From Treponema sp. (lineage in GTDB: Bacteria; Spirochaetota; Spirochaetia; Treponematales; Treponemataceae), in assembly GCF_024696245.1 (NCBI RefSeq), contig NZ_JAILGZ010000126.1, forward strand, positions 1 to 44,480: a stretch of DNA of 44,480 bases, written 5' to 3'. A model generated the notes under the pieces. The model saw only the letters and a list, made by a program, of their open reading frames with translations, ran no database searches and was not told where the DNA came from. Within the stretch, counting starts at the first letter, position 1. Every line of letters starts with the position of its first letter. The position numbers were made by a program, and so were the translations under genes. Below are positions 1 to 44,480 of the stretch, piece by piece.

Positions 1-305
1 TTGCAGAAGGTATGGCCCGTGCTCTTGGTGGAGGAGCAGCTGCTTCTCCTGCAGGCGGAATGGGTGCTTCTCCTGTATTTACAGGTGGTTTTGCCGGAGG
101 AACAGCTGCAGGTGCTGCTGCATACCCATCATTGGCTGCTGCATTCCGGCACCTGTCATCATGCCCATACCACCCATAGGAGAAGCAGCAGCACCTGCAG
201 CTGTTCCTCCGGCAAAACCACCTGTAAATACAGGAGAAGCACCCATTCCGCCTGCAGGAGAAGCAGCTGCTCCTCCACCAAGAGCACGGGCCATACCTTC
301 TGCAA
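1..305. repeat. 121-bp inverted repeat (fold-back) at the window edge
   Basis: Bases 1-121 are the exact reverse complement of 185-305, separated by a 63-bp loop (122-184). The right arm is in frame with fliY and encodes its Gly/Ala/Pro/Met-rich linker. The left arm is the same DNA turned round, so fliY runs backwards into itself and stops early. A perfect palindrome that starts at base 1 is typical of a chimeric contig end. A real inverted duplication cannot be excluded from sequence alone. Confidence 0.93.
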
Positions 306-918
306 CAGAACCACCTACGGCTTCCCATAAAGTGTAATCCTGTCCGTCAAGTTTAAGCTGGAAGGTAATAAGGGCAAATTTATTCTGAGGCATACGAACC
401 ATAGCTTTTGGCTGGCTCACTGCTTCAGGAGGATTTGTTACAAGACCTGGTAATTTTCCGCCTTTAGAAAGTTCAGTGATTTCTGAACCTGACATAGATG
501 AAATGACTTCAGAAAGTACTGAAAGTCCCATATCATCAAGGGCAGGATTATCTTCCTTGTTAATAAGGCCAACAAGCTTGGTTGCAAGTTCATTGGACAT
601 AACAAAAAGGTGATCACCTATAAGTCCGGTAGAATAATCTGCCATAACGGCAATTAATTCTTCCGGTAAACGTGACATAAATACATCACGGTCACTTACT
701 TCTACATCAGCAGAACTTACAGAAGCATCCTTTTCTGTCATATTCTTAATGACTTCTGCAAACTTATCTTTTGTTGAAGACACAAAGTTCTGCAGTGTCG
801 GTATGTCAATATTTGCTTCCGGAACAATAGAAGAAGTACCGCCGGAAGTAAGTCCGCCCATGTCTACGCCGGACAGCAATGCGTCAATTTCTTCCTGTGA
901 AATAGAACCTTCACTCAT
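79..918 (-). CDS. fliY: Flagellar motor switch protein FliY, C-terminus lost
   Basis: FliY is a C-ring component of the flagellar switch. The N-terminus carries the SQEEIDALLSG motif shared with FliM (next gene upstream), followed by a CheC-like domain at about residues 75-215 and a Gly/Ala/Pro/Met-rich linker. The usual C-terminal FliN (SpoA) domain is missing. Residues after about 265 (HLQLFLRQNHL end) are encoded by the left arm of the terminal inverted repeat and are probably not real, so the true gene continues beyond this window. In the CheC-like domain a helix reads SEVISSMSG, where CheC phosphatase sites usually have ExxN; here it is ExxS, so phosphatase activity at this site is doubtful. 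The start overlaps the fliM stop (ATGA), which implies translational coupling. Confidence 0.9.
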   Translation of the reverse strand: MSEGSISQEEIDALLSGVDMGGLTSGGTSSIVPEANIDIPTLQNFVSSTKDKFAEVIKNMTEKDASVSSADVEVSDRDVFMSRLPEELIAVMADYSTGLIGDHLFVMSNELATKLVGLINKEDNPALDDMGLSVLSEVISSMSGSEITELSKGGKLPGLVTNPPEAVSQPKAMVRMPQNKFALITFQLKLDGQDYTLWEAVGGSVAEGMARALGGGAAASPAGGMGASPVFTGGFAGGTAAGAAASPMGGMGMMTGAGMQQPMMGMQQHLQLFLRQNHL

Positions 919-1949
919 ATAGTTTCTTCTCCTTCTGCACTAAGTTCTTCGAATTCTTCATCCTGAATTTCTTCAATCTTACTTATAATCTGTACTGCCA
1001 TTTTTTTACCTACAACACCAGGCTGACAGTAGAATTTAGGTTTACCACCTACACTAAGGGTAAGAGGATCCCCTACTTTTGCATTTTCAAGGCGGATTAC
1101 ATCACCAGACCTTAATCCAAGAACATCTTTAATCGGAACACTAATGCTGCCGATTTCTGCAACAATCTTCATGGAAACATCAGCAAGCTTTTCTTTAAGT
1201 GTGCTGAGGTACTGGGTTGTAGAACCACGTCTTACCGAACTGAACCAGAAACTTGATGAAAGCTTTGATACAATCGGCTCTATAGTAATGTAAGGAATAC
1301 AGATGTTCATCATACCTGCTTCCTCACCAATCTTAATTTCAAGGGTTACAAGGATAACCATTTCGTTTGGAGGTACAATCTGAGCAAACTGAGGGTTTGT
1401 TTCAATCTGCTGCAACCTTGGACGAAGATCAATTACCTGTGTCCATGATTCACGCATATTTGCGAGAATACGAACAATAATACCTTCCATTACGGACTGT
1501 TCAATATCCGTAAGGTCTCTGTTTACTTTACCACCGGTATCACCTTTACCACCAAAAAGGCGGTCAATCATAATAAATGTGATTTCCGGAGCTATTTCCA
1601 AAACCGCATTACCTTTGAGAGGGTCCATATTGATTACAGCAAGAGTTGTAGGAGTAGGAATGGACCTGATGAATTCCTCATATGTAAGCTGGTCTACTGA
1701 TGCAACGTGTACATGAACAAGGGATCTCAGCTGTGCCGAAAGGCTTGTTGTTGTTAAACGGGCAAAAGATTCGTGCATGTTAGATACTGTACGAATCTGT
1801 TCCTTTGAGAATTTATCCGGACGGCGGAAATCGTAAATCTTAATTCTTCGGGTGTCACTGACCGGCTTAAATTCATCGGAATCACTTTCCCCTGAACTGA
1901 TTGCCTGAAGGAGCTGGTCAATTTCATCCTGTGAAAGAACTTCGTTCAT
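915..1949 (-). CDS. fliM: Flagellar motor switch protein FliM
   Basis: FliM is the central C-ring protein that binds CheY-P and sets rotation direction. The 344-residue length is normal for the family. The N-terminal peptide LSQDEIDQLLQAI is the CheY-P binding segment. The CheC-like middle domain follows from about residue 45 (IKIYDFRRPDKFSKEQIRT), and the C-terminal SpoA-type domain lies at about 255-330 (VPIKDVLGLRSGDVIRLE). It overlaps fliL upstream and fliY downstream by four bases each (ATGA), so fliL-fliM-fliY form one tightly coupled unit. Confidence 0.97.
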   Translation of the reverse strand: MNEVLSQDEIDQLLQAISSGESDSDEFKPVSDTRRIKIYDFRRPDKFSKEQIRTVSNMHESFARLTTTSLSAQLRSLVHVHVASVDQLTYEEFIRSIPTPTTLAVINMDPLKGNAVLEIAPEITFIMIDRLFGGKGDTGGKVNRDLTDIEQSVMEGIIVRILANMRESWTQVIDLRPRLQQIETNPQFAQIVPPNEMVILVTLEIKIGEEAGMMNICIPYITIEPIVSKLSSSFWFSSVRRGSTTQYLSTLKEKLADVSMKIVAEIGSISVPIKDVLGLRSGDVIRLENAKVGDPLTLSVGGKPKFYCQPGVVGKKMAVQIISKIEEIQDEEFEELSAEGEETI

Positions 1950-2494
1950 TGCTGGATCACATCCTTCTGGGTAAATTTAATATCCCTGATTGAAGAACTA
2001 GTCAAAATATCTTCATTTATCTGATCTTTAATCTGAAGCTTAATGACTTCCTCATTTGTCGGTTTAAGATCTTCAACTGTACATTCAGCAAAATAACGCC
2101 TCAAAAAGTCGATAATTTCAACCTGTCTTGCAGTTATTTCCGAAGAAGCACGCTTGTCATCCTTTTTATAACCGATTGCTACAGTAACTGTAACGCTTGC
2201 TGGAACAAGATCACTTGTCTGAGTTCTAATCTGATCAATAGATCTGTACCATTCAAGTTCTTCTCTTGTTGCCTTATATTCTTCTGAAATAGGAGTATTT
2301 TTTGCTGTTCCAGAAGGATCCATAATCTTAAATACTGCTACGGCTATAGTTACAACTAAAATTACAGCAGCAATACCAATAAGAATCCACTTTAAGAGCC
2401 CGGAAAAAAGACCGCCAACGCCGCCTTTTTTTGATGAGGTGTCAAGACCACCTTCACCAGCACCTAAATCATCTGCTGCGCCTTCATCTGCCAT
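1946..2494 (-). CDS. fliL: Flagellar basal body-associated protein FliL
   Basis: FliL is an inner-membrane protein at the stator-rotor interface that supports stator function. This 182-residue protein has a Gly/Asp-rich cytoplasmic N-terminus, one transmembrane helix at about residues 34-56 (LLKWILIGIAAVILVV), and a periplasmic domain ending in the typical FliL-type C-terminus (IKDQINEDILTSS, then RDIKFTQKDVIQQ). The start has a GGAGGAAGG ribosome-binding site. The gene is separated from motB by about 120 bp that contain a sigma-28-like promoter, so it may be expressed from its own start as well as from the operon promoter. Confidence 0.95.
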   Translation of the reverse strand: MADEGAADDLGAGEGGLDTSSKKGGVGGLFSGLLKWILIGIAAVILVVTIAVAVFKIMDPSGTAKNTPISEEYKATREELEWYRSIDQIRTQTSDLVPASVTVTVAIGYKKDDKRASSEITARQVEIIDFLRRYFAECTVEDLKPTNEEVIKLQIKDQINEDILTSSSIRDIKFTQKDVIQQ

Positions 2495-2563
2495 ATCCTT
2501 CCTCCAAGTATCAACTGCCGGGCAAAAAGAAACTAAAGTTTCATAAAAAGCCCTCTGTATTTA

Positions 2564-2590
2564 TTATCGGTTTTATTTTTAAATATCTTA
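2564..2590 (-). promoter_or_regulatory. Sigma-28-like promoter upstream of fliL
   Basis: On the minus strand the sequence reads TAAGATAT-N11-ACCGATAA, compared with the FliA consensus TAAAGTTT-N11-GCCGATAA. The -10 element matches 7 of 8 positions, the -35 element 5 of 8, and the spacing is exact. It sits in the only sizeable gap of the operon, about 60 bp upstream of the fliL ATG. Function is inferred. Confidence 0.5.
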
Positions 2591-2616
2591 GTACTTTAAT
2601 TATTCCTGCTGAAAAA

Positions 2617-3342
2617 CTAAAAATGTCCGTCATCAAGAACAATTATATCAACACGCCGGTTATAAGCCCTTTCTTCCTCAGTACTGTTTTTAGGAAACTT
2701 CGGACGGGTGTCTGCATAACCTGCAATTGAAAACATCTTTTCATCTACTCCAAAATCTGACAGATAATGAAGTACATTTGCGGCTCTTGCAGCAGATAAT
2801 TCCCAGTTACTTGGAAATTCACTGTCTGCAGCTACCGGTGTATTATCAGTATGACCTTCTATTCTCCAGCGCCTGCCTTTTACTTCTTCAGCCCTGAAAA
2901 AGACTGAAATATTACGTAAAGTGTCACGGGCTTCTTCCATATCAAGTTCTGCACTTCCCTGTTTAAAGAAAGAATCAGAAGCCAGGGATATTACTATACC
3001 CCTTTCATCACTGGTAATTGTAACTTTGTTTGATTTCTGCATCGGGGCAAAACTGGAAACAGCCTTTTTATAAGCTGAACCAAGAGCCTTACCCTTTTCC
3101 ATAGACGGAAGGGCACTGACAACGTTTCCCATATCAGCAAGACTGCCGGGACTTAAAGAAATACCGCCGCCAGTATTATTATTGGAAATAGAAGCCTGAA
3201 GAGCCGCCATCTGAATGGCATCTGATTCATCAGGATTATAAAGCATTACGAAGAAGCAGAGCATGAGTGTAATCATGTCTCCATAAGTACCCTGCCACGC
3301 GGTTGATGGTTTTGCCGGCTCTTTCTTTTCTTTCTTTGCCAT
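2617..3342 (-). CDS. motB: Flagellar stator protein MotB
   Basis: MotB forms the proton- or sodium-conducting stator with MotA and anchors it to peptidoglycan. The N-terminal plug and single transmembrane helix contain GTYGDMITLMLCFFVML, with the ion-binding aspartate at residue 22. The C-terminal OmpA-like peptidoglycan-binding domain (about 120-235) has GHTDNTPV and NWELSAARAANVLHYL. The 241-residue length is normal. The start lies 2 bp after the motA stop, as expected for a pair made in fixed ratio. Confidence 0.97.
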   Translation of the reverse strand: MAKKEKKEPAKPSTAWQGTYGDMITLMLCFFVMLYNPDESDAIQMAALQASISNNNTGGGISLSPGSLADMGNVVSALPSMEKGKALGSAYKKAVSSFAPMQKSNKVTITSDERGIVISLASDSFFKQGSAELDMEEARDTLRNISVFFRAEEVKGRRWRIEGHTDNTPVAADSEFPSNWELSAARAANVLHYLSDFGVDEKMFSIAGYADTRPKFPKNSTEEERAYNRRVDIIVLDDGHF

Positions 3343-3344
3343 TT

Positions 3345-4127
3345 TTAGTCCTTAAGAACGTCGGCTTCAATTGCCTTTCTTGTTTTAGGATCAAGAAAAG
3401 TAAGAAGTTTCTGAGCAAGAATACGAGGGTTATCACCAGTCTGAATGGAAAGAATACCTTCAAGAACCATTTCCTTGGCATTCATTTCACGGGTGTTCTG
3501 AGCTACAAGTTTTGTACCCATAGGACCGAAAAGCCAGTTGGCAAGCATGGAACCGTAAAGTGTTGTAATAAGGGCAACCGCCATGTTAGGACCAAGGGAA
3601 CTTTTATCTTCAAGGTTCTGCAACATACCAATAAGACCAATAACCGTACCCATCATTCCCCAACCTGGAGCATAACCTGCCCACTGAGCCATAACGCCTG
3701 CCCATTCCATATGACGGGCTTCTGCCTGAGCCATTTCGTTTTCAAGAATTGCACGGATTGCTGAAGCATCACTACCGTCGACCATAAGACGAAGACCTTC
3801 TTTTAAGAAGTTATCATCAATATCATCAAGACCTTCTTCAAGGGCAAGAATACCTTCACGTCTTGCCTTTTCTGCAAGGTTAACCATGTTCTGTACTGCT
3901 GTTTTTTCTCCAAAATCAAAGGTCTTAAAACAACGACCAAGGATACCCCAGATTCCAACTGCAAGATTCATTGGAGATGATACGAAGAGAGCCATATAGG
4001 ATCCGCCGACAGTAATGATAAGGGACGGAATATCGATGATGTTCATAACAGAAGAACCGCCGGAAATAACACCCAGCATAACCATGGCAACGCCACCGAT
4101 AAAGCCTATAATAGTAGCTATATCCAT
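3345..4127 (-). CDS. motA: Flagellar stator protein MotA
   Basis: MotA is the ring subunit of the stator and pushes on FliG. It is 260 residues long with four predicted membrane segments: two near the N-terminus (from DIATIIGFIGGVAMVMLG and from IPSLIITVGGSYMALFV) and two after the cytoplasmic loop (GWGMMGTVIGLIGML and ALITTLYGSMLANWL). The conserved proline of the third segment is present in APGWGMMG. A strong GGGGAGGA ribosome-binding site precedes the ATG. It lies between flbD and motB, the standard spirochaetal order. Confidence 0.97.
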   Translation of the reverse strand: MDIATIIGFIGGVAMVMLGVISGGSSVMNIIDIPSLIITVGGSYMALFVSSPMNLAVGIWGILGRCFKTFDFGEKTAVQNMVNLAEKARREGILALEEGLDDIDDNFLKEGLRLMVDGSDASAIRAILENEMAQAEARHMEWAGVMAQWAGYAPGWGMMGTVIGLIGMLQNLEDKSSLGPNMAVALITTLYGSMLANWLFGPMGTKLVAQNTREMNAKEMVLEGILSIQTGDNPRILAQKLLTFLDPKTRKAIEADVLKD

Positions 4128-4169
4128 TTATAAAAATCCTCCCCAATTTTTACACTAGAATAAACGTTT

Positions 4170-4367
4170 TTATAATTCCTGACTGTAATTACCAATGCGC
4201 TTCCTGTATTCAACAATACGGTCAATAATCTGTTCCGGAGTTTCCGAAACCACAATTGTCCTGCCGGAGAGCAGCGTCAGGGTCAAATCCGGTCTAAGCT
4301 CCATACATTCAATCTGATGAGGATTAATCCAGTATTTTTTTCCATTCAGACGCGTAACTTCAATCAT
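4170..4367 (-). CDS. flbD: FlbD family flagellar protein
   Basis: This 65-residue protein matches the small FlbD family found just upstream of motA in spirochaetes and Firmicutes (MIEVTRLNGKKYWINPHQIE, then LLSGRTIVVSETPEQI). Its biochemical role is not established. It is a short beta-rich cytoplasmic protein and should not be confused with the Caulobacter regulator of the same name. In most treponemes flgE lies directly upstream; here flbD is the first gene and faces a divergent response regulator. No clear Shine-Dalgarno sequence precedes the ATG. Confidence 0.9.
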   Translation of the reverse strand: MIEVTRLNGKKYWINPHQIECMELRPDLTLTLLSGRTIVVSETPEQIIDRIVEYRKRIGNYSQEL

Positions 4368-4382
4368 AAAATATCACTTTTA

Positions 4383-4411
4383 ATAATGGCCGTAATTCCT
4401 TCAGCCGTCAA
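4383..4411 (-). promoter_or_regulatory. Sigma-70-type promoter for the flbD-fliY operon
   Basis: On the minus strand TTGACG-N17-CATTAT precedes flbD. The -10 box ends 15 bases before the ATG, giving a predicted leader of only about 9 nt without a Shine-Dalgarno motif. The spacing and -35 box fit a housekeeping promoter, in keeping with fla operons of other treponemes. Confidence 0.55.
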
Positions 4412-4476
4412 GTATTAAATCAAAATTCAGATAAAAAATCTACACCATAATTATACACCAAAATAACAAGTTTTTT

Positions 4477-4505
4477 TTGTTTTTTTTTATTTTCAGCAAT
4501 AAGAT
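4477..4505 (+). promoter_or_regulatory. Promoter placing the response regulator on a leaderless mRNA
   Basis: TTGTTT-N17-TAAGAT, embedded in a T-rich tract, ends 6 bases before the ATG at 4512. No Shine-Dalgarno sequence is present, so transcription is predicted to begin at or within a base of the start codon. Confidence 0.5.
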
Positions 4506-4511
4506 AAAAGC

Positions 4512-5201
4512 ATGAAAAATCAGATTCTTGTAATTGAAGACGTTCCTGAAATGTCGGAACTTATTTGTCTCTACATGAACAATGCAGGTTATGAATGCAA
4601 AAGCTGTGAAACTGCAGAAGATGCTGTAAAAGCCATGACAGAAGGTTACAAACCTGATCTGGTACTTCTTGACCTTAACCTTCCGGGCATGAGCGGCCTG
4701 GAATTTTTAAGGTATTTCAGGCAGTATCACAAAACAACCATACCTGTAATCATTGTAAGCGCCAGAGATGCTGATGAAGACATCATTACAGCCCTGGGCT
4801 ATGGTGCTGACGACTTTGTTACAAAACCATTCAGCCCTAAGGTCCTTGCTGCAAGAGTAAAGGCAAAACTGGACAGGCTTTCAATAACAGAAGCTTCTGT
4901 AGAAGAAACCATTACCTTTGGTCCTTTTACCCTTTACTGCAACAGCTGCATATTAAAGAAAGACAATGTAAAGATTCCCCTTTCTACAAAAGAATATGAA
5001 GTTCTTGAGTATCTGGTAAAAAATGACGGAAGACCTCTTAATCCTGAATCAATTTACAATCACGTATGGAAAAACTCCTACGGAGACCTTACTGCAGTTG
5101 CAGTTTACATTCAGCGTTTAAGAAAAAAAATTGAAGATGACCCGGCTAATCCAAAATACATAAATACTATGTTTGGAATGGGCTACAGGTTTGACAGATG
5201 A
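4512..5201 (+). CDS. OmpR/PhoB-family response regulator
   Basis: This is a two-component DNA-binding regulator. The receiver domain (residues 1-120) has the acidic pair E9-D10, phospho-acceptor D54 in LVLLDLNLPG, switch serine S83, and K105 in VTKPF. The C-terminal winged-helix domain (about 135-229) carries LSTKEYEVLEYLVKN and the typical ending YINTMFGMGYRF. It overlaps the downstream histidine kinase by four bases (ATGA), so the two are a cognate pair. The regulon cannot be read from sequence. The gene is divergent from the flagellar motor operon, so an effect on flbD transcription is possible but not shown. Confidence 0.95.
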   Translation: MKNQILVIEDVPEMSELICLYMNNAGYECKSCETAEDAVKAMTEGYKPDLVLLDLNLPGMSGLEFLRYFRQYHKTTIPVIIVSARDADEDIITALGYGADDFVTKPFSPKVLAARVKAKLDRLSITEASVEETITFGPFTLYCNSCILKKDNVKIPLSTKEYEVLEYLVKNDGRPLNPESIYNHVWKNSYGDLTAVAVYIQRLRKKIEDDPANPKYINTMFGMGYRFDR

Positions 5202-6619
5202 CCATTAAATCCCAGCTCAGGATACTCATCCTTATAGTAGTAATAATACCTCTTACAGCCATTATTACCCTGCCGGTATATCATTACCTTACCTCTCCTG
5301 CCCGCTACCTGATGCAGGGCTATGAAGAAGTAAAGGAACTGGGCAGCATAAGGATGAGTGATAACGAGTGGGCAGAAGTCAGGGAAGCCATTCACAATGT
5401 TCCACCGGGAATAGAAATACTTATTTTTTACGATGACACCATTATTACTTCCAATTTTCCCCAGTTAAAGTCAGGAGACCACATAACCAAGGGTGAACTT
5501 TTTGACTTTATACATACAACAAGCTCTGAATTTGACTATCAGATTCACGAAGGAAGGGCCGGCAGTAAAAAAGAAGAAGGCCTTAGCAGGGATAAAAGAG
5601 AGTGGAATGAAAGAAAAAATATACTTACTGTCTGCCGCTCCCCTATTACAAGAGAAAACAAAAGGGGCTCAAAATTTCTTCTGCCCTCCCTTATTTTCCT
5701 TCTTGTATTTGAAACGGGAGTAATCATCATTATATGGAAAGTCTCCAAATCCATAGCTTCTTCCATCACTTATGTAGAAGAAAGAACCCGCCATATAGCT
5801 GATGGAGACCTGGATACTAAAATTGACGAAAATCAGATTAATAAAAAAAGCTCAAATGAAATTACTTCACTTATAAAAAGCCTTGAAAAAATGCGTTCAT
5901 CCCTTAAGGCTGATGAAGAAAGACGTATAAAATTCATTATGGGTGTCAGCCACGACTTAAGGACTCCTGTTGCCCTTATAAAGGGATATACGGAAGCCAT
6001 AACTGACGGCGTTGCAGGAGACATGGATTCTGCTTCCGTAAAAAAATCCCTGGATATCATTCATTCCAAAAGTGAAGCCCTGGAAGACATGATTAATGAC
6101 CTTATTAATTATGTTAAGCTTAACAGTACTGACTGGGTAAGAAGCCTTGAAGTAAGGGAAGTTAAGCCTGTTCTTGACGAAATAGCCTCTTCTTTCCGTT
6201 CAACGGCAGATCTTTACAAAAGGCAAATCAGCACAAACATTGATATTCAGCCGGCTGTAAAGATTCCTCTGGATAAAACACTTTTTGAAAGAGCCGTACA
6301 GAACATTTTTAATAATGCAGTCCGATATACAAAAGACGGAGACCAGATTAAATTCCAGGCTCTCCAGGATAATAAGTGTATTAAGATTTCCATTGAGGAT
6401 TCTGGCTGCGGAATTGCAGAAAAAGACCTTAAAAATATTTTTGATCTTTTCTACAGAGCCTCTTCTTCCAGAAGGGAAGCCGGTTACGGTATCGGGCTTT
6501 CTGTAGTAAAGACAATTGTTGACTCAATGAACTGGAGTATTGACGTAAAGTCCCAGCTTAATGAAGGCAGCTGCTTTACCATTACAATACCTTTAGACCA
6601 GAACAGAACTGATTTATAA
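5198..6619 (+). CDS. Sensor histidine kinase with HAMP domain
   Basis: This is a membrane-bound sensor kinase of 473 residues. TM1 lies at about 7-30. A short extracytoplasmic sensor region of about 130 residues follows. TM2 is at about 165-185 and a HAMP linker at about 185-240. The HisKA domain has the H-box VSHDLRTPVALIKGY with phospho-acceptor H252. The ATPase domain has N-box NIFNNAVRYTKDG, G1-box EDSGCGIAE, F-box IFDLFYRAS and G2-box GYGIGLSVV. The sensor region has no domain I recognise. The 3' end overlaps the convergent miaA gene by 38 bp. Confidence 0.95.
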   Translation: MTIKSQLRILILIVVIIPLTAIITLPVYHYLTSPARYLMQGYEEVKELGSIRMSDNEWAEVREAIHNVPPGIEILIFYDDTIITSNFPQLKSGDHITKGELFDFIHTTSSEFDYQIHEGRAGSKKEEGLSRDKREWNERKNILTVCRSPITRENKRGSKFLLPSLIFLLVFETGVIIIIWKVSKSIASSITYVEERTRHIADGDLDTKIDENQINKKSSNEITSLIKSLEKMRSSLKADEERRIKFIMGVSHDLRTPVALIKGYTEAITDGVAGDMDSASVKKSLDIIHSKSEALEDMINDLINYVKLNSTDWVRSLEVREVKPVLDEIASSFRSTADLYKRQISTNIDIQPAVKIPLDKTLFERAVQNIFNNAVRYTKDGDQIKFQALQDNKCIKISIEDSGCGIAEKDLKNIFDLFYRASSSRREAGYGIGLSVVKTIVDSMNWSIDVKSQLNEGSCFTITIPLDQNRTDL

Positions 6620-7517
6620 GATTTTCAATTCTTTCCCGGTTGTCTGCATCTACAATAAAGGCGCCGGGAATCCCTTTCATAAAGGTATACTGTTTTTTTG
6701 CATAATGACGGCTGTCCAGCTTTATTTTTTCCTTAATTTCTTCCCGCTTTAGTCCTTCTTCAAAAAATTCACTGTAGCCGATAGCTTTCATGGCAGGTGT
6801 ATCTTTTGTACATCCTGAAGCTTTAAGAGCCCTGACTTCTTCTTCAAGGCCTTCTTCAAACATCCTGTCTACCCTTAAATCTATCCGGCGGTAAAGATCT
6901 TCCCTCTGACGATTCAATATAAGGACAAGAAAATCAAAATCCCTGCGGAGGGAATCAGGCATTTTATAAGAAGACAAGGGTTTTCCTGAAGTGTAAAAAA
7001 CTTCCAGTGCACGACATACCCTTCCGTGATCATTAGGACTGATTTTTGAAGCATAAAGGGGGTCTAAAGCAAGAAGTTCCCTGTAAAGAGTGTCAGGACC
7101 TTCCTGGTCAAGGCGTTTTTTAATTTTAAGGCGTATCTCATCAGGACAAACAGGAGCTTTTGTAAGACCCATGAGAAAATTCCTCATATAAAAACCACTG
7201 CCCCCAACTACAAGGGGAAAATGATTCCGGCTTAAAATTTCCCTACAGGCAGAATCAGCAGCATCCATAAACTCCCCTGCTCCAAACTGTGTCTGGGGAT
7301 CAGCTATATCTATTAAATGATGGGGAAGTTCTTCCATTTCTGCAGGTGAAGGTTTTGCAGTTCCTATATTAAGGCCCCTGTATACAGTCTGAGAATCTGC
7401 ACTAACAACTTCACCCCTGCCTTTAAAACAAGAAAGGCTGCTCTTTCCGAACAAATCCTCGGCAAGGGCAGTCTTTCCGCATGCAGTTGGTGCAAAAATT
7501 ACTATTACGCTTTTCAT
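6582..7517 (-). CDS. miaA: tRNA dimethylallyltransferase MiaA
   Basis: MiaA adds a dimethylallyl group to A37 of tRNAs that read UNN codons. The 311-residue protein has a variant P-loop (APTACGKT; the family usually has GPTASGKT), the catalytic-aspartate motif VVSADSQTVYRGLNIGTAKP, HHLIDIADP and VVGGSGFYMRNFL. The C-terminal half keeps the tRNA-binding signature TPAMKAIGYSEF and RHYAKKQYTF. It follows rpoZ by 8 bp and is probably co-transcribed with it. It is convergent with the kinase gene and overlaps its end. Confidence 0.95.
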   Translation of the reverse strand: MKSVIVIFAPTACGKTALAEDLFGKSSLSCFKGRGEVVSADSQTVYRGLNIGTAKPSPAEMEELPHHLIDIADPQTQFGAGEFMDAADSACREILSRNHFPLVVGGSGFYMRNFLMGLTKAPVCPDEIRLKIKKRLDQEGPDTLYRELLALDPLYASKISPNDHGRVCRALEVFYTSGKPLSSYKMPDSLRRDFDFLVLILNRQREDLYRRIDLRVDRMFEEGLEEEVRALKASGCTKDTPAMKAIGYSEFFEEGLKREEIKEKIKLDSRHYAKKQYTFMKGIPGAFIVDADNRERIENLINQFCSGLKVL

Positions 7518-7525
7518 CTTACGAT

Positions 7526-7726
7526 TTAGCGCTTGGATTCCTCAATTGAATATTTTACATCACCGGTAAAAAGCTGTTTTGCTGCAAGGCTAACAACCTT
7601 TCCGTCATTTTCTTCAAGAAGAGGATCCTTTGTCATAGCAAGCTGATATGCGCGGCGGCTGGCAGCAACCGTAATTTCATACATCCCTTCTTTAAATTCT
7701 ACCATATTCTCAAGTGGAAAAATCAT
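7526..7726 (-). CDS. rpoZ: RNA polymerase omega subunit
   Basis: The 66-residue protein matches the conserved core of omega: a segment binding the beta-prime C-terminus (YEITVAASRRAYQLAM) followed by KVVSLAAKQLFTGDVKY. Omega helps assembly and stability of RNA polymerase and in many bacteria contributes to ppGpp response. It is shorter than the E. coli protein but in range for small omega proteins. A GAAGGAAG ribosome-binding site precedes the ATG. Confidence 0.9.
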   Translation of the reverse strand: MIFPLENMVEFKEGMYEITVAASRRAYQLAMTKDPLLEENDGKVVSLAAKQLFTGDVKYSIEESKR

Positions 7727-7757
7727 AGCTACTTCCTTCTTTTAAAATTGTAACCAT

Positions 7758-7786
7758 ATATTACACTAAAAGGTCTTTCTTGTCTA
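7758..7786 (-). promoter_or_regulatory. Sigma-70-type promoter for rpoZ-miaA
   Basis: On the minus strand TAGACA-N17-TAATAT lies about 30 bp upstream of the rpoZ ATG, followed by a proper Shine-Dalgarno sequence. Box quality and spacing are good. Confidence 0.6.
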
Positions 7787-7831
7787 CGCTCAAAAAAAGG
7801 CTCAAAAAAAAGGTAAAAATCCCTTAATTTT

Positions 7832-7853
7832 AAAAGACAAGTAAGTCTTTTTT
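7832..7853. other. Short AT-rich hairpin between rpoZ and recO
   Basis: AAAAGAC-AAGTAA-GTCTTTT forms a 7-bp stem followed by T residues on the plus strand. It lies in the recO upstream region and could attenuate transcription, but the stem is weak. Confidence 0.35.
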
Positions 7854-7889
7854 AAACACAACATTAAAAAAAAGGAGTATATTAATACC

Positions 7890-8669
7890 ATGGGTGAGAG
7901 AAATAAGTGTACTCAGGCAGTAATTCTTACTGTCAGGGAGCAGGGAGAAAACAACAGGAATATCTGTGCCCTTTCTCCTGATCTTGGAATATTCAACGCA
8001 CTTCTCTATGGGGGACCTAAAAACAGGCTCAGGTCTCTGGTACAGCCATTTAACTGCGGGAACATATGGCTTTACGAAGACGAAGTAAAACATTCCAGAA
8101 AAATAACGGACTTTGATTCCAAAGAATTTCACCCATCATTCAGGGACGATATTTATAAAATCTATGCAGCAAATCTGGCTGGAGAACTTGTTCTTAAAAC
8201 AAAATGCGCCGGAGAAAACAGCCGTTCCTTTACACTTTTAAGGGCTTTTTTAAACGGAATTGACGCCTCTTCAGAAGAAGAAGCAAGGCTTGGAACAATC
8301 AGGTTTTTATGGAGATATCTTGCCCTTCTTGGCATACAGCCTGATCCCCATGAATGTGCAGAATGCGGAAAAAATCTTCTTTTAGAAAACTCCAGGTCCT
8401 ATTATTCTGAATATTCATCTGCCTTTATCTGTTCAGACTGCTGTCACAGTTACAGGGATTCTCATGAAAGCAGCAGCAGGATTCTGGAAACTGATTCCAC
8501 AGCCCTTAACTATCTGAATGCCATAAATGAACTGACTCCCGGAAGTGTAAGGCGGATGAAGTTAAGTGCAGATTCAGCCTATAAAATGAAAAGAGTTGTT
8601 TTTCATATACTTGAAAATTCTGCAGGCACTCTGCTGAATACTTTAAGAACTGGAGAAGGAATTCTCTAG
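7890..8669 (+). CDS. recO: DNA repair protein RecO
   Basis: RecO loads RecA on SSB-coated single-stranded DNA in the RecFOR pathway. The 259-residue protein begins with the OB-fold segment (TQAVILTVREQGENNRNICALS) and contains LLYGGPKNRLRSLVQPF. A four-cysteine zinc motif (CAECGKN, then CSDCCHS) lies at about residues 158-190. The ATG follows an AAGGAG ribosome-binding site. recJ begins 39 bp downstream, so two recombination-repair genes are likely co-transcribed. Confidence 0.9.
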   Translation: MGERNKCTQAVILTVREQGENNRNICALSPDLGIFNALLYGGPKNRLRSLVQPFNCGNIWLYEDEVKHSRKITDFDSKEFHPSFRDDIYKIYAANLAGELVLKTKCAGENSRSFTLLRAFLNGIDASSEEEARLGTIRFLWRYLALLGIQPDPHECAECGKNLLLENSRSYYSEYSSAFICSDCCHSYRDSHESSSRILETDSTALNYLNAINELTPGSVRRMKLSADSAYKMKRVVFHILENSAGTLLNTLRTGEGIL

Positions 8670-8708
8670 CCCATAAATGTGTAAATAAAAGTTATATAAG
8701 GAATATAT

Positions 8709-10856
8709 ATGTCCCAGTGGATAAAAAAAGAGATTACAAAAACAGAAATTGACGACATGAGAAGCAGGTATGGTCTTGATGCCCTTAGCGCAAGCATTCT
8801 TTCCAGAAGAAACGTTACCCAGGGCAAGGACATTCTGTATTATATGGAAGATGACATGAGGTTTACCCATTCACCCTTCCTCTTTAACTCAATGGAAGAT
8901 GCAGTAGACCGTATTCTTGAAGCAAAAGAAGAAGGAGAAAAGGTCCTTATCTTTGGAGACAGGGATGTAGACGGGGTTACTTCTACTACGGTACTTTACG
9001 ACTGTCTTACTTCCATGGGAATGGACGTAAGGTACAGGCTTCCTTCAGGAGATGATGCCTACGGTCTTTCAATTCAGGCTGTAGATGATTTTGAAAAAGA
9101 AGGTGGTACATTAATCATTACGGTTGACTGCGGTATCTCCAATGTTCAGGAAATCGCCTATGCCTGTGACAAGGGAATGGATGTAATTGTTGCAGACCAC
9201 CATAACGCCCCAGAGATTCTTCCGGAAAACGCCATTCTTATAGATCCTAAACTTGAAGATTCAGGTTACCCTTTTAAAGATATATCAGGCTGTGCAGTAG
9301 CCTTTAAAATTGTAAGTGCCCTCAGGTTCAGCGAAAGCAAATGGTACAAGCAGGAAGTAACACTTTTAAATGTAAGGCCCCTGACTGATGCCTACATGAT
9401 TGAATGTATAAAGCTCAGAAACCTTGTTCCTGTAAGCCGCATGGACGAAACTGTAGTACCAGGCACTGTAAGCATAAGCAGGACAAGACTTCCGGAATAC
9501 CTGAAGGGGCAGCTTATCCTTGTGTGGGATGAAAATACAATAAAAAAAGAACTTAAAAATATTTTTGGTTCTGGAATTGAATTTAACTTTCTTGACATCA
9601 GGACAGAAATATCAAGGCTCTTTCCTCAGTTTGCAGATTCTTCACTTTTAAGAATCAAGGACATGTCTAAGATTGCAAGATACGGTAATCATGCACCTAC
9701 GGAAATCGGAGGTTTTTACAATATCTATGTAACTTACGTACAGCAGTCCCTTAAAAAAGAAAAACCTGCCCTGACTTCCCTGGAAGAAAAAGACCTGCAG
9801 CTAGTAGCACTGGCAGCCCTGGCAGATATTATGCCTATGAAAAACGAAAACCGTATTTTTGTAAAAAAGGGACTTGAATACCTTAATGCCCAGAGGGCAA
9901 GACCGGGGCTTAAAGAACTTCTAAGCAGGCTTAATCTTTTAGGAAGACACATTACTTCTATAGACTTAAGCTGGAATGTAATATCAAACCTTAATGCAGC
10001 AGGAAGACTTGGACAGCCGGAACTGGCAGCCCAGCTTTTTCTTACAAAAGACCCTTACGAAAGGGAAGCTGTTGCAGATAAAATCCTTGCCCTTAATCAG
10101 GAAAGAAAAGATTTGTCCCAGCAGGCATGGAACAACGGAATACTTCAGGCCCAGGCATCCATACCTAATTACAACGGGAATCTTTGTGTAGTAATTGACC
10201 CGAGAATCAACAGAGGTGTATGCGGTCTTCTTGCAGGCAGGCTTGTTTCTACCTACGATATTCCAGCCATGGTTGTAACTGTACTTGATGATATGGCTAT
10301 AGGCTCAATGAGAAGCTGCAGGGGCTTTAACCTTACTGCATTCCTAAATAATCTCTCATCCCTCTTCCTTAACTTTGGGGGACACAACGCAGCCGCAGGA
10401 TTCAGCCTTAAAAAAGAAAATCTTCCGGAACTGGAAAAACAGCTTAAACTTTATTCTTCTTCAATAGAACTTGAGAATTCAGAAAAAGATACTTTTGATG
10501 TGGACGCAGAACTTCCGGCAGCCTATATAACCAGTGACATAATAAAAATCTGTGACAGGTTTGAACCTTACGGAGAAGAAAACCCTGCCCTTGTTTTTAT
10601 GGCCAAAAATCTTACCGTAACAGATGGAATTGCCATTGGTAAAGGAGAAAAGCAGCACCTTAAACTTAATATTCAGGCTGGTAAAACCCGCTGGCCTGCC
10701 TTATTCTGGAATGAAGGAGAAAAGCTTCATACAGAAATAGAAATTGGAGATAAGGTGGACATTCTTTTTAATGTAGAAAGAAATGTATTTAACGGTGTAG
10801 AAAATCTTCAGCTTATACTTAAAGATATAAAAAGATCAGAAGGAGAACAAAAATGA
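8709..10856 (+). CDS. recJ: Single-stranded-DNA exonuclease RecJ with a large internal insertion
   Basis: RecJ is the 5'-3' exonuclease of mismatch and RecF-type repair. The DHH-family motifs are present: FGDRDVDGVTSTT, TVDCGIS, VADHHNAPE (DHH at residues 163-165) and LAALADIMP (D373). A DHHA1 domain with FGGHNAAAGFSL and a C-terminal OB-like domain with GDKVDILFNVE follow. At 715 residues it is well above the usual 560-600. The excess lies between DHH and D373, where 208 residues separate motifs that are roughly 60-75 apart in typical RecJ. The inserted part (about 205-345) has no domain I recognise. It overlaps the peptidase gene by four bases. Confidence 0.93.
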   Translation: MSQWIKKEITKTEIDDMRSRYGLDALSASILSRRNVTQGKDILYYMEDDMRFTHSPFLFNSMEDAVDRILEAKEEGEKVLIFGDRDVDGVTSTTVLYDCLTSMGMDVRYRLPSGDDAYGLSIQAVDDFEKEGGTLIITVDCGISNVQEIAYACDKGMDVIVADHHNAPEILPENAILIDPKLEDSGYPFKDISGCAVAFKIVSALRFSESKWYKQEVTLLNVRPLTDAYMIECIKLRNLVPVSRMDETVVPGTVSISRTRLPEYLKGQLILVWDENTIKKELKNIFGSGIEFNFLDIRTEISRLFPQFADSSLLRIKDMSKIARYGNHAPTEIGGFYNIYVTYVQQSLKKEKPALTSLEEKDLQLVALAALADIMPMKNENRIFVKKGLEYLNAQRARPGLKELLSRLNLLGRHITSIDLSWNVISNLNAAGRLGQPELAAQLFLTKDPYEREAVADKILALNQERKDLSQQAWNNGILQAQASIPNYNGNLCVVIDPRINRGVCGLLAGRLVSTYDIPAMVVTVLDDMAIGSMRSCRGFNLTAFLNNLSSLFLNFGGHNAAAGFSLKKENLPELEKQLKLYSSSIELENSEKDTFDVDAELPAAYITSDIIKICDRFEPYGEENPALVFMAKNLTVTDGIAIGKGEKQHLKLNIQAGKTRWPALFWNEGEKLHTEIEIGDKVDILFNVERNVFNGVENLQLILKDIKRSEGEQK

Positions 10857-11821
10857 AAAAATTAACTTTACTTTTAATAACCCTTTTACAGTTTACACTT
10901 ATATATGCAGAAAAATATTCAGTTAAAAAAGACAATGCCTTTTATCAGGTCAGCTATGAAAGCAAGGCTTATCCAGGCGATGCAGAATTTGTAAGAATGA
11001 CTGTCAGTCCCGTAAAAAAAAGCGGTAAAAATCAGCTTAAGGATACAAAGGCAAGCCTTACTCTTTATCTTAATCAGAAAAAGATTATATCTTCCGACTT
11101 CTATCTTCTTGAAGAAAAAGATTCTTCTTCAATTACAATGCTTACAGGACTTCCCCTTTCTACCTGGTGGGATCAGGAAGACGGCTGGTCTTTAAAAATC
11201 ACCTGCTCCCTTTATGGCAAAACAGAAGAAACTCTTGAACTTCCTTTTACTTTAATGCACAAAGATTTTATAAGCGAAACCCTTTATCTTGATGAAAAAA
11301 ACACTTCAATAAAAACCGATTCATCTTCAAGAAGACAAAAGGACATAGAAAAGCTTAATGCCATACTGGCCCAGATAAATACACAAAGCCTCTGGCAGAA
11401 AAAGGCCTTTACCTTTCCTGTAACTTCAAAAAGAAGAACTGCATTTTTTGCAGACAGACGTATTTACAAATATAATACCGGAGGCTCTACAACAGGACTT
11501 CACCACGGAATTGATTACGGAATTCCGGAAGGAACAGATGTTTTTGCCTGTGGAAGGGGAAAAGTTCTTCTTGCAGAAGACAGGGTATCTACAGGCTACA
11601 GCGTTGTTATAGAACACCTGCCGGGACTTTACAGCCTTTATTATCATTTAAGCCGTCTTGATGTTAAGGAAGGAGACTTTATTGAACAGGGAGAAAAAAT
11701 AGGACTCAGCGGATGCACAGGACTGGCAACAGGGCCTCACCTTCACTGGGAAGTAAGGCTTTTAATGCAGTCAGTAAATCCTGATTTTTTCCTTAGAGAT
11801 TTTACTTATTCACAAGAGTAA
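10853..11821 (+). CDS. Secreted M23-family (LytM) metallopeptidase
   Basis: M23 peptidases cut peptide cross-links in peptidoglycan. The 322-residue protein has a signal peptide (MKKLTLLLITLLQFTLIYA), an N-terminal beta-rich region without a recognised domain (about 20-150) and a C-terminal LytM domain. All zinc ligands are visible: HHGIDYG (H and D) and the HLHWEV motif, with the intermediate histidine in LYYHLSRLD. It is therefore probably active rather than a degenerate activator such as EnvC. The start overlaps recJ (ATGA). The end overlaps the convergent ligA gene by 20 bp. Confidence 0.9.
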   Translation: MKKLTLLLITLLQFTLIYAEKYSVKKDNAFYQVSYESKAYPGDAEFVRMTVSPVKKSGKNQLKDTKASLTLYLNQKKIISSDFYLLEEKDSSSITMLTGLPLSTWWDQEDGWSLKITCSLYGKTEETLELPFTLMHKDFISETLYLDEKNTSIKTDSSSRRQKDIEKLNAILAQINTQSLWQKKAFTFPVTSKRRTAFFADRRIYKYNTGGSTTGLHHGIDYGIPEGTDVFACGRGKVLLAEDRVSTGYSVVIEHLPGLYSLYYHLSRLDVKEGDFIEQGEKIGLSGCTGLATGPHLHWEVRLLMQSVNPDFFLRDFTYSQE

Positions 11822-13748
11822 GGAATTCTTCTTCGCTGATAACAGGAATACCTAAAGAGGCAGCCTTAACGTTTTTTGAAGAACCTGAAGAAGTATCATT
11901 TGTTACAAGATAACTCAGGCCCTTAACAACGGAAGATTTTACGCTGCCTCCATTTTCCTTTACAAGATTCTGGGCATCAGTCCTCTTCATGGAATGAAGT
12001 TCACCGGTAAAACAGAAGGAAAGGCCTGCAAGACTGCCGGACTTATCACCTTCTTCAAGACTTATTGTTCCGGAAGAAACCAAAGACCTCATTTCTTCCC
12101 TGCATTCTTCAAGGCCACTGCATAATGTAGCTGCCATTATTCCTGCAAAGCCGTAAACCTTTTCTATATCTTCCGGTGAAGCAGAAAGAATTTTTTCCAG
12201 GGTTGAATAGCCTGCATCCATAAGTTTTTCTACAACAGTTTCTCCAATATTTTCTATGTCAAAACCTGCTATAAATCTTGCAAGGGTAATCTTTCTGTGA
12301 GATTGAATTGAAGCAGCAACTTTTTTTGCTCCCAGGGATTTTTTATCCTGAGAAATACTGTCTTCATTAAGAAAATAAGGAGTCAGTTTTTCTTCATCCA
12401 GGGAATATATATCTGTTATGGATTTTACAAGTCCGGTATTAAAAAGCTGGGTAACAAGAGTCTCTCCCAGATCCCTTATGTCACATACAGAAACCCATTT
12501 TAAAAGCTGATGAAGGACTTTTTTAGGACAGCTTTTGGAAGGACAGTAAAGACGGCTTCCTTCATCAACAAGCTGACTGCCGCAGGAAGAACATTTTACA
12601 GGGTAAGAAACAGGAGAAGTTACAGCTGAACCGTCATTTTTTAATACAGCTTCTATTTTAGGAATAATTTCTCCCCTTTTTACAACTACTACATGACTTC
12701 CAATCATCAGTCCCAGGGAACGTATATTGTTAGGATTTGCAAGGCTTGCCCTTTGAACTGTAGTACCATTCAGGTCAACAGGATCAAAAACTGCAACAGG
12801 AGTATAGGTAGCTCCGTTTTCGTTCCATTCAACATCCCTTACTACAGATACAGCTTCTTCCAGACTGAATTTAAAGGCTATCTGTCTGTCAGGTCTGTCA
12901 CGGCTGGCATCTTCATGATTAACAGCCCTTTCCTTTATTACAAGACCATCAATATCATAATCAAGGCCCTTTCTGAATTCCATTACGGAACTTCTGTATT
13001 CAATTACCTCTGAAGCTGATTTGCAGATTTTAAGGGGAACAACATTAAAGCCACAGCTGGTAAGCCAGGTAAGTTTTTCTTCTTCATCAGAAAAAGGCTG
13101 TTCTCCCTGTGTTGCCCAAACGTCATATACAATAAGACAAAGGTGTTCACTGCCTTCTCCGTCCTTTCTTTTCATAAGTCCATTGGCAGCATTACGGCAG
13201 TTTGCCTTATCTGAATAGTATTTCTTATGAACTTCATGGGTCATTATAACTTCACCACGAATTCCACCGGTAAATTTTTCTGTCTGATTATTAATTTTAA
13301 GGCTTTTAATTACTCCCTGCATTTTTACTGCATTATCAGTAATTACATCGCCTGTTGAGCCGTCACCCCTTGTTACAGCCCTTACCAGACTGCCTTCGTT
13401 GTACTGAAGTTCAAGACTGGCTCCATCAAGTTTGTATTCAACAAGGTATTCTGAATAAGTATGCTTTTGAGCCCAGGCAAGAAACTGTTCCGGGTCGGCA
13501 GCCTTTTCCTGACTGCCCATAGGCATTACATGAGGAGCTTTTTGAAAGTTACCGGAATCCTGACCTACCTTATGAAGAATAGGATTTGCAGGGTCAAGGT
13601 CTTTAAGTTCATCCCAGAGTTTATCAAATTCAGCATCTGAAATTTCACCTTCACCGTTGTAATAGGATTTCTGGTATTTAAGGATAAGTTTTTCAAGTTC
13701 AGCAATACGATTTAAGTTAAACTCATGTTCCAGATCAAAAAGCTCCAT
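11802..13748 (-). CDS. ligA: NAD-dependent DNA ligase LigA
   Basis: LigA seals nicks in replication and repair. The 648-residue protein has the Ia domain (YYNGEGEISDAEFDKLWDEL), nucleotidyltransferase motif I with the adenylated lysine (VEYKLDGASLEL), GDGSTGDVITDNA, an OB-fold, a four-cysteine zinc finger (KCSSCGSQL, then YCPSKSCPKK), helix-hairpin-helix repeats (about 430-560) and a C-terminal BRCT domain (LAGLSFCFTGELHSM). In place of the common PMLSL motif it has PMGSQEKA. It starts 5 bp after the trmB stop with an AAGGAAGAG ribosome-binding site. Confidence 0.96.
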   Translation of the reverse strand: MELFDLEHEFNLNRIAELEKLILKYQKSYYNGEGEISDAEFDKLWDELKDLDPANPILHKVGQDSGNFQKAPHVMPMGSQEKAADPEQFLAWAQKHTYSEYLVEYKLDGASLELQYNEGSLVRAVTRGDGSTGDVITDNAVKMQGVIKSLKINNQTEKFTGGIRGEVIMTHEVHKKYYSDKANCRNAANGLMKRKDGEGSEHLCLIVYDVWATQGEQPFSDEEEKLTWLTSCGFNVVPLKICKSASEVIEYRSSVMEFRKGLDYDIDGLVIKERAVNHEDASRDRPDRQIAFKFSLEEAVSVVRDVEWNENGATYTPVAVFDPVDLNGTTVQRASLANPNNIRSLGLMIGSHVVVVKRGEIIPKIEAVLKNDGSAVTSPVSYPVKCSSCGSQLVDEGSRLYCPSKSCPKKVLHQLLKWVSVCDIRDLGETLVTQLFNTGLVKSITDIYSLDEEKLTPYFLNEDSISQDKKSLGAKKVAASIQSHRKITLARFIAGFDIENIGETVVEKLMDAGYSTLEKILSASPEDIEKVYGFAGIMAATLCSGLEECREEMRSLVSSGTISLEEGDKSGSLAGLSFCFTGELHSMKRTDAQNLVKENGGSVKSSVVKGLSYLVTNDTSSGSSKNVKAASLGIPVISEEEFLTLVNK

Positions 13749-13753
13749 TTTAT

Positions 13754-14515
13754 TTACTCTTCCTTTTCAAAATACAGTTCAAAGATTTGGCGTCCGGCAT
13801 CAAGACCCTTCTGTTCAAATTTTGTACGTGGTCTCCACTCCTGATGAGGGGCATAACCGTCATACTTGTTTTTAAGGCCTTTTGTTGCCGTTAATTCAGT
13901 CAGAGCTTCTTCTGCATATTCCTGCCAGTCTGTGGCAAAATAAATGTATCCTCCCGGAGTAAGTTTCTGCATAAGAAGATCCGTATGAGGACGCTGAACA
14001 AGACGTCTTTTATGATGTTTTTTCTTTGGCCATGGATCCGGAAAGAAAATATGAAATGCTTCTATTGAATCATCAGGAATCATGCTCTTAAGAATTTCAA
14101 GGGCATCGTATTCTATGATAAAAAGATTTTTCAGCTGATTTTTTTTAATTTCACTGAGAAGCCTTCCTACTCCAGGTACATGAACTTCTGAACCGATATA
14201 ATTCATTTCGGGATTAGCCCTGGCAATAGCAGAAGTAGCGTGTCCCATTCCAAAGCCGATTTCAAAAGTAACGGGATTTGTATTCCCGAAAATCTCTGTA
14301 AAATTCAGAGTCTTATGCTCAAATGGCAGGCACCATACCTGATGCAGTTCTTCATAACTGCGCTTCTCACTGTCTGTCATACGTCCTGCACGAAGTACGT
14401 ATGTTTTAATTGTTCTCCTGAAAACCGACACTGCACTGTTACTGTCAGCGCCAGGATCCTCTGCAACAGCAGCCGACGAATTATTACTGTCAGCCGTAGT
14501 TCCTTCTTCGTTCAC
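13754..14515 (-). CDS. trmB: tRNA (guanine-N7)-methyltransferase TrmB
   Basis: TrmB makes m7G46 in the tRNA variable loop using S-adenosylmethionine. The SAM-binding motif is FEIGFGMGHATSAIA. The family signature is FHIFFPDPWPKKKHHKRR, and the tail reads TKFEQKGLDAG. The N-terminal 35 residues are a Ser/Ala/Asp-rich extension not typical of the core enzyme. The start codon is GTG, chosen because AGGAGA (14524-14529) lies 7 bases upstream. It sits in an operon with the upstream lipoprotein gene and downstream ligA. Confidence 0.95.
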   Translation of the reverse strand: MNEEGTTADSNNSSAAVAEDPGADSNSAVSVFRRTIKTYVLRAGRMTDSEKRSYEELHQVWCLPFEHKTLNFTEIFGNTNPVTFEIGFGMGHATSAIARANPEMNYIGSEVHVPGVGRLLSEIKKNQLKNLFIIEYDALEILKSMIPDDSIEAFHIFFPDPWPKKKHHKRRLVQRPHTDLLMQKLTPGGYIYFATDWQEYAEEALTELTATKGLKNKYDGYAPHQEWRPRTKFEQKGLDAGRQIFELYFEKEE

Positions 14516-14536
14516 CTTAATTTCTCCTGTATAATT

Positions 14537-15193
14537 TTATTCAGGCAGGGTATTTTCTTTTTCTCCCTGCTCCGGCATTAATATCATTACATTTTCTGTA
14601 CTTATAAAGTAACAGATACGGTATTTTACTGCTGCTTTTATATCATTTTTTACTTTGGAAATATCAGTCCAGGTTTTCTTTTTTTCACCAAAATAAATAA
14701 GTTTTCCTTCTGCTGAATAAACTGCTATTTTTTCCGTATTTGATGAATTAATGCAGTCTGGAAAATCTCCGGCATGCTTCTGAAGATAATCAGCATTGTA
14801 TTTTACTGTAAAAGTCCCTTCCCAGCTTTCTTCTGCACAGTCTGTATAATAAACACTCCAGTTGCCTTCCGGTATAAGACTGCCCTCTGCAGGAACGATA
14901 TTTGCATACCCTGCCCAGCTTTTTTTACTGCCTTCATTAAATTTTACCAGATCTGAACACATCCAGGAAAGACCAGTTTCATTACTTACAGCCCTTATTT
15001 TTTTTGCCCTCTGAACATCACTGGAAGTTTCCGTAAAAAGAGAGAGGCGCAGGGACGGAAGGCTTTCTTCGTTTTTAAAATCCACAATAGTCATTACAGA
15101 AACGGAAGCCACCTCCGGAGAATTATCTGCACATGAGAAAAAAAGCGTTAAAGAGAAAACTGAAAATAAAAGAATAAGGACTTTATGACGCAT
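14537..15193 (-). CDS. Predicted lipoprotein of unknown function
   Basis: The 218-residue protein begins with a lipoprotein signal (LLFSVFSLTLFFSC; lipidated cysteine at residue 21). The mature part is predicted to be mostly beta-strand (VSVMTIVDF; NWSVYYTD; EGTFTVKY; KIAVYSAEGKLIYFGEKK) and ends in a Glu-rich tail. I do not recognise a family. The start is 6 bp after the upstream gene's stop and has no good ribosome-binding site, suggesting translational coupling. It is presumably in the periplasm or outer envelope. Confidence 0.75.
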   Translation of the reverse strand: MRHKVLILLFSVFSLTLFFSCADNSPEVASVSVMTIVDFKNEESLPSLRLSLFTETSSDVQRAKKIRAVSNETGLSWMCSDLVKFNEGSKKSWAGYANIVPAEGSLIPEGNWSVYYTDCAEESWEGTFTVKYNADYLQKHAGDFPDCINSSNTEKIAVYSAEGKLIYFGEKKKTWTDISKVKNDIKAAVKYRICYFISTENVMILMPEQGEKENTLPE

Positions 15194-15199
15194 CTTTGC

Positions 15200-16366
15200 T
15201 TAAAAATTAAAGATAAGTGTAATGACTGTAAGGTCTGATGAAGTAAACTGATTAACAAGAGACTCAAACTTTACATTTACCTTTTTACATGCATCTTCCA
15301 GATAAGAAAGATAGTAAAGGCCAAGATCTGTACCTTCTGCTTCATCAGGCATCTGACGGTAAAAATCAATGAGGGACCGCTTATTTAAATCTGCGGACAT
15401 CTTACTTTCAATATTTTCCTTCATTTCCTGGAATTCATCATCCTTATTATAAAGGGTAATCTGAAGACGTCCCTGCTTTCCAATAGCTGCAGTTCCACCT
15501 CCAAGCTTCCATGAAACGAATACAAGTTCATGCTTACGCTCCATTTCCTTTACAATCTTTGCACGGATATCAGGGTCATAAATAAGGGTATCTCCCTTCT
15601 CTACACCTCTGTAAAGGATACGGGCTTCTTTACGAATATTTGTATTTTCTGCATTAAGGGCAAGTTCCATAACCATTACGGATATGTACTCAGCAACCTT
15701 TGATTTATCCATATAATTGGACAGGGACATTCTTAAAATGCCTAAAAGTTCATCAAAACCATCAGCCTTATAGAATTTTGTAATAATATACCAGTTCATA
15801 AGGCTTAAACGGTTAAGGAATTTCTCTGTCATAAGAAGATATACGTTTTTTTCTTCCGGAGTAAATTCCGTATTATCCATAATGCTCTTCCAGACAGGCT
15901 CAAGAATAGTCTGCCTTGCCATCTGAATAACATTATCCTTAATTGAAAGCTGGGTTCTAAGCTGCTTGTCAGACATTACTGTTTTTTCATCAATTAACTG
16001 AGAAGGATTTGACCTGTTATGACGGCGTACAACATCACACTTAATAAAGGAATTATATATTTCCCGGTCAAACTGTTTATAAAGGATGGAAAATACAATA
16101 ACTTTGGAAAGATCCATGACTTCCTGACGGCGGGTAACAAATTCAGGCATGGAAATTTCAATTTTAGAAATATAATCAAGAAGAATCATACTCTGAATGG
16201 ACATAGGAGAAACCTTATCCATACTTACACCATATTCTTCAAGATTGTCGGCAAGACGAATACGAAGAAGTTTTTTCTTGTTACTGATAAAGCTTGAAGC
16301 TCCTCCCTCAGTGAGAATAATCTTTACAGGTAAATCAAGAATGAACTTTTTCTTTTCCGCGCACAT
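15200..16366 (-). CDS. Conserved cytoplasmic protein with GHKL-ATPase-like segments
   Basis: The 388-residue protein has no signal peptide or membrane segment. Two short stretches resemble histidine-kinase-type ATPases: MVMELALNAENTNIRKEAR (N-box-like) and EGTDLGLYYLSYLEDACKKV (G2-box-like), followed by a final strand VITLIFNF. No H-box is visible, so it is not an ordinary kinase. The start is set at the second Met (MCAEKKKF). The longer reading from 16384 would put a perfect -10 box (TATAAT) inside the coding sequence, and that box lies 6 bases before the chosen ATG. It heads an operon with the lipoprotein, trmB and ligA. Function unknown. Confidence 0.75.
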   Translation of the reverse strand: MCAEKKKFILDLPVKIILTEGGASSFISNKKKLLRIRLADNLEEYGVSMDKVSPMSIQSMILLDYISKIEISMPEFVTRRQEVMDLSKVIVFSILYKQFDREIYNSFIKCDVVRRHNRSNPSQLIDEKTVMSDKQLRTQLSIKDNVIQMARQTILEPVWKSIMDNTEFTPEEKNVYLLMTEKFLNRLSLMNWYIITKFYKADGFDELLGILRMSLSNYMDKSKVAEYISVMVMELALNAENTNIRKEARILYRGVEKGDTLIYDPDIRAKIVKEMERKHELVFVSWKLGGGTAAIGKQGRLQITLYNKDDEFQEMKENIESKMSADLNKRSLIDFYRQMPDEAEGTDLGLYYLSYLEDACKKVNVKFESLVNQFTSSDLTVITLIFNF

Positions 16367-16372
16367 ACTACT

Positions 16373-16401
16373 ATTATATCGCATGGGTATTGCGTTGTAA
16401 A
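16373..16401 (-). promoter_or_regulatory. Strong promoter with leaderless start (minus strand)
   Basis: On the minus strand TTTACA-N17-TATAAT ends 6 bases before the ATG at 16366. The -10 box is a perfect consensus. The predicted transcript starts at the ATG, and no Shine-Dalgarno sequence is present. Confidence 0.65.
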
Positions 16402-16418
16402 CACTAAAAATATAAACT
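16390..16418 (+). promoter_or_regulatory. Divergent promoter with leaderless start (plus strand)
   Basis: TTGCGT-N17-TAAACT ends 7 bases before the ATG at 16426. Its -35 box (16390-16395) directly abuts the -35 box of the opposite promoter (16396-16401), so the two polymerase footprints overlap. Confidence 0.5.
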
Positions 16419-16425
16419 TAAAAGT

Positions 16426-18357
16426 ATGGGTCTGCCTAAACTGAATAGGATTCTTGCAATAGCAGTACTTTTTCTCATCGCCGCAAAGCCTGCACTTTAC
16501 GGATTAAACAGCGCAGCTTCCCTAATGGACCCGGCTCAGAAATCAGAAGCCATTTACAATGAACTTATTCTTGAAGGCTTTAAGCCTGAATACAGACATC
16601 TTTCTCCGGTAAATCAGGACAATCTCTTTCCGGAAAACATAGTAATTCAAATAGCAGGAAATAGTGACAGTGACAAAAATAAAAGTTCTATAAAAACCAT
16701 TATTTTTGCTTTTACCCAGGATTTTTATGTAGAAGACAGTTCCTTTGTAAACACCTTTCTCCATGATCTTGAGGAAAAAAATCTGCCCTATAATTCAACA
16801 ATTCTTCTTAGTGCAGCAGAAAAAAACTTTCACATAAAAGATACAAGAGCAGACAAGCCGTCCACAGCAGTATTCATTGAACAGATTTACGAAAACACAT
16901 CTGTTTCTGCAGTCTGTATATATAAAACTAAAAAAAACAGGGAACTTGTTTCCGGTGGAAATGGTTATATATCTCCCCTCTGGCTGGTTAATTCAATACA
17001 TTCGGCTTTTACAGATGAAGGTAAAAAACTCCACATTTTTCAAAACTATATTTACAGAATTTTCAAGGATTCAGATAAGCAGGATGCCAGAACAGGTCTT
17101 TTTTTAAGTCACGGAATTGCTGCTGCCGGAATCGGAATAAATAAAGATGATGAAGGTAACCTTATAAAGCTTGCAGAACTCCTTGCAGACAGAAGAAGTA
17201 ATCTGAATGACGTAAACTATTCCTATTTTTCTGTTTTTTCAAAGGGATTTTTTATAAACGAAAACGCTTCCCTGATACTTTTTATTACCTTTACCCTTCT
17301 TATTCTATTAAAACTATGCTTTGAAGCCTTTACAAAAAGCAGTGAAAACTACTCAAGAATAAAAAACCTTACAAGAACAGTTTTCTGGATTCCAGTTTAC
17401 ATACTTCTTACAGCCATTTTATTCCATGTTAACCTTAAGCTTTCTTCCAGCATTATTTTTTCAAGCCTTTTAAGCGTAACCCTTATGCTCATTCTTTTTA
17501 TTCTTCAGATGCACTATAACTTTTACGTATCGTTTTCCGGTTTTGCTTTTCAGATGCTTATAACCGGAGCTGCAAATATATTCATTTTTTCTTCAATTCA
17601 TTTTTCCCTTATGTACTTTTTTCTCTTTGAGTACCTTATTATTTTTATAAGTTCAAGACAGAAAAATACAGTAGTTCTTATTATATGTTTTATCCTGCTC
17701 CTTCTCCCTGGAATACATCTGGCTGAATCAGTTATGACAGCAGAAAAAGGGTCAATTATTTTTGCACCGGAACAAATAACCTTTTTCCTGAGTATTATCT
17801 TCAGTTGTGCCATATTCCCCCTGCAGCTTTTATGGCTCAGAATAATCATGCGCATGAGGATTATAGAAAATTCCCCAAGGTCAAATAAAATAAAAACCAT
17901 ATCAGGCTATACTCTGGTAATCCTTATTACTACAGGTATTCTCTCGGCATCTATTTTTATAACAAGGACAGTCTTTTTTACAAGTAAAGACAAGCTTTCT
18001 TCCTTTAAGAAAAATATTGTAACAACAGAAGCAGAACAGGATTCTTACCTTACACTTAAAAATTACGACTCTGTTTTTTATGGTATCAGGACAGGACACA
18101 TAATAATTGAATCTCCATACCGCTACATTAAATACGAAGTAACTATGGAAACTGATAATTCATCACCAGTTTTTGACAGTAACTATAACTATGAATTCCT
18201 GAATGCCGGAAAGATTCGTTTTCTTATACCTGAGTACCCCGGAAGTAAAATCGAAATAATTTATTCGGCAACAGAAGAAATAAAACCTTCAATCAGGGTA
18301 GATGCCTGGTCAATTAATGAAAGCGGGGAACTTGCTCATGAATGCAGATTCCTCTAA
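16426..18357 (+). CDS. Large polytopic membrane protein of unknown function
   Basis: The 643-residue protein has an N-terminal hydrophobic anchor (RILAIAVLFLIAAKPALYGL) and an extracytoplasmic domain of about 260 residues. A block of about eight membrane helices follows (from ASLILFITFTLLILLKLC, residue 283, to LVILITTGILSASIFI), then a C-terminal soluble beta-rich domain (about 530-643). The first domain has alternating strands and helices (IKTIIFAFTQDFY; NSTILLSAAEKNF; SHGIAAAGIGI) that faintly recall M28-type/Gaa1-like folds, but metal ligands are not evident. I do not assign a function. No Shine-Dalgarno sequence precedes the ATG. The end overlaps dinB by 20 bp. Confidence 0.8.
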   Translation: MGLPKLNRILAIAVLFLIAAKPALYGLNSAASLMDPAQKSEAIYNELILEGFKPEYRHLSPVNQDNLFPENIVIQIAGNSDSDKNKSSIKTIIFAFTQDFYVEDSSFVNTFLHDLEEKNLPYNSTILLSAAEKNFHIKDTRADKPSTAVFIEQIYENTSVSAVCIYKTKKNRELVSGGNGYISPLWLVNSIHSAFTDEGKKLHIFQNYIYRIFKDSDKQDARTGLFLSHGIAAAGIGINKDDEGNLIKLAELLADRRSNLNDVNYSYFSVFSKGFFINENASLILFITFTLLILLKLCFEAFTKSSENYSRIKNLTRTVFWIPVYILLTAILFHVNLKLSSSIIFSSLLSVTLMLILFILQMHYNFYVSFSGFAFQMLITGAANIFIFSSIHFSLMYFFLFEYLIIFISSRQKNTVVLIICFILLLLPGIHLAESVMTAEKGSIIFAPEQITFFLSIIFSCAIFPLQLLWLRIIMRMRIIENSPRSNKIKTISGYTLVILITTGILSASIFITRTVFFTSKDKLSSFKKNIVTTEAEQDSYLTLKNYDSVFYGIRTGHIIIESPYRYIKYEVTMETDNSSPVFDSNYNYEFLNAGKIRFLIPEYPGSKIEIIYSATEEIKPSIRVDAWSINESGELAHECRFL

Positions 18358-19522
18358 TAAAACTTATTTTCATGTAGACCTTGATGCCTTTTTTGCCTCT
18401 GTAGAACAAAGGGACCACCCTGAATACAAGGGAAAGCCGGTAATTATAGGTGGACTTCCCGGAGACAGAAGGGCCGTTGTTTCTACAGCCAGCTATGAAG
18501 CAAGAAAATACGGAGTTCATTCAGCAATGCCCCTTTCTAAAGCAGTCGAACTTTGTCCTCAGGCTGTTTTTATCAGGGGAAACTACAAACGTTACAGCGA
18601 AATCTCCCACAGAATCATGTCCATCTTCAGCAATTTTTCTCCTGTAGTAATACAAATGTCCATAGATGAAGCTTTTATAGATATGACGGGAACAGAAAAG
18701 CTGTTTGGACCTGCGGAATCTGCCGCCTTAAAAATAAAAAAGGAAATTCTTGAACAGACAGGTCTGACTGTAAGTATTGGTGTATCTTCTTCCATGTACG
18801 TAGCTAAAATTGCTTCCGGATATAAAAAACCCGACGGCCTTACAATAATTCCTCCGGGAGATGAAGAAAAATTTATGCTTTCCCTGCCCTTGGACAAACT
18901 CTGGGGTGCCGGAAGTAAAACCCAGGCTCATTTAAAGGAAATAGGCCTTACAACAATCAGGGATATTCATTCAAAATCCCTTAACCTTTTAATTTCCATA
19001 TTCGGTCAGTCTGCAGGCAGTTTCCTGTATAATGCAGTAAGGGGAAACAAAGATTATATTTTTGGTACAGAAGCAAAAAGCCATTCCATCAGCACAGAAA
19101 GCACTTTTGAATTTGACCTTACAGACAGAAATTCCATAGAAAAGGCCCTGATGGAACTTTGCTGGAACCTTATGTGGCGCCTTCATAAAGAAAATCTGCG
19201 TTCCAGAACTATTATGGTAAAAATCCGCTACGAAGACTTTACTACAATATCAGTCCAGGAAAGTTTTACTAACCCCGTCAGCAGCAGTGATGACCTGTAC
19301 GAAAAAACCATGTACCTTTTTAATAAAAAATATGACGGCTCTTCAGGAATCCGGCTTTTAGGTATTTGTGCCTGCAATACTGAATCCAGGGACCTTCCGG
19401 TTCAGCAGAATCTTTTTGATTTTGGTGAAGAAAAAAAGGCCAGGCTTGAAAAGGCAATTTACAATCTTGAAGAAAAAAATCCATCCCTTAAAGTCAGAAA
19501 AGCCCGCCTTCTGTCAGACTGA
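18338..19522 (+). CDS. dinB: DNA polymerase IV (Y family)
   Basis: DinB performs error-prone translesion synthesis. The catalytic motifs are clear: YFHVDLDAFFASVEQRDHPE, SYEARKYGVHSAMPLSKA and MSIDEAFIDMTGTEKLFG (metal-binding D and E). Helix-hairpin-helix and little-finger domains follow. A short C-terminal motif, VQQNLFDF, resembles a beta-clamp-binding peptide (QxxLF). The start at MNADSSNKTYF is preferred because a CGGGGA ribosome-binding site lies about 8 bases upstream; an in-frame ATG 36 bp earlier lacks one. It overlaps the end of the membrane protein gene. Length is 394 residues. Confidence 0.95.
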   Translation: MNADSSNKTYFHVDLDAFFASVEQRDHPEYKGKPVIIGGLPGDRRAVVSTASYEARKYGVHSAMPLSKAVELCPQAVFIRGNYKRYSEISHRIMSIFSNFSPVVIQMSIDEAFIDMTGTEKLFGPAESAALKIKKEILEQTGLTVSIGVSSSMYVAKIASGYKKPDGLTIIPPGDEEKFMLSLPLDKLWGAGSKTQAHLKEIGLTTIRDIHSKSLNLLISIFGQSAGSFLYNAVRGNKDYIFGTEAKSHSISTESTFEFDLTDRNSIEKALMELCWNLMWRLHKENLRSRTIMVKIRYEDFTTISVQESFTNPVSSSDDLYEKTMYLFNKKYDGSSGIRLLGICACNTESRDLPVQQNLFDFGEEKKARLEKAIYNLEEKNPSLKVRKARLLSD

Positions 19523-19547
19523 TATTGTTTATTGTATTTTTATTGTA

Positions 19548-19576
19548 TTTACTGCTTTTAAAAATACCATTAAAAT
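19548..19576 (+). promoter_or_regulatory. Possible promoter close to the helicase start
   Basis: TTTACT-N17-TAAAAT ends 9 bases before the ATG at 19586, and no Shine-Dalgarno sequence is visible. This is a weaker member of the leaderless or near-leaderless pattern. Confidence 0.3.
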
Positions 19577-19585
19577 ACTCATCCT

Positions 19586-21613
19586 ATGCTTGAAGATACA
19601 CTTAAAGATGAACTTAATCCCCAGCAGTACAGGGCTGTAACAACAATAGACGGACCTATCCTTATAATAGCCGGTGCAGGCTCCGGAAAAACCAGGGTTA
19701 TTACCTTCAGAATCGCCAACATGCTGGAAAAAGGCATACCTCAAAGTGCCATATTAGCCCTTACCTTTACCAATAAAGCTGCAAGAGAAATGGAAGAACG
19801 CATCAAAGGACTTACAGGCAGAAAACTTCAGAACCTTACGGTAAGTACCTTTCATGCCTTTGGTGTTAAAGTTTTAAGGCAGGACATAGACAAACTTGGC
19901 TGGAGAAACAATTTTTCCATATATGACGAAACTGACAAAAAAGCCCTTATTAAGGAAACCGCAAGAGAACTGGGTTTAAGTGCCCAGGCAATGGACTTAT
20001 ATGAAGTAGTTACCCTTTTTAGTGACATAAAAACAGGAAGAAAATCCTGGGAACACAGTCAGGATACTTATAAAAAACTTTACGAAGGTTATCAGGAAGG
20101 TCTTAAGCTTTACAATGCCGTAGACTTTGATGACCTTATTGTCCTTCCAATCAGGCTTTTTAAGGAACATCCGGGAGTACTGGCTTCCTACAAGGCAAGA
20201 TACAAGTACCTTATGGTAGATGAATTTCAGGATACAAGCCATCAGCAGTATGAATTCATGCACCTTCTCTCTGACAATAACGTTGCAGTCGTTGGTGATG
20301 ATGACCAGAGTATTTACAGCTGGCGTGGTGCGGACTATCAGAATATCATTAATTTTGAAAAGGACTTTCCCGGCGTTCAGGAAATCCGTCTTGAGCAGAA
20401 CTACAGGTCTACAGGTACCATTCTTGCTGCTGCAAACGGTGTTATAAAGCATAATACCAACAGAAAAGACAAGGAACTGTGGAGTGGAAACGGCAACGGA
20501 AAACCTATTGAACTTTACATGCCCGAAAACGAAGCTGCAGAAGCTGACTTTATTGCAGAGGGCATTCTGGGAATAGCTGCAGACGAAAAAAGAAAATATG
20601 ATGAATTTGGTGTCCTTATAAGAAGCAATACCCAGAGCCGTGCCATAGAAGAAGCCATGCTTGAAAACAACATTCCCTACACCATGAGCGGCGGTACTTC
20701 ATTTTTTGAAAGGGCAGAAATCAAGGATATAATCAGTTACCTGAGGGTTATTTCAAACCATGACGATGACATTAACCTGCTGCGTATAATAAACACACCA
20801 AGAAGAGGTATTGGAAGAGCCACTATCGAAGCAATCAATGAAGTTGCAAAAAATTTAAGCTGTCCCCTTTACGAAGCACTACAGGCAATTTTAACCTGTC
20901 CACAGGAAGAATGTCCCGTTTCAGAAAAAACTAAGGCTGATCTTGAATCTTTTGTTTCCGTAATTGAAAACAATAAAAACATGCTTTCCGGAAAAGGTCT
21001 TGCTAAAAAAGTAAGGGAAATGGTTGCAGATATAAATTACTTTGACTACCTGGTTCTGGACAATCCTAAAAGCGAAAAGGCTGCAAGATTTAAGTTCATG
21101 AATATAGAAAGCCTTATAAAAAGTATGGAACAGTGGGAAAACAATCCTATGCATGATGATACAAGTCTTTATGCCTATCTGAACCGAATCACCCTTTTAA
21201 GCAGGGACGATCTGGATGACGGAGAAGCAGATAAAGGAAAAGTAAACCTTATGACTGTACATGCAAGCAAGGGACTGGAGTTTCCTGTAGTTTTCATAGC
21301 CGGTGCAGAAGAAGGCCTTATGCCTCATGCCAGGGCTGTAGAAGAAGGTGGAGAAGCAGCCGTAGAAGAAGAAAGAAGACTCTTTTATGTTGCAGTAACA
21401 AGAGCAAGGGACAGGCTTTTAATATCCAGCTGTCAGAGCCGTAGAAAAATGAATGCCAGTGTCAGCTGTGAACCAAGCAGATTTATTGACGAAATACCAA
21501 AAAACCTTGTTGAATACCACGAAAAGGAAGCCAACGTATCCGCTGAGCAGGCCCACGAACTTTTACAGAACATGCTTAAAAACTTTGCAAAGCCTCGTGT
21601 TCCAAAACTATAA
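19586..21613 (+). CDS. UvrD/PcrA/Rep-type DNA helicase
   Basis: This is a superfamily 1A 3'-5' DNA helicase of 675 residues. The motifs in order are Q-motif LNPQQYRAV, Walker A AGAGSGKT, Ia LTFTNKAAREM, DEFQDT (Walker B), GDDDQSIYSWRGA (III), EQNYRST (IV), LMTVHASKGLEFPVVF (V) and VAVTRARDRL (VI). It could act as PcrA/UvrD in excision repair or as Rep at forks. It stops soon after motif VI and lacks the long C-terminal extension that holds the Tudor domain of PcrA, which is closer to Rep. It lies 63 bp after dinB. Confidence 0.93.
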   Translation: MLEDTLKDELNPQQYRAVTTIDGPILIIAGAGSGKTRVITFRIANMLEKGIPQSAILALTFTNKAAREMEERIKGLTGRKLQNLTVSTFHAFGVKVLRQDIDKLGWRNNFSIYDETDKKALIKETARELGLSAQAMDLYEVVTLFSDIKTGRKSWEHSQDTYKKLYEGYQEGLKLYNAVDFDDLIVLPIRLFKEHPGVLASYKARYKYLMVDEFQDTSHQQYEFMHLLSDNNVAVVGDDDQSIYSWRGADYQNIINFEKDFPGVQEIRLEQNYRSTGTILAAANGVIKHNTNRKDKELWSGNGNGKPIELYMPENEAAEADFIAEGILGIAADEKRKYDEFGVLIRSNTQSRAIEEAMLENNIPYTMSGGTSFFERAEIKDIISYLRVISNHDDDINLLRIINTPRRGIGRATIEAINEVAKNLSCPLYEALQAILTCPQEECPVSEKTKADLESFVSVIENNKNMLSGKGLAKKVREMVADINYFDYLVLDNPKSEKAARFKFMNIESLIKSMEQWENNPMHDDTSLYAYLNRITLLSRDDLDDGEADKGKVNLMTVHASKGLEFPVVFIAGAEEGLMPHARAVEEGGEAAVEEERRLFYVAVTRARDRLLISSCQSRRKMNASVSCEPSRFIDEIPKNLVEYHEKEANVSAEQAHELLQNMLKNFAKPRVPKL

Positions 21614-21666
21614 AAGTTATGTTAGAATTATTTACAGTAAGCAGAAGAAATATTTACGGAGTTACC

Positions 21667-22215
21667 ATGAAAAAATTACTTTTATCAGTTATTACAGCGC
21701 TTATCTTTATGTCATGTTCTTCAACCAAAACTGAACTTCCGGAAGCAGAAGAAGATGCCGTAATTCCACCACCTCCTCCTGTACTTACAGAACTTCCGGT
21801 AATTAATTATTCAGGAAAAGGGATAAGATACGAAGTAGAATCCATGCTTCTTAATCACTTTATCGTTATGTATGATGAAGACGCCAGCAAAAAATACTGT
21901 GCAAGACTTAATGATGAAGGAGCCAGTGCCCAGCTTAAGGTAAAGTTTCCTGCAGGAACCTATGAATGCATGCTCAGCGAAAAAGCTCCCGATGGAGACC
22001 ACAGTGCCTTTTACCTTTACCTGGACGGCATTTCCCATAGAATTTATCCAAGTGACCCTCCTTTAGGTACATGGGAACTTACTTCCAGGGTTCCGGTTTA
22101 CTTTACAATCGAAGAACCTCGTACAATTCTCATTACAATTCAGGCAAACAGTAAAAACAGACTTGGCCATACAGGTATGAGTCTTGATTACATTCAGTTT
22201 GTAAAAAGAGACTGA
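21667..22215 (+). CDS. Predicted lipoprotein of unknown function
   Basis: The 182-residue protein starts at MKKLLLSVITALIFMSC, a lipoprotein signal with cysteine at 17. A short linker holds a Pro run (IPPPPP), and a compact beta-rich domain follows (KVKFPAGTYECMLSEK; SAFYLYLDGISHRIYP; YFTIEEPRTILITIQ). The start was moved inward from an earlier ATG because CGGAG lies just upstream and the lipobox fits. The fold may be carbohydrate-binding-module-like, since the closing pattern 'GHTGMSLDYIQFV' resembles the end of such jelly-roll domains. That assignment is weak. It converges on the NHL/VWA gene. Confidence 0.7.
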   Translation: MKKLLLSVITALIFMSCSSTKTELPEAEEDAVIPPPPPVLTELPVINYSGKGIRYEVESMLLNHFIVMYDEDASKKYCARLNDEGASAQLKVKFPAGTYECMLSEKAPDGDHSAFYLYLDGISHRIYPSDPPLGTWELTSRVPVYFTIEEPRTILITIQANSKNRLGHTGMSLDYIQFVKRD

Positions 22216-22222
22216 TTGATTT

Positions 22223-24337
22223 TTATTCAAGGGGTGCAAAATACCCTGTTTCATCACGGCCTGACCTGTTATGAAGATAGGTTTCTACTTCAACAGGCAG
22301 GTAACGTCTTCCATAGTCAGTAAGCATGGATGAAGTATATTCAAACTGATAAAGTCCTGACGGCAGTGCAATAATATCATCAATTACAGAAGAGATTCCT
22401 TCCGGTCTGTAAACATAGTAACTGTCTCCGCTTGTATTCTCAGTAAGATAAGAAACAGCCTCATCAAGAGAACCGTCAGTAAGACTGATTGTACTCATGG
22501 AGATTGCATTATTATTGAGATATGTTGATAAATCAGAAAGACTGTATTTAGTAAAGGAATAATGATTTGTCTTACCTGTGGTAATAAAAATTATACCCCT
22601 TTTCTTTTCCCTGTTTACAAGATCATTTGCCCCCAGCCTTAAAGCCAGATCCAGGGCCATGGAATCAGTATAAGAAGCCTTTAAGTCCTTATAAGAGAAA
22701 GATGCATAGTTTTCACTGTGACCGGAACTTTCAAGAACAGGATTTTTGCCGGCACTTATGATGGTTATATTTCCCTTAGCTCCCATTGATCTGGATATTT
22801 CCCTGACAGCCTGATTCAACTGTTCCTCATAATTTTTCATCTGCAGGCTTCTGTCGATTACAAAAACAATATCTGCAAAATCATTGTAATTGGCAGCACC
22901 TATAAAATTAACGTCATTAACTGCATGATGCTGTTCAGTTATAATAAAATTGGCTTTATTAAGACCCACAATCTGCTGTCTTTTGCGGTTTTCTACCCTT
23001 ACTTCGAGAATAACCTTAGGGAAATTGTCACTGATAACTCTTTCTATCTGTACAAAAAGACCCCCTGCAAGTTCATCAACGCCTGTAAGAACATCTACCT
23101 CATTGGCAGCAAAATCTGTTACTACAAGGTTTCCGTTTGCATCAGAAATTGCACTGGTATATTTGGAGAGAGTATGGCCTGAAGAAGCAATCTGATGGAG
23201 GGCCCCGGAAGAAATATCTACAACCTTTACAAGGCTTTCTGAAAGGCCTTCATCGTTTACGTTTACATCTGTAAGTACAAAAGCATCCTTTCCCCAGAGA
23301 CGCATGGACTCAGGACAACGAAGGCTTCCATCCCTTACCAGGACGCCTGTATAGTTTCCGAAGCGGTCAAATATGTAAATACCACCCCTGATTCTGTCTG
23401 CAACATAAACGGAGTCATTAACAACTGCTATACCGGTAGGAAGTCCAAAACCTTCAAACACAGAGTTTTTATCACCAAAAGAAAAAAGCCCCTTTCCTTC
23501 ACTGTCAAAAACATCAACCCGGTTATTTCCCCCGTCCGTAACATAAATATTACCATGGGAATCTTCTGCCAGGTACTGAGGACCAACCATCTGTCCCAAA
23601 CCTGTACCCCTGCTTCCTATATAGCGGATAAAATCTCCTTCTGAAGATAAAAGGGAAAGTCTGTCACCTGCCATTTCGCTTACAAGGAGATTTCCGGAAG
23701 AAAGCCTTATAATATCAAGAGGCCTGTCAAATCCATTTAAAGGTCCCCTGTTTCTGTCAAGAACATCTCCGTTTACATTAAAGTGAAGGATTTCATTTGA
23801 TCCGTAAGCAGCAACAAGGAGGGAACCGTCAGAAAGAGGAAGTGCAGAAACCGGCTGACTGAAAACAAGCTTACCCTTGTTCTCATGGGAGAAAGTTCCT
23901 ATTTTTGTATAGTTCTGTTTAAAGCCATACTGTTTTTCCGTAATACGGCGGTCCTTAACAATCTCTATCCTGTTCTGAAGAAGAATGCCGCCATATCCCT
24001 GGGAAGCTGCAAAATTCCACTGCTGCAGGGCTGACCCCTCTTCTCCTGAGCGGTAATAAGCCTTTCCCAGCCAGTCAAGAACCATATTTTCTCCAGGAAG
24101 ATGAGAAAGGGCCTGTTCAAATACCCTTATGCTTTCGTTAAACTGTCCCCTGTTAAAGCTCTGTACTCCAAGACGGAATTCTTCTTCTGCAAAGGCTGCA
24201 GAAACTGACCTGGAAGATGTATCATCTTTCATTGTGTCTTCAAGTACACTTTTACGCTCTACATAGGAAACTTCAGTTTTTTTGGAACATGATAACAATA
24301 CAAAGGCAGAAAGTGATAAAAACAGTATTTTTTTCAT
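22223..24337 (-). CDS. Lipoprotein with TPR, NHL-repeat and VWA-like domains
   Basis: The 704-residue protein has a lipoprotein signal (MKKILFLSLSAFVLLSC). A TPR-like pair lies at about 50-110 (FRLGVQSFNRGQFNESIRVF). NHL/beta-propeller repeats cover about 140-430 (for example YLAEDSHGNIYVTDGGNNRV and GIAVVNDSVYVADR). A VWA-like domain spans about 485-690 (DIVFVIDRSLQM, then RGIIFITTGKTNHYSF). The metal site (MIDAS) is degenerate: DRSLQ replaces DxSxS. It overlaps the upstream TPR gene by four bases, so the two are made together. It is probably a periplasmic or outer-membrane scaffold. No enzymatic function is suggested. Confidence 0.85.
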   Translation of the reverse strand: MKKILFLSLSAFVLLSCSKKTEVSYVERKSVLEDTMKDDTSSRSVSAAFAEEEFRLGVQSFNRGQFNESIRVFEQALSHLPGENMVLDWLGKAYYRSGEEGSALQQWNFAASQGYGGILLQNRIEIVKDRRITEKQYGFKQNYTKIGTFSHENKGKLVFSQPVSALPLSDGSLLVAAYGSNEILHFNVNGDVLDRNRGPLNGFDRPLDIIRLSSGNLLVSEMAGDRLSLLSSEGDFIRYIGSRGTGLGQMVGPQYLAEDSHGNIYVTDGGNNRVDVFDSEGKGLFSFGDKNSVFEGFGLPTGIAVVNDSVYVADRIRGGIYIFDRFGNYTGVLVRDGSLRCPESMRLWGKDAFVLTDVNVNDEGLSESLVKVVDISSGALHQIASSGHTLSKYTSAISDANGNLVVTDFAANEVDVLTGVDELAGGLFVQIERVISDNFPKVILEVRVENRKRQQIVGLNKANFIITEQHHAVNDVNFIGAANYNDFADIVFVIDRSLQMKNYEEQLNQAVREISRSMGAKGNITIISAGKNPVLESSGHSENYASFSYKDLKASYTDSMALDLALRLGANDLVNREKKRGIIFITTGKTNHYSFTKYSLSDLSTYLNNNAISMSTISLTDGSLDEAVSYLTENTSGDSYYVYRPEGISSVIDDIIALPSGLYQFEYTSSMLTDYGRRYLPVEVETYLHNRSGRDETGYFAPLE

Positions 24338-25047
24338 TCTTCACCTGCCTGAACTTCTCTTATATGATCTTCTATAATCTGACTGTCCGGTCTTTTATCA
24401 TAGGCTCTTTCAAGGAACTTTTTTGCTTCAGAAAAAAGCCCCATCTTAAAATAAACATAGCCAAGACTGTCCAGACAGGCTGCATTTTCCGGTTCCATAT
24501 CAAGAGCCTTCTTACAGCAGCTTAATGCCTTGGTAAGTTCTTTTCCCTCAAGTGCCAGCATATAGCCCAGACCATTAAGGGCTGTAGGATTATTTTCGTT
24601 TTCTTTAAGGGACTTTTCATAAAAATCAACAGCCTGGTCCATTTCTCCCTTTTCCCAGGACAGATAAGCAAGGGATGAATAAATCTTATCCTTGTTATAA
24701 CCAGTATCCAGAAGCTTCTTCAATTCAAAATCAGCAAGTTTAAGTCTTCCACTGAGACAGTAAATAACTGCAAGAAGATACCTGCACTGAAAAACACGCC
24801 CCTCTTCTACTTCTGAAATCTTTTTTCCATGAGCTGCAGTAACTACCTGCTCAAGATAAACAAGGGCGTCATCATAGCGTTTCATTTTGGCATAACAGAG
24901 GCCAAGATAATAAGACAACTCTATACTATCAATATCATCACTGTCAGGAAGAGAAAGAAAAAAAGTAAGGGCTGATGAATAATTTCCCCGGTTAAAAAGA
25001 GCTATTCCTTCACGTAAAGCATTTTCTTCAAAGTTATCTTCAGCCAT
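24334..25047 (-). CDS. TPR-repeat protein
   Basis: This protein of about 237 residues consists almost entirely of tetratricopeptide repeats: REGIALFNRGNYSSALTFF, LSYYLGLCYAKMKRYDDAL, LNGLGYMLALEGKELTKAL and LDSLGYVYFKMGLFSEAKKF. There is no signal peptide, so it is probably cytoplasmic. The start was set at MAEDNF because GGAGGGG lies 6 bases upstream; the earlier in-frame ATG at 25062 overlaps that ribosome-binding site. It overlaps the NHL/VWA lipoprotein gene (ATGA), which itself has a TPR segment, suggesting a shared assembly role. Confidence 0.88.
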   Translation of the reverse strand: MAEDNFEENALREGIALFNRGNYSSALTFFLSLPDSDDIDSIELSYYLGLCYAKMKRYDDALVYLEQVVTAAHGKKISEVEEGRVFQCRYLLAVIYCLSGRLKLADFELKKLLDTGYNKDKIYSSLAYLSWEKGEMDQAVDFYEKSLKENENNPTALNGLGYMLALEGKELTKALSCCKKALDMEPENAACLDSLGYVYFKMGLFSEAKKFLERAYDKRPDSQIIEDHIREVQAGEE

Positions 25048-25071
25048 GATGTTCCCCTCCATTCAAATGAC

Positions 25072-25827
25072 TTACAGAATGAAATTACCGCTGCAGGACT
25101 GCGGTGACCTGTTTAAACCCGGCCCCGGACTTACAAGGGAAACACTGATATATCCCTTTTCTGCTGCAATATAGTCATTATCTTCAGATCCCTCAGACAC
25201 TATACTGCCTCCCCCTGTAATCGAAAAGAAAGTACGGGAATCTTCTTTTTCTGCTATTACATTATCATTATAACTTCTGTAGCAAAGGGAAGTAAATTGT
25301 ACACCTTTATAGGCATCTAAGGAAGTACCGTTAACATTTACAAAATATTCAAGTTCATTTCCCCAGCTCTTACTCTTACCGCCGCAAAGACTGCAGAGAA
25401 GTTCAAGGTTTTTAGAAGCAAAGGATGCCATTGCCTTAAAGGAAGAACCTTCTACACTAAGGGCAAGGGCCGGGATTCCGTTTACGCAGGCCTGTTTTGC
25501 AGCCCCGCAGGTTCCGGAATAAATTATGTCTGTTCCAAGATTATAGCCGTGATTAATACCGGAAATTACCAGGTCAGGAATACCACCGCAAAGATCTGAC
25601 CTTAAACCTGCTATTACACAGTCAACAGGACTTCCGTCAAGGGAATACCTGTTTTTTCCATGACAGACCAGTTCAAGTTTACGGTTCATTGTAATACGGG
25701 CTGAATAGCCTGAACGATTGGAAGCCGGTGCTATTACAGTAAGATCATTATATTCAGACAGTGCATCATAAAGAGCTTCAAGACCTGCTGCCCCGTAACC
25801 GTCATCATTAGTCAGCAGTATATTCAT
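25072..25827 (-). CDS. surE: 5'/3'-nucleotidase SurE
   Basis: SurE hydrolyses nucleoside 5'- and 3'-monophosphates. The metal-binding N-terminus is MNILLTNDDGYGAAGLEAL. The further motifs APASNRSGYSARIT, GSPVDCVIAGL and LVISGINHGYNLGTDIIYSG are all present. The 251-residue length is normal. The start overlaps the upstream galactokinase-like gene by four bases. The C-terminal end (NRSPQSCSGNFIL) is short. Confidence 0.95.
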   Translation of the reverse strand: MNILLTNDDGYGAAGLEALYDALSEYNDLTVIAPASNRSGYSARITMNRKLELVCHGKNRYSLDGSPVDCVIAGLRSDLCGGIPDLVISGINHGYNLGTDIIYSGTCGAAKQACVNGIPALALSVEGSSFKAMASFASKNLELLCSLCGGKSKSWGNELEYFVNVNGTSLDAYKGVQFTSLCYRSYNDNVIAEKEDSRTFFSITGGGSIVSEGSEDNDYIAAEKGYISVSLVSPGPGLNRSPQSCSGNFIL

Positions 25828-26999
25828 AAAATCTGCACGCCTCTTGCAGGCTTAACTTCATAGAGCTTTGGAGAAAAACCAAAAATACGTTCGTATTCAG
25901 CAAGTTTCTCCCTGTATTTATCAAGATCTTCATTACGCAAAATTGAATAGGTACAACGGCCAAAGCCCTTGCCTGTAATTCTGCCGCAGCTTTCAGGACT
26001 TCTTATATAGTCATGACTTGGGGCAATATCCTGAAGTCTTTTTAAAAGCCAGTCAATTTCAGGACAGGAGATATCATATAAATCCCTCATAACTTCGTGA
26101 CTTTTATTTACTGAACGGGCAAATGTAGAAAAATCATTTTTCATAAGGGCATTAACTGCATCAAGAACATTCTTATGTTCCTGCATTACACAGGTAAGCC
26201 TTCTTTTTGTATCTTCATTGACTACAGAAAAAACTTCTGCTATTTCTGAACGGTTTTCCTCATACTGCCAGCCACCGTAAACATTGGAGCGGAGTTCCTT
26301 AAGTTCACCAAGAAGAAGAACATTTTCCGGCTGAAAAAGGCTTTCTTCGTTCCAGGTAACAATCCGGGGTACTTCAGCATCAGTAAGTACAACAGTCTTT
26401 CCTTCAAGGGAAAAAGGAATGTTTTCACAGCTGCCTGTACTGTAATCTGTAAGGAGAAGTGAATCTTCCTTTGAATAAACGGCAGTAAAATTATCAGCCT
26501 TAAGGTTATTGAGGGAAAGATACTTTCTGTTTGCCTTTTCAATTATCTTAAGAAGAACACTGTCTGAGCACTTAAAGGAAAAAACTTCACCGACAGCCCA
26601 GGTAAAGGCAACCTTAATGGCACTTGTAATACCAAAACCTGCAGAAGGAAGAACTTCTGACCATATAGTCACATCCATACCTGAACATTCATAACCTGAA
26701 TCAGCAAAGGCAAGAAGTACAGCCTTTAAAGATGCAGTCCATCTGTCTTCTTTCTTGATTTTTAGCTGAACCATACCTGCACGGCTTTTTTCGCCCATCT
26801 GAACAAACTGCATGTTCAACTCAGAATCCTTTCTCAGGGAAAGCGCAACATAAACCGGAAGATTAATTCCCATGGAAAGAGTCTTATCCCTGAAAAACCA
26901 GGTATGTTCACCCATAAGATGAAATCGTCCGGGTGCAGAAACTACCACGTCAGGTTTGCAACCGTATTCTTTTTTATGTGACTTTATTACCTCATCCAT
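25824..26999 (-). CDS. Galactokinase-like GHMP-family protein with altered sugar-site motif
   Basis: The 391-residue protein aligns with galactokinases of the GHMP superfamily. The signature segment reads APGRFHLMGEHTWFFRDKTL; in GalK it is GRVNLIGEHTDYNxG, and the Asp after GEHT, which contacts the sugar, is Trp here. The ATP-loop is AGFGITSAIKV instead of GxGLSSSAA. A candidate catalytic Asp remains in LKADNFTAVYSK. The C-terminal motif ITGKGFGRCTYSIL is close to the family GAGFGGC. It is likely a kinase of another small molecule or an inactive homologue. An AGGGG ribosome-binding site lies about 10 bases upstream. It heads the surE-TPR-NHL operon. Confidence 0.75.
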   Translation of the reverse strand: MDEVIKSHKKEYGCKPDVVVSAPGRFHLMGEHTWFFRDKTLSMGINLPVYVALSLRKDSELNMQFVQMGEKSRAGMVQLKIKKEDRWTASLKAVLLAFADSGYECSGMDVTIWSEVLPSAGFGITSAIKVAFTWAVGEVFSFKCSDSVLLKIIEKANRKYLSLNNLKADNFTAVYSKEDSLLLTDYSTGSCENIPFSLEGKTVVLTDAEVPRIVTWNEESLFQPENVLLLGELKELRSNVYGGWQYEENRSEIAEVFSVVNEDTKRRLTCVMQEHKNVLDAVNALMKNDFSTFARSVNKSHEVMRDLYDISCPEIDWLLKRLQDIAPSHDYIRSPESCGRITGKGFGRCTYSILRNEDLDKYREKLAEYERIFGFSPKLYEVKPARGVQIL

Positions 27000-27036
27000 A
27001 GTCAGATACCCCTAAACCCCTGTTTTTAATTGAATG

Positions 27037-27065
27037 TTGCTTTTTTTATCTGTAATAATTAAAAT
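27037..27065 (+). promoter_or_regulatory. Promoter placing lnt on a leaderless mRNA
   Basis: TTGCTT-N17-TAAAAT ends 6 bases before the lnt ATG. No Shine-Dalgarno sequence is present between the -10 box and the start. Confidence 0.55.
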
Positions 27066-27071
27066 AATATA

Positions 27072-29273
27072 ATGATTTCCTTCATTTTACAAGTTTTTTA
27101 CGCCGTTTTTTCGGGACTGGCACTTTCCCTTGCCATTCCAGGCAGCATATATACTTTTGGAATACCATCACTGGGATTAATTTCCCTTATACCTTTTTAC
27201 ATTGCCATATTCAGCACTAAAAAATTCAGACAGGCCTTTGCCATAAGCAGCATACAGATACTTACCGTTCACCTAGCTTCCTGCTGGTGGCTTGGTAACT
27301 TCAGGGGATTCGGAATATTCGCCTTAGGTGCCAGCGCCCTTGGTACGGCCTTTGAAGGTGGCTGCTGCGGTCTTTTCTTTATGCTTCCCTACATGAAAAA
27401 AGAAAAATCAGTTTCTTTACGTGATTCATTCAAAATGGACCACACCTTTATGATAAAAAGAGCCCTGTGGTTTTCCATCTGCTATGTTGTCTGGGAATAT
27501 ATAAAATCAACAGGCAGCATGGGTTTTCCATGGGGAACAATCTTTATGGCTTCCTACAGATGGAAGCTGCTGACTCAGATTGCAGCAGTTACAGGTGTAT
27601 GGGGTATAACCTTTATAATGGCACTGACCAATGCCTTTCTGGCAGAGGGAATCATTCTCCTTATTACAAAAATTGATTCAGTTAAATTCAGGAAGGACCT
27701 GATTCAGCTTAAAGCCCTGGGTAAAGTTACTGCCTTTTTATTTCTTGTAAGTCTTTTATACGGCAGCTGGAACTATATTTTTACAGGCAAGCCCGTAAAA
27801 CATGTAAATACAGTTATAGTCCAGCAGAACAGGGACCCATGGGAAACAGATGAATCTGAAACAATTAAAGTTTCCATGGAACAGACTGACAGGGCATTTA
27901 AAATCTTTGAAGAAAAAAACAGTAAGGCAGACCTTGTCCTCTGGAGTGAAGGTGTCCTTTCCCATAAATTTCCAGGAGGTGAATCTTTTTACGAAGATTA
28001 TCCTGCAAAACAAAGCCTTTCTTCATACATAAAGGAAAAGTCAACTCCCTTTATAATAGGCGGAGACACCCTTATAGACAGAAAAAACAAACTGGACTCA
28101 AACAGTGCCATCTTCTATGATGCAAAAGGAAAGTATTCAGGCTTTTACAGCAAAATGCAGCTTGTACCTTTTGCCGAATATGTTCCTTCGTCTGATTCTC
28201 CTTTAATCAAATACATAATGGATGACATTGTTCACTATGGTTCAGACGGCTGGGAACCTGGATTTCAGCATGTACTTTTCCGCATTCCGCTAAAGTCACA
28301 GAAATATCAGGAAACTCCCCTTAATTACGGAGCAGAAAGATATACAACAATCCCCCTTGATAAAAACGGTAATTCAGATTCTTCCGTAACGGAAAAATAC
28401 AGGAAAAACACCAGGGAAAATCCTTCTGCCTTTGTTAACTTTACTACACCTATATGCTTTGAAGACACTTTCTCCTCTGTCTGCAGAAATCTCTATAATT
28501 CAGGCAGCGAAGTATTCATGAACATAACCAATGATTCCTGGTCAAAGACACCGGTTGCAGAATACCAGCACTTTGTAGTGGCAAGCTTTCTTGCCCTTGA
28601 ATACAGAACTACCCTGGTAAGATGCTGCAATTCAGGCTATTCAGCTGTTGTCCTTCCAAACGGAAAGATTATGGCAGATCTAAAACCTTTTACAACAGAC
28701 GTAATGGCTGTAAGCGTGCCGGTATACCAGCGTAAGATTACGGTTTTCTCTGTTTTTGGAGACTATATTGCCATAACAGGCCTTATCATTATTCTTGCTG
28801 TCCTGTTGATCGAAACTTTAAGTCCTTATATAGACAAAGACAAACTTAAAAGGCTTTCAAGATTAACAGTCACTATCTCAATCAAAAACAGTTCACAGGA
28901 AATTGAAGATCAGAAAATAAGTTTTTCTGAAGATACAGATACTACAGACTCAGCTGCTTCTTTACTTGAAGAAAAAAAGACTTCAGGAAAAAGTAAAAGT
29001 TCAGCATCAAAAGTTAAGACTGCTGCAAAAAAGAAAAGTCAAGCCTCTTCAAAAACTCAGCCTGAAAAAACAGCTGCGGCAAAAACTTCAGCTCCTAAAA
29101 CAACTGCAAGGGCAAAAACAACTGCAGCTAAAAGCACAAGTGCAAAAACCACAACGGAAAAAGCCGCTGCTAAAAAAACAACTGCAGCTAAAAGCACAGC
29201 ATCAAAAAGTAAAAGCAGTTCTACAAAAAGCAGAGGCACAAAAAAAGCTGCCCCGGGAAAAACTAAAGAATGA
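27072..29273 (+). CDS. lnt: Apolipoprotein N-acyltransferase with a long basic C-terminal tail
   Basis: Lnt adds the third acyl chain to lipoproteins in the inner membrane. The N-terminal half has several membrane helices (including SIYTFGIPSLGLISLIPFYI and GFPWGTIFMASYRW). The nitrilase domain carries the catalytic triad E293 (LWSEGV), K361 (YSKMQLVPFAEY) and C462 (TPICFEDTF), with NITNDSWSKTPVAEYQHF after it. The last membrane helix is at about 565-587. Two oddities stand out. K361 and C462 are 101 residues apart, about twice the E. coli spacing. Residues 634-733 form a Lys/Ala/Ser/Thr tail like eukaryotic H1 or bacterial histone-like repeats. Total length is 733, compared with about 510 for E. 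coli Lnt. Confidence 0.93.
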   Translation: MISFILQVFYAVFSGLALSLAIPGSIYTFGIPSLGLISLIPFYIAIFSTKKFRQAFAISSIQILTVHLASCWWLGNFRGFGIFALGASALGTAFEGGCCGLFFMLPYMKKEKSVSLRDSFKMDHTFMIKRALWFSICYVVWEYIKSTGSMGFPWGTIFMASYRWKLLTQIAAVTGVWGITFIMALTNAFLAEGIILLITKIDSVKFRKDLIQLKALGKVTAFLFLVSLLYGSWNYIFTGKPVKHVNTVIVQQNRDPWETDESETIKVSMEQTDRAFKIFEEKNSKADLVLWSEGVLSHKFPGGESFYEDYPAKQSLSSYIKEKSTPFIIGGDTLIDRKNKLDSNSAIFYDAKGKYSGFYSKMQLVPFAEYVPSSDSPLIKYIMDDIVHYGSDGWEPGFQHVLFRIPLKSQKYQETPLNYGAERYTTIPLDKNGNSDSSVTEKYRKNTRENPSAFVNFTTPICFEDTFSSVCRNLYNSGSEVFMNITNDSWSKTPVAEYQHFVVASFLALEYRTTLVRCCNSGYSAVVLPNGKIMADLKPFTTDVMAVSVPVYQRKITVFSVFGDYIAITGLIIILAVLLIETLSPYIDKDKLKRLSRLTVTISIKNSSQEIEDQKISFSEDTDTTDSAASLLEEKKTSGKSKSSASKVKTAAKKKSQASSKTQPEKTAAAKTSAPKTTARAKTTAAKSTSAKTTTEKAAAKKTTAAKSTASKSKSSSTKSRGTKKAAPGKTKE

Positions 29274-29923
29274 AAGAAAGAACCATAAGAAACTCCTTCA
29301 GAAGCCTTGGAACACTGACATTCTCCCTTTTAACAGGCTTAAGTGTTCTTTTAAGCTTTCATTCCAGAGAAAGTGCCATGGAAGTACAGAACCTGCTTGC
29401 AGTTATGGCAGGCTGCGTCCTTGGTGGAGTAAACGGAAGTTCATCAGCCGGAATCTTCCTTATGGCAGGAATAGCCGGACTTCCACTTTTTCCCGGATTT
29501 GAAAAGGGATTTGAAAGCTTTACGGCAGCAGACGGAGGCTGGCTCTGGGGATATTTTACGGGAGCCCTGGCAGCAGGACTTATTTTAAAACATCCCTCAC
29601 CCTTTGAAAGAAAAGATAAGGGTATCTGGATCAGGACAATTCTTGCAGTTACGGCAGGTCTTTTTTTCAGCTACATTCCGGGGCTTCTCTGGTACATAAA
29701 AAGTTCAGGTGAAAATCCGGGCCTTATAATTCAAAGACATTTACTTAAACTGAACCTTCAGCTGGGCAAGGCTGCAGTATGCACCGCATCAAGTATAATA
29801 CTCAGGCCTCTGGCAGCTAAGCTCATGTACCCCGGACTTGAAAGTGCCCTTAAGGAAGAAGAAGAATTAATGGAAAAACTCAGGTCCTATAACCAGAAAA
29901 AAAACAGGAGAAAAGAAAAATGA
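29270..29923 (+). CDS. BioY-family biotin transporter substrate-binding protein
   Basis: BioY binds biotin in the membrane, alone or as the S component of an ECF transporter. The 217-residue protein has about six hydrophobic segments and the family-type stretch IAGLPLFPGFEKGFESF followed by DGGWLWGYFTGALAAGLIL, in the position of the BioY GLPVFxG/GPTGGYLxGF motif. The C-terminus ends in a basic, charged tail (LEKLRSYNQKKNRRKEK-like). It overlaps lnt by four bases and nrdR by four bases. No ECF ATPase genes are in the window. Confidence 0.72.
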   Translation: MKERTIRNSFRSLGTLTFSLLTGLSVLLSFHSRESAMEVQNLLAVMAGCVLGGVNGSSSAGIFLMAGIAGLPLFPGFEKGFESFTAADGGWLWGYFTGALAAGLILKHPSPFERKDKGIWIRTILAVTAGLFFSYIPGLLWYIKSSGENPGLIIQRHLLKLNLQLGKAAVCTASSIILRPLAAKLMYPGLESALKEEEELMEKLRSYNQKKNRRKEK

Positions 29924-30390
29924 GATGTCCTTATTGCGGAAGTTTAAAAGATAAAGTAATTGAATCAAGAACCATGGCAAACGGCGGCAGTATCCGCAGA
30001 AGAAGGGAATGCTGCAGCTGCGGTTACAGGTTTACCAGTTACGAAAGAATTGAAGAAAAGCCTTTTATGGTAATTAAGAGGGACGGCAGGCGTGAACCTT
30101 TTGATCCTCAGAAACTTTACAAGGGAATTGAACGTGCCCTGGAAAAAAGACCTGTTCCAACTTCCCTCGTAGAACAGATTAACGACGAAATCGAAGACGA
30201 AGCTTACCAGGCCGGAAAATCCAGCAGGGAAATAAGTACAGCCGATCTTGGTGAGCTGGTACTTAAAAGGCTTTACAATCTTGATAAAGTTGCCTACATC
30301 AGGTTTGCCAGTGTATACAAGCAGTTTGCAAACCTTACGGAATTTATCAACGAAGTAAAGCGTCTTGAAAAAGAACAGAGCGAACAGTAA
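29920..30390 (+). CDS. nrdR: Transcriptional repressor NrdR
   Basis: NrdR represses ribonucleotide reductase genes in response to ATP/dATP. The N-terminal zinc ribbon (MRCPYCGS, then RRECCSCGYRFTSYER) is followed by an ATP-cone domain (VIKRDGRREPFDPQKLYKGI). The 156-residue length is standard. It overlaps the BioY-like gene by four bases. The following CxxC redox gene starts 3 bp after its stop, which fits a link to ribonucleotide reduction. Confidence 0.97.
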   Translation: MRCPYCGSLKDKVIESRTMANGGSIRRRRECCSCGYRFTSYERIEEKPFMVIKRDGRREPFDPQKLYKGIERALEKRPVPTSLVEQINDEIEDEAYQAGKSSREISTADLGELVLKRLYNLDKVAYIRFASVYKQFANLTEFINEVKRLEKEQSEQ

Positions 30391-30392
30391 AA

Positions 30393-30674
30393 ATGCAGAA
30401 AAAACTTCTCTTCCTCTACCAGCACAATTGCAGCAGGTGCAGTAAAGTAAAAGATACCCTTATGGATCTCCGTAATAAATATGATTTTATTCTGGAAGAA
30501 ATAGACTGTAACTCCCGTAAAGGAAGGGAAACTGCAGTAAAATACGGTGTAATAACCTGTCCCCAGATTATTTTTATTGAAGATGGGACAGAAACAGCCA
30601 GATGTAGTGAAAGAGATGAATTATTAAAAATTTTTCCACAGATTTTCAAAAATACTATTGACACAAATCAGTAA
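30393..30674 (+). CDS. Thioredoxin/glutaredoxin-fold protein with CSRC motif
   Basis: The 93-residue protein has the thioredoxin-fold pattern: strand KKLLFLYQ, redox motif HNCSRCSKV (C13/C16) and the cis-proline region VITCPQIIFIEDG. A third cysteine precedes the cis-proline. It could donate electrons to ribonucleotide reductase or another thiol enzyme. It is translated right after nrdR. Its final codons contain the -35 box of the tRNA promoter. Specific partner unknown. Confidence 0.8.
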   Translation: MQKKLLFLYQHNCSRCSKVKDTLMDLRNKYDFILEEIDCNSRKGRETAVKYGVITCPQIIFIEDGTETARCSERDELLKIFPQIFKNTIDTNQ

Positions 30675-30687
30675 AAAAATATATACT
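30658..30687 (+). promoter_or_regulatory. Consensus promoter for the CAU tRNA
   Basis: A perfect TTGACA (30658-30663) and TATACT (30682-30687) are separated by 18 bp. The -35 box lies inside the end of the preceding coding sequence. Transcription is expected a few bases before the tRNA at 30701. Confidence 0.75.
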
Positions 30688-30700
30688 CTCATCATTCTAT

Positions 30701-30773
30701 GGGGGCATAGTCCAGCTGGTAGAACACCGGACTCATATTCCGTATGTCATAGGTTCAAATCCTATTGCCCCTA
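30701..30773 (+). tRNA. tRNA with CAU anticodon (elongator Met or Ile2)
   Basis: The cloverleaf is complete: acceptor GGGGGCA/TGCCCCT with discriminator A, D-loop AGCTGGTA, anticodon loop CTCATAT (anticodon CAT), T-arm ATAGG-TTCAAAT-CCTAT. CCA is not encoded. It lacks the three G-C pairs in the anticodon stem expected of an initiator. Methionine and lysidine-modified isoleucine tRNAs cannot be told apart here. Departures from the norm are C12-A23 in the D stem, C27-T43 in the anticodon stem, a G1-T72 wobble, and T at position 38. Confidence 0.9.
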
Positions 30774-30780
30774 TACTGTA

Positions 30781-30816
30781 AAAAGGCTTTTCAGCAATGG
30801 AAAGCCTTTTTTGTTT
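30781..30816 (+). terminator. Rho-independent terminator after the tRNA
   Basis: AAAAGGCTTT and AAAGCCTTTT form the stem around a loop of about 10 bases, followed by a T-rich run. Confidence 0.85.
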
Positions 30817-30909
30817 TTACATTACAAAAATGATGTTTCTCCATATAAAAACATCACCAGGCAGAAATGTAAGTTAAAAAACAAAAACCCTTCAAGGAGA
30901 AGTTCAGGT

Positions 30910-31860
30910 ATGAAAGCAGAAAAATTCAAAAGCCCGTTCAAAGGAAGAAGCCTCCTTAACTGGATTGACTGGAAAAAAGAAGAAATCCAGTGGATTCTTG
31001 ACACCGCATTTCTTGTAAAGAAACAGTCCCATAAAGGAGAAGTTCACCAGCGTTTTCTTGGTAAAACAATAGCCCTTATTTTTGAAAAGCGTTCTACAAG
31101 AACAAGATCAAGTTTTGAGACAGCTTTCGGAGAAGAAGGCGGCCACCCTGTATTTATGTCTACAGCTGACATTCAGCTGGGCGGAAAAGAAAGTGTAGAA
31201 GATACAGCCCGTGTTCTTGGAAGAATGTTTTCTGCAATTGAATTCCGCGGTTTCAGTCAGGAACATGTAGAACTTCTTGCAAAACACTCTGGTGTACCGG
31301 TAATTAACGGCCTCACAGATTCATTCCACCCTACTCAGGTTCTGGCAGACATAATGACACTTAAAGAAGAGTTTGGTTACCTTAAGGGACTTACAGTATG
31401 TTTCTGTGGAGACGGAAGAAACAATATGGCAAGAAGCCTTATGCTTATCTGTGCAAAATTCGGTATTAATTTTTCCATTTTTGCTCCAAAAGAACTTTCC
31501 CCTGATGAAGAAATAATAAAAATCTGTACTCCTTTTGCAAAAGAATCCGGTGCCGTAATAACTATTTCAGATGAAATTTCAGTTGTCAAAGGCGCAGATT
31601 GCCTTTATACTGATGTTTGGGTTTCTATGGGAGAAGAAACCCTCAAGGATGAGAGGACAAAACTTCTTCAACCTTATCAGGTGAACAGGGAACTTATGGC
31701 CGCTACCGGTAAAAGCAGTACAATTTTCCTTCATTGCCTTCCAGCCGTAAAAGGTCAGGAAGTAACGGAAGATGTATTCGAAAGCAGCGCAAGCAAAGTT
31801 TTTGATCAGGCAGAAAACCGCAAGCATACCATAAAAGCCATCATGCTCGCCTTAATTTAA
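30910..31860 (+). CDS. argF: Ornithine carbamoyltransferase
   Basis: The enzyme makes citrulline from carbamoyl phosphate and ornithine, or runs in reverse in arginine catabolism. The 316-residue protein has the carbamoyl phosphate motif EKRSTRTRSSFE, HPTQVLADIMTL, and the ornithine-site HCLPAVKGQEVTEDVFE. The start was set at MKAEKFKSPFKG behind AAGGAGA (30894-30900); an open frame extending further upstream runs through the tRNA and is not real. No arginine biosynthesis or deiminase genes are nearby, so whether it acts in synthesis or catabolism is open. Confidence 0.95.
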   Translation: MKAEKFKSPFKGRSLLNWIDWKKEEIQWILDTAFLVKKQSHKGEVHQRFLGKTIALIFEKRSTRTRSSFETAFGEEGGHPVFMSTADIQLGGKESVEDTARVLGRMFSAIEFRGFSQEHVELLAKHSGVPVINGLTDSFHPTQVLADIMTLKEEFGYLKGLTVCFCGDGRNNMARSLMLICAKFGINFSIFAPKELSPDEEIIKICTPFAKESGAVITISDEISVVKGADCLYTDVWVSMGEETLKDERTKLLQPYQVNRELMAATGKSSTIFLHCLPAVKGQEVTEDVFESSASKVFDQAENRKHTIKAIMLALI

Positions 31861-31871
31861 AGGGGTTTAAC

Positions 31872-32303
31872 ATGAAAAAATTATCAGCAGCCCTTGCACT
31901 GGCAGTTTGCTTCTGCATGCCTTTTTTTGCACAGGACAATGAAAAATCAAAGCCTATCTGGGATCATGGAGACAATATTTCTCCGTTAACATATCAGAAC
32001 CTGGAAATTTACCGCGTAATGGATTCCAAGGACGCATATGTAGTTCTCTATGCTAAAGGTGGAGTAAATGTTGGACAGGTCACCCTTCCCAAGGCCTGGA
32101 TGAAGGAAGAACCACGCAAGCTTGAATTCCGTGAAAAAGCAAAGCGTGTAAGCCCATACATGACTGTTATCAAGCAGGACGGAAATTTCCTTAAGGTATG
32201 GCTTAATGTAACTACAGACAAAAGGGACCCTGTATGGGGACTTATGCCGAATGGTGCCAAGATTGAGGGAACAGATGCTGAAACCCTCGAAATTGAATAC
32301 TAA
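31872..32303 (+). CDS. Small secreted protein of unknown function
   Basis: The 143-residue protein has a signal peptide (MKKLSAALALAVCFCMPFFAQ) and a mature domain with a probable beta-barrel-like pattern (YVVLYAKGGVNVGQVTLP; MTVIKQDGNFLKVWLNVTT). The segment after the signal has no lipobox-type cysteine in a good context, so it is probably soluble in the periplasm. An AAAGGGG ribosome-binding site precedes the start and a terminator follows. I do not recognise the family. Confidence 0.75.
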   Translation: MKKLSAALALAVCFCMPFFAQDNEKSKPIWDHGDNISPLTYQNLEIYRVMDSKDAYVVLYAKGGVNVGQVTLPKAWMKEEPRKLEFREKAKRVSPYMTVIKQDGNFLKVWLNVTTDKRDPVWGLMPNGAKIEGTDAETLEIEY

Positions 32304-32323
32304 AAGCTTTTTGTAAAGCAGAA

Positions 32324-32353
32324 GGCAGGAATCCAAAGGTTCCCGCCTTTTTT
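32324..32353 (+). terminator. Rho-independent terminator
   Basis: GGCAGGAA pairs with TTCCCGCC (one mismatch), followed by six T residues. It ends the argF-secreted protein unit. Confidence 0.8.
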
Positions 32354-32381
32354 ATTTTAAAAACAAAAAAGGATTTACATC

Positions 32382-33365
32382 ATGGAGATTATTTCACAGG
32401 AAAAAATCAGCAGCTTTAAGAAATTCATGGAAGACCATGAAAGTTTTATAATAGCAGGACATAAGGAACCGGACGGAGACTGTATTTCCAGTTGTATGGG
32501 TCTTTCCTATATTGCAGAATTCTTTCATAAACCTTACATAATGATAAATGCAGGTCCCTTTAAGAGAAGCGAAATAAAAAAATATGCAGACCTTTTTACC
32601 CCGACCCTTCCCTTTATAAATCAGCAGGAAAGAAAGGAATGCGGACTTATAATTACAGACTGCAGCGAGATTCAAAGACTGGGAGAAATAGAAGGTGATC
32701 TTGAAGAACTTGATACCTTTATAATTGATCATCATAAAACTGCAGAAGTTCAGGGTGAAAATACAATTATTGACCCTACAAGTCCCGCAGCCTGTCTTCT
32801 TGTACAACAGCTTATCGAAGCACTGTCAGGTAAACTTACAAAAGAACAGGCAGATACACTTTTCTTTGGAATGGCTACAGATACAGGATACTTCAGGTTC
32901 CTTACGGAAAATTCAAAAGAAGTATTCCTTCAGACTTCAAGACTCGTAGAAGCAGGCGCTAATCCAAGGGCCGTTTATCAGGATATTACCGGTGGAAAAC
33001 CCTGGTCTACAAGAAAGCTCCTGGGCATTATGCTTGAAAGAGCTGAACGCCATGCAGAAGGAAAACTTGTAGTAACTTATGAAACAATGGAAGATACCCG
33101 TAAGTATGGTTCAGAAGGAAGGGATAGTGATTCCCTTTACAGCCTTATGCTTGCTGTAGAAGGAGTAGAAGCAGTTGCCTTCGTAAGACAGGACACTGAA
33201 CACACCTGCACCCTGGGCTTAAGATCCAGGGACAAATGTGACGTAAGTGCCATAGCTGCAAAATTTGGTGGCGGCGGTCACAAAAATGCCAGTGGAGCCA
33301 GTACCGAAGGCAGAATAGAAACACTGCTTCCTGTACTTATAAAGGAATTCATGAAGGTACTTTAG
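32382..33365 (+). CDS. nrnA: DHH-family oligoribonuclease/pAp phosphatase NrnA
   Basis: NrnA degrades short oligoribonucleotides and 3'-phosphoadenosine 5'-phosphate. The 327-residue protein has the DHH-DHHA1 architecture: GHKEPDGDCISSCMGL, IITDCSE, IIDHHKTAE, GMATDTGYFRF, and C-terminal GGGGHKNASGAS. An AAGGA ribosome-binding site precedes the ATG. The gene stands alone between two terminators. Because the family also includes c-di-AMP/pGpG-type hydrolases, the in vivo substrate is not fixed by sequence. Confidence 0.9.
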   Translation: MEIISQEKISSFKKFMEDHESFIIAGHKEPDGDCISSCMGLSYIAEFFHKPYIMINAGPFKRSEIKKYADLFTPTLPFINQQERKECGLIITDCSEIQRLGEIEGDLEELDTFIIDHHKTAEVQGENTIIDPTSPAACLLVQQLIEALSGKLTKEQADTLFFGMATDTGYFRFLTENSKEVFLQTSRLVEAGANPRAVYQDITGGKPWSTRKLLGIMLERAERHAEGKLVVTYETMEDTRKYGSEGRDSDSLYSLMLAVEGVEAVAFVRQDTEHTCTLGLRSRDKCDVSAIAAKFGGGGHKNASGASTEGRIETLLPVLIKEFMKVL

Positions 33366-33372
33366 TATATAC

Positions 33373-33419
33373 AATCCTGCCGGGTTAAAGAAAAGTCTGA
33401 CATCCGGCAGGATTTTTTT
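33373..33419 (+). terminator. Strong Rho-independent terminator after nrnA
   Basis: AATCCTGCCGG and CCGGCAGGATT form an 11-bp stem around a 20-base loop, followed by a T run. Confidence 0.92.
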
Positions 33420-33441
33420 ATAAAAAAACTGATTATTTATA

Positions 33442-33516
33442 TTAGTTATATACTAATATTATTAGTTACTCACTTATTTTATTATTTATTTCCTAATATT
33501 CTTAGTTAATTACTAA
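33442..33516. repeat. Four 20-bp-phased dyads upstream of a sigma-54 promoter
   Basis: The unit TTAGT-N5-ACTAA occurs at 33442-33456 (perfect), 33462-33476 (ACTTA in the right half), 33482-33496 (TTATT and CCTAA) and 33502-33516 (perfect). Start-to-start distance is exactly 20 bp each time, so all copies face the same side of the helix. The outer copies extend to longer palindromes (33439-33459 and 33497-33521). The array lies about 100-160 bp before the predicted start of transcription, where enhancer-binding proteins for sigma-54 act. Confidence 0.85.
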
Positions 33517-33580
33517 GAATACTTCCCTCTTTTCATTCAGAAAAATACCTTAAACAGTCAAAATAAGTAATTTTATTAAC

Positions 33581-33596
33581 TGGCACGGAAATTGCT
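33581..33596 (+). promoter_or_regulatory. Sigma-54 (RpoN) promoter
   Basis: TGGCACGGAAATTGCT matches the consensus TGGCACG-N4-TTGCW at every defined position, with GG and GC at the -24/-12 spacing. The predicted start is near 33607, 28 bases before the ATG at 33635. Confidence 0.93.
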
Positions 33597-33634
33597 ATTT
33601 AATTATCTGATCATTTTTAAAGGGAGGGAAAAAA

Positions 33635-34600
33635 ATGGATCAGATTGAACTGACTGCCCTGGCGGTCAACAAAAAAATTATTTCTCCGGAGGAAGGAGCA
33701 AAAATCCTATGGGAGCTGATTTACACTCAGAAAGAAAGGTTTTCACTTACCAGTCTGAGTTATGACAGCTTAATGGACTTTCTTGTATACCTTCATTCAA
33801 GGTTCATTAAAATGCTGGAGGTTTACAACCCGGCAGATGGAACTTTTTTAGCTTTTCTTCACTCAAATATCAGGAACTCCCTGATAACATGGAAAAAATT
33901 CAGTACAAGAAAAAATGTATCTGAAGAATCCTGTCTGGGTGTTATGGAAATTGAATATGACAGTGAAGCTTACAAATACAGCTGCTGTGAAAGTTCCTTA
34001 AAACCCTTTGTCAACGAAGAAAACCACTCTATTGAAGAAATGAAGGAGGAATGGAGAAAAAGGATTTGCAGTAAAAAAAGAAAGCCTGATCTTAAAAAGG
34101 AAGAAAAGCTGCAAAGGGACGCACTTCTTATTCTTGCCTTAAAATCCTGTTACAACATTACGGATGAACTCATAGAAAAAGTCAGTTTTGTTACCCAGAC
34201 TTCCAGAAACGTTCTTGAAGACATGATTTCAGAAGCTAAAAATTCAATAAGTTCCAAAATTACCAGGAGAATAATGTGTACAAGAGCCAGGGATAATGCT
34301 TTTTTTTATCATAGAAAGTATTCCCTTGAAATTCCTAGAATAAGAAAACACAGTAACTGGGCTGAACATCTGGCTGCAAGATACGAAAAACACACAAGAA
34401 TGTGGGAACTTGCAAATCAGAAACTGCTGAAAAGTCACCGCATGCTGGTACCATCAACAAAAACAGTAGCATCAATTCTGGGAATGTCAGTACGTCATTG
34501 TGAATATGTAATGAAAAGGGTTCAAACTGACGTGGACAAGATAAAGCTCAAGTGGTATCCTCGGGAACATGAAAATTTACCTTGCCAGCGGAAACATTAA
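33635..34600 (+). CDS. Sigma-70-like regulatory protein under sigma-54 control
   Basis: The 321-residue protein is basic, soluble and rich in helices. Residues 40-88 (SYDSLMDFLVYLHSRFIKML, then EVYNPADGTFLAFLHSNIRN) resemble sigma-70 region 2.1-2.2 (DLxQE...YDPxxGxFxxFLxxxIRN). A middle part (DALLILALKSCYNITDELI) and a C-terminal helix-turn-helix (PSTKTVASILGMSVRHCEYV) resemble region 4-type DNA binding. Region 2.4 is not clear, so whether it binds polymerase as a true sigma factor is open. It has a very strong AGGGAGGG ribosome-binding site. Position just before rdgB and two flagellins suggests a flagellar or motility role; this is inference. Confidence 0.75.
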   Translation: MDQIELTALAVNKKIISPEEGAKILWELIYTQKERFSLTSLSYDSLMDFLVYLHSRFIKMLEVYNPADGTFLAFLHSNIRNSLITWKKFSTRKNVSEESCLGVMEIEYDSEAYKYSCCESSLKPFVNEENHSIEEMKEEWRKRICSKKRKPDLKKEEKLQRDALLILALKSCYNITDELIEKVSFVTQTSRNVLEDMISEAKNSISSKITRRIMCTRARDNAFFYHRKYSLEIPRIRKHSNWAEHLAARYEKHTRMWELANQKLLKSHRMLVPSTKTVASILGMSVRHCEYVMKRVQTDVDKIKLKWYPREHENLPCQRKH

Positions 34601-35207
34601 TAAAAAAAGAGAGATGGCTGAACTTTTTCCGGAACACCAGGTGGTAATTCCCTCTGATGAAGGAATCGAATTTGATCCGGAAGAGACAGGTTCAACATTT
34701 TACGAAAACAGCCTTATAAAAGCAAAAGCTTTATGGCAGATAGTACACTGCCCTGTTTTTGCAGATGACTCAGGTTTATGTGCCACAGCACTAGATGGAG
34801 CACCTGGAATCTACACATCCAGATATGCAGGTCCGGAATATATGAAGGGCAAACCTGACGGGAGTAAAATTCCTCAGGAAAAACAGAATGAATATCTGGT
34901 AAAGCAGGTTTCTGATGCAGTCAGTAAAAACCCTGAACTTACACGACAGGCACATTACGTATGTGCCATGGTGCTTTACATGGGCCCTGACAGGCTTTAT
35001 GTAGCCCAGGAAACAATGGAAGGAGAACTGATTGCAGACATAAATGAACAGAGGGGAAAAGGTGGATTTGGTTACGATCCAGTCTTTTATCTTCCGGAAA
35101 GAAAATGTACTGCAGCAGAACTTTCTGCAGAAGAAAAAAATGCCATCAGCCACAGGGGTAAAGCTGCAAGGGCTATAAAGAAAATAGCTTCCCAGGTTTT
35201 AGCCTGA
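34569..35207 (+). CDS. rdgB: XTP/dITP diphosphatase (RdgB/HAM1)
   Basis: This enzyme removes non-canonical purine nucleotides (ITP, XTP) from the pool. Signatures are IYLASGNINKKREMAELF, VFADDSGLCATALDGAPGIY with SRYAG, KGGFGYDPVFYLPE and ISHRGKAARAI. It is 212 residues long. The start overlaps the sigma-like gene by 32 bp and has no evident Shine-Dalgarno sequence, so translation is probably coupled. A transcript from the sigma-54 promoter would include it, and it ends at a strong terminator. Confidence 0.95.
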   Translation: MKIYLASGNINKKREMAELFPEHQVVIPSDEGIEFDPEETGSTFYENSLIKAKALWQIVHCPVFADDSGLCATALDGAPGIYTSRYAGPEYMKGKPDGSKIPQEKQNEYLVKQVSDAVSKNPELTRQAHYVCAMVLYMGPDRLYVAQETMEGELIADINEQRGKGGFGYDPVFYLPERKCTAAELSAEEKNAISHRGKAARAIKKIASQVLA

Positions 35208-35220
35208 ATAAAGTTTTACG

Positions 35221-35260
35221 GGGCCTGTCCTTACGAAAATTAAGGACAGGCCCTTTTTTT
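35221..35260 (+). terminator. Strong Rho-independent terminator after rdgB
   Basis: GGGCCTGTCCTTA and TAAGGACAGGCCC form a 13-bp perfect stem around a 7-base loop, followed by seven T residues. It separates the sigma-54 unit from the flagellin. Confidence 0.95.
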
Positions 35261-35263
35261 ATT

Positions 35264-35289
35264 AAAAAAATAAAAAAAATTAAAAAAAA
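35264..35289. promoter_or_regulatory. Three phased A-tracts before the flagellin promoter
   Basis: Runs of 7, 8 and 8 A residues (35264-35270, 35272-35279, 35282-35289) are centred about 8.5-10 bp apart, directly upstream of the -35 element. This could bend DNA or act as an UP element. Confidence 0.6.
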
Positions 35290-35292
35290 TAT

Positions 35293-35320
35293 TAAAGTTT
35301 TTATTTTACACCGCCGATAG
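35293..35320 (+). promoter_or_regulatory. Sigma-28 (FliA) promoter for the first flagellin
   Basis: TAAAGTTT-N12-GCCGATAG compares with TAAAGTTT-N11-GCCGATAA: the -35 element is perfect and the -10 matches 7 of 8. It lies about 160 bp upstream of the flagellin ATG, giving a long leader. Confidence 0.88.
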
Positions 35321-35380
35321 ACAAAGAGAATAACTATGGCAGTATGGTCTCGTTGAGATCGGCAGCTGCCAGGGGATTCA

Positions 35381-35430
35381 TGTAAAAGAAAGGCAGATGT
35401 AGCCTTGTAATGCAGATGCCTTCTTTTACA
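35381..35430 (+). promoter_or_regulatory. Long stem-loop in the flagellin mRNA leader
   Basis: TGTAAAAGAAAGGCA (35381-35395) pairs with TGCCTTCTTTTACA (35417-35430) through 14 base pairs with one bulged A, closing a loop of about 21 bases. It could protect the 5' end of the mRNA or shape the downstream leader. Confidence 0.75.
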
Positions 35431-35431
35431 A

Positions 35432-35472
35432 CAGGTTAAAAAGGATTTTGACCTGACAATTTCCACGGAGGA
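35432..35472 (+). promoter_or_regulatory. Candidate CsrA-binding leader: AGGA-loop hairpin plus GGA at the ribosome-binding site
   Basis: CAGGTTAAAA and TTTTGACCTG (one G-U pair) form a 10-bp stem presenting the tetraloop AGGA (35442-35445). A second GGA pair lies in the ribosome-binding site CGGAGGA (35466-35472), 7 bases before the ATG. Paired GGA sites, one in a hairpin loop and one over the Shine-Dalgarno sequence, are the arrangement of CsrA control of Bacillus hag. csrA and fliW are at 43349-44010. Confidence 0.68.
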
Positions 35473-35479
35473 ACAAACT

Positions 35480-36340
35480 ATGGTTATCAACCACAACATG
35501 TCCGCAATGTTTTCCAACCGCTCTTTAGGAGTTACTCATGGCAGTCTTACTAAAGACATGGAAAAACTTTCATCCGGCGAAAAAATCAACAGAGCCGGAG
35601 ATGACGCTTCAGGACTCGCAGTTTCTGAAAAAATGCGTTCACAGATCCGCGGCTTGAACCAGGCTTCAAGAAACGCTTCAAACGGTATCAGTTTCATTCA
35701 GACAACTGAAGGCTATCTTCAGGAAACAACTGATATCATTCAGCGTATCCGCGAACTCGCCGTACAGTCTTCAAACGGTATCTACAGCGATGAAGACCGC
35801 ATGCAGATCCAGGTTGAAGTTTCAGCACTTGTTGCCGAAGTAGACCGCATTGCTTCCCAGGCACAGTTCAACGGTATGAACATGCTTACAGGACGCTTTG
35901 CAAAGCCAACAGGAGAAAACACTCCTACAGCTTCTATGTGGCTCCACATTGGTGCAAATATGGACCAGAGAACTCAGGTTTATATTGGAACTATGACTGC
36001 AGAAGCTCTTGGTATCCGCGAAATCGGTACTGAAGATGTAATGACAATTGCGACACCGGATGAAGCCAACCGTGCAATCGGCACACTGGATGAAGCTCTT
36101 AAAAAGATTAACAAACAGCGTGCAGACCTTGGTGCTTACCAGAACCGCCTTGACTATGCAGTAAAGGGACTTGATGTAGCAGCTGAAAATACTCAGGCTT
36201 CTGAATCAAGAATTCGTGATACTGATATGGCATCACAGATGGTAGAGTTTACTAAGAATTCAGTACTTACACAGGCAGGAACAGCTATGCTTGCTCAGGC
36301 TAACAGCCAGAGCCAGTCAGTATTGTCTTTGCTCCAATAG
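35480..36340 (+). CDS. flaB: Flagellar filament core flagellin (FlaB type), first copy
   Basis: The 286-residue protein is a core flagellin of the periplasmic filament. The conserved N-terminal D0/D1 region has [38 protein letters not shown] and [19 protein letters not shown]. The short middle part is typical of spirochaetes. The C-terminal D1/D0 region has [16 protein letters not shown] and ends in [10 protein letters not shown]. It differs from the second copy mainly at residues 140-190. It has a sigma-28 promoter and a long structured leader. Confidence 0.97.
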
Positions 36341-36675
36341 TGTAGTATAATGTCGGTATGGGTGTATCTAAAAATATGCCCATACTGATTGATTGTGCGG
36401 TACGTTTTTTCATTACCCTTCTCGCTTAATAAAAATCGTATCAATTAACAATCCATTTATCCTTTGTTTTAGAAGGATTTTGTTCTTTGAAAATGTCCGA
36501 AATGTGTTTGTAACAGCACAGACGGTTACTTATTTTTCTGTACAAGGCTCTAAAATAAGAAACAGTTCCTGCTGTAAGGGGCTAAAACTAATATCGGGGG
36601 CGCAAAAACCGGTATTTACCCATACAAACAGGCGTATGGCATGAAGCTATACGTAAAGAATCATGGAGGGCAATT
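36341..36675. other. 335-bp spacer and leader between the two flagellin genes
   Basis: The spacer contains a 12-bp hairpin just after the first flagellin (36356-36385: GTATGGG and CCCATAC plus G-U-containing pairs) without a T run. A decamer AAGGATTTTG (36473-36482) is identical to one in the first leader. A small hairpin GTATGGC/GCTATAC (36634-36652) lies before the ribosome-binding site GGAGGG. I found no sigma-28 promoter with correct spacing, so the second flagellin may rely on read-through or an unrecognised promoter. Confidence 0.7.
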
Positions 36676-37530
36676 ATGGTTATTAATCACAACATGAGTT
36701 CAATGTTTGCAAACCGCGAACTTGGAGTTTCTAACTCACAGCTTCAGGGCAGCATTGAAAAACTCAGCTCAGGCGAAAAAATCAACAGAGCTGGAGACGA
36801 CGCTTCAGGACTTGCAGTTTCTGAAAAAATGCGTTCACAGATTCGTGGATTGAATCAGGCTAACAGAAACATTCAGAATGGTGTTTCATTCATTCAGTCT
36901 ACAGAAGGATACCTGCAGGAAACTACAGACATTCTTCAGCGCATCCGCGAACTTTCAGTTCAGTCAGCAAACGGTATCTACAGCGATGAAGACCGTATGC
37001 AGATTCAGGTTGAAGTTTCTCAGCTTGTAGCAGAAGTAGATCGTATTGCAAGTCAGGCACAGTTCAACGGAATGAACCTTCTTACAGGTCGTTTTGCAGA
37101 AAACTCTGTAACAAACCAGGTTATGACATTCCAGGTTGGTGCCAATATGGATCAGAGAGTTACTGCTTTCATCGGTACTATGACCGCTCAGGCTCTTGGC
37201 TTGAAGGGAACACAGGGAACTGATGAACAGATCAGTATTTCTACTCCTGATACTGCAAACATGGCTATCGGTACTATCGATGCCGCACTTAAGACAGTTT
37301 CTCGTCAGAGAGCAGATCTTGGTGCTTATCAGAACCGTTTTGAAATGGCTTCTGCCGGTATTGCAGTAGCTGCAGAAAACATGCAGGGAGCAGAATCTGG
37401 TATCCGTGACACAGACATGGCTTCTGAAATGGTAGAATACACAAAGAATTCTATTCTTTCACAGGCTGGTACAGCAATGCTTGCACAGGCTAACAGTCAG
37501 TCACAGAACGTTCTGGCTTTGCTTCAGTAG
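36676..37530 (+). CDS. flaB: Flagellar filament core flagellin (FlaB type), second copy
   Basis: This 284-residue paralogue of the gene just upstream has the same N-terminus ([18 protein letters not shown]), the same [18 protein letters not shown] block and the C-terminal [20 protein letters not shown], ending in NVLALLQ. The central stretch ([19 protein letters not shown]) is shorter than in the first copy. Its GGAGGG ribosome-binding site is strong. Multiple FlaB paralogues build the treponemal filament core together. A terminator with a T run follows and separates it from flaG. Confidence 0.97.
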
Positions 37531-37599
37531 AATAAAATCGTGGTTTTATTGTTTTGAGAGAAATCTGGATGTCTTCTTTTGGACAATAAAATCCCGTAA

Positions 37600-37639
37600 G
37601 AGAGAGGAGGGGTGCGCCCCCTTCCCCACTCTTTTTTTT
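37600..37639 (+). terminator. Terminator directly before the flaG ribosome-binding site
   Basis: A GC-rich hairpin (GGAGGGG, loop around TGCG, CCCCCTTCC, flanked by AGAG/CTCT) is followed by eight T residues. The flaG Shine-Dalgarno sequence AAGGAGGA begins 2 bases later. It would reduce read-through from the strong flagellin unit. Confidence 0.75.
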
Positions 37640-37653
37640 CAAGGAGGAATGCC

Positions 37654-38034
37654 ATGAATACAATTAGTATGATTGGAAAGACCAGTGCAATGGATGGCAC
37701 ATCAGTCAGCAGTTCTTTCGAGGCAACAAAAAAAGTTAAGGCTCAGGCAGAATCAATCAACAAGTTGCCGGACAGCGCTGCAGAAGTAACAGAAAACATC
37801 TCACAGAGTATTGAAGATACCAAAGCTGATGTTCAGGAGCTTCAGAGACTTTCTGACATGGTTTACGGACACAAACTTCAGTTTAACGTTAACGAAGATC
37901 TCGACAAAGTAATCGTAAGAGTCGTAAATTCCAAAACCAACGAAGTTATACGTGAAATTCCATCTGAGGAAGTTCAGAAATTTCAGAGCAGACTTAAGCA
38001 GCAAATTGGACTACTTTTTGACGAAGTTATCTGA
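37654..38034 (+). CDS. flaG: FlaG-family flagellar protein
   Basis: The 126-residue protein has a disordered Ser/Thr-rich N-terminus and the FlaG domain at about 70-126 (LQFNVNEDLDKVIVRVVNSK, then NEVIREIPSEEVQKF). FlaG influences filament length in other bacteria. The start at MNTISMIGK follows the AAGGAGGAAT ribosome-binding site; the open frame extends further upstream through the terminator but has no signal there. It precedes fliD, the usual order. Confidence 0.92.
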   Translation: MNTISMIGKTSAMDGTSVSSSFEATKKVKAQAESINKLPDSAAEVTENISQSIEDTKADVQELQRLSDMVYGHKLQFNVNEDLDKVIVRVVNSKTNEVIREIPSEEVQKFQSRLKQQIGLLFDEVI

Positions 38035-38072
38035 CCTTCAGTAAATTTCATTAAGGAAAAGCGTATAAATCT

Positions 38073-40139
38073 ATGGCAGACGGAATCGGAATTCCAGGCG
38101 TCACTGACAAATATAAAACCAACGATCTCGTTGAATCAATGATGGAAGTTGAGAGAATTCCTCTTAAAAGGGAACAAACTCAGCTTGAAAACTATCAGAA
38201 GCAGCAGGATGCCTGGCGTAATGTTAATCAAAAAATGTCTGCTCTCAGAGACAGCGTAAAAACCCTTTACTCATTTGAAAATCCATTTAACAGTAAACTC
38301 ACAACTTCTTCAGACGAAAATTCACTAACTGTAGACGCAGGAAGAGAAGCAGAGTTCGGTTCTTTTAAAGTAGACGTAATTAAACCTGCTACCGCTGACA
38401 GATTTTTAAGCGGAAACATTGATAAAGACCTGGAAGTACCACAGGGGAAATACACATTTCACACAGGAGATAAAAGTCTGGACTTTAACTGGAAAGGTGG
38501 AAAAGTAAGTGATTTTGTAACAGCCGTAAATAAAAGAGGCAGTAACATTATCAAGGCCAGCCTTATCGGAGTAAGTGCAGATAAAAAATCCCTCCTTATT
38601 GAATCATTAAAAACAGGAAAAGAAAACGCCCTTACCTTTGAAAACGATGCCCTTTCCTTTGTAAAATCCATAGACATGATTGGTGAAGTAAAACCTGAAA
38701 CTTTTGACTTTGCCACAGATCTTACAAAAATAAAGGATACAGATACAAAAGACGCAGTCGTTCAAAAAAATATGCCGGAAATTTCCAGGGATAATGTAAG
38801 TTTTGAAGATAATAAATTTACTCTCCCCCAGAGAAGCGGTTTTGAAACAGAACTTCCATCACAGGCCAGAAATAATAAGGATTTCGCAATTCAGTTTTCA
38901 TATAAAAAAGAGCTTAAGGAAGATATTACAGAAGAAATAAACGAAAGGTCTTCCCTGCCCCAGATGCCTGCCCCGGGAAGCATCACTTATGGGGGAATCT
39001 CTGTAAGTAACAGCAGCAGTGATTCTGGAATGAAAAAAGATCCAGACTGGAAACCTCTGGAAAGCATAAGCAGCAGTCATTATTTTTATGTTAAGGATTC
39101 TGACGGAAAAGAAACAGAAATTGATCAGGCAGAATTTAAGGAAGATAAAGAAAGCGGCATGACCCGTGTTACCTTTAACCTTAAGGATTATCCTGATGCA
39201 AAAACTCTTGTTGTCAGAAATTCCAGCACTAACTCTCAAATAACCGTTACGGACTTTAAAGCCTTTGATTCAACAAAAAACAAGGGTTTTGCTCCATCCC
39301 ACCCTATTACGGAAGCAGGAGATGCAGTCATTAAATACGAAGGCATTACCATGAACAGAAGTACAAATGACATAGACGATGTTATTCCTCATGTAACCCT
39401 TCACCTTCATGATGCAAGCGAAAAAACGGTAACGGTAAAAATAGATCCGGATACGGCTTCTGCAAAAGACGCTTTAATTAATTTTGTCGGAAACTATAAC
39501 CAGACTATAGCAGAGATGAATATTCTTTCTACAGACAAGCAGGAAGTTATTTCTGAACTTGACTATCTTTCTTCTGATGAACAGGAAAAAGCAAAAGAAA
39601 GGCTGGGAATGTTCCAGGGGGACTTTACCCTTACAAACGGAAAAACATCCCTTCAAAGAATTATTTCTTCAGGATACAAGTATTCCACAGATGCACAGGT
39701 AACACTTCTTTCTCAAATAGGTATTTCTACTAATGCAAGTACTGGCAGCAGGGGTTATAATCCTGGACAAATGAGGGGTTATCTTGAAGTTGATGAAAAA
39801 AAACTGGACCAGATGCTTGAATCCAGTCTTGATGAAATAAAAAACATGTTTGGTTTTGATTCAGACGGAGACCTTATTATTGATAATGGTGTAGCCTTCC
39901 TTCTTGATAAACAGATTTCATCCTGGGTTCAGTCAGGTGGAATTATTTCTGCAAAAACAAATGCCCTTGAAACAAGCATAAAGAATTCAAATTCCAAGAT
40001 TACAAAGCTTGAGACTCAGCTTGAACGGAAAGAAGCAGAACTTAAATCCAAGTATGCGACTATGGAAGGAACATTAAACAATCTTGAAGCCCAGCAGAAT
40101 ACTTTAAATAATTATTCCAATGCAAACAGCCGACAATAA
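38073..40139 (+). CDS. fliD: Flagellar filament cap protein FliD
   Basis: FliD (hook-associated protein 2) caps the filament and assists flagellin assembly. The 688-residue protein has the conserved FliD N-terminal region (GIPGVTDKYKTNDLVESMM, then LENYQKQQDAWRNVNQKM) and C-terminal region (residues about 460-688) with LLDKQISSWVQSGGIISAKT and a closing coiled coil (NSKITKLETQLERKEAELKS). The variable middle (about 230-430) makes it longer than many FliD proteins, as in other spirochaetes. It is followed by a gene of unknown function where fliS often lies. Confidence 0.95.
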   Translation: MADGIGIPGVTDKYKTNDLVESMMEVERIPLKREQTQLENYQKQQDAWRNVNQKMSALRDSVKTLYSFENPFNSKLTTSSDENSLTVDAGREAEFGSFKVDVIKPATADRFLSGNIDKDLEVPQGKYTFHTGDKSLDFNWKGGKVSDFVTAVNKRGSNIIKASLIGVSADKKSLLIESLKTGKENALTFENDALSFVKSIDMIGEVKPETFDFATDLTKIKDTDTKDAVVQKNMPEISRDNVSFEDNKFTLPQRSGFETELPSQARNNKDFAIQFSYKKELKEDITEEINERSSLPQMPAPGSITYGGISVSNSSSDSGMKKDPDWKPLESISSSHYFYVKDSDGKETEIDQAEFKEDKESGMTRVTFNLKDYPDAKTLVVRNSSTNSQITVTDFKAFDSTKNKGFAPSHPITEAGDAVIKYEGITMNRSTNDIDDVIPHVTLHLHDASEKTVTVKIDPDTASAKDALINFVGNYNQTIAEMNILSTDKQEVISELDYLSSDEQEKAKERLGMFQGDFTLTNGKTSLQRIISSGYKYSTDAQVTLLSQIGISTNASTGSRGYNPGQMRGYLEVDEKKLDQMLESSLDEIKNMFGFDSDGDLIIDNGVAFLLDKQISSWVQSGGIISAKTNALETSIKNSNSKITKLETQLERKEAELKSKYATMEGTLNNLEAQQNTLNNYSNANSRQ

Positions 40140-40154
40140 TATAAGAGGTATATT

Positions 40155-40751
40155 GTGAAACTTATAATTAACGGTCAGAATGCTGATGTAACACTGGAAG
40201 ATGAAAAAACTGCAGGTCAGGTTTTAAAAGCTTTTGAAGAAGAAGCTGTAAAAAATAATGCAGCCACAATCGGAATAAAAATCAATGGTAAAAGAATACT
40301 TGCTGACGATTTTGATCAGGCCTGCCAGATTGAACTTGCTGAAGATACACTTATAGAACTTGAAGTAATTTCTGAATCAGAAATAAGAAATTCATTTATC
40401 AGCTGTGTGTCCCTTTTTGAAAAACTAACGGAAGACCTTTCCAACGTAAGCATTTATCTTCAGGGTGGAAAAGATAAGGAAGCTCATGCAATTATTGCAA
40501 ATCTTGCAGACGCAGTTGATTCCTTCTGCCGTACAGCTACATTCAGCGCACTTTTTCCGGAAACCTATACTGCCATTAAAGTTGACGGTCAGGATATGGG
40601 AGAATTCTTTAAGGAGTTCACACCACTTCTTGCAGATTTTAAGGAAGCCCTGGAAAACAATGACACTGTAACAACAGGTGATATTGCTGAATACGAAATC
40701 TCTCCAAGGCTTAGAAAACTTTCACAATCCGTAAAGAATATGTTACAATAA
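40155..40751 (+). CDS. Protein of unknown function in the fliD operon
   Basis: The start codon is GTG with AGAGG 7 bases upstream. The 198-residue acidic protein appears to have two parts: an N-terminal alpha/beta stretch (KLIINGQNADVTLEDEKTAG; IGIKINGKRILADDFDQ) and a C-terminal all-helical part (NSFISCVSLFEKLTEDLSNV, then TTGDIAEYEISPRLRKLSQS). Neither part is a family I recognise. It lies where a chaperone such as FliS or FliT is common, and the helical part could serve that role, but no sequence signature supports it. Confidence 0.78.
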   Translation: MKLIINGQNADVTLEDEKTAGQVLKAFEEEAVKNNAATIGIKINGKRILADDFDQACQIELAEDTLIELEVISESEIRNSFISCVSLFEKLTEDLSNVSIYLQGGKDKEAHAIIANLADAVDSFCRTATFSALFPETYTAIKVDGQDMGEFFKEFTPLLADFKEALENNDTVTTGDIAEYEISPRLRKLSQSVKNMLQ

Positions 40752-40801
40752 AGTAAGAATCTTTCCATAACTTAAGGTAAAACGAAAGATAAGGAGGGAG
40801 T

Positions 40802-41887
40802 ATGCCAAAAGAATTATCCCCTGTAAACGCAAGGCAGGACAGCTTTACTTATCTCTTTATTCTCGCTGCTCTTGGAGTACTTCTTGTTCTTTTTATAATC
40901 TACCTTATATTACGTTACTTTAAGAACCTTCATAGTTCCAAAAACTGGATTGATTCCCATAAATCCCTGCCTACAACCCTTAAAAACGTTAAGGCTCTGG
41001 CAAAGGAAGCTTCCCTTACAAAAAAAGAAACTGTTCTTCTCTGGAATCTGTGTAAAAAAAATGAAATACCAAATATTGAATTCAGTTACAGGGACAACAA
41101 GCTGATGGACAGTATCTTTGCTTCTGATTATCAGGACATGATAGTACTTGAAAATCTGGAAAATAAAATTCAGGAACTTTTCAGTCTCAGATATAAACTT
41201 GAAAAATGTCACGAAAAGAAGTTACAGCTTAAAAGTACACGAAGCCTTAAGGAAGGCCTGACTTTTACTTACAATGACAATAAAAAAAGACTGTGGAATT
41301 TTACCCTTCTTGAAAATAAAGAAACAGGCATGACCCTGCAAATTCCCCAGGGTTTCAATGAATGCGACTGCAAGCCTGATGTTTTCAGCAAAATAAGCAT
41401 GTCCTTCAGTACACAATCAGATACCCGTTATAAAATGATTACAAGGGTAATCAGATACGAAAAAGATAATAAAGACCGGGAACTTATGGTTGTAACTGTT
41501 TCTGATCAGCTTCAGCCTATACTCCGCAGAATGGCAAAACGTATGGATGTAGAAAGTCCATGTGAATTCTCTGCAGTAAAAATTGACAGCAGCAAAAATA
41601 AACAGAAAATTACCGTTTTAGACCACAGATACCCGGGAAAACTTCAGGATATATCAGCTACAGGATGCAGCTTAAAAACTTCCCTTCCAATAAAAAAAGG
41701 ACAATTCCTTAAGCTTTACTTTCAGATGAAAACACCGGAACCTTTGGAGGCTTCAGGACAAATAATAGTTACAAATAAAGCCCAGGACGGAAAGAATTAC
41801 ATTCTTCATGTTAAATTCAATCAGATTTCAGTATCTGCCCAGAACAGGATTTATGCCCAGATTTACGGTTATGACGCCCTTTCCTGA
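40802..41887 (+). CDS. Membrane-anchored PilZ-domain protein (c-di-GMP receptor)
   Basis: The 361-residue protein has one N-terminal membrane helix (about 16-39, FILAALGVLLVLFIIYLILR), a helical region, a YcgR-like middle domain (about 140-245) and a C-terminal PilZ domain. Both c-di-GMP-binding motifs are present: RMAKR (RxxxR) and DISATG (D/NxSxxG). The protein should therefore bind c-di-GMP and could act as a brake on motility as YcgR does. It has a strong AAGGAGGG ribosome-binding site and follows the fliD unit. Confidence 0.88.
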   Translation: MPKELSPVNARQDSFTYLFILAALGVLLVLFIIYLILRYFKNLHSSKNWIDSHKSLPTTLKNVKALAKEASLTKKETVLLWNLCKKNEIPNIEFSYRDNKLMDSIFASDYQDMIVLENLENKIQELFSLRYKLEKCHEKKLQLKSTRSLKEGLTFTYNDNKKRLWNFTLLENKETGMTLQIPQGFNECDCKPDVFSKISMSFSTQSDTRYKMITRVIRYEKDNKDRELMVVTVSDQLQPILRRMAKRMDVESPCEFSAVKIDSSKNKQKITVLDHRYPGKLQDISATGCSLKTSLPIKKGQFLKLYFQMKTPEPLEASGQIIVTNKAQDGKNYILHVKFNQISVSAQNRIYAQIYGYDALS

Positions 41888-41911
41888 AGCATAAGATTTT
41901 ATAAAAGCTAA

Positions 41912-41940
41912 TTGTTTTTTTAATTGATAAGCATTAAAAT
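41912..41940 (+). promoter_or_regulatory. Promoter with leaderless start for the tsaEB-associated unit
   Basis: TTGTTT-N17-TAAAAT ends 7 bases before the ATG at 41948. No Shine-Dalgarno sequence lies between. The -10 box is identical to that of lnt. Confidence 0.5.
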
Positions 41941-41947
41941 ATACTTT

Positions 41948-42211
41948 ATGAGGATTTTAGGATTACGAGCAATTTCTAAAGAGGAAAGCTACATATACTA
42001 CATCGACAGATACAAAGCCACAGTCATTATGGAAGTGCTCAATCAGCAGGTATCCTTTCAAGTGAATTTTTCAATTGAAATAAATCCTCTTGGAATGAAA
42101 AATATAGATCTGGAGCCTTTACCAAAAACTCTTGACTATCCGGTCCTTCCTATTACAAAATCTTTAAAACAATACATTACGGAACTTTCCAATGAAGGAA
42201 AACTTCCCTGA
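41948..42211 (+). CDS. Small conserved-looking protein of unknown function
   Basis: The 87-residue protein (MRILGLRAISKEESYIYYID; EINPLGMKNIDLEPLP) has no signal peptide and mixed strand and helix content. The ATG at 41948 is preferred over a TTG at 41924 because it fits the predicted transcription start. It begins the unit with tsaE (14 bp downstream) and tsaB. No family recognised. Confidence 0.7.
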   Translation: MRILGLRAISKEESYIYYIDRYKATVIMEVLNQQVSFQVNFSIEINPLGMKNIDLEPLPKTLDYPVLPITKSLKQYITELSNEGKLP

Positions 42212-42225
42212 TACAAAGGCAAATT

Positions 42226-42657
42226 ATGACTTTTCATACTAATTCCTCAGAAGAAACCATTGAACTTGGAAAAAAAATCGGTGCTCATTTAAAAAGCGGT
42301 GATGTCATCGCCATGACAGGTACACTTGCTGCCGGAAAAACAACTATTACAAAAGGAATTGCTCAGGCTCTTGGTGTAAAAGACAATATTACCAGCCCTA
42401 CTTTCTGTCTCATAAGTGAATATGAAGGCAGCAGAATGCCTCTTTATCACATGGATGTTTACAGACTTGAAGGAGAAGAAGACTTTCTTAATCTGGGTGT
42501 AGAAGAAATGCTTTACGGAGACGGAGTATGCATTATTGAATGGAGCGAAAAAGTTCAGAAAGAACTTCCTAAAAAAACAATTTACATGACTATTACTCCT
42601 GACAAAGATTCAGGAAGAACAATAACAATAGAAAACTGGGATGTGGAGATAAACTGA
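42226..42657 (+). CDS. tsaE: tRNA threonylcarbamoyladenosine ATPase TsaE
   Basis: TsaE is the ATPase needed with TsaB and TsaD for t6A37 in tRNAs reading ANN codons. The 143-residue protein has P-loop MTGTLAAGKTTITKGI, ITSPTFCLISEYE, LYHMDVYRLEGEEDFLNLG and VCIIEWSEKV. Its stop overlaps the tsaB start by one base (TGATG), as expected for partners of one enzyme complex. Confidence 0.95.
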   Translation: MTFHTNSSEETIELGKKIGAHLKSGDVIAMTGTLAAGKTTITKGIAQALGVKDNITSPTFCLISEYEGSRMPLYHMDVYRLEGEEDFLNLGVEEMLYGDGVCIIEWSEKVQKELPKKTIYMTITPDKDSGRTITIENWDVEIN

Positions 42658-43346
42658 TGAATGCCCTTGCAATTGATTGTGCCGTATCAAAAATTACAGT
42701 AGCAGCAAAAAAAGAAAATAACCTTATTAAACTTACTCTGGATGTAGGAATTAAACAGTCAGAAAAACTTCTTCCTGCGGTTGATTATGTTATGAAAGAG
42801 GCAGGTCTTACTGCTTCAGATCTTAATTATACAGTATGTACTTCTGGCCCTGGAACTTTTACAGGTTTAAGACTGGGTATGAGTACTTTAAAGGCCCTTA
42901 ACCTTTCCCACAATGTACCCCTATATGGAGTACCATCCCTGGAAGCCTATGCCTGGCCATACAAAAAAGCCCTTGAAACAGTAGTTCCTTTAATCGAAGC
43001 AAAAGAAGATGAATACTTCTGCAATTTCTTTGTAAGGGGAGAAAAACTCAGGGAAGATGAAGACTTAATTACGGAAGATATTCTTAAACAGATAGATGCT
43101 GATGCAGGGGTTCTTGTATGCGGCCCTGGAGCAAAGGATTTTACGGAAAGGGTAAATACAGATTATCCTATGTATTCCGTACATTGTTTTAGTCCTGAAA
43201 ACGATGCCTGTGAAAGTTTATTTGAAATTGCAGAAAACATGATAAAAGAAAAAAGGGAACCACTTTCTGATTATGATGGTCCCCTTTATGTCCGCAAAAG
43301 CGAAGCTGAAATTGTTCGTGAAAAAAAACTTAATGAAAGTAAATAG
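42657..43346 (+). CDS. tsaB: tRNA threonylcarbamoyladenosine subunit TsaB
   Basis: TsaB is an inactive ASKHA-fold partner of TsaD in t6A synthesis. The 229-residue protein has MNALAIDCAVSKITVAAKK, the segment SEKLLPAVDYVMKEAGL, and the diagnostic SGPGTFTGLRLGMSTLKALN. Length is normal. It is translated directly after tsaE. tsaD is not in the window. Confidence 0.95.
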   Translation: MNALAIDCAVSKITVAAKKENNLIKLTLDVGIKQSEKLLPAVDYVMKEAGLTASDLNYTVCTSGPGTFTGLRLGMSTLKALNLSHNVPLYGVPSLEAYAWPYKKALETVVPLIEAKEDEYFCNFFVRGEKLREDEDLITEDILKQIDADAGVLVCGPGAKDFTERVNTDYPMYSVHCFSPENDACESLFEIAENMIKEKREPLSDYDGPLYVRKSEAEIVREKKLNESK

Positions 43347-43347
43347 T

Positions 43348-43367
43348 TTTAAGAAAAAAGTTTCTTA
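43348..43367. terminator. Palindrome between convergent tsaB and csrA
   Basis: TTAAGAAA-AAAG-TTTCTTAA gives an 8-bp stem with a 4-base loop, overlapping the final codons of csrA. It may act in both directions but is AT-rich and lacks a long T run. Confidence 0.4.
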
Positions 43368-43567
43368 AGCTGTTCTTCTGTTGGCTGCTTTGAGGCAGCC
43401 ATATTTTCATTCTGTATTTCTTCAAAAACTTCCTGACGGAATACCTTTACATTTTTTGGAGCTTCAACGCCGATCTTAACCTGATCACCCCTTACTTCAA
43501 TTATTGTAAGCGTAATTTCGTCACCAATACGTATTTTCTGATCAACTTTTCTAGATAAAATTAACAT
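43349..43567 (-). CDS. csrA: Carbon storage regulator CsrA
   Basis: CsrA is a small RNA-binding dimer that blocks translation at GGA-containing leaders. The 72-residue protein has the full family core ([20 protein letters not shown], then [15 protein letters not shown]). Its ribosome-binding site GGAGGG itself contains GGA, so self-control is possible. The start overlaps the fliW stop by one base. FliW binds and inhibits CsrA, so the pair senses free flagellin. Confidence 0.97.
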
Positions 43568-44010
43568 CAGTTACCCTCCTTTGATTTAAGGGCACCGAGG
43601 ATATTGTGCTTTGTAGTCCATTTTGTTCCGTCAAGAATGGCCTGCATACACTGATGGTTTTTCTTATTGATAATAAGTGGTCCCTGGAGATTTGCAGTCA
43701 CTGCACTACCGTCACTTGGAACAGTTACTACAGTCATAACCGTAACATCAGCCGGATCCTTAATACCAATTTTAAGAAGCTCCCTGTCATCAATATCAGC
43801 TTCATAATCACTGCAGATGATAAAGGGATCTATAAGCAAAAATGCCAGATTTTCTTCTTTAAGTGACTGAAGCCACACAAAAGGTTTGTACTGACTTTCT
43901 ACTAAAACAAAATCAGTATACTCTTCAAAACCAAAGAGACCTTCCGGAATAGTAATAACATGACTCTGATCAACTTCTACAGTTCCCATCATCTTTGTTT
44001 TAACCTGCAT
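43567..44010 (-). CDS. fliW: Flagellar assembly factor FliW
   Basis: FliW binds flagellin or CsrA in a partner switch that ties flagellin translation to secretion. The 147-residue protein has the family features: [58 protein letters not shown]. It follows flgL by 37 bp and overlaps csrA, the same flgL-fliW-csrA order seen in Bacillus and in other spirochaetes. Confidence 0.96.
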
Positions 44011-44047
44011 ATTATATAACCTGCCTTATTTTTAATTACCTGATTTA

Positions 44048-44480
44048 TTAACGCATATAATCAAGCAAAGTACTTGAATACATTTTTCCGGCATTACTGA
44101 GGGTTGCCTGATTTACATATTCAAGCATTTTAAGGTCAGTAATTGCCTTTGTCATATCAATGTCACCTTCCCTGCTTACAAGTCTTGTAACGTTAAGATT
44201 ATTTGTCTTAGCCAGTTCTACATTGTTCATGGCACGTTCATATTCGCTGCCTGACTTTGCAAGACGGGTTGTAAGGTTATTCATACCTTCATCTACAGTT
44301 CCTAAAATTCTTCCGCCGATAGCTTCTGTATCACCACGAAGCATTGCATCCCTAAGTGCAATAACTGAATCAAAAAGAGAACCACCTGAAACTTTTACAT
44401 TATCTGCAATATTGTATGGAGGAAGCTGACTTTTATCCTTAATAATTCCAAGGTCACCAAGAGTATTTCCGTCTTTATCT
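44048..44480 (-). CDS. flgL: Flagellar hook-associated protein FlgL, C-terminal part
   Basis: The reading frame enters from the window edge and ends at 44048; 143 codons are visible. The C-terminal flagellin-like domain is clear: SLFDSVIALRDAMLRGD, VDEGMNNLTTRLAKSGSEYE, NLNVTRLVSREGDIDMTKAI and the ending SNAGKMYSSTLLDYMR. FlgL (HAP3) joins hook to filament. The true start lies outside the window. Confidence 0.92.
   Translation of the reverse strand, partial: DKDGNTLGDLGIIKDKSQLPPYNIADNVKVSGGSLFDSVIALRDAMLRGDTEAIGGRILGTVDEGMNNLTTRLAKSGSEYERAMNNVELAKTNNLNVTRLVSREGDIDMTKAITDLKMLEYVNQATLSNAGKMYSSTLLDYMR

Follow-up and report, generated by a model that had tools for sequence, protein, structure and literature searches.

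In a 44,480-nucleotide stretch of Treponema sp. DNA, hereafter the window, four regularly spaced inverted repeats stand between an nrnA-like phosphoesterase gene and an orphan gene with a consensus sigma-54 promoter. This raises the question of whether the repeats serve that promoter as an enhancer and, if so, what kind of protein would read them. The features of the locus are as follows:

32382-33365, plus strand: nrnA-like DHH/DHHA1 phosphoesterase gene, the upstream neighbour (Pfam DHH 6.3e-14, DHHA1 2.7e-9)
33373-33419, plus strand: terminator-like inverted repeat with a T-run that closes the nrnA-like gene just before the array (read directly; an inverted-repeat scan with a loop limit of 8 did not report it)
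33442-33456, no strand assigned: dyad 1, TTAGT-TATAT-ACTAA, perfect (sequence and motif match)
33462-33476, no strand assigned: dyad 2, TTAGT-TACTC-ACTTA, one mismatch (sequence and motif match)
33482-33496, no strand assigned: dyad 3, TTATT-TATTT-CCTAA, two mismatches (sequence and motif match)
33502-33516, no strand assigned: dyad 4, TTAGT-TAATT-ACTAA, perfect (sequence and motif match)
33581-33596, plus strand: sigma-54 -24/-12 promoter, TGGCACGGAAATTGCT (consensus; kept upstream of orthologues)
33622-33627, plus strand: Shine-Dalgarno-like GGGAGG (read directly)
33635-34600, plus strand: gene for the orphan 321-aa protein, with its ATG at 33635 (family, fold and weak profile matches)
34569-35207, plus strand: rdgB (Ham1 family NTPase), overlapping the orphan gene (Pfam 3.9e-52)

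The initial annotation had reported four TTAGT-N5-ACTAA dyads at exact 20-bp steps before a perfect sigma-54 promoter, and both were found as described. The dyads begin at 33442, 33462, 33482 and 33502 with 0, 1, 2 and 0 mismatches, and the element TGGCAC-GGAAA-TTGCT, of the consensus form TGGCAC-N5-TTGCW, lies downstream of them and upstream of the orphan gene. This element predicts a transcription start near 33607, from which the dyad centres are at about -158 to -98, and the distance of 100-160 bp given earlier was therefore right. The dyad array is far above chance expectation. When any 5-mer arm, a spacer of 3-8 and a step of 15-25 were allowed, the best four-dyad array in the window had 3 mismatches in 40 letters, whereas 300 dinucleotide shuffles of this 240-bp segment gave 7 at best and most often 11. 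Only two perfect copies of TTAGT-N5-ACTAA were found in the 2.66 Mb genome, both inside the array, and a sigma-70 promoter scan of the array returned a single match, at chance level and on the minus strand. With 5 bp in the spacer and again 5 bp between dyads, a more apt description is a row of eight half-sites, alternating in orientation and repeated every 10 bp, in the order TTAGT N5 ACTAA N5 TTAGT N5 ACT(T)A N5 TTATT N5 CCTAA N5 TTAGT N5 ACTAA. The 20-bp step is slightly less than two turns of 10.5-bp DNA; across the family, the period comes to about 10.25. Repeated dyads on a single helical face at enhancer distance have the geometry of an NtrC-type enhancer, at which, as the initial annotation proposed, a hexamer of an enhancer-binding protein might bind.

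The gene behind this promoter is itself unusual. Its product may share with ECF and other sigma-70 proteins a region-2-like N-terminal domain, whose model matches sigma-E region 2 with weak E-values, and a predicted C-terminal helix-turn-helix (HTH); unlike them, it is recognised by no Pfam or NCBIfam model and its sequence similarity is marginal. The N-terminal 110 residues were modelled with a pLDDT of 89.5, and a Foldseek search with this model listed 45 matches, mostly sigma region-2 chains, among them all of the top ten; the best E-value was only 0.70. Against 4lup_A (sigma-E region 2), 90 residues were aligned with full-domain coverage at 3.0 A and a Z score of 7.6. In hhalign comparisons with sigma factors of the genus, region 2 was aligned with an E-value of 0.0013 but a weak probability of 18%. 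Some orthologues have weak Pfam matches to Sigma70_r2, r3, r4_2 and GerE, and the HTH predicted at about 275-302 matches Sigma70_r4_2 and GerE weakly in some members only. With the full-length model, a fold search returned nothing but coiled-coil noise. Based on the N-terminal fold, the region-2 profile and the weak Pfam matches, the orphan product is probably a cryptic and very diverged sigma-70-like protein, a putative regulator for which we infer sigma activity. The first 32 bp of rdgB (34569-34600) lie within the orphan gene, and the recurrence of a similar overlap in many relatives suggests one sigma-54-driven operon, in which rdgB is probably co-transcribed with the orphan gene.

A relative of the orphan gene is present in 161 of 195 family genomes. 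It usually lies between nrnA-like and rdgB genes, the nrnA-like gene being the upstream neighbour in most relatives too, and is often near flagellin genes, and a strict or slightly relaxed sigma-54 element was found upstream in 95 of about 120 orthologue loci examined. The initial annotation had looked to conservation of the array upstream of homologous genes. Its geometry is conserved there; its TTAGT-N5-ACTAA sequence is not, as other species have other motifs in this position, and the TTAGT array is absent from G091, the closest relative tested. The TTAGT dyad was accordingly rejected as a conserved treponeme regulator site: a triple half-site pattern occurs in 18 of 200 genus genomes, at frequencies close to those expected by chance, and the 12 genus matches fetched from other genomes all lie away from the orphan gene.

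At the orphan-gene promoter, helical spacing is better kept than half-site sequence. Identical 4-mers in the 240 bp before the -24 element, compared over 93 orthologues, tend to be spaced by 10, 20/21, 30/31 and 41 bp, with mean Z values of 2.5, 2.1/1.6, 1.2/1.0 and 1.3, respectively, and Z near zero between these helical peaks; no such periodicity was seen in 42 intergenic controls or 100 coding segments of the same group. The median helical score was 0.95 for the upstream regions, compared with 0.07 for intergenic and -0.21 for coding segments (Mann-Whitney p=1.2e-6, a nominal value that counts related species as independent). Scores were above 0.8 in 50 of the 93 regions and above 2.5, the top control, in 20. 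The helical score counts direct repeats, and for the window, with half-sites in alternating orientation, it is therefore low (0.06); what sets the window apart is the dyad test. An excess of inverted 5-mers was also seen for spacers of N5 (Z 9.6) and N15 (Z 13.4), with the 13 tRNA-bearing regions counted among the rest. Array density in the orthologues peaks 40-200 bp upstream of -24, which is the usual enhancer zone.

About half of the orthologues carry an array and about half are without a clear one. The motifs differ by clade and include GTTGG, GCAAG, GTCAG/GTAAG, GCCAG, TTACA-N5-TGTAA (at 20-bp steps), CTAGTC and others. In four genomes with GTTGG arrays, these were found at the orphan-gene locus only; GCAAG arrays are nearly confined to it, with single exceptions in G172, G160 and G107, and perfect TTACA arrays occur nowhere else in two genomes. 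No single activator motif common to all upstream regions was found, the top k-mers coming from tRNA genes. Open reading frames run through the arrays of L046 and L063, where a coding explanation was rejected because a repeat length of 10 is not divisible by 3. In thirteen orthologues (L108, L110, L112, L116, L121, L122, L131, L133, L136, L147, L152, L155 and L160) the sigma-54 promoter is immediately preceded by a tRNA gene, which replaces the nrnA-array arrangement, and thus the array is not indispensable everywhere.

An enhancer of this type supposes rpoN and sigma-54 activators in the same genome, and both are present. Three enhancer-binding proteins have a GAFTGA-type loop: an NtrC/Rrp2-like response regulator (GAFTGA) and a GAF-domain protein (GAFTDA), each with a Fis-type HTH, and a third protein (GAFTGS) without an HTH. 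A fourth, degenerate enhancer-binding protein has lost the loop and kept the HTH, and the same activators were found again across 25 relatives. The GAFTGS activator (L018, G000:C119), which has no DNA-binding domain, adjoins a WecG/TagA-like gene, and one short activator like it recurs in most relatives. The degenerate protein (L019, G000:C27), with its Fis-type HTH intact and no GAFTGA loop, has a similar short match in G164:C37 and is perhaps a DNA-binding partner or a decoy. Rrp2 is a predicted sigma-54 activator in T. denticola (PMC12070737). Since the T. denticola AtcR belongs to the LytTR proteins (PMC12070737), an assignment of the response regulator as AtcR was rejected.

Six consensus sigma-54 elements were found in the genome, two inside genes and four preceding genes, namely the orphan gene, Hsp20 and two sigma-70-family genes, and relatives have the same targets. 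Judging by these elements, sigma-54 also appears to drive the two sigma-70-family genes and Hsp20 in this genome. At L068 (G000:C25), L228, L221 and L217, GTATAC/TGTATACA-like sites precede the sigma-54 element by about 130-190 bp. They are a candidate conserved activator site, distinct from the array, of the sigma-54-dependent sigma-70-family gene in several species.

Which of these proteins might read the array? The locus resembles NtrC-type sigma-54 enhancers in its short-spacer dyads on one helical face, about 100-160 bp upstream of a -24/-12 promoter, and in a genome with GAFTGA-type activators that have a Fis-type HTH. Typical NtrC-type enhancers have one to three conserved sites. Here, unlike those, there are eight half-sites one turn apart, and site sequence is not conserved along with the activator: the motif shifts by clade, whereas the activator HTHs hardly change. 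The recognition helices of both HTH-bearing activators (GIGRKTL[QH]RKL, and GIQRTYVSRLLNEL in most species) are nearly invariant in 11 species with quite different arrays. Near-invariant helices facing completely different motifs are hard to square with a base-specific reading. Within the Rrp2-like helix (L183-L192), five species have RKTLQRK and six have RKTLHRK; the latter group includes GTTGG and GCAAG-like clades and is confounded by phylogeny. The most economical interpretation of these comparisons would be homotypic clustering of weak half-sites kept in phase, with avidity standing in for a precise sequence and curvature perhaps contributing.

Other known systems share parts of this arrangement. 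OmpR/PhoB-type tandem operators have direct half-sites repeated every 10-11 bp, as do the arrays of the GTTGG and GCAAG clades; unlike these operators, the window's array alternates in orientation, and to our knowledge such operators have not been described at sigma-54 promoters in this way. The RpoN-RpoS system of Borrelia burgdorferi is similar in that a spirochaete places sigma-70-family genes under sigma-54, with an NtrC-like activator and repeats around the promoter. BosR repeats in Borrelia are contiguous TAAAT pentamers (PMC3037356) and are not helically phased, in contrast to the Treponema half-sites. According to a title cited in PMC3037356, Rrp2 acts in Borrelia without an enhancer. 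The Treponema orphan product is far more diverged than Borrelia RpoS and is not RpoS. We found no description of arrays of this kind in the literature that we searched.

In our preferred reading, to which we give about an even chance, the array would serve a cryptic sigma-like gene as the site, upstream of its sigma-54 promoter, where the activator binds. The eight half-sites, which follow one another at every helical turn along a single face of the DNA, 65-140 bp upstream of the -24 element, would offer a cooperative regulator many weak, phased positions on which to load, and the loaded regulator would contact the sigma-54 polymerase by looping. The likeliest binder would be the Rrp2/NtrC-like response regulator or the GAF-type activator, and the next candidate an accessory DNA-binding protein acting as BosR does at Borrelia rpoS. 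Since what would count for binding is how many sites there are and how they are phased, the half-site letters could drift between clades while the spacing stays. A wider proposal, that this is a sigma-54 enhancer of phase rather than sequence, with clade-specific arrays at one promoter per genome that drive a hitherto unrecognised sigma-70-like factor in an RpoN-to-sigma cascade across the Treponemataceae, is put forward tentatively, and we lean somewhat against it.

Kept phase and free sequence would also be accounted for if the repeats were an architectural element, bending the DNA to bring in a distant or unbound activator so that a sequence-specific binder is unnecessary. In a wedge model, upstream regions are more curved than their own shuffles (mean Z 1.28, compared with -0.08 for control intergenic regions), and curvature correlates with the helical score (rho 0.60). 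This correlation is partly built in, however, since any helically periodic sequence tends to curve, and there are clear arrays without strong curvature (Z 0.92 in the window, 0.39 in L035, 0.18 in L033 and -0.12 in L046). Bending also needs neither dyad symmetry nor clade-conserved cores such as GTTGG, and we regard such an element as unlikely. The array may instead be an operator through which an accessory regulator, either BosR-like or some other DNA-binding protein that evolves fast, raises or lowers promoter activity. At Borrelia rpoS, direct repeats around the -24/-12 region are bound by BosR, which is needed there besides Rrp2 (PMC3037356); motif turnover is as expected of a fast-evolving accessory regulator, and orthologues of the other sigma-54-dependent sigma gene have a different common site, TGTATACA. 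Nevertheless, no candidate protein was identified, and with one array promoter per genome the regulator would be left with a single target, so this explanation too seems rather improbable.

There is only a slim chance, in our judgement, that the arrays are functionless products of neutral tandem-repeat expansion in AT-rich spacer DNA. Those of L046 and L074 do resemble recent 10-bp duplications, the repeats differ by clade and many orthologues are without them. However, arrays recur at one promoter in many clades and are near absent elsewhere in most tested genomes, alternation of 10 and 11 bp preserves helical phase, and alternating inverted half-sites are not given by duplication alone. Autoregulation, in which the sigma-like orphan protein would bind its own array through the C-terminal HTH, might explain why the array is confined to the promoter of that gene; both protein and array evolve fast, and the GTTGG clade has a common FYINHxR helix in the orphan protein. 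Yet the array motif does not co-vary with the orphan HTH (partial Mantel r -0.03 to -0.16 with the sigma-2 domain controlled), GCAAG arrays occur with very different orphan HTH helices, and the near-identical helices of L024 and L025 occur with different arrays. For want of this co-variation, autoregulation by the encoded HTH was rejected, and we consider it very unlikely.

If the enhancer reading is true, the locus would represent an enhancer in which selection acts on the spacing and the letters drift, and which motif searches would miss. It would extend the RpoN-controls-sigma logic of Borrelia to Treponema, where sigma-54 is little known. A conserved but unannotated gene, adjoining rdgB and often near flagellin genes, would then be named as a likely sigma-like regulator.
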